From: Actinomycetota bacterium
Lineage (GTDB): Bacteria > Actinomycetota > Acidimicrobiia > Acidimicrobiales > JAJPHE01
Direction of reading: 5' to 3'
DNA: 39,918 bases
Assembly: GCA_027315345.1 (NCBI GenBank)
Contig: DAHUYE010000082.1
Span: 1 to 39,918 of the forward strand
Both the position numbers and the translations under genes were made by a program. Shown in pieces: positions 1-39,918 of the stretch; the stretch's first letter is position 1; each line of letters starts with the position of its first letter. The notes beneath the pieces were generated by a model. The model did no database searches. It was not told where the DNA came from and was given only the letters and a program-made list of their open reading frames with translations.

Positions 1-134
1 GCACCGACCTGTCTGTCTACAGCCAGGCAGAGCTCGATGACATCGCTGCGCTGCTCAATGAACGTCCCCGCAAGACCTTGGAGTGGGATACTCCGGCGGA
101 ACGATTCGCAGGACTTGTCGCGGCCACTACCTGA
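1..134 (+). pseudogene. IS30-family transposase, C-terminal fragment
   Basis: An open frame runs in from the left edge and stops at TGA 132-134. The 43 visible residues include [18 protein letters not shown], which matches the C-terminal signature of IS30-family DDE transposases (family form LNxRPRKTLGWxTPAE). The catalytic core would lie to the left of the window, so I cannot tell whether the element is intact. The right end of the IS should fall in roughly 135-190. No terminal inverted repeat or target duplication can be confirmed without the left end. The frame overlaps the unsupported upstream extension of the next gene, which is one reason to start that gene further downstream. Confidence 0.85.
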
Positions 135-193
135 ATCCGCCAGCGGTTTGTCCGATTGATTCGCCAATTGGGGCCGGGGGGCTACCGTCGGCG

Positions 194-1645
194 GTGGTGA
201 GTGAGCCCATTCCGACCCCTCCGGCGGACACCTTTTCCTCCACCGGGGTGCGCAGCAGCTTCCACGGCCCCTACGCCGGGGGGCCACCACCCGGCGCGCT
301 GGTGGTCGACTCCCCGGCCCTCGAGCACTTCGGCCCGGCCGAGTTGCGCCACATGGTCCTGGTCGGGGTGGTCCTGGCCACCATGATCCTGCGCAGCCTG
401 GCCGGCTGGGTGCTCCGCCGCGGCCACCGCTCCCTGGTCACCGCCGCCGCCACCGGCCTGGTGGACGCCTTCGAGGCCCTGGGCCCGACCTACGTGAAGC
501 TGGGTCAGCTCATCGCCTCCTCCCCCGGGGTCTTCCCCGCCCCCCTGGCCGATGCCTGCCTACGCTGCCTGGACGAGGTCGCCCCCTTCCCAAGTGAGAC
601 GGCCGCCCGGCTGATCGAGGAGGACCTGGGCCGCCCGGTGTCCTCGCTGTTCTCCCGCTTCGAGGAGCGTCCGCTCTCGGCCGCCTCCATCGCCCAGGTG
701 CACGCCTGCACCCTGCCCGACGGGCGGGAGGCGGTGCTCAAGATCCAGCGCCCCGACATCTTCCGGCGCATGAACGCCGACCTGCGGATCATGTACCGCC
801 TGGCCCGGCTGGTGCAGCGGACCAAGCTGGGGGCCCAGATCAACGCCCTGGCCGTGATCGAGGATCTCCACCAGGTCACCAACGAGGAGCTCAACTTCGC
901 CCTGGAGGCCTACCGCCAGAGCCACTTCCGGGACAACATCTGGGCCTTCGGGGACAACCAGTGGATCACGGCCCCGGAGGTGTACTGGGACTACTGCGGC
1001 CCCCACATCATCTGTATGGAGAGGATGCGGGGCACGCCGATGGACGAGTTTGCCGCCCTGCGGGCTCAAGGCATCGACGGCGAACTGACCCTTCGCCGCG
1101 GCGTCAAGGTGTGGATGGAGGCGGCCCTGGTGCACGGTCCGTTCCACGGGGACGTCCACGCCGGGAATCTGTGGGTGCTGGAGGACGGGCGCTGCGCGTT
1201 CCTGGACTTCGGGATCATGGGGGAACTGGACGACACCTGGAAGCAGGTGTTCAAGGACATGCAGTACACGGCCATGATCGACGGTGACTACTCCCGGATC
1301 GTGAGGAACTGGAAGCGCGTCGGGGTGATGGCCGAGGACGTGGGCGATGACGTGTCGGTGGGCCTGGTCATCAAAGCCACCATGGACCCCATGCTGGACC
1401 GGTCGATATCCGAGACGAGCATCGGTGAGCTCATGAAGCAGAACATCTCCCTGGCCGAGCAGTTCGGGGCCAAGGCCCCCCGGGAGCTGGTGCTCACCTC
1501 CAAGCAGCTCCTCTACTTCGAGCGCTACTCCAAGGAGCTGGCGCCCGACTACAACATGGCCCGGGACCTGTACCTGATCAAGAACGTCTTCCCTGAGGAC
1601 GTGGCCAAGCGGGTGGCCGAGCTGGGCATCGAACTGCCCGACTAG
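194..1645 (+). CDS. ABC1/UbiB-family atypical kinase
   Basis: Protein of about 483 residues from the atypical protein-kinase-like ABC1/ADCK/UbiB family. Members bind ATP and support isoprenoid-quinone or lipid metabolism at the membrane. Family marks are all present: the KxGQ motif in YVKLGQLIASS, the Ala-rich loop AASIAQVH in place of a normal P-loop, the lysine in VLKIQRP, the catalytic-loop segment HGDVHAGNLW, and the metal-binding segment FLDFGIMGE. A hydrophobic stretch (MVLVGVVLATMILRSLAGWV) precedes the kinase domain. The frame is open back to 83, but that extension overlaps the transposase end. I prefer GTG 194 or GTG 197, after a G-rich stretch. The IS30 end lies just upstream, so the native promoter may have been replaced. 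The physiological substrate is unknown. Confidence 0.85.
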   Translation: MVSEPIPTPPADTFSSTGVRSSFHGPYAGGPPPGALVVDSPALEHFGPAELRHMVLVGVVLATMILRSLAGWVLRRGHRSLVTAAATGLVDAFEALGPTYVKLGQLIASSPGVFPAPLADACLRCLDEVAPFPSETAARLIEEDLGRPVSSLFSRFEERPLSAASIAQVHACTLPDGREAVLKIQRPDIFRRMNADLRIMYRLARLVQRTKLGAQINALAVIEDLHQVTNEELNFALEAYRQSHFRDNIWAFGDNQWITAPEVYWDYCGPHIICMERMRGTPMDEFAALRAQGIDGELTLRRGVKVWMEAALVHGPFHGDVHAGNLWVLEDGRCAFLDFGIMGELDDTWKQVFKDMQYTAMIDGDYSRIVRNWKRVGVMAEDVGDDVSVGLVIKATMDPMLDRSISETSIGELMKQNISLAEQFGAKAPRELVLTSKQLLYFERYSKELAPDYNMARDLYLIKNVFPEDVAKRVAELGIELPD

Positions 1646-1699
1646 ACCCGGGCGTCCACCCAGGCCTCCACCCGGTCGGCCACCGTCGGTGTCTCTTCC

Positions 1700-2227
1700 T
1701 CAACTCTGCCGGAAGAACGGGTTGGCCGGCTCGGCCGCCGCCGCCTGCACCGTCGCCAACTCGGGTTCGCCCCGGGCGCCGCGAGCCAGGGCGCGGGCGG
1801 TGGCGTCCCGGTTGTTCTCGAAGACCGCCTCCTCCGAGTCGGCGGCCGGGTCGACCCAGACGGCGGCTATCAGGAGCAGGTCATCGGCCAGCTCGGCCGG
1901 GATGGTGCCGGCCGCTACGGCGTCGACCACTCCGCAGGCCACCCCGGCCTGGGCCGCCCCCCAGGTCAGATTGGCGTGGGTCGTGCCCGCTTCCAGGGCC
2001 GCCTTGTTGACGAACAGGGTGAGGGGCTTGACGGCCACGTCGGGGCGGATGACGGTGACAAAGGCGGCGTGGCCGGGCCGGGGCATGGCCAGGGCGGTGG
2101 CCCAGGCGGCTTCCACCGGTCCCCCCTTGGCCCCCAGGACGGTGTTGATGTGGGCGGCGTTCGGACCTGAACCGCTGAAGGCCTCCCCGACCTGGGTGGC
2201 CCGGCTCCTCGGGGCGGACGGGCTCAA
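1700..2227 (-). CDS. Formaldehyde-activating enzyme (Fae) homologue
   Basis: 175 residues resembling Fae over nearly the full length. Fae condenses formaldehyde with tetrahydromethanopterin. Visible matches: the N-terminal VGEAFSGSG block, AAHIN, the FVNKAAL lysine segment, the GVVDAVAAGTIP helix, a DDLLLIAAVWV strand, NRDATARAL, and a GEP...PF tail like that of methylotroph Fae. The active-site His is kept (H26), but the usual H-I-D reads H-I-N (N28). The start is TTG 2227, whose TTGA overlaps the stop of the upstream oxygenase, so translation is probably coupled. Established: Fae is a C1-metabolism enzyme in methylotrophs and methanogens. Inferred: this homologue handles formaldehyde made by its partner. 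It could instead be a Fae-like paralogue with another carbonyl substrate or pterin, since no methanopterin genes are in view. Confidence 0.8.
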   Translation of the reverse strand: MSPSAPRSRATQVGEAFSGSGPNAAHINTVLGAKGGPVEAAWATALAMPRPGHAAFVTVIRPDVAVKPLTLFVNKAALEAGTTHANLTWGAAQAGVACGVVDAVAAGTIPAELADDLLLIAAVWVDPAADSEEAVFENNRDATARALARGARGEPELATVQAAAAEPANPFFRQS

Positions 2228-3087
2228 GCGGCCGGCGGATCGGGGTAGGGCTCCGTCCGCCCGTAGCGGTTCATGCGCAGCATCTCGCTGCCCATCGTTC
2301 CCGCCTTGGTGTCATAGGCGAGCAGTCCGACCAGTCGGGCCCGCTCCCCTTGGACCGGGCTGACCCGGTGCAGCGAATGGCGGCCCTCGAAGACGAGCAG
2401 AGTGCCCGCCGTCATGGGCAGGGTCACCACCGGGGAGGTGTCGGTGCCGTTGAGCACGCCCGCCACCGCGTCGTAGCGCGGATCCTCAGCCGAACGGATG
2501 AGGGGGGCCACCTCGAAATCCCCGCCCGCCTCGGACGGCTCGATGGCCAGGGAGACCACGAAGTCGGTCTGGTCGAAGTGCCACTGCAGTTCGTCTCCTT
2601 CCCCCATCACGGCCAGATTGAGGGCTCCGAACGGATCGGCGTACCGGTGGATCGGCCCTCTCCCCAGGATGGCCTCGATGAGATTTTTCATCGGATCCCA
2701 TTCGTAGAGAAGGCGCAGCAGCGATGTGCGGGGGATCAGGTCGTAGGCCACCGCTCCCAGGGCGTAGGGACCGAGCCAGCGGGTGGGATGGCCGGCCGGG
2801 GCGTCCGCGTCGGGCCGGTTCAGGTAGGCGGTGCCGATCCCGGAGGACCGGTAGGCCCGCGTGGCCACCGCCCTGGCGTCGGCCACCAGGGCGCTCACTC
2901 CGGCCCGGGTGAGGAAACCGGACAGCTCACAGGCCCCGGTGGCGGCCAGCTGGGCCCGCCAGCCGACCAGAGCGGCCCGGGCCTTGTCCCCATCGAGGTC
3001 GAGGACCGGGTAACGGTCCAGGTCGACCAGCTCCTCCAGGTCCGGGAGGCCGCCCGCCTCCGGGTCGGTCACGGCCGGTGTGGTCAT
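2224..3087 (-). CDS. 2-oxoglutarate/Fe(II) oxygenase, HalD/BesD-like with HxD triad
   Basis: 287 residues with a double-stranded beta-helix oxygenase core. The metal triad is readable: H170 and D172 in WHFDQTDF, and H240 in GRHSLHRV. R249 or R251 is placed to bind 2-oxoglutarate. The pattern (HFD...GGDFE...GTLLVFEGR.SLHRVSP) resembles the HalD/BesD group acting on free amino acids. BesD-type halogenases replace the Asp with Gly, so this protein should hydroxylate or demethylate rather than halogenate. ATG 3087 is preceded by TAGTCT seven bases upstream, suggesting a leaderless message. The gene is first in an operon with the Fae homologue (stop/start overlap TTGA) and diverges from an esterase gene only 17 bp away. 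Substrate unknown. Confidence 0.72.
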   Translation of the reverse strand: MTTPAVTDPEAGGLPDLEELVDLDRYPVLDLDGDKARAALVGWRAQLAATGACELSGFLTRAGVSALVADARAVATRAYRSSGIGTAYLNRPDADAPAGHPTRWLGPYALGAVAYDLIPRTSLLRLLYEWDPMKNLIEAILGRGPIHRYADPFGALNLAVMGEGDELQWHFDQTDFVVSLAIEPSEAGGDFEVAPLIRSAEDPRYDAVAGVLNGTDTSPVVTLPMTAGTLLVFEGRHSLHRVSPVQGERARLVGLLAYDTKAGTMGSEMLRMNRYGRTEPYPDPPAA

Positions 3088-3094
3088 GACGGGC

Positions 3095-3100
3095 AGACTA
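3095..3100 (-). promoter_or_regulatory. Putative -10 box for the oxygenase-Fae operon
   Basis: On the minus strand TAGTCT is followed by seven bases and then ATG 3087. The spacing places the transcription start at or next to the A of the start codon. No clear -35 element was found. Confidence 0.4.
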
Positions 3101-3104
3101 TTGC

Positions 3105-4046
3105 GTGGCCCTCACAGAGATCCGGGTCCCCCTGCCGGAGGGGGTCAGGATGCCGGACAACCGGGTCAACCTCATCCTCCCGGCGGATTACGGGTCCCGG
3201 ACCGACCTGGCCTTTCCCGTCCTCTATCTGCTGCACGGAGCCGGTGACACCTACGCCTCCTGGGCGGAGTCGACCGACGTGGTGGACCTGGCCTCCGCCT
3301 TCCCCATCCTGGTGGTGATGCCCGATGCCGGCTGCCGGTCGCAGGCCACCTGGTACTCGGACTGGGTTGAGGGCAGCTGGCAGGCCGAGACCTACGTCAC
3401 CGAGGTCCTGCCCCGCTATCTGGCCGCCCACTACCGGGTGTCCCCGGGCCCGGCGGCCATAGCCGGCCTGTCCATGGGCGGCTTCGGGGCCATGTCCCTG
3501 GCGGCGCGTCACCCCGGGCGGTATGTGGCGGCCGCTTCCTTCTCGGGGGTGCTCGACACCATGTGGGGGGCGCCCGGCACCGGGGACCTGTTCGCCCAGC
3601 TGAACGCCGAGCACGGCACACCCGACCAGCGGGTGTGGGGTGACCAGGCCGCTGATGCCGAGGTGTGGCGGGCCCACAACCCCACCGATCTGGCCGGCTC
3701 CCTGGCCGGCGTCGAGCTCATGGTGGCGGCGGGCACGGGCACCCCGGGCGGGCCGGAGGGCGACACCGACGACGGGGACGGCTACGGGCTGGAGCAGGGG
3801 GTGCGGGCCATGAACGAGGCCTTCGTGGCCGCCCTGGAGAAGGCCGGCCTCCCGGCCCAGGTCGACCTGTACCAGGGGGGCTACCACGGCTGGCCCTACT
3901 GGCAGGCGGGAATTCGCTGGGCCCTCCCGCAGCTGGCGGCCATGCTGGGGCCGCCCACCCCGGTCTCCGCGCCGGGCGGGCTCACGCCGGCCGGGCACAC
4001 GCCGGCCGGGCACACGCCGGCACCGCTGGGGGAGGGAAGGACCTGA
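3105..4046 (+). CDS. Alpha/beta-hydrolase, putative esterase family
   Basis: 313 residues of the esterase-D/antigen-85-like alpha/beta-hydrolase type (putative esterase family). LYLLHGAGD is the oxyanion-strand segment and GLSMGGFGA the nucleophile elbow holding the catalytic Ser. The expected late His is in GGYHGWPYW, and an acidic partner should lie between. There is no signal peptide, so the enzyme is probably cytoplasmic. GTG 3105 was chosen because homologous sequence (EIRVPLPEGVRMPDN) starts at once; ATG 3150 is possible but would cut that strand. The last 25 or so residues are low-complexity, made by a 15-bp tandem repeat (TPAGH units), and are unlikely to matter for catalysis. The stop overlaps the next gene's start as TGATG. 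Confidence 0.8.
   Translation: MALTEIRVPLPEGVRMPDNRVNLILPADYGSRTDLAFPVLYLLHGAGDTYASWAESTDVVDLASAFPILVVMPDAGCRSQATWYSDWVEGSWQAETYVTEVLPRYLAAHYRVSPGPAAIAGLSMGGFGAMSLAARHPGRYVAAASFSGVLDTMWGAPGTGDLFAQLNAEHGTPDQRVWGDQAADAEVWRAHNPTDLAGSLAGVELMVAAGTGTPGGPEGDTDDGDGYGLEQGVRAMNEAFVAALEKAGLPAQVDLYQGGYHGWPYWQAGIRWALPQLAAMLGPPTPVSAPGGLTPAGHTPAGHTPAPLGEGRT
3981..4025 (+). repeat. 15-bp tandem repeat, three units, in the esterase 3' end
   Basis: Three 15-bp units with consensus CACACGCCGGCCGGG; the first and last are slightly diverged. The length is a multiple of three, so the repeat stays in frame and encodes TPAG-H units at the extreme C-terminus. It is a candidate length polymorphism between strains. 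Confidence 0.85.
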
Positions 4047-4465
4047 TGTCAGACGAACGGGTGCGGTCGCTCAACGAATTCGGCCGGAACAAGGTGCCCG
4101 GCCTGTTCGGCATGGAGATGACCCGGGTGGACGAGGAGGGCTCCGAGGCCCGCCTCACCGTTACCGAGACCCTCATAGCCGGGACGGGCTACCTCTTCGC
4201 CCCGGTGGTGGTCGGCATGGCCGACATCATCTGCGCCTTCGGGATGGGTCCTCACATCCCGGAGGGCTCCAGTTTCACCACCGTCGAGCTCAAGACCAAT
4301 TTCCTCTCCAGCGCCAAGGCCGGCGAAGTGGTCTCGGCCCGGGCCTGGCCGGTGCACGTCGGGCGCACCACCGTGGTGTGGGACGCAGTGGTGACCAACG
4401 AGACGACCGGGCGGACCATGGCCCTGTTCCGCAACACCCAGCTGGTCATCCTGCCCCGGGCCTGA
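4046..4465 (+). CDS. Hotdog-fold thioesterase (PaaI/DUF4442-like)
   Basis: 139 residues, starting at ATG 4046 within the TGATG overlap with the esterase stop. GGAGGGAAGG upstream gives a strong ribosome site. The sequence reads as one hotdog domain: an N-terminal helix, a long strand region (ARLTVTETL), the central hotdog helix around FAPVVVGMADIICAFGM, then FTTVELKTNFLSSAKAGEV, a PaaI-like segment in which small-molecule acyl-CoA thioesterases set substrate contacts, and a VVWDAVVTNETTGR strand. It probably hydrolyses an acyl- or aryl-CoA. Coupling to the esterase suggests both act on related ester or thioester substrates. The exact substrate is not evident. Confidence 0.75.
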   Translation: MSDERVRSLNEFGRNKVPGLFGMEMTRVDEEGSEARLTVTETLIAGTGYLFAPVVVGMADIICAFGMGPHIPEGSSFTTVELKTNFLSSAKAGEVVSARAWPVHVGRTTVVWDAVVTNETTGRTMALFRNTQLVILPRA

Positions 4466-4529
4466 CCGGTCCCGGCATATCGGCCCCCCGTCCGGCTCAT
4501 TCCGGGCGGCCATTACCCTCGGTGGGGTT

Positions 4530-6782
4530 ATGAGAGCTCTCGCCACCTGGTGCTTCCGGCACCGCCGCCTGGTTCTGGGCGCCTGGATCGCCATGCTCAT
4601 CCTGGTCTCCGTCATCTCCAATGCCGTCGGCACCAAGTACTCGAACAACTTCCAGCTACCCAACACGCCCTCGACCGAGGCGCTCAAGCTGCTGCAGTCC
4701 AACTCCCCCAAGCTGGCCGGGGACAACGAACAGGTGGTCTTCCAGACCTCAGGCGGCCTTCTGGTCACCAGCCCGCCGGTGGAAGCGGCCATCAATGCCG
4801 ACCTGGCCCAGCTGGCCCTGCTTCCCAACGCCAGCCGGGTGGTTTCGCCCTTCAGCGCCTTGGGGGCCCAGCAGATCAGCGCCGATAAGACGGTCGCCTT
4901 CGCCACCCTCACCTTCGATAAGGAGCCTCAGACCCTGTCCCAGGCCGAGGCCGTCCGCATGGTCTCCACGGCCACCTCGGCCGACCGGCCCGGGCTCAAG
5001 GTGGCCGTGTCCGGCCAGCTGGCCGGGGAGGCGACCCGGCCCGGCTTCGGCGGGAGCGGGCTCGGGATCCTGCTGGCCGGTGTGGTCCTGGTTCTGTTCT
5101 TCGGCTCGGTCTTCGCCATGGCTCTGCCCCTGCTGTCGGCCCTCCTCGCCCTGGGCACCGCTATCGGGCTGGTGACCATGCTCAGCCACGTCCTGGGCAT
5201 GCCCCAGTTCGCCCCCGAACTGGTCATCCTCATCGGCCTGGGGGTCGGGGTGGACTACGCCTTGTTCATCGTCACCCGCCACCGCCAGGGCCTCATAGCC
5301 GGGCGCAGCGCCGAGGAGGCGGCGGTGGGAGCGGTCAACACCTCGGGCCGGGCCGTGCTCTTCGCCGGCATGGTGGTCTGCATCGCCCTGATGGGCATGT
5401 TCGCCCTGGGCGTCACCTTCCTCTACGGCCTGGCCGTGGCTGCCTCCATCGGCGTGCTGCTCACCATGATCAGCGCCCTCACCCTGCTGCCGGCCATGCT
5501 CGGCTTCATCGGGCCCCGCATCCTGTCCCGCAAGCAGAAGCGGGATCTGGCCGCCAACGGCCCCCGCATCGTCGGGGCCGGTTCGACCGGCTTCTGGCCC
5601 CGCTGGGCCTCCTTCGTCCAGGTCCGTCCGGCCGTGCCCGCCGTGGTGGCCCTGGTCGTGATCGGCGCCATCATCCTGCCCTTCTTCAGCCTGAGGCTGG
5701 GCAATTCGGACGAGGGCAACGACCCGGTCGGGACCACCACCCGGACCGCCTACGACATGCTGGCCCAGGGCTTCGGCCCCGGCTTCAACGGTCCGCTCAT
5801 GCTGGTGGCGGACAGTCCCGCCCTGTCCCATCTGGCTCCTGGAGTGGGCTCGGCGGCCAATCCTCTGAATGCGGTCCTGACCCGGCTCTCGGGCGACATC
5901 AAGGCCCAGCCTGACGTGGCCCAGGTGGCCGCCCCTCTAATCCTGCCGGCCAAGTCGGGGGGCGAGATCGCCCTTCTCAACGTCTACCCCAAGGGGTCGC
6001 CCCAGGCCGCCAGCACCGGCTCCCTCATCAACCAACTGCGCTCGTCCGTCATCCCGGCTGCCCTGGCCGGAACCGGCGTCCGGGTCTACGTGGGCGGCAG
6101 CACGGCCATCTTCGTGGACTTCGCCCACGTCCTGACCGGAAAGCTCCCGTTGTTCATCGGCCTGGTCGTGCTCCTGTCGTTCCTGCTCCTCTCGGTGGTG
6201 TTCCGCAGCCTGGCCGTGCCCCTCACCGGGGCGGTCATGAACCTGCTGTCCATCGGCGGCGCTTTCGGTCTGCTGACGGCGGTCTTCCAGTGGGGCTGGT
6301 TGGGCAACGTCTTCGGTGTCAACCGGCCCGGACCCATCGAAGCCTTCCTGCCCGTGATGCTCTTCTCCATTCTCTTCGGGCTGTCGATGGACTACCAGGT
6401 CTTCCTGGTCACCCGCATCCATGAGGAGTACCTCAAGAGCGGGGACAACCGCCTGGCCGTGCGCAATGGACTGGCCGCCACCGGTAAGACCATCACTGCC
6501 GCGGCGGTGATCATGATCCTGGTCTTCGGCTCCTTCATACTCGGAGGCCAGCGGGTCATCAAGGAGTTCGGGGTCGGCCTGGGCGGCGGCATCCTCATCG
6601 ACGCCGTCATCATCCGCATGACCATCGTCCCCGCCGTGATGCAGCTCATAGGGAGGTCCAACTGGTGGTTCCCCGCCTGGCTGGACCGCCGGCTGCCCCG
6701 GCTGTCGGTCGATCCAGCCTTGGACCCGGATGCCTCCCCTGCCCGACCTTGGCCGGTGCCGATCGAGCAGGCGTCGGTCTGA
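4530..6782 (+). CDS. MMPL-family RND transporter
   Basis: 750 residues with the two-fold RND/MMPL architecture. One helix near residues 12-35 is followed by an extracytoplasmic loop, then a block of about five helices (170-345). A second helix near 370, a second loop and a second helix block (540-715) complete it. Each repeat carries the MMPL signature with an Asp-Tyr pair expected to relay protons: D242-Y243 in GVDYALFIVTRHR and D621-Y622 in SMDYQVFLVTRIH. Actinobacterial MMPL proteins export lipids or other hydrophobic molecules. ATG 4530 follows GGTGGGG; a TACCCT box at 4514-4519 could be the -10 of a nearly leaderless message. The gene stands alone after the thioesterase (64-bp gap) and converges with the pilin operon. 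Confidence 0.9.
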   Translation: MRALATWCFRHRRLVLGAWIAMLILVSVISNAVGTKYSNNFQLPNTPSTEALKLLQSNSPKLAGDNEQVVFQTSGGLLVTSPPVEAAINADLAQLALLPNASRVVSPFSALGAQQISADKTVAFATLTFDKEPQTLSQAEAVRMVSTATSADRPGLKVAVSGQLAGEATRPGFGGSGLGILLAGVVLVLFFGSVFAMALPLLSALLALGTAIGLVTMLSHVLGMPQFAPELVILIGLGVGVDYALFIVTRHRQGLIAGRSAEEAAVGAVNTSGRAVLFAGMVVCIALMGMFALGVTFLYGLAVAASIGVLLTMISALTLLPAMLGFIGPRILSRKQKRDLAANGPRIVGAGSTGFWPRWASFVQVRPAVPAVVALVVIGAIILPFFSLRLGNSDEGNDPVGTTTRTAYDMLAQGFGPGFNGPLMLVADSPALSHLAPGVGSAANPLNAVLTRLSGDIKAQPDVAQVAAPLILPAKSGGEIALLNVYPKGSPQAASTGSLINQLRSSVIPAALAGTGVRVYVGGSTAIFVDFAHVLTGKLPLFIGLVVLLSFLLLSVVFRSLAVPLTGAVMNLLSIGGAFGLLTAVFQWGWLGNVFGVNRPGPIEAFLPVMLFSILFGLSMDYQVFLVTRIHEEYLKSGDNRLAVRNGLAATGKTITAAAVIMILVFGSFILGGQRVIKEFGVGLGGGILIDAVIIRMTIVPAVMQLIGRSNWWFPAWLDRRLPRLSVDPALDPDASPARPWPVPIEQASV

Positions 6783-6809
6783 GGCGCCGCCCGGATGAGG
6801 AGGGGATTG

Positions 6810-8309
6810 TCATGCCGGGATTTCACGCTCGTAGGCGATTCCAACATGGAACGCGCCCACACCTCCCCCTAGGGGGGCCCCGGGGATGGAACTGGCCGGA
6901 CTGTAAGTCAAGCTGAAGTGCTCGCTGGCCTGGACGGTACCTGCGTAGACCTGACCGGTGCCGGTCACGTTCTCGCTGAAGCTGGCGGTACAGGGCGTAT
7001 AGATGAAGGTGCTGATCGCACCGGTCGGGGAGCCGAAACTGACGTGCTCGCTGGCCGTGATATTGGGGGCGTTGCCCGAGGAGCACGCCGAGGCGTCGCT
7101 ATACGGGACTATGAGGTAAAGCTGATGTGGCGCCCCGTCAGCGGAGGACACCGAGAAGTTGTGGCTCATGGCGATGGGGCCATCGCTGAAGATGGCAAGG
7201 TTCGTGCTGAGGGCCAGCTGTCCCGTGAGGTTGAGCGAGCAACCACCAGTGACGTAGGCCAGCTGGGGAGTCGATTGGGAGGCCAGAGCGGCCAGGGAGG
7301 AGGCGGCCACGTTGCAGTCGCTGTACTGGTTGATGGTGTATCCGGCCGCCTGCCAGGCTGCCTGGTCGTAGTTGAGCTGAGGCATGGGCTGCGAGGGGGG
7401 CGGAGGGGATGGGGCACTCTGGACAACTTGGCCTCCGACATTGCCGCCGCTGCCGCTCGTGCACCCGTTGCAGGTGGTGGCCGCGGTGGCATCGTGGCCG
7501 ATCTGAGAGTTGCTGGACATGCTGATCGAGCCCTGGGACGAGGTGACATCGTGGCCGACGGAGGCATGGCTGGACAGGCTCACCGGCCCGACCGACCAGA
7601 CATCCTGGGCGACGGTCGAGTTGTTTCCGAGCGAGACTCCGCTGCCACCATCTCCGCCGTCCCCGCTGCATCCCGCAGGCGGGTTCGCCTGGCTGTAGAT
7701 GCTCCCGTAGACGGTGGTGTGCTCCTGCAGGTTTGCGTATCCGTTGGTGTAGATGTTGGCATCATTGCCACTATGCCCGTAAATCGTCGGGCTTTCGCTG
7801 ATGCTCAGGCTGCAGTTGGAGTAAATGGCATTGTCGAAGGATCCCCATGGGGACATCTGCACCAGGGCCTGCATGGCTCGGGCCCCGTACAGTCTGGCAT
7901 TGACAGTAGCGGTGGAGGTCAGCTCCGCAGCCATCGGGTTGGTGGTTAGAGGACACGTTAACGGCGGCCCGGACGGAGGATATTCCCCGTAGTAGGTGAT
8001 GGAAACGGTGTAGCTGACGGGCGCCGGCGCAGTCGAGAGAGCACCCGATATGGGTGTGCAGGGAAGGCTGGCGAGCGGCGTGGTCTGAAGGGTGGCATAG
8101 GCCGCATTCAGGCCTGCTTCAGCGGCGTCCACCGACTGGACCTGGCGACGCTGGAGCGCGCTCCCATCGATGGTGTGGACGGCCAAACCCAGTGCCACTC
8201 CGCTCAGCGTGATGGCGACTAGGGCAACCATCATGGCCGCCACCAGAGCGACACCAGCTTGGTCGCCTCCGCGTGCACCGACAATTCGCTGCAGTAGCCG
8301 TTTCGGCAC
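6810..8309 (-). CDS. PilX-like minor pilin/pilus assembly protein
   Basis: About 499 residues. A short basic leader is followed by a pilin-like hydrophobic helix (GVALVAAMMVALVAITLSGV) and then QRRQVQSVDAAEAGLNAAY, the usual pattern of PilX-type N-termini. The Glu at mature position 5 of major pilins is absent, as in many PilX proteins. The large remainder is Ser/Gly/Asn-rich, with short recurring motifs such as SISESPTIYGHSG, VSLSSHASVGHD and ISMSSNSQIGHD. These suggest a parallel beta-helix or adhesin-like surface. Several Cys residues could form disulfides outside the cell. GTG 8309 is preferred because GAAGGAAAG lies just upstream; the frame is open to 8366, overlapping pilW. Third gene of the operon. 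Confidence 0.72.
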   Translation of the reverse strand: MPKRLLQRIVGARGGDQAGVALVAAMMVALVAITLSGVALGLAVHTIDGSALQRRQVQSVDAAEAGLNAAYATLQTTPLASLPCTPISGALSTAPAPVSYTVSITYYGEYPPSGPPLTCPLTTNPMAAELTSTATVNARLYGARAMQALVQMSPWGSFDNAIYSNCSLSISESPTIYGHSGNDANIYTNGYANLQEHTTVYGSIYSQANPPAGCSGDGGDGGSGVSLGNNSTVAQDVWSVGPVSLSSHASVGHDVTSSQGSISMSSNSQIGHDATAATTCNGCTSGSGGNVGGQVVQSAPSPPPPSQPMPQLNYDQAAWQAAGYTINQYSDCNVAASSLAALASQSTPQLAYVTGGCSLNLTGQLALSTNLAIFSDGPIAMSHNFSVSSADGAPHQLYLIVPYSDASACSSGNAPNITASEHVSFGSPTGAISTFIYTPCTASFSENVTGTGQVYAGTVQASEHFSLTYSPASSIPGAPLGGGVGAFHVGIAYEREIPA

Positions 8310-8341
8310 GGGTCTTTCCTTCGGCTCAGTTTGCATTGGTC

Positions 8342-8947
8342 CTATCCAGGCGGCACGCTGGCGCACACGGTGGCGGGATAGCCGTATTCCGTGTTTCGTC
8401 CAGTCACCGAGGCTTGCAACTCGGCGGCCGAGGCGGGGTTACTGCTGTCGTTGATCACCAGATCGATGTTGAGTATCCGTTGGCCGTAGTCGGGTTGGGA
8501 GGTGTCGAGGCTGAAAGCTGGCACAACCGGTGAGACGATCTCGTTCACCACGTTGGTTGCCACCACGCGCCAGGAGCTCACCAGGCCATCGGTTTGCCAA
8601 GTCGACGACCAGCTCCGGGTGACAAGGTTTTCGTTCTGAATTTCCCATTGGACGCAGCGCTCGACGGAGTTGTATTGGGTGTAGACCAGCAGTGACATGT
8701 TGGGCGGGCTCCCTGTCGACGGGTCGTAGAGCAAGTTGGCGGAGCGGACTTGGCGGTCGATCTCGCTGACGGCAAGCCGAGCCTGGTCGTTGTTCGCGCT
8801 GCGTCCTGCCACCCGACCCTCGGTGGTCTGAGCAGACGCCAAGACGGAAACCACCATACCCAGGGCGAGGACCGTGAGGGCGCTCGACACGACCAATTCG
8901 ATCAGGGTGAAACCGCCTTCATCCCGGTGGCAGTTGGTGCTACGCAC
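8342..8947 (-). CDS. PilW-like prepilin
   Basis: About 201 residues with a classical type IV prepilin N-terminus: the short leader ends in EGG, followed by FTLIELVVSSALTVLALGMV. Cleavage is expected after the second Gly, leaving Phe 1 and Glu 5, both standard for prepilin peptidase. The rest matches PilW-type minor pilins: DQARLAVSEIDRQVRSANLLYD is the usual post-helix segment. GTG 8947 gives a normal nine- to ten-residue leader and overlaps the stop of the preceding PilV-like gene by eight bases, implying coupled translation. An upstream TTG at 9001 would give an unusually long leader. The product probably primes or initiates pilus or pseudopilus assembly at the membrane. Confidence 0.8.
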   Translation of the reverse strand: MRSTNCHRDEGGFTLIELVVSSALTVLALGMVVSVLASAQTTEGRVAGRSANNDQARLAVSEIDRQVRSANLLYDPSTGSPPNMSLLVYTQYNSVERCVQWEIQNENLVTRSWSSTWQTDGLVSSWRVVATNVVNEIVSPVVPAFSLDTSQPDYGQRILNIDLVINDSSNPASAAELQASVTGRNTEYGYPATVCASVPPG

Positions 8948-10778
8948 TGGGAGCCGCCGTGTACGTGGCGTTGGCTGTGATCGTTCCCAGATCGACGCCA
9001 ATGTTGAGGTCTGCGACGCTCGTGCCGCCGTAGGTAACCGAGTAGGCGATACTCCCCAGGATGGGCGACGCCGAAGTTGCTGAAGCTTGTGCCCTGGTGC
9101 AGGGACTAGCGCAGCCGGATCCGGCCGGATCGTTGACGGCGGTTCCCCCCGTGGTGAGCTGGGGTGTGATCGTTATAACGAGCGCCTGGCCGGTGTTCTC
9201 GTAGTTGGGATCGCTGATCGATATGGGGGCCACCGGCAGGTTCCGCGGCCCCCCGGGGGCGACCGACAAGCTGGTATAGCCGGCTCCGTTCCAGTAGCTG
9301 ATGGTCCCCGACGCTTGCACGCTTGGAGCGGCGGCACCGACCCCGGCCTCGGAAGACACCGAGTCCGAGAAGCCGCTGAGCTGAACGAGATAGCCCGACC
9401 ATCCGGCTGGCACGTCGGAACTACTGAGGTTGGCCGGCAATCCGGCCAGCTGAACGGCACCCATCCCCCGTGCGGTGGAGAGATGGACACAACCGTCCCC
9501 GCTGGTCTGGGTGCAGTACGTCCCACCGGAGGTCAGGTGACGTGTGGCGAAGGTCCGGGCTGACCCGGAGCCAATCGAGCTCAGCAGGGCATTGCCGAGG
9601 TCCAGCGATGAATTGGCCCATAGATCGGCGTTCATGCTCGCGGCCTGGCTCTGGGTGGCGGAGGATGAACCACACGGCTCTTGAGTCGTCTCATAGGTAC
9701 CACCCGGATCGGCGCAGTAATTCGGTGGGTTGATCGATGCCGAAATGGTGGCATTTGCCTGCGCCGGGTCGGGGCCTCCTGTCGACACGGTGAGGGTGTC
9801 ATTGGTACCTGTGCCCGTGGCGGAAAGCGAAGCCGGGGCCTGCGGGGCGGTGCTCACGGACTGGTATGAAGACAACGACGCCGGGTCACTGTTGGCTGAC
9901 GCAGACACCTGGCTCCCACCGGCGGTCTGCAAGGTGCCACCGGTCAAGAGCAGACTGGCCCCGGACGTCTGAGCCAGGCTGTGGACGGCCGAGACCTGCT
10001 CGATCTGGGCCGTCGAGGCAGCTTGGGCAGGGCTGATGCTGGCGTGGTCCAATGCGATGCCCTGGATGGCTGGAACCGTGCTCGAAGCGGGCGTGACGGT
10101 TACGTGGCCACCCACGTCGGTGGAGTTGGCGTAGAGGAACGGCTCACACGGTGCGGCAAAGGGATGGGTGGCAGTTGACAGGCACCCGGCCGGCGAATAG
10201 ACCAGGGTCTGAGTAGTCAGACTGTGAGCCAGGCCACCCTTGGCGGGATTGGCCCAGCTCACGAGCACAGTGACCAGATAGACGGTGGCCGGGGTCGTTT
10301 GATCGTAGGTGGGGTAGACGGAAACCGTGTAGGTGGTCGGACCGATCTGCACGGTATGACGGTGGGGCACCAAGGGCGCCACCGCCGTGCCTGACGATGT
10401 CGGGATCTCCTTACCGGCGTAGAAGTAGGTGGTTACGCCGCCCGAGGTGGTGCTGGTGATATTGGTGTCGGTAGACCAGGTGGGATCATTCGAAGGGTCA
10501 AGGCCATTGGCGACCACGGCAAAGGGCAGAGCCCGAACCTCCTCCATGGTGCGGTCGGCCAGGGAGGTGGCGGCTTGGCTCTGGCGGGCGAAGGATACGT
10601 AGAGAAGCGAGTTGGTGAGGGTGGAGAGCAGGGCGACCAAGACGAAGGCGATGACGGTGATTGCCACCATGACTTCGATGATGCCGATGCCGTCATCCGG
10701 TCGCCCACTGGCGGGCTTTTGTAGGCGGCCTGGGTCGCCACCGAGCCATTGCCAACGGAGCCATGTACGCAGGCTCAT
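8940..10778 (-). CDS. Large PilV-like prepilin
   Basis: 612 residues. After a leader of about 30 residues comes a prepilin helix GIGIIEVMVAITVIAFVLVA with Glu in the position-5 context, then a Ser/Arg segment (ARQSQAATSLADRTMEEVRAL) typical of PilV. PilV proteins are usually below 250 residues; this one carries an extra domain of about 450 residues rich in Ser, Thr and Ala, with paired Cys residues and Ig-like strand patterns (TVSVYPTYDQ, VYLVTVLVSW). It may be a tip or adhesion subunit. ATG 10778 has an excellent ribosome site, AGGAGGTGGC. First of three co-directional pilin genes; no ATPase, platform or peptidase gene is in view. Confidence 0.75.
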   Translation of the reverse strand: MSLRTWLRWQWLGGDPGRLQKPASGRPDDGIGIIEVMVAITVIAFVLVALLSTLTNSLLYVSFARQSQAATSLADRTMEEVRALPFAVVANGLDPSNDPTWSTDTNITSTTSGGVTTYFYAGKEIPTSSGTAVAPLVPHRHTVQIGPTTYTVSVYPTYDQTTPATVYLVTVLVSWANPAKGGLAHSLTTQTLVYSPAGCLSTATHPFAAPCEPFLYANSTDVGGHVTVTPASSTVPAIQGIALDHASISPAQAASTAQIEQVSAVHSLAQTSGASLLLTGGTLQTAGGSQVSASANSDPASLSSYQSVSTAPQAPASLSATGTGTNDTLTVSTGGPDPAQANATISASINPPNYCADPGGTYETTQEPCGSSSATQSQAASMNADLWANSSLDLGNALLSSIGSGSARTFATRHLTSGGTYCTQTSGDGCVHLSTARGMGAVQLAGLPANLSSSDVPAGWSGYLVQLSGFSDSVSSEAGVGAAAPSVQASGTISYWNGAGYTSLSVAPGGPRNLPVAPISISDPNYENTGQALVITITPQLTTGGTAVNDPAGSGCASPCTRAQASATSASPILGSIAYSVTYGGTSVADLNIGVDLGTITANATYTAAPSA

Positions 10779-10900
10779 GCCACCTCCTGTAACGGAACAT
10801 CGGCTAGTTGATCACCGTCCTTGAGGAGAGGCGTCGCCCCCCTTGTTCTCTACCCTCCCGCTCGAAGCTCTCCCAGGCTAGGAGCACCCAGCTTCCTCAT

Positions 10901-11953
10901 TCAGGGATGCAGGCTGGGTAGGTGGGGCCGGGGCAGGAGCTCCAGCCACGTGGTCCCAGGCGCCAGCGTAATTGTGCCGGCCGTTCCCGTCAGCTGGACG
11001 GGCTGGGCGATGCTCGGTCGGGTCCAGGTCCCCTGCACTTCCTGACCCCCCCGCAGGACCCACACCGTCCCCGAGCCGACCAGGTGGACGTAGGGGTCCT
11101 GGTTCCCGGCCGCATCGAAGATCCCAGTCGGGCCGATGACCACCGACAGGATGACCACGTTGGCCGCCGAGTTGCGGCTGCCGTCGGCGTTGATGTCCGG
11201 CTGGCCGTTCTGGGTCCGCAGCCACACGCCCTGCGACGGGCTCCAGGTCCACCGGGCCGAGGAGAAGACGGAGAAGTCCATGTAGGCGTGGCTGAGCGGG
11301 CGTGCCACGCCGCCCTCGGGAGCGGCCGAATAAGCGAAGAGGCGGGGCGGAGGATCAGGGGCGGCTCCGGCGGCCAGCCCGGCCGCCCACAGGGCCGCGG
11401 TGGAGGCGAAGACGTTGTGCGGGATCGGCCTGGAGTCGATCCGGTGGAAGGCAGCCACCCCGGCGTCGTAGGACAGCAGGGTGGCAGTAGAGGACGCCTG
11501 GACCGGGGCAATCTCCCCTGTGGCGGCGCCGGAGTAGGCGAAGATGCCCCCGCCCAGCTCGCGCAGCAGGGCGGCATCGACCGGCCGGGCCGAGCGGATG
11601 GGGCCGACCTGAGGGGCCTGGTGAGACTGGAAAGTAGCGAAGAGCCGGGTCAGGCCTCCCTCCACCAGGGCCTCGGCCACCATGTCGGCGTCGTCCAGGC
11701 CCATCTGGGGGAAGGAACCGGCCACGTTGTCGACCTTGACCGATAGGGCCGGGCGCCCGGCGGCGGCCGGATCGGTGACCGGCAGGCCGGTGAGGGGATA
11801 GACGGCCTGAGCCGTGGTGGTGGGGGCCACCGAGGTCGGGGCATGGACCGCCGCGGGCCGGCTGGGCGGCAGGGAGTGGGCGCAGGCCCCGGCCAAGACA
11901 CCCGCCACCGGGAGAGCCAGCAGCCCGGCCACCCGGGTCCGGTTCATTTTCAT
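10901..11953 (-). CDS. DUF3048-domain lipoprotein (YerB-like)
   Basis: About 350 residues from ATG 11953, chosen because GGAGGG precedes it and because it yields a clean lipoprotein signal: MKMNRTR, a hydrophobic core and the lipobox LAGAC. The mature protein fits the DUF3048 family (Bacillus YerB-like). It has an early PLTGLPV segment, then SVKVDNVAGSFPQMGLDDADMV, EGGLTRLFATFQ and VGPIRSARP, and a second conserved part around PYVHLVGSGTVWVLRGG. The family is extracytoplasmic and its function is not established. The frame extends upstream to 12025 but adds an unlikely polar leader. It lies 122 bp upstream of pilV in the same direction and could be cotranscribed. Confidence 0.85.
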   Translation of the reverse strand: MKMNRTRVAGLLALPVAGVLAGACAHSLPPSRPAAVHAPTSVAPTTTAQAVYPLTGLPVTDPAAAGRPALSVKVDNVAGSFPQMGLDDADMVAEALVEGGLTRLFATFQSHQAPQVGPIRSARPVDAALLRELGGGIFAYSGAATGEIAPVQASSTATLLSYDAGVAAFHRIDSRPIPHNVFASTAALWAAGLAAGAAPDPPPRLFAYSAAPEGGVARPLSHAYMDFSVFSSARWTWSPSQGVWLRTQNGQPDINADGSRNSAANVVILSVVIGPTGIFDAAGNQDPYVHLVGSGTVWVLRGGQEVQGTWTRPSIAQPVQLTGTAGTITLAPGTTWLELLPRPHLPSLHP

Positions 11954-12066
11954 GGTGGTGCCCTCCGTCGACCCGGCCGCCGTGGGTGAGCCCGGCCGAC
12001 TGGGCTCGTGCTTCCCTCGGCTCATTGTCGGCGCTCCTGAGGCCGTCGGGGGTGGATACCGGGCGC

Positions 12067-12096
12067 GACAGAGGGGCCCACAGGGGCCCCTCTGTC
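12067..12096 (-). terminator. Strong hairpin terminator downstream of the csbD-like gene
   Basis: A perfect 13-bp inverted repeat (arms 12067-12079 and 12084-12096, core GAGGGGCCC / GGGCCCCTC) with a four-base loop ACAG. It lies between the csbD-like stop and the DUF3048 start, both on the minus strand. There is no good T-run, as is common in high-GC actinobacteria. It should insulate the lipoprotein gene from csbD transcription. Confidence 0.75.
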
Positions 12097-12149
12097 AGTT
12101 ATGACTGATCATTTCCAGCGGCGGTCGCAGGCTTAGCGACCGGAACTGA

Positions 12150-12644
12150 TCAGGCGCCCGTCGCCCGCTGCTGGCGCTCGGCGGTGTTGGCCCGGGCCCG
12201 AGCCTGTTCGGCCTTGGCCTCTTCCTTGGCCACGTCCTTCTCGGAGGCGGCCTTGTCCTGCTGGGCCGAACCCTCCTTGCGGAGGTTGTCGTTACCGATG
12301 ACCGACCCGGCGGCCTCCTTGAGGCCGCCCTTGACCTTCTCGGCGGTGGCGCTGACGGCGGACTGAGGGCCGCTCTTATCCAGCTCCGACTTACCGGAAC
12401 GGGAGCTTTTGTTCTGGAACGCCTTCTGGCGCTGCTCATCGGCGGCAGCCTCGGCCCGCTTAATGTCGGCCTTCAACTCCCGGCGGAACTGCTCGATCCG
12501 CTCCTCGGCCTTCTTCTGCTGGGCCTGGCCGGACTGGCGCAGATCATCGCGATCAAGGACCGTTCCCCAGAACTCCTTGGTGAGTCCGACTGCCTTCTCC
12601 CCGAGATTGGGAAGGACACGCGGCAACATCTGGATGCTCGACAT
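12150..12644 (-). CDS. CsbD-like stress protein with two related modules
   Basis: 164 highly charged residues. The second half has the CsbD pattern AEKVKGGLKEAAGSVIGND followed by LRKEGSAQQDKA. The first half has a diverged copy of the same pattern, EKAVGLTKEFWGTVLDRDD then LRQSGQAQQKKA, so the gene looks like an internal duplication. The linker and tail are Lys/Glu/Ala/Gln-rich and probably helical or disordered. CsbD proteins are abundant general-stress proteins of unknown mechanism, SigB-controlled in Bacillus. ATG 12644 is preceded by GAAAGGACGACAGGA. A possible SigB-like promoter lies upstream and a strong hairpin follows. Product cytoplasmic. Confidence 0.8.
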   Translation of the reverse strand: MSSIQMLPRVLPNLGEKAVGLTKEFWGTVLDRDDLRQSGQAQQKKAEERIEQFRRELKADIKRAEAAADEQRQKAFQNKSSRSGKSELDKSGPQSAVSATAEKVKGGLKEAAGSVIGNDNLRKEGSAQQDKAASEKDVAKEEAKAEQARARANTAERQQRATGA

Positions 12645-12694
12645 ATTCCTGTCGTCCTTTCTCCGGGAGTATGACCCGGTGGCTTGCTAGATCT

Positions 12695-12720
12695 ATCTCC
12701 CAAGTGCTTGACGGATAAAC
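12695..12720 (-). promoter_or_regulatory. Possible SigB-type promoter of the csbD-like gene
   Basis: On the minus strand GTTT (12720-12717), 15 bases, then GGGAGAT (12701-12695). Actinobacterial and Bacillus SigB-type promoters are close to GTTT-N14-16-GGGTAT. The position predicts a leader of about 40 bases before ATG 12644. Confidence 0.35.
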
Positions 12721-12729
12721 GGGGTAAAC

Positions 12730-13094
12730 GCGGCGTATGCCCGTCTTCATCGGGGCCTCAGGTGGCAGTACCGCTCCTGGAAGGGGTCGTACTACCCGAC
12801 TCGCCCGCCCCCCTGGTCCGGCCCGCCCTGGACCGAGGTGCAAGAACAATTGTTCGTTTCACAATCATTTCGTAATATAAGGCGGGCTTCCGTTCAAAGT
12901 CATTTGCCTGTCGGCTCCGGGACGATCACCAGGGTGCCCGATCAGCGGTCCGCAGCTGCAGACTCCGGGCCAGTAACCGTGAAAACGGCATGAAACCCCT
13001 CGGCATCGGGTAGAGGGCGCGAACAACAGGACGGGCGGCTAGTCCGGAAGAGGAAAATCAGGGTGGTCTTCGAAACCAGCGGGGACAGCTGCAT
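12730..13094. other. Intergenic control region, no convincing gene
   Basis: This is the one gene-free stretch over 300 bases; with the csbD promoter it spans 12645-13094. It holds the promoter and palindrome at 12844-12878 and a predicted leader of about 210 bases before GTG 13095. Only a small CCGT-GAAA-ACGG hairpin (12977-12988) was noticed in the leader. Open frames here lack ribosome sites and family resemblance. I recognise no riboswitch. Confidence 0.5.
12844..12878 (+). promoter_or_regulatory. Sigma-70-like promoter with an overlapping GAAC-N4-GTTC palindrome
   Basis: TTGTTC (12850-12855), a 17-base spacer and TAATAT (12873-12878) form one of the best promoter matches in the window, inside an AT-rich patch. 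The perfect palindrome GAACAATTGTTC (12844-12855) covers the -35 box. Its half-sites GAAC/GTTC four bases apart match the core of LexA SOS boxes of Gram-positive bacteria, though the central bases AATT are not the preferred ones. Confidence 0.5.
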
Positions 13095-14156
13095 GTGGGT
13101 ATCCCCGCGGGGAAACGTGTGACTGAGGCCCCCGACTCGCTGGAATTGCAACCCGACGCCACCGCGGCCTCGGCCGCTCGGCGTTTCGTGGGCCGGACCC
13201 TCGGCCCGGAAGCTCCGCCGGAGGTAATCGACGCCGCGAGTCTGGTCGCCTCGGAACTGGTGACCAACGCCGTCCTCCACGCCGGTACCACCGTGCGCCT
13301 GTCGCTCCTGTGGACCGAGGAGGGGTCGGTGCGGATCGAGGTGGCCGACCAGAGCCCCAACCCCGCCTCCCCCCGGCACTACTCGGACGACTCCGCCACC
13401 GGCCGCGGCCTGGTGCTGGTGGGAGCCCTGGCCCGGCGCTGGGGGGTCGACCTGTCCGATGGGGGCGGGGGTAAGACGGTCTGGGCCGAGCTGGACACCC
13501 AGTCGGGGCCGCCCCCGCCGGCAACGGCCGGACCGGCCCCGGCCCCGGCGGGCCGAACCGAGGAGGGCACCGGCCCCAGCGTGCCCGGCCTGACCGGGTC
13601 CGGAGGCACCCCGGCGGCTGCCGCCGGTGCCCAAGCCGGTGCCGACACCCCGGCCGCCAATGGCATGGTCCGGGTCAGGTTGCTCGCCCTGCCCGTAGAC
13701 GTCTACCGACGGGCCACCCAGCACAGTGATGAACTGCAGAGGGAGTTCGCCCTGATCCTGGAGCGGAACCCCTCGGAAGGCAGCGAGCCGCCCGGGCGCC
13801 TTCTGGCCATCATCAACGAACTCAATGGTCAGTTCGGCAGCTTCGGCGGGGCGGCCCGGGCCCGGCTGGAAGAAGCCGTCGACCAGCGACTGGACCGGAT
13901 CGACCTCGATTACGACGTACCTTCGGCCATCGGGCCGGTGGTGGCCCGCCTCTCCGACCTCTTCGATGAGGCGGACTCCTACTGCCGGGCCGGTGACCTA
14001 CTCACGCTGGCCACGCCTCCCGAGGCCACCGCCTTCCGGCGCTGGTTCCTGGCCCAGTTCACCGGCCAGTCCGAAGGGGCGCCCCCGGAGAGTTGGGATG
14101 ACTGGGTAGTGCGGCTTGAGAAGGAAGACACCCAGGAAATGGGCGGCTCCGCCTAA
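13095..14156 (+). CDS. Anti-sigma-type ATPase (HATPase_c, RsbW-like) with an extra C-terminal domain
   Basis: 353 residues. Residues about 20-135 form a GHKL/HATPase domain of the RsbW/SpoIIAB type: the N box LVASELVTNAVLHAG (E54, N58), the G1 box VADQSP (D85) and the G2 box GRGLVLV. Such proteins bind ATP and usually sequester a sigma factor or phosphorylate an anti-sigma antagonist. A Pro/Ala/Gly linker (about 138-190) leads to a helical domain (about 192-353) that I do not recognise, containing PVDVYRRATQHSDELQREF and VDQRLDRIDLDYD. GTG 13095 follows an in-frame stop at 13011; GTG 13119, with GGGGAAA before it, is an alternative. The stop overlaps the convergent gene's stop. No sigma factor gene is adjacent. 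Confidence 0.75.
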   Translation: MGIPAGKRVTEAPDSLELQPDATAASAARRFVGRTLGPEAPPEVIDAASLVASELVTNAVLHAGTTVRLSLLWTEEGSVRIEVADQSPNPASPRHYSDDSATGRGLVLVGALARRWGVDLSDGGGGKTVWAELDTQSGPPPPATAGPAPAPAGRTEEGTGPSVPGLTGSGGTPAAAAGAQAGADTPAANGMVRVRLLALPVDVYRRATQHSDELQREFALILERNPSEGSEPPGRLLAIINELNGQFGSFGGAARARLEEAVDQRLDRIDLDYDVPSAIGPVVARLSDLFDEADSYCRAGDLLTLATPPEATAFRRWFLAQFTGQSEGAPPESWDDWVVRLEKEDTQEMGGSA

Positions 14157-15793
14157 CAGGCGTAGTCGTTGTCCACCGGGTTCGGGCTGCCGTACTGGAC
14201 CAGCCAGGTCTCGCCCGAGGTGAACGAAGCCGTGCACAGGTTCTGGGCACCGGTTATGTCACCGGCGCCGGCCCGCCAGGCCGGCACGTCGGGAGCGTAT
14301 GTGGAGCCGGCAATCTCGTCCCACTGAGTGATGGTCGAGTAGATGCCCGGCTCCGCCCCGAGACCGGTGAGGGCGGCCAGAGCGCCGGCCACCACCTGGT
14401 CGTTGGCCGCCGTGTCGCTGCTCCAGAGGGGGTTGCCGCTGCCGGCCGGCCCCTCGACGTCCAGCCACCACATGGGCGACACCACTCCCTGGCCGGCGGC
14501 GTAGGACCAGGCGTCTTCGGCGGCGTTGTATCCGTAGTTGTAGGCCATGCAGTTCGAATCAGTGGGAGCGCAGGTCCCGGCCGGGCCAGTGGCGCCGTGG
14601 GACGGAGTCGTATCGTTCACGAACGGCGAATTGATGTTCATATACAGCGTCAGCCCCCCCTGCCGGCCCCACGCCGCCTCGGCCGGGAGGCAGTCATTGT
14701 GGTTGAAGGCGGCGCCCCCGTTCACCCCCACGACGCTGACGGCCGCCGGCGCCGAAGGAATGTCGTTGCTCTGATCCGGGCACTGCGGCCAGGAGATGTC
14801 ATATCCGGTCGTACCGGACGTATACGGGTCCAGGCTGAGGGTGGTGGCCACTGTCACCACCGGGGCCGAGACCTTGTTGGTCTGGGCGCCGTGGAAGACC
14901 GCCGAGCCGTAGGAGAATACCGCCCCGTTGGCGGCCACCATCCAGTAGCCCTGGCCGGCGCCAGTGGTCGGGGCGCTGATCCCCACCACCGGGGCCGGGA
15001 CCGGTGAGCCTCCGTGGGAGCCCTGGAAGGTCGCATCCCCGAAGTTGAAAACCCCTCCGTCGGCGGCCGCCAGCCAGTAGCCGGCTCCGTCGGGGGTCAG
15101 GGCCATGCCCACGATGGGCTGGTTCAGGTGGATGGCGCCGGTGGAGCCCCGGAAGACGGCGTCTCCGAAGGTGAAGATCCCGCCGTCAGAGGCGACCAGG
15201 TAGTAGCCCCGGCCGTCCGGGGTGGGCGCCATGCCCACGATGGGTTGGTTGAGCCGCTCCGCCCCGGTGGAGCCGAAGAAGCCGGCGTCACCGAAGGTGA
15301 AAATGCCTCCGTCCGAGGCCACCAGCCAGTAACCCTGCCCGTCGGGCGTGGCCGCCATCCCCACGATCGGCTGGTTGAGGCGCTCGGCTCCGGTCGATCC
15401 GAAGAACCGTGCCGTCCCGAAGGCGAAGATGCCGCCGTCGGAGGCGACCAGCCAGTACCCCTTCTGGCCCGGCACCCCGGCCATTCCCACCACCGGTTTG
15501 GCCAGGGAGTGACCGGCCTCCGACCCGGCGAAGGGCGCCTCCCCGAAGGAGTACACCGACCCGTCCGCCCCGGCCAGCCAATAGGTGGAAGGCGGCACCG
15601 GCGCCCCCGAACCCGTCCCGGAAGGCTGGGTGGTGGTGGTCGTCGGGAGCGTGGTCGTGCTGGTGGTCGTGGTGGTGGTCTGGGCCTGGGCCGGAACGGC
15701 GGCGCCGGCGGTCAACAGGGCGGCCGCGCCGAGGGCCACCATCAGGCGGGCCAAAGAAGACACTGATGAGGGGAAGAGGTCGCGCAGAATCAT
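14153..15793 (-). CDS. Secreted protein: six 42-residue repeats plus a GH25/DUF1906-like domain
   Basis: 546 residues from ATG 15793. A signal peptide (hydrophobic LMVALGAAALLTAGAAV, likely cut after AQA) is followed by a Thr-rich linker. Six repeats of about 42 residues come next (roughly residues 70-322), with consensus GYWLVASDGGIFTFGDA then FFGSTGA and LNQPIVGMA.TPDG; six such units could form a beta-propeller. The C-terminal part (about 328-546) starts TGYDISWPQCP and contains WWLDVEG, AGALAALTGLGAEPGIYS and WLVQYGS...DNDYAC. This resembles the TIM-barrel lysozyme-like GH25/DUF1906 group, with D in YDISWPQ and D/E in LDVEG as likely catalytic acids. It may remodel cell wall or bind surface glycans. 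It diverges from the F420 oxidoreductase gene. Confidence 0.7.
   Translation of the reverse strand: MILRDLFPSSVSSLARLMVALGAAALLTAGAAVPAQAQTTTTTTSTTTLPTTTTTQPSGTGSGAPVPPSTYWLAGADGSVYSFGEAPFAGSEAGHSLAKPVVGMAGVPGQKGYWLVASDGGIFAFGTARFFGSTGAERLNQPIVGMAATPDGQGYWLVASDGGIFTFGDAGFFGSTGAERLNQPIVGMAPTPDGRGYYLVASDGGIFTFGDAVFRGSTGAIHLNQPIVGMALTPDGAGYWLAAADGGVFNFGDATFQGSHGGSPVPAPVVGISAPTTGAGQGYWMVAANGAVFSYGSAVFHGAQTNKVSAPVVTVATTLSLDPYTSGTTGYDISWPQCPDQSNDIPSAPAAVSVVGVNGGAAFNHNDCLPAEAAWGRQGGLTLYMNINSPFVNDTTPSHGATGPAGTCAPTDSNCMAYNYGYNAAEDAWSYAAGQGVVSPMWWLDVEGPAGSGNPLWSSDTAANDQVVAGALAALTGLGAEPGIYSTITQWDEIAGSTYAPDVPAWRAGAGDITGAQNLCTASFTSGETWLVQYGSPNPVDNDYAC
14835..15590 (-). repeat. Six tandem ~126-bp coding repeats
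   Basis: In-gene repeats encoding the YWLVASDGG units. The second, third and fourth copies are the most alike (GYWLVASDGGIF kept almost unchanged), suggesting recent duplication or gene conversion. The outer copies have diverged. Confidence 0.85.
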
Positions 15794-15806
15794 CCGGACA
15801 ATACCG

Positions 15807-15816
15807 GCGCTACCGT
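15807..15816. promoter_or_regulatory. Divergent -10 boxes sharing a central TA
   Basis: GCGCTACCGT reads TACCGT on the plus strand (15811-15816), eight bases before GTG 15825. It reads TAGCGC on the minus strand (15812-15807), thirteen bases before ATG 15793. The plus side fits a leaderless start; the minus side is weaker. Confidence 0.35.
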
Positions 15817-15824
15817 GCCCGGCT

Positions 15825-16817
15825 GTGCCACCCTCCACGCCCATAGCTGTCACCGTCGCCCCGCTGCTGGCGCTGGGGCCGGCCAACGCCCTCGAGGTGG
15901 CCCGCCGGGCCGAGGCCCTCGGCTACAGCTCGTTCTGGACCGCCGAGGTGACCGGGCCGGAGGCCTTCGGTCTCCTGGGGGCAGTCTCCCAGGCCGCCCC
16001 CAGCCTCGGGCTCGGGACGGGGGTGGTGGCCCTGCAGCTGCGCACCCCGCCCCTGCTGGCCATGGCCGCCGCCACTCTCCAGTCCCTGGTCCCGGACCGC
16101 GACGTGTGGGTGGGGGTCGGCATCTCCAGCCCGGTGGTGGCCGGGCGCTGGCACGGGGCCGACTACGGGGACCGCCCCCTGGCCCAGGTCAGCGAGTTCG
16201 TCAGCCTGCTGCGGGCCTGTCTGTCCGGGGAGCAGGTCGACCATGAGGGTGACTTCTACAAGATCTCCCGCTTCCGCCTGGGCCTGCGGCTGGGGGAGCG
16301 GAGGCCCAAGATCGTGGTCGGGGCCCTCAACGAGAAGATGCTGGCCCTGGCCGGCCGGCAGGCCGACGCCGTGCTTCTCAACTACCTGCCGGCATCCCAC
16401 GTGCCGTGGTCGGTGGAGCAGGTGCGCAAGGGTGGTGACGCCCAGATCCTGGCCTATGTCCATGTCGGGGTGGCCGACCGGGCCGCCGGCCTGGAGTTGG
16501 CCCGCCGGGACCTGTTCTCCTACGCCACGGTCGATTCCTACGCCCGCAACTTCGAGCGGGCCGGCTACGGGGACTCGGTGCGGGCTGTGCGAGAGGCTCA
16601 CGCCGCCCGGGACCGGGACGGGGCGGTGGCGGCCGTGTCCGAGGAGATGGTGGACGGCATCGACGTGCTCGGGGATGCCGATCACGTGGCCGCCACCGTC
16701 CGGGCCTATGTCGACGGCGGGGTCGACCTGCCCATCGTCTTTCCCCTCCCGTGGGGCCCGGATCGCATGCAGGTGGTCCAGGACACCCTGGAAGCCGCCG
16801 CCGCCGGGGTCAGCTAG
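15825..16817 (+). CDS. LLM-class (luciferase-like) F420-dependent oxidoreductase
   Basis: About 330 residues of the luciferase-like monooxygenase fold, a family that in actinobacteria mostly uses coenzyme F420. Typical segments: NALEVARRAEALGYSSFWTAE at the first helix, SLGLGTGVVALQLRTPPLLAMAAATL, DVWVGVGISSP, and KIVVGALNEKMLALAGRQADAVLLNYL. Later, VLGDADHVAATVRAYVDGGVD and PLPWGPD close the barrel. The frame continues upstream to 15585, but that part is the antisense of the Thr-rich linker and reads as poly-Val. GTG 15825 is preferred because TACCGT lies eight bases upstream and the barrel strand starts immediately. Substrate unknown. A hairpin follows the stop. Confidence 0.85.
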   Translation: MPPSTPIAVTVAPLLALGPANALEVARRAEALGYSSFWTAEVTGPEAFGLLGAVSQAAPSLGLGTGVVALQLRTPPLLAMAAATLQSLVPDRDVWVGVGISSPVVAGRWHGADYGDRPLAQVSEFVSLLRACLSGEQVDHEGDFYKISRFRLGLRLGERRPKIVVGALNEKMLALAGRQADAVLLNYLPASHVPWSVEQVRKGGDAQILAYVHVGVADRAAGLELARRDLFSYATVDSYARNFERAGYGDSVRAVREAHAARDRDGAVAAVSEEMVDGIDVLGDADHVAATVRAYVDGGVDLPIVFPLPWGPDRMQVVQDTLEAAAAGVS

Positions 16818-16821
16818 GCCG

Positions 16822-16840
16822 CCGGGCGTGTGACGCCCGG
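16822..16840. terminator. Bidirectional hairpin between convergent genes
   Basis: Perfect 8-bp stem CCGGGCGT / ACGCCCGG with loop GTG. It fills the 24-bp gap between the F420-oxidoreductase stop and the dxs stop, so it can serve both. Confidence 0.65.
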
Positions 16841-16841
16841 T

Positions 16842-18716
16842 TCAGTCCGGCTCGGCGGCGGCCAGGGCGTGGCGGACGGAAGTGGCGATGCCCTCCCCGC
16901 CCAGACCCAGGCGGGCCAGGATGGCGGATGGCTTGGCGTGGGGGATGTAGTCCAGCGGGGTGCCCAGGACCAGCACCGGCGGGCAGCGCCGGCCACCGTT
17001 TAGGTCGGCCAGGGCGCCGTGGATGTGACTTCCGGCTCCGCCCTCCCGCACTCCGTCCTCCACCGTGACCACCAGGCGGTGGCGGGCGGCGTCGCTGAGC
17101 ATGTCCGGGTCCAGCGGAGCCAGCACCCGGGGGTCCCAGAGGGTGACCCCGATACCTTCGGAGGCCAACTTCTCCGCCGCTTCCCGGGCGGCGCCGACCA
17201 TGTTGCCCACGGCGATGATGCAGACGTCCTCGCCCGAGAGCAGCTGCCTGGCCTCCAGGCCCGCGCCGACCTCGGAGTCGGGGATCTGACGGGCGGCGCC
17301 GTTGGGCCAGCGGATGGCGGAAGGTCCTTCCAGGGTCAGGGCGTGGTCGAGCATGACCGTGAGCTCCTGGGCCGAGGAGGGCGCATAGACGGTGAGGCCG
17401 GGGATCTCCAGGGTCAGGGCCAGATCGAAGATGCCGTGGTGGCTGGGGCCGTTGTCACCGGTGATGCCGGCCCGGTCCAGGGCGAAGACGACCGGGAGCT
17501 TGTGCAGCCCCACGTCGAAGACAGCCTGATCCAGAGCCCGGGTGAAGAAGGTGGAGTAGACGGCCACCACCGGGCGCAGGCCGCCCATGGCCATGCCGGC
17601 GGCGGCGGTGACGGCGTGCTGTTCGGCTATGCCCACGTCCATGAACCGCTCCGGATAGCGGCTCTCGAAGGGAAGCAGCCCGGTGGGCCCGGACATGGCG
17701 GCGGTGATGGCGAAGACCCGGGGGTCGCGCTCGGCGGCGGCCAGGATGGCGCCGGTGAAGGCGTCGGTGTAGGTCTGGGGACTGGCGCTCGAGGACGGGT
17801 CGGTGGAGACGACCTTGAAGTCGTGCAGGCGCTGCACGGTGTCCTCTTCGGCCGGGGCGTAGCCCTTTCCCTTGTGAGTCAGGACGTGGATGATGATCGG
17901 GCCTTCGTTGTACTCGGCCGCTCCGGTCAGGGCCCGCTCCATCCCCTCGATGTCGTGGCCGTCGATTGGGCCGGTGTAGCGCACGCCCAGGGCGTCGAAA
18001 AATACGCTGGGCCCGGTGAGGCCCTGAACGGCCGTGCGCATACCGGACCAGCCCGAGGCGGCCAGCCGGCGGATGAAGGGCATCTCCTCGACCACGTGAC
18101 CCATCCGGAACCGGGTGCGCTGGTAGGTGCGGGACAACCGCAGCCGGGTCAGGCTCTGGGACAGGCGGGAGACGGTGGGGGCGTAGGAGCGGCCGTTGTC
18201 ATTGAGGATGATGATGACCTTGCAGCCGGAGTGGCCCAGGTTGTTGAGGGCCTCATAAGCCATTCCTCCGGTCAGGCTGCCGTCGCCCACCACGGCCACG
18301 ATGCGCCGGCCCGGATCTCCCATGACCCGCTGGGCCGTGGCGAACCCGTGGGCGTAGCTGAGGATGGTGGAGGCGTGGCTGTTCTCCACCCAGTCGTGCT
18401 CGGACTCGGTCCGGTTCGGGTAGCCCGACAGCCCACCTTCCTGGCGGAGGGTGGCGAAGGAGTCCCGGCGTCCGGTGACCAGCTTGTGGACGTAGGCCTG
18501 GTGGCCGGTGTCCCACAGCAGGATGTCGTGGGGGGAGTCGAAGACCCGGTGGAGAGCCAGGGTCAACTCCACCGCCCCCAGGTTGGAGCCCAGGTGACCG
18601 CCCGTGACGGTGACGGTGTTGACGATGAAGGCCCGCAGCTCCGAGGCAAGTTCGTCCAGCTCCGGATAGGAGAGCCGGCGCAGATCGGAGGGGCTGTCTA
18701 TGCGCTCTAGGTACAT
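16842..18716 (-). CDS. dxs: 1-deoxy-D-xylulose-5-phosphate synthase
   Basis: 624 residues, normal length for DXS, the thiamine-diphosphate enzyme that joins pyruvate and glyceraldehyde-3-phosphate at the start of the MEP isoprenoid pathway. The conserved His is in TVTGGHLGSNLG (H41). The ThDP/Mg motif is GDGSLTGG (144-151) followed by LNDNGRSYAP. The transketolase-like central domain has DVGIAEQHA with the catalytic Glu (E365), and the C-terminal transketolase domain ends near residue 615. ATG 18716 gives the expected MYLERIDSPSDLR start. The gene diverges from a small conserved unknown gene with 50 bp between starts. It is the only pathway gene visible. Confidence 0.95.
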   Translation of the reverse strand: MYLERIDSPSDLRRLSYPELDELASELRAFIVNTVTVTGGHLGSNLGAVELTLALHRVFDSPHDILLWDTGHQAYVHKLVTGRRDSFATLRQEGGLSGYPNRTESEHDWVENSHASTILSYAHGFATAQRVMGDPGRRIVAVVGDGSLTGGMAYEALNNLGHSGCKVIIILNDNGRSYAPTVSRLSQSLTRLRLSRTYQRTRFRMGHVVEEMPFIRRLAASGWSGMRTAVQGLTGPSVFFDALGVRYTGPIDGHDIEGMERALTGAAEYNEGPIIIHVLTHKGKGYAPAEEDTVQRLHDFKVVSTDPSSSASPQTYTDAFTGAILAAAERDPRVFAITAAMSGPTGLLPFESRYPERFMDVGIAEQHAVTAAAGMAMGGLRPVVAVYSTFFTRALDQAVFDVGLHKLPVVFALDRAGITGDNGPSHHGIFDLALTLEIPGLTVYAPSSAQELTVMLDHALTLEGPSAIRWPNGAARQIPDSEVGAGLEARQLLSGEDVCIIAVGNMVGAAREAAEKLASEGIGVTLWDPRVLAPLDPDMLSDAARHRLVVTVEDGVREGGAGSHIHGALADLNGGRRCPPVLVLGTPLDYIPHAKPSAILARLGLGGEGIATSVRHALAAAEPD

Positions 18717-18753
18717 GGAGAATCGGCCCCAAAGCTACCCGGAGGCAGCCCGT

Positions 18754-18759
18754 TATCCT
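18754..18759 (+). promoter_or_regulatory. Putative -10 box, leaderless start of the small unknown gene
   Basis: TATCCT, seven bases, then GTG 18767. The spacing puts transcription start at the start codon. There is no ribosome site in between. Confidence 0.45.
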
Positions 18760-18766
18760 GTCGCCC

Positions 18767-19081
18767 GTGGAGATACCCGCCGGGGCCCGGCTCAAGAGCG
18801 CCGTCTGTGACACCGAGGTGGTCGTCACCAAGGGCCTGGCCGACGGGCCCGGGCTTTACTGCGGCGGCGCCTCCATGCTGGCCGCAGGGGAAGAGGCCGG
18901 CGCGTCCGAATCTCCCGCCCTGGATCCGCAGCGGGCCGGGGGCACGGTGCTGGGCAAGCGCTACACCGACGCCAGCGGCGCCCTCGAGGTCCTCTGCGTC
19001 AAGGCCGGCCGGGGCAGCCTGGCTCTGGGCGAGGAGCCGCTGAGCCTGCGCCAGGCCAAGCCCCTGCCCTCCTCCGACTGA
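18767..19081 (+). CDS. Small conserved actinobacterial protein of unknown function
   Basis: 104 residues. It reads as a soluble, single-domain protein: LKSAVCDTEVVVTKG, then a Cys-Gly-Gly turn (YCGGASM), ALDPQRAGGTVLGKRYTD, ALEVLCVKAGRGSLALGEEPL, and a conserved-looking end KPLPSSD. Three Cys residues are present, two in possible strand-turn positions. I have seen similar short proteins in other actinobacteria but know no function. GTG 18767 appears leaderless (TATCCT seven bases upstream). It diverges from dxs and converges with the homogentisate dioxygenase gene. A binding role is possible but unsupported. Confidence 0.65.
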   Translation: MEIPAGARLKSAVCDTEVVVTKGLADGPGLYCGGASMLAAGEEAGASESPALDPQRAGGTVLGKRYTDASGALEVLCVKAGRGSLALGEEPLSLRQAKPLPSSD

Positions 19082-19130
19082 GGGCCCCCGACCGAGCGCC
19101 TCAGACGGAGCGGACCGGGCGGGCGGCGGT

Positions 19131-20291
19131 TCAGCGCCCCAGCCAGGAGGCCGGGTAGTCCGGGTCGGATATGGCCCGGGCGGCGTCGGAGACCATCAAG
19201 GGCCGGAAGGTGTCGATCATCACCGCCGTCTCCTCGGTGCGGGCCTTGTTCATGGATGCTTCCAGGCTGCCCGGCTGGGGGCCGTGGACGAAGCCGGCCG
19301 GGTGGTAGGAGAGCGACCCGGCCCGGATGCCTGATCCGCTCCGGCTCATGAAGTCCCCGGCCGAATAGAAGAGGATCTCATCGCAGTCCACGTTGGAGTG
19401 GTGATAGGGGATCTTGACCGCCTCGGGATGGAAGTCGAAGGGGCGGGGCACGAAGGAACACACCGCCATCCCCGGACCGGAGAAGGTCTGGTGCACGGGA
19501 GGCGGCTGGTGCAGCGAGCCCACGATGGGTTCGAAGTCCCGGATGGACAGGGCGAAGGGGTACAGACAGCCGTCCCAGCCCACCACGTCGAAGGGATGAT
19601 GGGCGTGGATCATCCTGGTCAGGCCACCCGCGGTCCGGACCAGCACGGGAACATCGTTGTCCTCGTGCTGGTCCGGCGGGCCGGGGAGACGGATGTCCCG
19701 TTCGGTGAACGGGGCGCCTTCGCCGAGTTGTCCCCGGGGGGTCAGATATTTGGCCGGGATGCCGATGTGGCCCCGGGCCTGGATGACCAGCGTGCTGAGG
19801 CTCCCGTCCGGTTCCCACTGATGGGTGACGCCGGCGGGCACCACCACGTAATCCCCCGGCCCGATGGCCAGCGGCCCGAAGGAACTGCGCAACACGGCCG
19901 TGCCCGACTGCACATAGACGAGCTCATCGCCCACGGCGCTGCGGTAGAGGGGGCTGGGTGAATCGGCGGCGCTGAAGGCGATCTCCACGTCATCGTTGGC
20001 CAGCAGGTGGTGCCGGCCGGTGACCGGATCGCCTTGCGCCTCCAGCAGCCAGCTGCGCAGATGGCGGGGCTCCAGCGGCAGGTCGTGGCGGAAGCAGCCG
20101 CGGCTGTGCTCCGACCCGGGCACGGCCTCCAGGGCCACGATGGCACTGGGGGAGTGGAGGTGGTAGAGGAGGGACGACTCCTCGGAGAAGCCCTCGGCGC
20201 CGACCAGCTCCTCGTGCAGGTGACCGTCTCCGCGCCGGGCCAGGGTGTGGCGCTTGGCCGGTACGTCTCCCGCCCGCTGGTAGTGGGGCAT
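19131..20291 (-). CDS. hmgA: Homogentisate 1,2-dioxygenase
   Basis: 386 residues of the cupin-type homogentisate dioxygenase family. It opens the ring of homogentisate to maleylacetoacetate in tyrosine breakdown. Evidence: the start MPHYQRAGDVPAKRH, a cupin strand set around VQSGTAVLRSSFGPLAIGPGDYVVVPAG, HPFDVVGWDGCLYPFALSI, and the metal region YHHSNVDCDE...HPAGFVHGP. Likely iron ligands are H297 or H298, E305 and H336. Classical enzymes have about 430-450 residues; this shorter form is plausible for actinobacteria. ATG 20291 lies 8 bp after the HPPD stop and just behind CCGGAG. Third gene of the Phe/Tyr operon. The later maleylacetoacetate isomerase and fumarylacetoacetase genes are not visible. 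Confidence 0.88.
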   Translation of the reverse strand: MPHYQRAGDVPAKRHTLARRGDGHLHEELVGAEGFSEESSLLYHLHSPSAIVALEAVPGSEHSRGCFRHDLPLEPRHLRSWLLEAQGDPVTGRHHLLANDDVEIAFSAADSPSPLYRSAVGDELVYVQSGTAVLRSSFGPLAIGPGDYVVVPAGVTHQWEPDGSLSTLVIQARGHIGIPAKYLTPRGQLGEGAPFTERDIRLPGPPDQHEDNDVPVLVRTAGGLTRMIHAHHPFDVVGWDGCLYPFALSIRDFEPIVGSLHQPPPVHQTFSGPGMAVCSFVPRPFDFHPEAVKIPYHHSNVDCDEILFYSAGDFMSRSGSGIRAGSLSYHPAGFVHGPQPGSLEASMNKARTEETAVMIDTFRPLMVSDAARAISDPDYPASWLGR

Positions 20292-20299
20292 CTCCGGCT

Positions 20300-21463
20300 C
20301 TAGAGGTTGCCCCGCCGGGCCTGCTCGGCCTCGATGGCGGTGAAGAGTGCCTTGAAGTTGCCCTCCCCGAAGCCGCGGGCCCCCTGGCGCTGGATGATCT
20401 CGAGGAAGACGGTCGGCCGGCTGGCTACGTTCTCGGTGAAGATCTGCAGCAGGTATCCGTCCGGGTCCCGGTCGACCAGGATCCCCAGTTCCTTGAGGCG
20501 GGCCCAGGGCAGATCCCGGCCCAGTTCGCCCAGGCGATCGGGAGCCTCGTCGTAATAGCTGTCCGGGACCCGCAGGAAGCGGATGCCGCGCCGGCGCAAC
20601 TCGGCCACCGAGGCGACCATGTCGGCGCTGCGCAGGGCCACGTGCTGAACGCCGGGGCCGCGGTAGTAATCGAGGAACTCCTCGATCTGGCTCTTGCGCA
20701 GGCCGGCGGCGGGCTCGTTGATGGGCTGGACCACCTCGGCGCCGTCCCACACCACCGTGGAGCGCAGGGCCGAGTAATCGGTCGATATGGCTTCATCCCC
20801 GAAGTGCTGCAGGCGGGACATGCCCCACACCGTCTCGTACCACTGCACCCAGTCCTCCAGGCGGTGGTCCTCGACATTGGCCACCACGTGGTCGTAGCCG
20901 ACCAGGCCGGCCGGCGGCCCGACGGCGGCGGGAACTTCGAGCGTGCTCCCGCGCCCCGGGCCGGCCGGCTCATAGCCGGGCAGGAAGCAGCCCCGGTAGG
21001 AGCCGCGCTCGATCAGGCTGTGCACGGTGTCCCCGTAGGCCCGCACCGAAGCGGTGGACACGATCCCCTCCGGGGTCTCCTCTTCGACCGGCGCCTGGTG
21101 GGGATCGGCCCCCCGGCGCACGGCGGCCCGCCAGGCGGTTCCCGCGCTTTCGACCGCGTAGGCGACGTCTCGTACGCCGTCCCCGTGGCGGCGGATGTGC
21201 TCGGCCATCTCCGAGTCGGGATCGAGGGGGCTGCTCACCACGAAACGGCAGCGGCCTGCCTCCAGTACGAACGACTGCCGGTCCCGCACCCCGGTCTCCG
21301 GGCCGGCGTAGGCGGTGACCTCGAAGCCGAATCCGTGGGCGAAGAAGTAGGCGGCGTGGCGGGCATTGCCCACCCACCAGTGCAGGTGGTCGAAGCCCAA
21401 GAGCCGGGGCGCAGCAGGAGGCTCCCGCGTCTCCAGCAGCCCGGTGCCGGTGGAGGCGCTCAT
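20300..21463 (-). CDS. hppD: 4-hydroxyphenylpyruvate dioxygenase
   Basis: 387 residues, the standard length. The enzyme converts 4-hydroxyphenylpyruvate to homogentisate with O2 and Fe(II). Two VOC-fold halves are visible: FDHLHWWVGNARHAAYFF opens the first and GYDHVVANVEDH the second. The facial triad is H192, H274 (GVQHVALRS) and E355 (VFLEIIQRQG). The signature C-terminus GARGFGEGNFKALFTAIE is intact. ATG 21463 overlaps the stop of a nine-codon micro-ORF as ATGA (see repeat 21455-21500), suggesting coupled translation from the upstream phenylalanine hydroxylase gene. The aminotransferase that makes its substrate is not in view. Confidence 0.95.
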   Translation of the reverse strand: MSASTGTGLLETREPPAAPRLLGFDHLHWWVGNARHAAYFFAHGFGFEVTAYAGPETGVRDRQSFVLEAGRCRFVVSSPLDPDSEMAEHIRRHGDGVRDVAYAVESAGTAWRAAVRRGADPHQAPVEEETPEGIVSTASVRAYGDTVHSLIERGSYRGCFLPGYEPAGPGRGSTLEVPAAVGPPAGLVGYDHVVANVEDHRLEDWVQWYETVWGMSRLQHFGDEAISTDYSALRSTVVWDGAEVVQPINEPAAGLRKSQIEEFLDYYRGPGVQHVALRSADMVASVAELRRRGIRFLRVPDSYYDEAPDRLGELGRDLPWARLKELGILVDRDPDGYLLQIFTENVASRPTVFLEIIQRQGARGFGEGNFKALFTAIEAEQARRGNL

Positions 21464-21500
21464 GGAGCGACCATTCCGACGGCGCTCATGGAGCGACCAT
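21455..21500 (-). repeat. 26-bp tandem duplication at the hydroxylase-HPPD junction
   Basis: The 20-bp sequence GGCGCTCATGGAGCGACCAT occurs at 21455-21474 and again at 21481-21500, offset 26 bases. On the minus strand each copy holds the hydroxylase's last codons, a TGA and an overlapping ATG. The result is a micro-ORF 21489-21460 (MSAVGMVAP, stop). Its ATG overlaps the hydroxylase stop and its TGA overlaps the HPPD start. Confidence 0.9.
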
Positions 21501-22340
21501 GTCCCTGTACCACTCGTCCCCGTAATCGGTGAAGAACGTCATCAGGTCGCTGGTCATACTGTCGAAGGACTCGGCCCGGAAGAGCCGGGGCTGGTAGGTG
21601 GTGATGTCGTAATCGGTGGTCCCCATGGCCACGATGTCCCAGGGGGAGACCGAGGCGGAGCGGTACTCCTGCAGCTCCCCGAACGACGAGAGGAGGCCGG
21701 CCCCGTAGGCCTTGTCCTCCCCGTCCTCTCCCACCAGTCCGAACTCGATGGTGAACCAGAACACCCGGCTCAGGAACGCATGGGCCGCATCGTCCTGGGT
21801 CCGGGCCGAGGCCTTTCCGGCCGCTTCGTAGACCTCGGCCAGGGCCTGGCTTCCCAGGGCCGGAGCGTGGCCGATGATCTCATGGATGATGTCGGGCTCG
21901 GGGGTGTAGAAGGGCACCGAGTGGTGCCGGACGTACTGGGTGGACAGGAAGGTACGCCGGCCCAGGGCGCCGTAGAAGTCCCGGGCCGGCACCAGCCCGG
22001 GCACGGGCTGGATGGCGAAGCCGGTCAGGGCGCTGACAGCCTGGTTCACCTCCCGGAGTTGGGGGACCCGCTCGGTGGGCAGGCCCAGTCGGGCCATGGT
22101 GCGCCGGTAGTCGGCGCAGGCGTGGCGGGCGTGCTCCTCGGCCAGCCTGCCGCTGACCAGGGCCCAGACCTCGTCCTCCTCGGCGGTATAGGTGACATCG
22201 GCCGGGCCGGCCTCGGGACGGAAGCCCTCCGCCACCCGGGCGATCTCGGCCCGGCGGGCCCGGTAGGCAGGATCGTGGAAGCCAGGGTGGTCAGCAGGCA
22301 GCGCCAACATGGCGGTCGTCCCGGCCGGGCTCATACCCAC
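21486..22340 (-). CDS. phhA: Phenylalanine 4-monooxygenase (pterin-dependent)
   Basis: About 284 residues of the catalytic domain shared by aromatic amino-acid hydroxylases; the single-domain bacterial form converts Phe to Tyr. Iron ligands are H153 and H158 in IIHEIIGHAP and E199 in FWFTIEFGL. Other family segments are YTPEPD, AYGAGLLSSFGELQEY and the C-terminal MTFFTDYGDEWY. Start: GTG 22340 sits seven bases after CATGAT, with TTGTCA 17 bases further up, so a leaderless start fits. ATG 22334 and ATG 22400 are alternatives; 22400 would lie upstream of this promoter. First gene of the operon, divergent from an Lrp-type regulator that is a natural candidate controller. Confidence 0.9.
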   Translation of the reverse strand: MGMSPAGTTAMLALPADHPGFHDPAYRARRAEIARVAEGFRPEAGPADVTYTAEEDEVWALVSGRLAEEHARHACADYRRTMARLGLPTERVPQLREVNQAVSALTGFAIQPVPGLVPARDFYGALGRRTFLSTQYVRHHSVPFYTPEPDIIHEIIGHAPALGSQALAEVYEAAGKASARTQDDAAHAFLSRVFWFTIEFGLVGEDGEDKAYGAGLLSSFGELQEYRSASVSPWDIVAMGTTDYDITTYQPRLFRAESFDSMTSDLMTFFTDYGDEWYRDMVAP

Positions 22341-22347
22341 GTTACCG

Positions 22348-22376
22348 ATCATGAGCCCGGACGCGACAGATGACAA
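22348..22376 (-). promoter_or_regulatory. Promoter of the Phe/Tyr catabolic operon
   Basis: Minus strand TTGTCA (22376-22371), 17-base spacer, CATGAT (22353-22348). The predicted start lies next to GTG 22340. The -35 to -60 region faces the Lrp gene, where regulator binding could act. Confidence 0.45.
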
Positions 22377-22425
22377 GTACAACCGATGAAATACAGACAT
22401 TCCGCCATCAGGAGGAGCCTGACCC

Positions 22426-22431
22426 TACACT
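22426..22431 (+). promoter_or_regulatory. Putative -10 box of the Lrp/AsnC gene
   Basis: TACACT, predicted start near 22438, then GGAGG at about 22453 before TTG 22465. No good -35 was found, which is compatible with activation or autoregulation. Confidence 0.35.
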
Positions 22432-22464
22432 TCGTCCAGAATCCACTGTCCCTGGAGGCCGGCC

Positions 22465-22944
22465 TTGAGCGCAACCCATCCCGTGGCCCTGGACGACGTG
22501 GACCGCCGCCTCCTGGCCGCCCTGGTCGAGGACGGCCGCATATCGGTCAATGAGCTGGCCACCCGGGCCTCGGTGTCCCGGGCCACCGCCTACAGCCGCT
22601 TCGAACGGCTGCGCCGCAGCGGGGTGCTGCGGGGTTTCCACGCCGATTTGGATCCGGTGGCCATCGGCCAGCCCATCGCCGCCATCGTGCTGGTCGACGT
22701 CAACCAGGGCGACTGGCCCCGGCTGCGGGCCGAGCTGGTCCAGCTGCCGGGGGTCCAGTGGCTGGCCCTCACCAGCGGTACCTTCGACTTCCTGCTGCTC
22801 GTACGGGCGGCGGACATGCAGTCCCTGCGGGATCTGGTCCTGCTCCGTCTGCAGGCCATGAAGGCGGTCCGCTCCACCCAGACCATCTTCGTCATGGATG
22901 AACAGCACCGGCCCCCCTTCCTGGACGCCCTGAGCGAGGCCTGA
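22465..22944 (+). CDS. Lrp/AsnC-family regulator
   Basis: 159 residues. The N-terminal helix-turn-helix (about 10-60) reads LDDVDRRLLAALVEDGRISV, then NELATRASVSRATAYSRFERL. The C-terminal RAM ligand-binding domain starts near GQPIAAIVLVDV and includes LALTSGTFDFLLLVRAADMQSL. Such proteins form dimers to octamers and respond to amino acids. TTG 22465 follows CTGGAGGCCGG, a good ribosome site. Its divergence from the Phe/Tyr operon suggests that it senses phenylalanine, tyrosine or a related compound and controls that operon; this is inference from position. It converges with the alcohol dehydrogenase gene (15-bp gap). Confidence 0.9.
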   Translation: MSATHPVALDDVDRRLLAALVEDGRISVNELATRASVSRATAYSRFERLRRSGVLRGFHADLDPVAIGQPIAAIVLVDVNQGDWPRLRAELVQLPGVQWLALTSGTFDFLLLVRAADMQSLRDLVLLRLQAMKAVRSTQTIFVMDEQHRPPFLDALSEA

Positions 22945-22959
22945 CGGGCGCCGCCGCGC

Positions 22960-24210
22960 TCAGCGGTGGTCGATGGCCACCTTCACCGCCCCGGAATTGG
23001 CCTGGTCGGCGATGGCGGCGAAAGCCTCCCGCCATTGGGCCAACGGATAGGTGTGGGTGAGCATGCGGACGATGTCCACCCGGCCGGAGCCGGCCAGGTC
23101 GAGGTAGTGCTGGATGCCGTGGGCCCGGCGGCCCTCGACCTCCTCGATGCCGAAGGCGTTGGACCCCACCCAGCGGATCTCCTTGAAGTACAGAGGACTC
23201 CACTCCCACCGGCCCGGGCCGTGAAAGCCCTCCTTGACCAGGGTGCCGCGGGCCTTGAGCACCCGCACCCCGACCTCGAAGGTCTCCGGCTTGCCCACCG
23301 TGTCGTAGACGACATCGATACCGCCGGGATGGCACATGGGCAGGGCGTCGTCCATCATCATCCCCCCGGTGACGATGTTGCCTCCCGACCAGTCGGCCAG
23401 GGCCTCGATCAGACCCAGTCGGGGTTCGTGCTCCAGCACCAGGTCGGCCCCGAGGGACCGGGCCAGCTCGGCCTGGGCCGGGAAGCGGGCCACCACCGCC
23501 ACCTGGACCCCGGGGTAGAGAGCTTTGAGGCCGGCCAGGGCGGTGGTGCCGAGGGAGCCGGCGCCGTAGACGACAACCTTTCCGCCCGGGGGCGGAGGGT
23601 TGCGGGTCACGGCGTGCAGGGAGACGGCAAAGGGATCGGCCAGCACCGCCTGCTCGTCCGACAGCGAGTCGGGAACGGGGAACATCATGGTGGAGTGGGC
23701 CGGCATCAGTTCGGCGTAGCCCCCGGTGGCGTCGGAAGAGACCCCGGTGTGGATGCCCCTGCTGATGGAGCCGGACAGGAAGCTGTGGCACAGGCTGTAG
23801 TCACCGGCCACGCAGGCCGGACACTCCGGGGTGATGCCCCGGGCCCGGCAGGCCAGCCAGGGGTTGATGACGACCCGCTGGCCGATGTCGAAGCCCTCCG
23901 CCTTCGGGCCGGCTTCCACCACTTCGCCCACCACCTCGTGGCCCATCACCTGGGGGAAGGAACAGAAGGCGGCCATGGCGCTGTCGGCGTCGTCGGCGCC
24001 GAAGTCCATCAGGGCCTGCTTGGAGTCCGAGCCACAGATGCCGACCAGGCGGGGCTTGACCACGTACCAGTCCGGCCGCAGGGGCCGGGCGTCCTCCATG
24101 TCCACCAGGGCCATGGGGGTGCTGGCCAGGTTGAGCAGGAGACCGCTGGCCCCCGGTGGTGGTGTCCACGCCTCGGTGGGCACCTCGAAGTCGAATACCA
24201 GCGCTTTCAA
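22960..24210 (-). CDS. Zinc-dependent medium-chain alcohol dehydrogenase
   Basis: 416 residues, somewhat longer than typical (about 350-380). Catalytic zinc ligands: C59 in GICGSD and H91/E92 in MGHE. A structural zinc lobe is suggested by C121, C130, C133 and C141. The NAD-binding motif VVVYGAGSLGTTAL starts the Rossmann domain. The C-terminal part includes VDVVYDTVGKPETFEVGVRVLKARGTLV. TTG 24210 overlaps the stop of the SDR gene as TTGA, with GAGAAAAC upstream. It ends an operon acyl-CoA dehydrogenase - SDR - ADH, so it probably oxidises an alcohol in the same degradation route. Substrate unknown. Confidence 0.85.
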   Translation of the reverse strand: MKALVFDFEVPTEAWTPPPGASGLLLNLASTPMALVDMEDARPLRPDWYVVKPRLVGICGSDSKQALMDFGADDADSAMAAFCSFPQVMGHEVVGEVVEAGPKAEGFDIGQRVVINPWLACRARGITPECPACVAGDYSLCHSFLSGSISRGIHTGVSSDATGGYAELMPAHSTMMFPVPDSLSDEQAVLADPFAVSLHAVTRNPPPPGGKVVVYGAGSLGTTALAGLKALYPGVQVAVVARFPAQAELARSLGADLVLEHEPRLGLIEALADWSGGNIVTGGMMMDDALPMCHPGGIDVVYDTVGKPETFEVGVRVLKARGTLVKEGFHGPGRWEWSPLYFKEIRWVGSNAFGIEEVEGRRAHGIQHYLDLAGSGRVDIVRMLTHTYPLAQWREAFAAIADQANSGAVKVAIDHR

Positions 24211-25043
24211 GTTTTCTCCTCGGACTGGTCGGACGGGTCGGACTGGTCGGACTGGGACGGGTTGGCCCCGGACAGGGTTGCGACCATGGCGATATAGCCG
24301 TCGATGTCGGAGTCCTTGAACTCCACCACCGACTTCATGTCGGGCAGGTAGTGCTCAAAGCGGTCGGACCCGATGGCGGCCAGGATGCCTTCGGCCACCA
24401 CCGACGGCGGCTCCTTGGGGCCTTCGAAGTAGAGGGCCTTCTCCTCCCCGGGCCGGTCCCAGATGTCGGTGTCGATGGCGCCGGGCTGGATGAGGCGGAC
24501 CCGCACCCCGGTGCCGTGCAGGTCCATGGCCATGGACTCGCTCCATCCGGTCAGAGCGAACTTGGAGGCGGTGTAGGCGGCCTCGTGCCCGATGCCGAGT
24601 CGCCCGCCCAGGCTGGCCACGTTGACGATGGTGCCCGAGCCCCGGGCCAGCATGGCGGGCAGCACGGCCAGGGTCATGCGCACCGGGGAGAAGAAGTTGA
24701 CCCGCATGGCGTGTTCGACGTCGTCGAACTTCAGGCGTTCGATGGGCCGGACCTTGGGCACCGCCGCGTTGTTGATGAGAACGTCGAGATGGCCGAAGTG
24801 GGCCCAGGCATCCCGGGCCAGCTCCTCGGCCGCCTCCAGATCGGAAAGGTCCACGGCCCAGTAGGTGCAATCGGGGCTGGACCGCCGGCACTCCCCGGCC
24901 ACCGCCTCCAGGTTGGCCTGGCGGCGCCCGACCAGGCCCACCGTTGCCCCGGCCGCCGCCAGCGCCTTGGCCGTGGCCGCTCCGATGCCCGAGGAGGCGC
25001 CGGTGATGAGCACCCGGGCGCCGTCCAGCGCCGTGGCGCTCAC
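24207..25043 (-). CDS. Short-chain dehydrogenase/reductase
   Basis: 278 residues of the classical SDR family. The cofactor motif is TGASSGIG (14-21), NNAA near 91-94 the central strand motif, and the catalytic set S144, Y157 and K161 (YTASK). The C-terminal part (MKSVVEFKDSDIDGYIA) resembles SDRs annotated with fatty acyl or steroid substrates, but specificity is not readable. GTG 25043 overlaps the acyl-CoA dehydrogenase stop as GTGA, so the long upstream open frame is antisense noise. The last residues (SDQ/SDP units) come from a 9-bp repeat and are probably disordered. Confidence 0.85.
   Translation of the reverse strand: MSATALDGARVLITGASSGIGAATAKALAAAGATVGLVGRRQANLEAVAGECRRSSPDCTYWAVDLSDLEAAEELARDAWAHFGHLDVLINNAAVPKVRPIERLKFDDVEHAMRVNFFSPVRMTLAVLPAMLARGSGTIVNVASLGGRLGIGHEAAYTASKFALTGWSESMAMDLHGTGVRVRLIQPGAIDTDIWDRPGEEKALYFEGPKEPPSVVAEGILAAIGSDRFEHYLPDMKSVVEFKDSDIDGYIAMVATLSGANPSQSDQSDPSDQSEEKT
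24221..24256 (-). repeat. Four 9-bp units in the SDR 3' end
   Basis: Units CGGACTGGT, CGGACGGGT, CGGACTGGT, CGGACTGGG on the plus strand. They encode tripeptide Ser-Asp-Gln/Pro units at the C-terminus and keep frame. Confidence 0.8.
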
Positions 25044-26239
25044 CGGCGGGGGAGCTGGATGGCCCGGTCGGCGATGATGTTCTTCTGCACCTCGGTGGCC
25101 CCGGCCCCGATGGAGGTGAAGCGCTGCCAGGGGTAGTTGTAGGCGGCGTGCCCGCCGTCGATGGCGTCGGGGCCGCCCTTGGCCAGGGCTCCCAACGGAC
25201 CGAGCAGGTCGAGGTTCAACTCGGCCAGACTCTGGGACAGGTGGCTCCACTGCAGTTTGGCCAGCGGCACCTCCGGCCAGTTCTTCTCCCCCTTGAGCAC
25301 CTTGGACAGGGCCCGGTTGTTGAGGAGCCGGGTCAGTTCGATCTGGGTCCAGGCCCGGGCGATGCGGTCCCGGATGTCGGGGTCCTCCAGGGCCTCGGGG
25401 TTGTGGGTGCGGGCGGCGTCGATCATGCGCTGCAGCTCGGAGGCCAGGCCGATGGACATGCCGGCCGTGCCCACCCGCTCGTGGCCGAGGGTGCCCATGG
25501 CCACCCCCCAGCCGTTGCCCTCCTCGCCCAAACGGTAGGCGACCGGCATGGGGGCATCGGTAAAAGTGACCTCGTTGAACATGGCCGCCCCGGTCACATC
25601 CCGGATGGGTGTGCACTCGATGCCGGGAGCCTCCATGTCGACGATCAGGGCGGTGATGCCCTCGTGCTTGGCCCCCCGGGAGATGGCGGTGGGGTCCGTG
25701 CGCACCAGGAACAGCCCCCACTTGGCCAAATGGGCGCTGGAGATCCAGATCTTGCGCCCGTTGAGGATGTACATGTCCCCGTCCTGCACCGCCTGGGTGC
25801 GCAGGTTGGCCAGGTCACTTCCGGCCTCAGGCTCGGTGAAGCCCTGGCACCAGTGCTCATCGGCGTTGAGGATCCCCGGCAGCCACATCTCCTTCTGCTC
25901 CTGGGTGCCCCAGCGGATGATCATGGGGCCGATCTGCCAGATGCCGTTGGCGTTGTAGATGCCGGGGGCCCGGGCCTCGGCCATCACGGCCGAGTAGATG
26001 ACGTTCTGCATGATGGTGGCCTCCCGGCCCCCCCACTCGATGGGCCAGTTGATGGCCGCCCACCGCCCCTCGTTGAGCCGCCGCTGCCAGGCCTGGCGGC
26101 GCTGCATGGTCCGCAGAGTGGAATCGGACTGCTCCGGGCCGATCTCCCCGAGGTCCTTGAACTCCGGGAGGTTGGCGTCCAGCCAGGAGCGCAACTCCTC
26201 CCGGAACTCCTCGTCTTCCGGCGCATAGGAGAAGTCCAT
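25040..26239 (-). CDS. Acyl-CoA dehydrogenase, first of a divergent pair
   Basis: 399 residues of the acyl-CoA dehydrogenase fold. Key segments: CQGFTEPEAGSDLANLRT (131-148, FAD/substrate contact), NGRKIWISS, FNEVTFTDAPMP, and GTLGHERVGTAG, whose Glu (E254) is at a position used as catalytic base in several family members. The C-terminal FTSIGAGATEVQKNIIADR is typical. ATG 26239 was chosen because the family start MDFSYAPEDEEFREELRSWL begins there and TAGCGT lies seven bases upstream; the longer frame to 26317 is not supported. The divergent neighbour encodes a second dehydrogenase, recalling heteromeric steroid side-chain enzymes. Downstream SDR and ADH are translationally coupled. Confidence 0.9.
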   Translation of the reverse strand: MDFSYAPEDEEFREELRSWLDANLPEFKDLGEIGPEQSDSTLRTMQRRQAWQRRLNEGRWAAINWPIEWGGREATIMQNVIYSAVMAEARAPGIYNANGIWQIGPMIIRWGTQEQKEMWLPGILNADEHWCQGFTEPEAGSDLANLRTQAVQDGDMYILNGRKIWISSAHLAKWGLFLVRTDPTAISRGAKHEGITALIVDMEAPGIECTPIRDVTGAAMFNEVTFTDAPMPVAYRLGEEGNGWGVAMGTLGHERVGTAGMSIGLASELQRMIDAARTHNPEALEDPDIRDRIARAWTQIELTRLLNNRALSKVLKGEKNWPEVPLAKLQWSHLSQSLAELNLDLLGPLGALAKGGPDAIDGGHAAYNYPWQRFTSIGAGATEVQKNIIADRAIQLPRR

Positions 26240-26246
26240 CGGGGCA

Positions 26247-26256
26247 ACGCTAACGT
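26247..26256. promoter_or_regulatory. Bidirectional -10 element between the acyl-CoA dehydrogenase genes
   Basis: ACGCTAACGT reads TAACGT on plus (26251-26256), eight bases before GTG 26265. It reads TAGCGT on minus (26252-26247), seven bases before ATG 26239. The two boxes share the central TA and the whole intergenic gap is 25 bp. Confidence 0.45.
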
Positions 26257-26264
26257 CCGCCGCC

Positions 26265-27359
26265 GTGGACTTCACCTTCAGCGCTGAGCAGGAAGCCATG
26301 CGGGACTCGGTCCGCACCTTCCTATCCGAGCGGACGCCTTCCGCCTACGTACGGGCGATGATCGAAGAGCCCGGCGGCTGCAGCGATGAGTTCTGGTCGG
26401 CCGTGGTCGACCTGGGCTGGGCCGGCCTGCTGGTGCCCGAGGCTCTGGGCGGCATCGGACTGGGCCTGGTCGACCTCCTTCCCCTGCAGGAGGAGATGGG
26501 CAAGCTGCCCCTGCCCGGGCCCTTCTTCTCCTCGGCCGTGTGCGCCACCCTGGCCGGCCTCCGCCTCGGTGACGAGGAGCTCCTGGCCCGGCTGGGCCGG
26601 GGCGAGCGGGCCACGCTGGCCCTGGAGGAGGGTGGCGCCGCCGATCCGCTGGGCGGCATCCGGACCGAGGCCCGGCGGGACGGCGGGGGCGGGGCCGGCT
26701 GGAGTCTCAACGGGGTCAAGCCCCTGGTCCTGGACGGCTCCACCGCCCGGGTGGCCGTGGTGGTGGCCCGCGATCCCGACGGACTGGCCGCCTTCCTGGT
26801 GGAAGTGCCGGCGGCCGAGCCCGTCCCATCCCTCGACGTGACCAGGAAGATGACGCGCCTGGCCCTGGACGACCGCCCGGCCCGTCGGATCGGGCCGGCG
26901 GGGGACCAGACCGCCGTCATCTCCCGGGTGCTGGATGACATCGGGATCGCCCTGTCGGCCGAGACGGTGGGGGCGTCGGACCGGGCTCTGCAGATGGCCA
27001 TCGAATACTCCAAGGTGCGGGTCCAGTTCGACCGGCCCATCGCCACCTTCCAGGCCATCAAGCACAAGATCGTGGACATGCTTCATCAGCTGGAGTTGTC
27101 CCGGGTCGGCACCCACTGGGCCGCCTGGGCCAGCGACGTGGAGGACGCGCAGCGGGCGCCGGCGGCGGCCATGTGCAAGGGCTTCGTGGCCGAGGCGGCC
27201 AACATGATCACGGCCGAGAACATCCAGGTCCACGGCGGGGTCGGCTTCACCTGGGACGTGGACTGTCATCTTCTGTTCCGCCGGGTCAAGCAGAACGACC
27301 TGCTGTTCGGCTCGCAGAGTTTCCATCGGCGCCGCCTGGCCGACCTGATCCTGGCCTGA
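26265..27359 (+). CDS. Acyl-CoA dehydrogenase, second of a divergent pair
   Basis: 364 residues, slightly short for the family. N-terminal MDFTFSAEQEAMRDSVRTFL is standard. LALEEGGAADPLGG stands where most members have a clear TEP.AGSD segment, so the FAD/substrate loop is degenerate. The C-terminal half keeps ALSAETVGASDRALQMAIEYSKVRVQFDRPIATFQAIKHK and IQVHGGVGFTWDVDCHLLFRR, with FAD and CoA contacts. Such a lopsided pair, one partner with a good mid-domain and one with a good C-terminal half, fits alpha-beta acyl-CoA dehydrogenases of steroid catabolism. GTG 26265 is nearly leaderless. The gamma-glutamyltransferase-like gene follows 20 bp after its stop. Confidence 0.88.
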   Translation: MDFTFSAEQEAMRDSVRTFLSERTPSAYVRAMIEEPGGCSDEFWSAVVDLGWAGLLVPEALGGIGLGLVDLLPLQEEMGKLPLPGPFFSSAVCATLAGLRLGDEELLARLGRGERATLALEEGGAADPLGGIRTEARRDGGGGAGWSLNGVKPLVLDGSTARVAVVVARDPDGLAAFLVEVPAAEPVPSLDVTRKMTRLALDDRPARRIGPAGDQTAVISRVLDDIGIALSAETVGASDRALQMAIEYSKVRVQFDRPIATFQAIKHKIVDMLHQLELSRVGTHWAAWASDVEDAQRAPAAAMCKGFVAEAANMITAENIQVHGGVGFTWDVDCHLLFRRVKQNDLLFGSQSFHRRRLADLILA

Positions 27360-27379
27360 GTTCGGGGGTGGGTGGCATC

Positions 27380-28963
27380 GTGACCGAGCTCGTCCCCGCC
27401 GTCACGGCCCGGGCCCCGTCGGGGATGGTGTGCTCGGTCGATCACCTCGCCTCCCAGGCCGGCCTGGCCATGCTCAGGGCCGGCGGCAGCGCCGCCGACG
27501 CGGCCGTGGCCACCAGCGCCGTACTGGCCGTCACCAGCCCCCACCTGTGCGGAGCCGGTGGAGATCTGCTGGCCGTGGTGGTCCCGCCCAGTGGCCCGCC
27601 GGCGGCGCTCAACGCCTCGGGCCGGGCCGGTTCCGGTGCCGATCCGGACCGGCTGCGCTCCGAGGGCTTCACGACCATGCCCTTCCGAAATGACATCCGC
27701 TCGGTCACCGTGCCCGGCTGCGTCGACGGCTGGGTGGCCCTGCACGATCGCTTCGGGCGGCTGCCCCTGGCCGAGGTGCTGGCCCCGGCCGAGACCTATG
27801 CCCGGGAGGGATTCCCCGCCTCTCCGACCCTGGCCGCGGCGGGGGCGGTGGTGGCCGAGGTGGCCGGAGCCGAGGACCTGACCGGAGGAGGACCCCTCCG
27901 GGTCGGGACCAGGCTGCGCCGGCCCGGGATGGGGGAGGCCTTGGCCGCCATCGCCGCTGCCGGCCGGGCCGGCTTCTATCAGGGCGCCTTCGGGTCGGAG
28001 CTCATCGCCCTGGGCCGGGGCGAGTTCACCGAGTCCGATCTGGCCCGCAACCAGGCCGACTGGGTCGAGCCGCTGGTGGTGGAGGCTTGGGGCAACCGGC
28101 TGTGGACGGTGCCCCCCAACTCCCAGGGCTATCTGACCCTGGCCTCGGCCTGGATAGCCGCCGGTCTGGAGGTCCCGGTCGATCCGTCCGACCCGCTCTG
28201 GGCCCACCTGCTGGTGGAGGCGGCCCGCCAGGCGGCCGGTGATCGCCTGGCCGCCCTCTACGAAGGTGCCGACGGTCAGGCCCTGCTGGCCGAGGAGAGG
28301 CTCGGTCCCCGCCGCGACGGCATCCGTTCCGACCGGGCCGGCCTGATCGGTGGCGCCTTCGGGGCCGGGGACACCATCGCCCTCACCACCGTGGACCGGG
28401 ACCGCATGGGCGTATCCGTGCTCCAGTCCAACGCCTCGGGCTTCGGTTCCCACCTGGTCCTGCCCGGGCTGCGCATCTTCCTGCACAACCGGGGCATCGG
28501 TTTCTCCCTTGAGCCTGGCCACCCCGGCGAGTATGGACCGGGGCGCCGGCCGGCCCACACCCTCAGCCCCCTGGCCGCCACCACCCCGAACGGCCGGCTC
28601 CGGGGCGTGCTGGGCAGCATGGGCGGGGACGGCCAGCCCCAGTTCCTGCTGCAGGTCCTGGCCCGCTGGCTGGTGGGCGGGGAGGCCCCGGGCGATGCCG
28701 TGGCGGCCGGCCGCTGGGTGCTGCGAGGCGGCCAGACCGGCTTCGACACCTGGAACGGCGGCGGTGACGACGTGACGGTGGCCATCGAGGCCCATGCCCC
28801 GGCCGGGTGGGCGGACGGCCTGATCGGGCGCGGTCACCGGGTGGAGACGGCTCGTCCCTTCGACCACGGCTTCGGCCACGCCCATCTCATCAGCGTGGAA
28901 GACGACCACCTGGCCGGCGGCACCGACCCCCGGCCCCGCTTCGGTGCTGCCTCTGGGTATTGA
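27380..28963 (+). CDS. Gamma-glutamyltransferase-like Ntn-hydrolase
   Basis: About 527 residues of the gamma-glutamyltranspeptidase family, self-cleaving N-terminal-nucleophile hydrolases. Recognisable parts: GGSAADAAVATSAVLAVTSPHLCGAGGD near the N-terminus, and the processing site GDTIALTTVD, where T332 aligns with the nucleophile. The usual Thr-Thr-His reads Thr-Ile-Ala here, an atypical neighbourhood. The GSMGGDGQPQF segment matches the oxyanion region. There is no signal peptide, so the protein looks cytoplasmic, unlike classical periplasmic enzymes; a role as an acylase or amidase on a pathway intermediate is possible. GTG 27380 follows a G-rich stretch 20 bp after the dehydrogenase. The stop lies inside a 16-bp tandem duplication. 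Confidence 0.82.
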   Translation: MTELVPAVTARAPSGMVCSVDHLASQAGLAMLRAGGSAADAAVATSAVLAVTSPHLCGAGGDLLAVVVPPSGPPAALNASGRAGSGADPDRLRSEGFTTMPFRNDIRSVTVPGCVDGWVALHDRFGRLPLAEVLAPAETYAREGFPASPTLAAAGAVVAEVAGAEDLTGGGPLRVGTRLRRPGMGEALAAIAAAGRAGFYQGAFGSELIALGRGEFTESDLARNQADWVEPLVVEAWGNRLWTVPPNSQGYLTLASAWIAAGLEVPVDPSDPLWAHLLVEAARQAAGDRLAALYEGADGQALLAEERLGPRRDGIRSDRAGLIGGAFGAGDTIALTTVDRDRMGVSVLQSNASGFGSHLVLPGLRIFLHNRGIGFSLEPGHPGEYGPGRRPAHTLSPLAATTPNGRLRGVLGSMGGDGQPQFLLQVLARWLVGGEAPGDAVAAGRWVLRGGQTGFDTWNGGGDDVTVAIEAHAPAGWADGLIGRGHRVETARPFDHGFGHAHLISVEDDHLAGGTDPRPRFGAASGY

Positions 28964-28989
28964 CGCCGAGCGCTATTGACGCCGAGCGC
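28958..28989. repeat. 16-bp tandem duplication across convergent stop codons
   Basis: TATTGACGCCGAGCGC is present twice without interruption. The first copy holds the TGA that ends the transferase-like gene; the second copy reaches the last base of the ligase stop codon (28989-28991). The duplication therefore makes up nearly all of the 25-bp convergent gap. Confidence 0.9.
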
Positions 28990-30521
28990 TACTGCCGGCT
29001 GAGCGGCTCGGCCGCCGGGGGCAGCTCGTGCTTGACGACCTTGCCGGTGGCGTTGCGGGGCAGTTCGTCCACGATGGTGTAGCGGCGGGGAACCTTGTAG
29101 TCGGACAGATGCTCGGACATGAAGGCCAGCAGTTCGGCCGGCTCCACCTGGGCCTCGGGGGCCAGCACCACCCAGGCGGCCACATCCTCACCCAGCACGT
29201 CGTGGGGGACGCCGGCCACGGCCGCTTCCAGAACGGCGGGATGCTCGAGGAGGGTCTCTTCGATGTCGGTGGCGTGCACGTTGTTCCCGCCCCGGATGAT
29301 GACGTCCTTCTTGCGCCCGACTATGTAGAGGTAGCCGTCCTCATCGATGCGGGCCAGGTCACCGGTGTGCAGCCAGCCGTCCTTCCAGGTGGCGGCGGTG
29401 GCCTCCGGGTCTCCGAAGTACTCGCGCTCCTGGCCCGGATTGGAAACCAGCAGCTCGCCCACCTGGTTCGGCCCCAACTCCTCACCGTCCTCATCGATCA
29501 CCTTGAGGGCGACGGTGGGGGCCGGCTTGCCCACTGACCCGACCCGGCGGTCGACCTCCTCGGGAGGTAGCGAGCAGTAGGCCGATCCGGCTTCGGTCAT
29601 GCCCCAGTTGTTCGACACCCAGGCCTGAGGCATCTTCTCCCGCAGGCGCCGGAAGGTGTCGGTCGGCAGCGGGGCCGAGCCGATGGTGGCCATGACCACG
29701 CTGGACATGTCGCAGTCCGTGAACCGGGAGTTGTTGATGAGGAGCTGGGCCATGGCCGGGACCAGGAACATGGCCGACGGGCGGTGCTCCTCGACCACCC
29801 GTAGCCAGGCGTCGGCGTCGAAGCGGGCCATGTAGAGCCCGGTCATGCCCAGCTTCATGGGGTTGTAGATGGAGGCGATGCCGGCGAAGGTGAACAGCGG
29901 CGATGCGTGCAGCCATCCGTCCCCGGTCCAGTTGGGCAGCCCGTTGGGGATCATGGCGGCATTGCGGTGCCTGACCACCACGCCCTTGGGCCGCCCGGTG
30001 GTGCCCGAGGTGTACATGATGTCGGCCATGTCGTCCCCGTCGACGGCCACGCTGGGCGCCTCTCCCTCGGCCGGCCCGGCGTCGGTCCAGGTCACGAAGC
30101 CGTCCGGGGCCCGGTCCATGGTGGTGACGGCCCGGCGCAGTGCCGGCAGAGCATCGAGGATCTCGGACAGGTTGGCGGTGGTGTCCGCCCCGGCCAAGGC
30201 CGCCACCGCCCCGGAGTGGCCGAGCACCTGTTCCAGCTCCCGCCGCGACAGTCGGGTGTTGGTGGGAACGGCCACCGCCCCGGCCTTGTGCACGGCCGAG
30301 TAGGCCACCATCCAGTGGAGGGCCTCGGCCGGGGCCAGGTAGATGGCCACCCGGTCCCCCTTGGCCACCCCGGCCCCGATCAGGCCCCGGGCCAGCCGGT
30401 CGGACTCGGCGTCCCATTGGGCGAAGGTCAGGGCCTCCCCGTCGGGCACCATCCGGTAGGCGACCTCGTCCGGGAAGTGCGCGGCCATGAGCCGGAGCTG
30501 GTCGACGAAGAGGTGGGCCAC
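28989..30521 (-). CDS. Acyl-CoA synthetase-like AMP-dependent ligase
   Basis: About 510 residues of the adenylate-forming family. The ATP loop is YTSGTTGRPKGVV, the A5 motif NNWGMTEAG, the A7 motif WLHTGDLARIDEDGYLYIVGRKKDVI, and the C-terminal catalytic Lys is in LPRNATGKVVK. The enzyme activates a carboxylic acid through an acyl-adenylate to a CoA thioester. GTG 30521 was chosen because homology starts at HLFVDQLRLMAAHFPDEVAY and a CACACT box lies six bases upstream; the further extension is not conserved. It diverges from the P450-ligase operon and converges with the transferase-like gene. Acyl substrate unknown. Confidence 0.88.
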   Translation of the reverse strand: MAHLFVDQLRLMAAHFPDEVAYRMVPDGEALTFAQWDAESDRLARGLIGAGVAKGDRVAIYLAPAEALHWMVAYSAVHKAGAVAVPTNTRLSRRELEQVLGHSGAVAALAGADTTANLSEILDALPALRRAVTTMDRAPDGFVTWTDAGPAEGEAPSVAVDGDDMADIMYTSGTTGRPKGVVVRHRNAAMIPNGLPNWTGDGWLHASPLFTFAGIASIYNPMKLGMTGLYMARFDADAWLRVVEEHRPSAMFLVPAMAQLLINNSRFTDCDMSSVVMATIGSAPLPTDTFRRLREKMPQAWVSNNWGMTEAGSAYCSLPPEEVDRRVGSVGKPAPTVALKVIDEDGEELGPNQVGELLVSNPGQEREYFGDPEATAATWKDGWLHTGDLARIDEDGYLYIVGRKKDVIIRGGNNVHATDIEETLLEHPAVLEAAVAGVPHDVLGEDVAAWVVLAPEAQVEPAELLAFMSEHLSDYKVPRRYTIVDELPRNATGKVVKHELPPAAEPLSRQ

Positions 30522-30589
30522 GGCACGAGTGTGAACCGTGCCGGCGGCCGCGGTCAACCCTGCCGCCGGGAAAGCTGACGCCCGTGTCA

Positions 30590-30595
30590 TATACA
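30590..30595 (+). promoter_or_regulatory. Putative -10 box of the P450-ligase-TetR operon
   Basis: TATACA in a small AT-rich patch, predicted start near 30602, then AGGGGGTGGC before GTG 30623. No clear -35. Confidence 0.4.
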
Positions 30596-30622
30596 GTTCC
30601 CGGCCCGGGAGCAGGGGGTGGC

Positions 30623-31876
30623 GTGACGTCAAGACCGGTCGTCGATCTCGACCATCATTCGAGGGACTACCTGGACCACCGGCTGGAGCGCTGGAGCGAG
30701 TTGCGCCGCTGCCCGGTGGCCTACAGCGAGGCCCACGGCGGCTTCTGGGTGGTCAGCGGGCACGAGGCCGTGGCCCGGGTCTCCCGGGACGAGGAGGACT
30801 TCTCCAGCGTCTATCGCCGGGCCGGCCCGGACGGGGTCGACCTGCTGGGCATAGCCGGCGTCCCCCGGCCCCGCGGCATCCCCGCCGCCGGGATAGCCGA
30901 GGTGGACGGCCGCCTGCACCAGGCCCTGCGCCGCACCATCAACCCCTTCATGCTGCCTGGGGCGGTGGCCGAACTCGAGCCGCTCATGGCCGGCCTCACC
31001 ACCTGGTTCATCGACGCCCGCATCGAGAGCGGCTCCATGGACATGGTGGGCGACCTGACCAACCCGGTGCCGGCTGTCATCACCATGAAGATGGTGGGCC
31101 TCCCCCTGGAGAACTGGGCGCACTACGGAGAGGTCTTCCACGCCATGGTCGCCTACCGCCCCGGGGATCCGGAGTGGAACGGGGCCATGGCCAAGGTGCC
31201 CGACATGATGGCCGGGCTGCTGGCCGAGGCCGAGGACCGCCGGCGCCGGCCCCGGGACGACCTGCTGACCCGCCTGGTCGAGTTGGAACTGGACGACGGC
31301 ACCCGCCTCGACTATGAGCAGATCGGGGCCGTGTTGTGGAACCTGGTCGGCGGCGGTCTCGACACCACCACCTCGCTGACCTCGCTGGCCCTGCACCACC
31401 TCGCCACCCACCCTGACCAGCGGGCCCGCCTGGCCGCCGAGCCCGACCTCATGCCGCTGGCCACCGAGGAGTTCCTGCGTTACTACTCCGTCAACGAGAC
31501 GCTGTCCCGGACCGTCGCCCGCGACGTCGAACTCGGCGGCCAGCGCCTCAAAGCCGGCGAAGTCGTCCTCCTCTCCTGGCTCTCCGCCAACCACGACGAG
31601 TCCCGCTTCGACTCCCCGGGCGACATCGTGCTGGACCGGTCCCCCAACCCCCATCTCGCCTTCGGGGTCGGGCCCCACCGCTGCATCGGCATGCACGTGG
31701 CCCGCACCATGTTCCGGGTCGTGGTCAGCGAAGTGCTGCGCCGACTGCCCGACTATCAGGTCGACCCGGATGCCACCCGCTTCTATTCCGGTAACCCGAC
31801 CCTCACCGGGGTGGTCAGCATGCCGGCCACCTTCACCCCCGGCCCCCGCCTCGGCCCGAAGGAGCGACCCTTCTGA
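30623..31876 (+). CDS. Cytochrome P450
   Basis: 417 residues, usual for soluble bacterial P450s. The I-helix has LVGGGLDTTTS (oxygen-activating Thr near 248-250), the K-helix ExxR is E283-F-L-R286, and the heme loop FGVGPHRCIG carries the ligand C354. There is no membrane anchor; it should need ferredoxin and reductase, not seen here. GTG 30623 with AGGGGGTGGC upstream gives the natural start; an open extension to 30584 lies upstream of the likely transcription start. The stop overlaps the ligase start as TGATG, suggesting that the hydroxylated product is oxidised to an acid and activated by that ligase. Substrate unknown. Confidence 0.92.
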   Translation: MTSRPVVDLDHHSRDYLDHRLERWSELRRCPVAYSEAHGGFWVVSGHEAVARVSRDEEDFSSVYRRAGPDGVDLLGIAGVPRPRGIPAAGIAEVDGRLHQALRRTINPFMLPGAVAELEPLMAGLTTWFIDARIESGSMDMVGDLTNPVPAVITMKMVGLPLENWAHYGEVFHAMVAYRPGDPEWNGAMAKVPDMMAGLLAEAEDRRRRPRDDLLTRLVELELDDGTRLDYEQIGAVLWNLVGGGLDTTTSLTSLALHHLATHPDQRARLAAEPDLMPLATEEFLRYYSVNETLSRTVARDVELGGQRLKAGEVVLLSWLSANHDESRFDSPGDIVLDRSPNPHLAFGVGPHRCIGMHVARTMFRVVVSEVLRRLPDYQVDPDATRFYSGNPTLTGVVSMPATFTPGPRLGPKERPF

Positions 31877-33546
31877 TGGAACCCGTCTTCCCCGACTACG
31901 CCCCCACCGTTCCCGGTCTCCTGGCCGCCGGCTCTTCGCGTTTCGGGTCCAGCGATGCCGTGGTCACCCCGGAGGAGCGGCTCAGCTACGCCGAGCTGGA
32001 CCGGCAGTCCCACCGGCTGGCCGGTCGGCTGGTGGAAGCCGGCGTGGTCAAGGGGACCAAGGTGGGCATCCTGTTCCCCAACGGCATCCCCTGGGTGCTG
32101 GCCTGGGCGGCGGCCACCCGGCTCGGGGCGGTGGCGGTGCCGGTCAATACCTTCTACCGGCCCCCCGAGCTGATCCGCTTCCTGCGCCACTCCGACGTGG
32201 CCGTCCTGATCGGCACCGACACTTTCATCCAGCACGACTACATCGAACGCCTGGAGACCTCGGTGCCGGGCCTGGCCGAGCACGGCCCGGGCCCTCTGTA
32301 TCTGCCCGACCTGCCCCAGCTGCGCCGGGTGCTGCTGTGGGGCCCGGCCCGCCGGCCCTGGACCGAGGGAGGACTGGGCGATGGCCTGGACGGCGCCGGC
32401 GCCGGTCCGGCCGGGGCCGCCGAAGCCGGCAGCCTCGGAGATGTCGTCGACGCCATGGGCGATGACGTCACCCCGGGCGAGGTGATGCTGGTCACCTACA
32501 CGTCCGGTTCCACCGGGGAGCCCAAGGGGGTCGTGCACAGCCACGGGGCCCTTATCCGCCAGGCCACCAACCTGGCCGCCCTCTCCGGCATCGACTCCTC
32601 CTCCCGGCTGTGGACGCCCATGCCGCTGTGCTGGGTGGGCGGCTTCGCCTTCACCCTGTTGCGGGCCCTGGCCGTGGGAGGCGCCTTCATCACCCAGGAG
32701 GTGCTGGACGGGGGACAGGCCCTCGCCCTCATGGCCCGGGAGCGGGCCACGGTGGTGTCGGCTTGGCCGGCCGTGTCCAAGACCCTCCGGGAGCACCCCG
32801 ACTTCCCCGCCACCGACCTGTCGTCTCTGCGGTCGGGCTCGTTCTACGAAGCCATGCCCGCCGACCGCCGGCCTGCCGATCCCAGCCTGGCCGTGAGTTC
32901 GCTGGGCATGTCCGAGACGTGCGGGCCGCACACCTTCTGGCGGCCGGGGGAGGAGACCGGCTCGCCCCCCGAGTACCGGGGGTCGTTCGGCCATGAGGTG
33001 CCGGGCACGGAACACCGCATCATCGACCCCGAGACCGGGGAGGTGCTGCCCGAGGGGGTCGAGGGTGAGGTGCTGGTCCGGGGCTACAACCTTATGCTGG
33101 GCCTGTACAAGCAGGAGCGCTCGGCCGTCTTCGACGCCGACGGCTGGTATCACACCGGGGACCGCGGTTACTTCCGGGATGGCTGGTTCTTCTTCACCGG
33201 CCGGCAGGGAGACCTGATCAAGACGGCCGGCTCCAACGTGGCCCCCATAGAGGTGGAGACGGCCCTGCTCGGCTGCCCGGGCGTGAAGCTGGCCTTCGTC
33301 ATGGGGGTGCCCCATCCCGATCGGGAGCAGGACGTGGTGGCCCTGGTGGTGCCGGTGCCCGAGGCGGCCGGTGACCTCAGCGAGGAGGATCTGCGGGCCG
33401 AACTGCGGGAGAGGCTGTCGTCCTACAAGGTGCCCAGGCGGATAGCGGTCATCACCGACGCCGACGTGCCCTGGCTCACCAGCCAGAAGGCCGATAAGAG
33501 GGGACTCTCGGCCATGGCCGAGAAGATCTTCGCCGACCGGTCCTGA
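31876..33546 (+). CDS. Acyl-CoA synthetase-like AMP-dependent ligase
   Basis: 556 residues of the adenylate-forming family. Motifs: TYTSGSTGEPKGVVHSHG (ATP loop), SSLGMSETCGPH (A5), GWYHTGDRGYFRDGWFFFTGR (A7), and a C-terminal Lys region WLTSQKADKRGL, which differs from the usual PxTxxGK. A Gly/Ala-rich insertion (about residues 170-190, GLGDGLDGAGAGPAGAAEAG) lies before the P-loop and is probably a flexible surface loop. ATG 31876 overlaps the P450 stop. The TetR gene follows five bases after its stop. The gene order P450-ligase-regulator argues for one inducible catabolic operon. Confidence 0.88.
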   Translation: MEPVFPDYAPTVPGLLAAGSSRFGSSDAVVTPEERLSYAELDRQSHRLAGRLVEAGVVKGTKVGILFPNGIPWVLAWAAATRLGAVAVPVNTFYRPPELIRFLRHSDVAVLIGTDTFIQHDYIERLETSVPGLAEHGPGPLYLPDLPQLRRVLLWGPARRPWTEGGLGDGLDGAGAGPAGAAEAGSLGDVVDAMGDDVTPGEVMLVTYTSGSTGEPKGVVHSHGALIRQATNLAALSGIDSSSRLWTPMPLCWVGGFAFTLLRALAVGGAFITQEVLDGGQALALMARERATVVSAWPAVSKTLREHPDFPATDLSSLRSGSFYEAMPADRRPADPSLAVSSLGMSETCGPHTFWRPGEETGSPPEYRGSFGHEVPGTEHRIIDPETGEVLPEGVEGEVLVRGYNLMLGLYKQERSAVFDADGWYHTGDRGYFRDGWFFFTGRQGDLIKTAGSNVAPIEVETALLGCPGVKLAFVMGVPHPDREQDVVALVVPVPEAAGDLSEEDLRAELRERLSSYKVPRRIAVITDADVPWLTSQKADKRGLSAMAEKIFADRS

Positions 33547-33551
33547 GCGCC

Positions 33552-34190
33552 TTGTCCGAGGCTCCCTCCACCGGAGGTGGGGAGCCGGCCCAGGCCCGGC
33601 AGCTGCGACCTCAGGGACGCCGGACCCTGTCCCGGTTGGTGGAGGCGGCCATCACCGTGTTCGACCAGCGCGGCTACCACGCCGCCCGGGTCGATGACAT
33701 CGTCAAGCTGGCCGACACCTCGCACGGAACCTTCTACCTGTACTTCTCCAGCAAGGAGGACCTCTTCCGGGCCCTGGTGGCCGACGTGACCGAGGAGATG
33801 CGCCAGCTGGCCGATGATCTACCCGCCATCACCTCCAAACGACAGGGTTATGAGGAGCTGCGGGAGTGGCTGGGTCGCTTCTACGACCTGTACCGGCACT
33901 ACCACCCGGTCATCCGGGCCTGGACCGAGTCCAACAGCCAGAGCGCCGAGCTGGCCCGGGAGGGGGCGTTGGTGTTGCGCCGGTTCATCCACCAGTTGGT
34001 GCGCCGGGTGAGGGAGATCGAGCCGGCCCCGGTCGGGGATCCGGAGGTGGCCGCCCTGGCCATGGTGTCCATGGTGGAGCGGGCCAGCTTCTACTCGGTG
34101 GTGGGGCTGGTGGCGGCCGACCGGGAGGCGCTGGTGGATGCCCTGGCCGGCATCCTCCACGTCGGGCTGTTCGGGGGCCGGCGCCGCTAG
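33552..34190 (+). CDS. TetR-family regulator
   Basis: 212 residues. The helix-turn-helix is clear: GRRTLSRLVEAAITVFDQRGY followed by ARVDDIVKLADTSHGTFYLYFSSKEDLFRAL, the classical TetR N-terminal domain (about 22-70). The rest is an all-helical ligand domain of the usual size. TTG 33552, five bases after the ligase stop, is the only reasonable start; the ribosome site is weak, which fits translational coupling. Because it is the last gene of the P450-ligase operon, it probably represses that operon until a pathway acyl-CoA or substrate binds. I did not find a convincing palindromic operator. The stop overlaps the convergent ligase stop as CTAG. Confidence 0.9.
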   Translation: MSEAPSTGGGEPAQARQLRPQGRRTLSRLVEAAITVFDQRGYHAARVDDIVKLADTSHGTFYLYFSSKEDLFRALVADVTEEMRQLADDLPAITSKRQGYEELREWLGRFYDLYRHYHPVIRAWTESNSQSAELAREGALVLRRFIHQLVRRVREIEPAPVGDPEVAALAMVSMVERASFYSVVGLVAADREALVDALAGILHVGLFGGRRR

Positions 34191-35842
34191 AAGGCCAGGA
34201 GCTGGTCCCGGTGGTTGTCCCGGAACCGGGCGGCCAGCTCGGCCCGGTCCGGTTCGGTCATGGGCCGGTAGGCGGCCGCACCGGGTGGTCGCCACCAGAC
34301 GGGGGCGGGGCCGGCCCAGCCCCAGCGGCGCAGTTGCACCTTGTCCACCTTGCCCGTGGCCGTCAGCGGGAGCCGGGGCAGCACCCGGACGAAGCGGGGC
34401 GCCCACTTGGTGCCCAGGTCGGGCTGTGCGTCCAGGAAGCCGGCCAGCGCATCCACGTCGAAGCCCCCGGGGTCCTGCAGCTCGACGGCGGCCATGACCT
34501 GGTCCCCGGTCACGGGGTCGGGCACCCCGAAGACGGCCACGCCTCGGGCCGCCTCCCACCGCTCCAGGATCCGCTCCACCGGCCCGACGGAGAAATTCTC
34601 CCCGTCCACCCGCAGCCAGTCCGCCGTCCGCCCGGCAAACCAGAACCAGCCGTCCGCGTCCCGGTAGCCGAGGTCGCCGGTCCAGTACCAGCCCGAACGC
34701 AGCCGCTCCGCCTCCGCCTCCGGGTTTTTGTAGTAGCCCTCGAAGCGCCCAGCCGTGTTCCGCCCGACTATCTCCCCGATGGCCTCCTCCGGATTGACCA
34801 GCCGGCCGTCGGGGCCGAACATCGCCGGCGGGCATTCCTGGCCCGTGTCCCGGTTGGCCACGATCACGTCACTGCCCGGGCGGGGCTGGCCCAGCGCTCC
34901 GGCCGGCATGCCGCCGGCGGGGGAGATGACCACGGCGTTCTCACTGGACCCGTACCCCTCGAAGATGGGACAGCCGAAGCGGCGGGTGAACTCGTGGCGG
35001 TCCCGCAGCGAGGCTTCCGAACCCAGGGCCCACTTGAGACGGTTGTCGGCGTCCTCGGCCGCCTCAGGCACGGCCAGGACGTAGGAGAGCGCCCGGCCCA
35101 CGTAGTTGAAGAAGGTGGCCCCGGTGGCCCGGATGTCAGGCCCGAAAGCGGAAGCGGAAAATCGCCTCCGTAGCGCCACCGTCGCTCCCGACACCAGGCC
35201 GGCCAGCAGGTTGGCCAGCAGGGCGTTGCCGTGGAACAGCGGCATGGCGCAGTACAGGACGTCCCCGGGCCCGAAGGCCACCGCCGAGTCCGCCGCCGTG
35301 CGGGCGGCCCGGCCCTGGGTCATCCGCACCGCCTTGGGCGCTCCGGTCGAACCGGAGGTGAACAGCAGCAGATAGAGGTCCTCCGGCTCCGGCGTCTGCC
35401 CCTCAGCCGGCCCGGCTCCGGCCGGCACCTCTGCGACCAGACCGGCCCAGGCGGTCGATTCCACCTCGATGATCCGTCCGGCGTCGAGCCTGAGGTCCAG
35501 GTCGCTCAGCAGGGCCAGCCCGGACGGATCGGTGAGGACCATCTGACAGTCGGTGTGGCGGATGTCGCGGGCCAGTTCCTCACCGCGACGGGTGGGGTTG
35601 ATGCCCACCACCGTGGCCCCGGCGAGGGCAGCGCCGAAGAGGACGAAGACGTACTCCGGCACGTTCTCCAGCAGGACCCCGATATGGAACGGGCCGTCCC
35701 AGCGCAGGCCAATGAGCGCGGCGGCCCGGCGCCGGGACTCGGCCACCACCTCTGACCACTTCCAGCCGCGTCCCTCGAACAGCAGCCCGGGGCCGTCATC
35801 GCCGGCCCGGGCCAGGACCAGTTCCGCCACCGTGTCTGACAC
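34187..35842 (-). CDS. Acyl-CoA synthetase-like AMP-dependent ligase (FadD17-like)
   Basis: 551 residues of the adenylate-forming family. FTSGSTGAPKAVRMTQGR is the ATP loop, EGYGSSENAVVISP the A5 region, GWYWTGDLGYRDADGWFWFAGR the A7 region, and LPLTATGKVDKVQL holds the C-terminal Lys. The segment LKWALGSEASLRDRHEFTRRFG and the Trp-rich end recall mycobacterial FadD17/FadD1-type ligases, some of which act on steroid side chains; this is a resemblance, not proof. GTG 35842 is preceded seven bases upstream by TACGCT, so the message is probably leaderless. It diverges from the amidohydrolase gene with only 23 bp between start codons. Confidence 0.88.
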   Translation of the reverse strand: MSDTVAELVLARAGDDGPGLLFEGRGWKWSEVVAESRRRAAALIGLRWDGPFHIGVLLENVPEYVFVLFGAALAGATVVGINPTRRGEELARDIRHTDCQMVLTDPSGLALLSDLDLRLDAGRIIEVESTAWAGLVAEVPAGAGPAEGQTPEPEDLYLLLFTSGSTGAPKAVRMTQGRAARTAADSAVAFGPGDVLYCAMPLFHGNALLANLLAGLVSGATVALRRRFSASAFGPDIRATGATFFNYVGRALSYVLAVPEAAEDADNRLKWALGSEASLRDRHEFTRRFGCPIFEGYGSSENAVVISPAGGMPAGALGQPRPGSDVIVANRDTGQECPPAMFGPDGRLVNPEEAIGEIVGRNTAGRFEGYYKNPEAEAERLRSGWYWTGDLGYRDADGWFWFAGRTADWLRVDGENFSVGPVERILERWEAARGVAVFGVPDPVTGDQVMAAVELQDPGGFDVDALAGFLDAQPDLGTKWAPRFVRVLPRLPLTATGKVDKVQLRRWGWAGPAPVWWRPPGAAAYRPMTEPDRAELAARFRDNHRDQLLAF

Positions 35843-35849
35843 GGGCGTC

Positions 35850-35859
35850 AGCGTAGGAT
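35850..35859. promoter_or_regulatory. Bidirectional -10 element between ligase and amidohydrolase genes
   Basis: AGCGTAGGAT reads TAGGAT on plus (35854-35859), six bases before ATG 35866. It reads TACGCT on minus (35855-35850), seven bases before GTG 35842. The shared central TA repeats the arrangement at 26247-26256. Confidence 0.5.
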
Positions 35860-35865
35860 GCCGCC

Positions 35866-37023
35866 ATGAGCGGCGGCCCTCCGATGATCATCTCCGTCGA
35901 CGACCACCTGATCGAACCGCCCGATCTGTTCGAGGGCCGGATGCCGGCTGACCTGGTCGAACGGGCGCCGCGCGTCGTGGAACTGGGCGAGGGCAAACAG
36001 GCCTGGGAGTACGAGGACAACTTCTACGCCAACGTCGGCCTCAACGCCGTCATCGGCCGGCCCAAGGAGGAGTGGAGCATGGAGCCGGCCCGCTTCGAGG
36101 AGATGCGGCCCGGCTGCTACGACATCGATGAGCGCATCAAGGACATGGATGCCGGCGGGTTGTGGGCGTCGGTGTGCTTCCCGTCATTGATCGCCGGCTT
36201 CTGCGGGGCGGTGTTCGCCCGAAGCAAGGATCCGGAGCTGGGTCTGGCCTGCATGCGGGCCTGGAACCGCTGGCACATCGAGTACTGGGCCGGGACCTAT
36301 CCGGATCGCATCATCCCCACCCAGCTGACCTGGCTGCTCGATCCGGAGATAGCCGCCGCCGAGGTGAGGAGCAACGCGGAGCTGGGCTTCAAGGCGGTGA
36401 GCTTCGCCGAGATCCCGGCCAAGCTCGGGCTTCCGTCCGTGCACTCGCGCCAGTGGGAACCGTTCTGGACGGCGTGCGAGGAGACCGAGACGGTGGTGTG
36501 CCTGCACACCGGCTCTTCGGGCTGGGCGCCCATACCGTCCCCCGATCCGCCCTTCGAACTGTTCCCGACCCGGTTCCCGGCCAGTTCCCTGGTGGCCGCC
36601 GCCGACTGGCTGTGGTCGGGCGTCAGCCAGCGCCACCCCGGCCTCAAGATCGCCATGTCCGAAGGCGGGATCGGCTGGGTGGCCATGCTGGCCGACCGGG
36701 CCGACTACGTGCTGGACCACTCCGCCTCCGGCCAGGAGTCGCGGCGCTGGCAGGGCGATCTACGGCCCAGTGAGATCCTGGCCCGCAACTTCTGGTTCTG
36801 CACCATCGATGACCCCAGCAGTGTCAACGCCGTGATCGATCTGATGGGACCGGACCACATCATGGTGGAGTGCGACTACCCCCACGCTGATTCCACCTGG
36901 CCGGCCACCCAGGCCGCCGCCGAGTCCAACTTCGGCCACCTCGGTCCGGAGGTCATGGCCAAGGTGACCTACGCCAACGCCGCCGCCCTCTTCCGCCATC
37001 CCCTGCCGCCGGGAGTGGCCTGA
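35866..37023 (+). CDS. Amidohydrolase-2 family metal-dependent hydrolase
   Basis: 385 residues of the amidohydrolase-related (ACMSD-like) TIM-barrel family. Metal-site segments: SVDDHLIEPPDLF near the N-terminus (H14), VVCLHTGSSGW (barrel His), MSEGGIGWV, and a late Asp in ECDYPHADSTWP. Family members hydrolyse or decarboxylate ring-derived carboxylates; in actinobacteria they often sit in steroid or aromatic gene clusters. ATG 35866 lies six bases after TAGGAT, so a leaderless start is likely. It converges with the VOC gene at 7 bp. No substrate can be assigned. Confidence 0.85.
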   Translation: MSGGPPMIISVDDHLIEPPDLFEGRMPADLVERAPRVVELGEGKQAWEYEDNFYANVGLNAVIGRPKEEWSMEPARFEEMRPGCYDIDERIKDMDAGGLWASVCFPSLIAGFCGAVFARSKDPELGLACMRAWNRWHIEYWAGTYPDRIIPTQLTWLLDPEIAAAEVRSNAELGFKAVSFAEIPAKLGLPSVHSRQWEPFWTACEETETVVCLHTGSSGWAPIPSPDPPFELFPTRFPASSLVAAADWLWSGVSQRHPGLKIAMSEGGIGWVAMLADRADYVLDHSASGQESRRWQGDLRPSEILARNFWFCTIDDPSSVNAVIDLMGPDHIMVECDYPHADSTWPATQAAAESNFGHLGPEVMAKVTYANAAALFRHPLPPGVA

Positions 37024-37030
37024 CCAGCTC

Positions 37031-37516
37031 TCAGTGCCCTCCGTAGAGGAAGCGGCGGTAACCGGTTGGGTAGAGCTCGATGAGCTGGCCGTCGGGGTCG
37101 CGCAGGAACACGCCGCCGCCCACGTCGGTGTCCGGCAAAATCTCTCCCCCCAGCGCCTCAACCCGGGCGGCGGCGGCGGAGACGTCATCGACGCTGAAGG
37201 ACAGGTGGGTGAGGCCGGGCTCGTTCATCACCCGCTCGGTGGCCGAGGGGTTCTCGTCCCGGTCGAAGTGCATGAGCTCCAGCACCAAGCCGTCCTTGCC
37301 CAGGTACTCCGCTCTCAGGCCCAGCGGGGCCTCCAGGCGCAGGAGACGGTCGGCGGGGGAGTCGGGGACGTCGATGGCATGGAGCGACTCGAAGCCCAGG
37401 GCGTCGATGTAGAAGCGCCGGGAGCGGTCCAGGTCGCGGACGCACAGGCCGATGTGCCCGAAGGCGGCTGCCGCCGGCCCGGCCGCCCGGCCCGGCTCCG
37501 CCCCGCCTGATCCCAC
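37031..37516 (-). CDS. VOC (glyoxalase/dioxygenase superfamily) protein
   Basis: 161 residues with two beta-alpha-beta-beta-beta modules of the vicinal-oxygen-chelate fold. Metal ligands are readable: His in FGHIGLCVRDLDRSRRFY, Glu in LVLELMHF, His in LTHLSFSVDD, and Glu in DGQLIELYPT. This is the usual H/E/H/E set of glyoxalase-like isomerases and epimerases, so the protein is probably active; methylmalonyl-CoA epimerase or lactoylglutathione lyase would be the commonest alternatives. GTG 37516 has only a weak AAGAG site. The residues before AAFGHIGL are Ala/Gly-rich and may be dispensable. Confidence 0.82.
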   Translation of the reverse strand: MGSGGAEPGRAAGPAAAAFGHIGLCVRDLDRSRRFYIDALGFESLHAIDVPDSPADRLLRLEAPLGLRAEYLGKDGLVLELMHFDRDENPSATERVMNEPGLTHLSFSVDDVSAAAARVEALGGEILPDTDVGGGVFLRDPDGQLIELYPTGYRRFLYGGH

Positions 37517-37594
37517 CTCTTGCTCGCTCAGGACCCCGTCCTCTCTCGTCCGTCGACAGGATCCACCGCCGCCGGCCCGGAAATCAACTCGGCC

Positions 37595-37600
37595 TATGGT
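37595..37600 (+). promoter_or_regulatory. Putative -10 box, leaderless start of the second P450 gene
   Basis: TATGGT, seven bases, GTG 37608. An ATG at 37596 lies inside the box and is therefore less likely to be the start. Confidence 0.4.
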
Positions 37601-37607
37601 GAGGCCC

Positions 37608-38780
37608 GTGGCCCTCGACGCCCCGGCCGATCTCTACTGGGACCCCTTCGACGTCGAGCTCGACCGGTCTCCTTATTCGGTGTGGAAGCGGTTGCGGGAT
37701 GAGATGCCGGTGTACCGCAACGAGCGGTTCGACTTCTGGGCCCTGAGCCGGTACGAGGACGTGGCTGCCGCCTCCCGGGACCCGCACACCTTCCTCTCCG
37801 GTCACGGCACCGTGCTGGAGATAATGGGGCCCGAGCTGCGCCGCCCCGGCCTGATCATCTTCACGGACCCGCCCGACCACGGCCCGCTGCGGGCCCTGGT
37901 CTCCCGGGCCTTCACCCCCCGCCGGACGGCCGAGTTGGAGGAGCGGGTCCGCTCCATCTGCACCGAGTTGCTCGATGCCCAGATCGGTTCGGGCGGCTTC
38001 GACTACGTGGCCGACTTCGGGGCCCAGCTGCCGTCCCGGGTCATCTCGGCTTTGCTCGGGGTCCCCGGGAGCGACCGGCCCGAGGTGCTGGCCCTGATCG
38101 ACCGGATGTTCCACATCGAACCGGGCGTGGGCATGGTCAACGACGTCTCCTTCGGCGCCTCCATCGGCCTGCACGACTACCTGGCCGGCCAGCTCCGGGA
38201 GCGGCTGACCCGACCCCGGGATGACCTGCTCAGCGCCCTGGTGGAGGAGCTGAGCCTGGAGGAGGCCACCGGTTTCGCCAACCTGCTGGTCTCGGCCGGC
38301 ACCGAGACAGTGGGCAAGCTGCTGGGTTGGGCGGCGGTGGTGCTGGATGACTTCCCCGACCAGCGCCGCCGGCTGGTGGAGCAGCCCTCACTGATCCCGG
38401 GGGCGGTGGAGGAACTGTTGCGGTTCGAGGCGCCTTCGCCGGTGCAGGGGCGGTGGACGGCCCGGGCTGTGACCCTGCACGGCGTGACCATCCCGGCCGG
38501 GTCCAAGGTGATCATGCTGACCGGGTCGGCCGGGCGGGACGAGCGGCGCTATCCGGAGCCGGATCGCTTCGATGTCGGCCGGCCGGCGGACCAGCACCTC
38601 TCCTTCGGGGTCGGGATCCACTTCTGTTTGGGGGCCGCCCTGGCCCGTTTGGAGGGGCGGGTGGCGCTGGAGGAGACCCTGGCCCGGTTTCCGGCCTGGA
38701 GCGTCGACCGGGACCGCACCGTCCGGCTGCATACCAGCACGGTGAGGGGACACTCGAAGGTGCCGATCCTTGTCGGCTGA
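37608..38780 (+). CDS. Cytochrome P450
   Basis: About 390 residues. The I-helix has SAGTETV (230-235), the ExxR motif is E269-L-L-R272, and the heme loop FGVGIHFCLG carries C340. The start ALDAPADLYWDPFDVELDRSPYSVWKRLR is typical of soluble bacterial P450s. GTG 37608 fits a leaderless message after TATGGT; the long frame back to 37452 overlaps the divergent VOC gene and is rejected. The SDR start overlaps its 3' end by 11 bp, so hydroxylation followed by oxidation to a ketone is a reasonable pairing. It differs clearly from the other P450 in the window. Redox partners are not seen. Confidence 0.92.
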   Translation: MALDAPADLYWDPFDVELDRSPYSVWKRLRDEMPVYRNERFDFWALSRYEDVAAASRDPHTFLSGHGTVLEIMGPELRRPGLIIFTDPPDHGPLRALVSRAFTPRRTAELEERVRSICTELLDAQIGSGGFDYVADFGAQLPSRVISALLGVPGSDRPEVLALIDRMFHIEPGVGMVNDVSFGASIGLHDYLAGQLRERLTRPRDDLLSALVEELSLEEATGFANLLVSAGTETVGKLLGWAAVVLDDFPDQRRRLVEQPSLIPGAVEELLRFEAPSPVQGRWTARAVTLHGVTIPAGSKVIMLTGSAGRDERRYPEPDRFDVGRPADQHLSFGVGIHFCLGAALARLEGRVALEETLARFPAWSVDRDRTVRLHTSTVRGHSKVPILVG

Positions 38781-39537
38781 GGGCGGGTTGGAAGGAAGGC
38801 GGCTGGTGGTGGTGGGCGCCACCAGCGGCATCGGCCGGGCCCTGGCCGGACGGGCGGTCGCCCTCGGGGCCCAAGTGGTGGCGGCCGGGCGTCGCCCGGA
38901 GCGGGTGGAGGAACTGCGGGGCTCGGGTGTGGCGGCGGCGGTGGCGGTGGACGTGGCCGACCCGGCTGACTGCCGGGCCCTGGCCGAATCGGTGGGGTCG
39001 GTGCTGGGGGCGGCCGAGGCCGTGATCAACTGCGCCGGGGCCGGCGCCCTGTCCACCCTGGCCGGGCTGTCGGCGGGGGATTGGTCGGGCGTGCTGGACA
39101 CCAACCTGATCGGAGCCAACCACGTGGTCACCGCCTTACTACCCGTCCTGGCCCCGGGAGCGGTGGTGGGGGCGGTGTCCTCGGACTCAGCCGGCTGTCC
39201 GCCGTACGCCCTGGGCGCCTACGCCGCCAGCAAGGCGGCCCTGGAGACGGTGTGGGCCGGCTGGCGGGTGGAGGCTCCTCAGTTCCGCTTCTGCACCTTC
39301 GCCCTCGGGCCGACCTTCCCCACCGACTTCGGGCGGGACTTCCAATCGGAGGATTTGGACGACGCCAGCCCCCACTGGAACCGGGCCGGCTTCGCCTGGG
39401 ACCGTATGACCGACACCGACCAGGTGGCCGGGCTGCTGGCCGACACGGTGGCGTCGCTTCTGCGTCATCCGGGGTTATCGGTCGAACACATGCTCATCCG
39501 CTCCCCGGCGGCCCGGACCGGAGCGGCCGGTGCCTAG
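38770..39537 (+). CDS. Short-chain dehydrogenase/reductase
   Basis: 255 residues of the classical SDR family: GATSGIG cofactor loop, NCAGAG central motif, SSDSAG with the catalytic Ser, and YAASK with Tyr and Lys. TTG 38770 overlaps the P450 stop by 11 bp; TTG 38788, with GGGCGGG upstream, is an alternative start that would remove six residues. The C-terminal segment (DASPHWNRAGFAWDRMTDTDQVAGLL) is longer than in minimal SDRs and may form the substrate lid. It overlaps the sulfatase start by eight bases, so three genes (P450, SDR, sulfatase) form one translationally linked unit. Confidence 0.85.
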   Translation: MSAEGGLEGRRLVVVGATSGIGRALAGRAVALGAQVVAAGRRPERVEELRGSGVAAAVAVDVADPADCRALAESVGSVLGAAEAVINCAGAGALSTLAGLSAGDWSGVLDTNLIGANHVVTALLPVLAPGAVVGAVSSDSAGCPPYALGAYAASKAALETVWAGWRVEAPQFRFCTFALGPTFPTDFGRDFQSEDLDDASPHWNRAGFAWDRMTDTDQVAGLLADTVASLLRHPGLSVEHMLIRSPAARTGAAGA

Positions 39538-39918
39538 CCCGGGGTTCGGGGGGCGGATCGGCCGGGACTGGCGCGACTCCGAGCCGTGGTGGCCACCCGA
39601 GCCTCAGGCCCCGGCCGGCGCCCCCAACGTGGTCATGATCGTGCTGGACGACGTCGGCTTCGCCCAGCTGGGTTGCTACGGCTCCGACATCGCCACCCCC
39701 CACATCGACGGCCTGGCTGCAGGCGGCGTGCGCCTGGCCAACTTCCACACCACCGCTCTGTGCTCGCCCACCCGCGCCTGCCTGCTCACCGGGCGCAACC
39801 ACCACCGCAACGGGATGGGCAGGGTGGCCGACCTGGCCGTCGGCTTTCCCGGCTACTGGGGCAAGCCACCCCGGGAGAACGGCTACCTGTCGGAGATGCT
39901 GCGTGAGGTCGGTTATGC
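39530..39918 (+). CDS. Sulfatase, N-terminal part (cut by window end)
   Basis: 129 visible codons of a formylglycine-dependent sulfatase; the frame runs off the right edge. GTG 39530 overlaps the SDR stop (GTGCCTAG). Metal-binding VVMIVLDDVGFAQLGCYG with the Asp pair comes first. The activation motif follows in TTALCSPTRACLLTGR: C78 is the Cys converted to formylglycine within the CxPxR consensus, here C-S-P-T-R. No signal peptide is visible, so the enzyme is probably cytoplasmic. The context suggests removal of sulfate from an ester substrate of the cluster, but phosphonate or alkyl sulfate substrates are equally possible. Confidence 0.88.
   Translation, partial: MPSPGFGGRIGRDWRDSEPWWPPEPQAPAGAPNVVMIVLDDVGFAQLGCYGSDIATPHIDGLAAGGVRLANFHTTALCSPTRACLLTGRNHHRNGMGRVADLAVGFPGYWGKPPRENGYLSEMLREVGY

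What the first reader, a model, noticed from the sequence alone, without database searches (positions are those of the whole stretch)
1700..3087. Coupled oxygenase-Fae pair: possible formaldehyde-releasing and -capturing module
A HalD/BesD-like 2-oxoglutarate oxygenase with a complete HxD triad (H170, D172, H240) overlaps a Fae homologue as TTGA. Iron/2-oxoglutarate enzymes that demethylate N- or O-methyl groups release formaldehyde, and Fae traps formaldehyde. Translational coupling suggests a 1:1 partnership. I know of no described system of this kind, and it is the best candidate here for something new.
Basis: inference. Interest (0 to 1): 0.75.

Follow-up and report, generated by a model that had tools for sequence, protein, structure and literature searches.

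The report
Conserved oxygenase and formaldehyde-activating-enzyme-like pair
Two overlapping genes, an iron oxygenase and a relative of the formaldehyde-trapping enzyme Fae, are a conserved partnership in a group of actinobacteria whose genomes seem to lack the cofactor pathway Fae normally serves, so the pair probably makes and handles a reactive aldehyde in an undescribed way.

Summary
An HxD-type Fe(II)/2-oxoglutarate oxygenase (2224-3087, minus) overlaps a Fae-family gene (1700-2227, minus) by TTGA. The pair is conserved: 22 of 80 Fae loci carry the oxygenase (21 adjacent), and of 247 genomes of the same class 34 carry the Fae and 31 of these also the oxygenase, 9 of them unlinked. The interpretation needs a correction, and its chemistry is unproven. 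This Fae is not the methylotrophs' enzyme: it lies outside the canonical clade, keeps the conserved His, Lys and Gln (103 of 103), but differs at 17 other near-fixed positions. Two tetrahydromethanopterin (H4MPT) markers are over cut-off in 0 of 247 class genomes; 28 of 28 genomes with canonical Fae in a comparison order have the marker tested there. Elsewhere the subfamily also sits in transporter/aldehyde-dehydrogenase clusters without the oxygenase. Best reading: the oxygenase hydroxylates carbon beside nitrogen or oxygen, and the Fae-like enzyme handles the resulting carbinolamine or (form)aldehyde with something other than H4MPT. Partnership is well supported; formaldehyde is inference.

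The parts
2224..3087 (-). Fe(II)/2-oxoglutarate oxygenase, HalD/BesD fold group, HxD...H triad H170/D172/H240, R251
   Evidence: AlphaFold2 model mean pLDDT 92.8; best solved matches HalB, HalD, BesD, HalA, lysine hydroxylase, Z 21.7-22.8
1700..2227 (-). Fae-family protein of a subfamily (called Fae-B here) found in this class without H4MPT markers; TTG start
   Evidence: tree; residues; no H4MPT marker over cut-off in the genome or its class sample
2224..2227 (-). TTGA: Fae-B start (TTG) overlapping oxygenase stop (TGA); translational coupling inferred
   Evidence: Sequence; overlaps of 4 or 1 bases possible in 18 of 21 adjacent pairs

Best explanation
The two genes form a conserved functional module (supported by conservation and co-occurrence). 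The oxygenase is a hydroxylase-type Fe(II)/2OG enzyme acting on a small, probably imported metabolite (inferred). It hydroxylates a carbon next to N or O, most simply an N-methyl or N-alkyl group, giving a carbinolamine that collapses to an aldehyde, most likely formaldehyde (inferred). The Fae-B partner, keeping the His/Lys/Gln positions of Fae but with an altered set of near-fixed residues, then takes over that carbinolamine or aldehyde and passes it to an acceptor other than H4MPT, perhaps tetrahydrofolate or the product amine itself (inferred). Co-translation would keep enzyme levels matched.
For: Pair in 22 of 80 Fae loci, 21 directly adjacent, with 4- or 1-base overlaps possible in 18 of 21. 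In 247 class genomes, 31 of 34 Fae carriers have the oxygenase (31 of 42 oxygenase carriers at E<=1e-10 have Fae), Fisher p about 9e-27 without correction for kinship; in 9 of the 31 the genes are not neighbours. Within genus g12, four genomes have both and at least four have neither. In a quick tree of 51 oxygenases those of the pair fall in one group (SH-aLRT 89) in which 43 of 44 rows come from Fae-B genomes (a second close but Fae-less copy, L140 of G200, was left out as partial). HxD triad invariant in 20 of 20. H26, K75, Q93 kept in 103 of 103 Fae-B. H4MPT markers not found. In L054 both genes lie in one run with what I read, without a family search, as a peptide-type ABC transporter, which suggests an imported substrate.
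Against: No substrate or product is known. In other lineages Fae-B sits without the oxygenase beside ABC transporters, semialdehyde-dehydrogenase-like, aldo/keto-reductase or enolase-superfamily genes, with no demethylase that I recognised, so Fae-B may act on something other than formaldehyde. Of 40 chosen Fae-B genomes 31 have no oxygenase homologue and 5 only a distant one. The neighbours of the pair in the class vary. In the Fae tree paired and unpaired rows are interleaved (8 changes of the label 'pair'). Fae-B is not confined to genomes without H4MPT: one copy (L188, genome G351) lies in a genome that also has a canonical Fae and a cyclohydrolase. The nearest fold relatives are enzymes solved with free lysine-like amino acids, not demethylases.
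Confidence: 0.4

Rival explanations
1. Fae-B is a pathway enzyme (hydro-lyase, lyase or isomerase) that acts on the hydroxylated product of the oxygenase itself, giving a semialdehyde; formaldehyde is not involved.
For: Fae-B positions that are nearly fixed but differ from canonical Fae (N28, P49, H84, W89, W124, N169 among 17). Semialdehyde-dehydrogenase-like genes recur beside Fae-B in three lineages: Rhizobiales L064, Streptomyces (annotation), Caballeronia (annotation), with an aldo/keto reductase in the first and third.
Against: The Fae positions H26, K75, Q93 and much of the framework are kept; no reaction of this kind is known to me for the fold (recall).
Confidence: 0.35
2. The oxygenase is a plain amino-acid hydroxylase of the lysine-hydroxylase type, and Fae-B is a loosely associated detoxifier.
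For: Closest folds are HalB, HalD, BesD, HalA and the lysine hydroxylase 7jsd. Gene order around the pair varies.
Against: Correlated presence and absence, also when not neighbours, and stop/start overlaps in most adjacent pairs.
Confidence: 0.15
3. Ordinary Fae working with H4MPT that was overlooked in these genomes.
For: Passes the NCBIfam equivalog-domain cut-off for Fae (137.7 against 118.05). One Fae-B copy (L188) is in a genome that has the cyclohydrolase, though that genome also has a canonical Fae.
Against: Methenyl-H4MPT cyclohydrolase over cut-off in 0 of 247 class genomes and 0 of 20 other Fae-B genomes chosen from the 80 loci; beta-RFAP synthase over cut-off in 0 of 247 (1 and 3 class genomes show hits below cut-off). 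The searches work: the first finds 28 of 28 genomes with canonical Fae in a comparison order, and both find archaeal controls.
Confidence: 0.05

Closest known systems
[quoted passage not shown]
   Same: Family, length, invariant H/K/Q positions and glycine framework
   Different: Separate clade; 17 positions conserved differently, among them D24 to N28, N45 to P49, Q79 to H84, F84 to W89, F119 to W124, H164 to N169; no H4MPT markers over cut-off in the class genomes
Further Fae paralogues of genomes with canonical Fae (T2 here); Fae2 and Fae3 of Methyloversatilis (PMC5023235, passages read) may or may not be the same, not tested
   Same: Divergent Fae paralogues of unclear function
   Different: T2 rows are a third clade; where that column is present (5 of 10 rows) they lack the conserved His (E 4, M 1), and they live in genomes with the cyclohydrolase
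HalD/BesD/HalB/HalA halogenases and the lysine hydroxylase 7jsd
   Same: Fold (Z 21.7-22.8, rmsd 3.1-3.4, 225-236 residues aligned) and weak sequence kinship
   Different: HxD instead of the halogenases' missing carboxylate; 12-18% identity in those rows; whether lysine is the substrate was not tested
GSH-dependent Gfa and thiol-dependent formaldehyde dehydrogenases (PMC8879981, passages read)
   Same: Formaldehyde handling without H4MPT
   Different: Different protein family; the mycothiol-dependent dehydrogenase model TIGR03451 finds only hits below cut-off in the window's genome (best 236.8 against 512.9)

Membership tests
Fae (EC 4.2.1.147) | Sequence family PF08714/TIGR03126 | tested here: met
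   166.5 and 137.7 bits, both over cut-off
Fae (EC 4.2.1.147) | Conserved His, Lys, Gln of the Fae core (functional roles recalled) | tested here: met
   H26, K75, Q93 in 103 of 103 Fae-B rows and 29 of 29 canonical rows
Fae (EC 4.2.1.147) | Residues fixed in canonical Fae | tested here: not met
   17 columns conserved differently; among them D, N, Q, F, F, H in 29 of 29 canonical rows are N, P, H, W, W, N in 102-103 of 103 Fae-B rows
Fae (EC 4.2.1.147) | H4MPT pathway in the genome | tested here: not met
   MCH and beta-RFAP synthase over cut-off in 0 of 247 class genomes, the window's own included
Fae (EC 4.2.1.147) | Catalysed condensation of formaldehyde with H4MPT | not testable with these tools
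   Needs enzymology
Fe(II)/2OG oxygenase (hydroxylase type) | HxD...H triad plus distal Arg | tested here: met
   H170, D172, H240, R251 invariant in 20 of 20; model matches solved 2OG oxygenases
HalD/BesD halogenase | Loss of the Asp iron ligand (halide site) | tested here: not met
   D172 invariant; loss of the protein carboxylate ligand on the way to BesD stated in a passage of PMC10187165
HalD/BesD group | Pfam PF23169 and fold | tested here: met
   35.7 bits over cut-off 26; top fold matches
Lysine hydroxylase (7jsd) | Lysine-binding residues | tested here: inconclusive
   Only weak profile similarity, 19.7 bits; the binding residues were not mapped
N-demethylating 2OG oxygenase | 2OG-dependent formaldehyde release | not testable with these tools
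   Needs enzymology

The most novel reading that the evidence does not exclude
A widespread, undescribed branch of the Fae family works without H4MPT as a carbinolamine/aldehyde-transfer enzyme. In this class of actinobacteria it receives its substrate directly from a dedicated 2-oxoglutarate N- or O-dealkylase, passing C1 units to tetrahydrofolate or another acceptor: an oxygenase-coupled C1-salvage route in bacteria not known as methylotrophs.
Probability: 0.25. Interest if true: 0.78.

Novelty: new variant of a known kind. Interest (0 to 1): 0.52.

Why it matters
Public records name members of this branch 'formaldehyde-activating enzyme' (seen in Streptomyces clavuligerus and Caballeronia; their own pterin genes were not tested), a name that implies an H4MPT route, while the 247 class genomes and 20 others tested here show none over cut-off. 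An oxygenase partner that co-occurs even when unlinked gives a concrete handle on what the branch does and makes it testable with two small proteins.

Tried and rejected
Considered and rejected: (1) chance adjacency: 22 of 80 loci and 31 of 34 genomes speak against it. (2) Halogenase: D172 is invariant. (3) Ordinary H4MPT-linked Fae: markers not found. (4) A wider conserved operon: an acyl-CoA-dehydrogenase gene lies beside Fae-B in some genomes (L194, L200) and beside the oxygenase in others (L197, L204, and L199 by clustering only), and short-chain dehydrogenases lie beside either. Both are huge families joined by single linkage, so I did not count them as partners. Citrate synthase and 2-oxoacid-dehydrogenase genes, and what I read without a search as purH, metF and malate dehydrogenase genes in L067, look like chromosomal context. 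(5) The esterase upstream on the other strand (3105-4046): no relative at 80 bits or more among the chosen ORFs of the other 97 loci, and S-formylglutathione hydrolase only 47.8 bits against a cut-off of 281.7. (6) Papers: ten searches listed, by title and start of abstract, nothing on Fae with a 2OG oxygenase; several lists were cut (30 of 565, 20 of 55, 10 of 579, 8 of 60, 25 of 545), and subscription journals are mostly not held. Of the papers, passages only were read of PMC5023235, PMC8153426, PMC4744692, PMC8879981 and PMC10187165.

Weak points: gene calls in other loci are mechanical. Both trees are quick ones; the careful Fae tree did not finish. At E<=1e-10 the oxygenase is in 42 class genomes; 11 of these lack Fae: 9 with a distant oxygenase (29-40% identity) and 2 with a close one (G107, G200). 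Calling the 9 distant is a judgement made after seeing the data. Fae carriers without oxygenase: G157, G100, G150 (G150 79% complete). 'Not neighbours' in the nine genomes rests on different contigs for eight of them (G064 has only an oxygenase fragment at a contig start) and on 276 kb of one contig for G003. Fisher's test ignores kinship. The Fae search was seeded by the window protein and kept the best 80 of 157 confirmed loci; several of those contigs are cut short. One search tested 20 and one search tested 40 genomes chosen by me (the 20 again, plus 20 others, two of which, L048 and L054, already held the pair). For the oxygenase tree I left out L007, L014, L060, L063, L140 (broken or partial; L140 is the Fae-less G200), L212, and repeat copies of the same genomes. 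In one search only 5 of the 10 T2 rows had letters at the N-terminal columns, and Fae-B was defined as all rows that are neither T1 nor T2.

Full report
Observation. The window carries, on the minus strand, a 287-residue oxygenase (2224-3087) followed by a 175-residue Fae-family gene (1700-2227) whose first start codon, TTG, overlaps the oxygenase stop as TTGA. Pfam places them in HalD (35.7 bits, cut-off 26) and Fae (166.5 bits, cut-off 27); NCBIfam TIGR03126 scores the Fae at 137.7 bits (cut-off 118.05). Each gene was found once in the genome.

Conservation of the pair. Of 80 Fae loci taken from named genome contigs (best 80 of 157 confirmed), 22 contain the oxygenase: 21 directly upstream on the same strand, and one (L054, a Rhodospirillales MAG) in the same run of genes but separated by what I read as ABC-transporter genes. 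In 18 of the 21 adjacent pairs the oxygenase stop and a possible Fae start overlap by 4 or 1 bases; the others are L048 (+7), L007 (broken oxygenase frame) and L063 (stop inside the match). In 247 genomes of the window's class (its own included), 34 carry the Fae and 42 the oxygenase at E<=1e-10; 31 carry both (Fisher p about 9e-27, kinship ignored). In 22 of the 31 they are neighbours (divergent in G154); in 9 they are not (G003, 276 kb apart on one contig; G015, G056, G064, G115, G142, G178, G182, G185, on different contigs). In genus g12, G055, G063, G102 and G165 have both and at least G067, G099, G126 and G130 have neither. Against this: G157, G100 and G150 have Fae but no oxygenase, G107 and G200 a close oxygenase but no Fae, and nine genomes a distant oxygenase (29-40% identity) and no Fae. 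In a quick tree of 51 oxygenases, those of Fae genomes fall in one group (SH-aLRT 89; 43 of 44 rows from Fae genomes, with the partial copy of G200 left out); the distant relatives lie outside it.

The oxygenase. An AlphaFold2 model from 20 sequences has mean pLDDT 92.8. Its best solved matches are HalD, HalB, the lysine hydroxylase 7jsd, BesD and HalA (Foldseek E from 6.6e-13; Z 21.7-22.8 over 225-236 residues, rmsd 3.1-3.4), at 12-18% identity. The intact HxD fits a hydroxylase; [quoted passage not shown] Sequence gives no substrate.

The Fae is not the methylotrophs' Fae. Methenyl-H4MPT cyclohydrolase (PF02289) is absent from the window's genome and over cut-off in 0 of 247 class genomes (one hit below cut-off); beta-RFAP synthase (TIGR00144), a pterin-biosynthesis marker, is over cut-off in 0 of 247 (three hits below cut-off). 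Of 20 further genomes with this Fae, chosen from the 80 loci, 0 have the cyclohydrolase. As a positive comparison, in 150 genomes of the order of L064 (titled Rhizobiales) 29 have a Fae over cut-off; the 28 with canonical Fae (224 bits or more) all have the cyclohydrolase, and the one with only the present subfamily (G247, 138 bits) does not. An exception to tell: G351, one of the 28, also holds a copy of the present subfamily (L188) besides its canonical Fae. In a quick tree of 138 Fae rows canonical Fae forms one clade (99) on a long branch, a second set of paralogues from the same order another (99), and the window's protein lies among the remaining rows, called Fae-B here; rows with and without the oxygenase beside them are interleaved. 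Comparing 29 canonical with 103 Fae-B rows, H26, K75 and Q93 are kept throughout, while 17 positions are conserved differently, among them D24 to N28, N45 to P49, Q79 to H84, F84 to W89, F119 to W124 and H164 to N169. That these are ligand-pocket residues is inference.

Other contexts of Fae-B. In freshwater actinobacterium L028 and similar loci it sits between a glycine-betaine-type ABC transporter and an enolase-superfamily enzyme, an aldehyde dehydrogenase and a 3-hydroxyisobutyrate-dehydrogenase-like gene, with an iron alcohol dehydrogenase gene further off. In Streptomyces clavuligerus it overlaps the betaine-binding-protein gene by 4 bases and is annotated 'formaldehyde-activating enzyme'. 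In L064 (Rhizobiales) and Caballeronia it is beside an aldo/keto reductase and a succinate-semialdehyde-dehydrogenase-like gene; in L013 its frame overlaps a zinc alcohol dehydrogenase nearest the NDMA-dependent/class III models, below their cut-offs. In 40 Fae-B genomes chosen by me, close oxygenases occur in 4 (two linked, two not), distant ones in 5, none in 31. So Fae-B appears to serve several pathways, and the oxygenase is its partner mainly in the window's class, with scattered cases in Myxococcota, Binatia and Rhodospirillales MAGs.

Mechanism. Shown: conserved gene pair, correlated presence, intact catalytic motifs, no H4MPT marker found in the class sample. Inferred: the oxygenase hydroxylates carbon beside nitrogen or oxygen, and Fae-B handles the carbinolamine or aldehyde that follows. 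Formaldehyde is the simplest candidate because Fae chemistry (recall) is condensation of formaldehyde with a pterin amine, but the semialdehyde-type neighbours elsewhere make a larger aldehyde nearly as likely. In the passages seen, PMC8879981 describes H4MPT-, H4F- and thiol-linked formaldehyde routes, the H4F condensation as spontaneous, and none with an H4MPT-free Fae; PMC5023235 reports wild-type-like growth of fae2 and fae3 single mutants on methanol and methylamine. Ten paper searches listed no work that joins Fae to a 2OG oxygenase (several lists were cut).

Verdict. Observation confirmed; partnership well supported; formaldehyde release and capture unproven; the H4MPT of textbook Fae is disfavoured.

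Noticed in passing
window 3105-4046 (+) and 2224-3087 (-): The oxygenase and a putative esterase (PF00756) are divergent with only 17 bases between the called starts, so one start is probably wrong or the promoters overlap; the esterase has no relative at 80 bits or more among the chosen ORFs of the other loci.
   Followed up: partly
L219 (Streptomyces clavuligerus plasmid) 7979-9531: Fae-B overlaps the gene of a glycine-betaine-type binding protein by 4 bases in an ABC-transporter/aldehyde-dehydrogenase cluster on a large plasmid. Sixteen S. clavuligerus plasmid records hold a match; the neighbourhood was seen in one.
   Followed up: partly
L054 and genome G416: A Rhodospirillales MAG has the oxygenase, apparent ABC-transporter genes and Fae-B in one gene run, plus a second oxygenase copy elsewhere (L213).
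   Followed up: partly
L188 (genome G351): A Fae-B copy in a genome that also has canonical Fae, a T2 paralogue and the H4MPT cyclohydrolase: a useful strain type for comparing all three.
   Followed up: no
L180-L187, L189, L191: Genomes with canonical Fae carry a third Fae clade that lacks the conserved His where that column is present; likely a different function.
   Followed up: no
L220 (Shinella plasmid) 5293-11427: A distant relative (37%) of the oxygenase is embedded in an ABC-transporter operon, suggesting that this oxygenase group acts on imported compounds.
   Followed up: no
window 6810-10778 (-): Three overlapping ORFs (6810-8366, 8342-9001, 8940-10778); by eye the second and third start like pilin/prepilin-type proteins. 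No family search was run.
   Followed up: no
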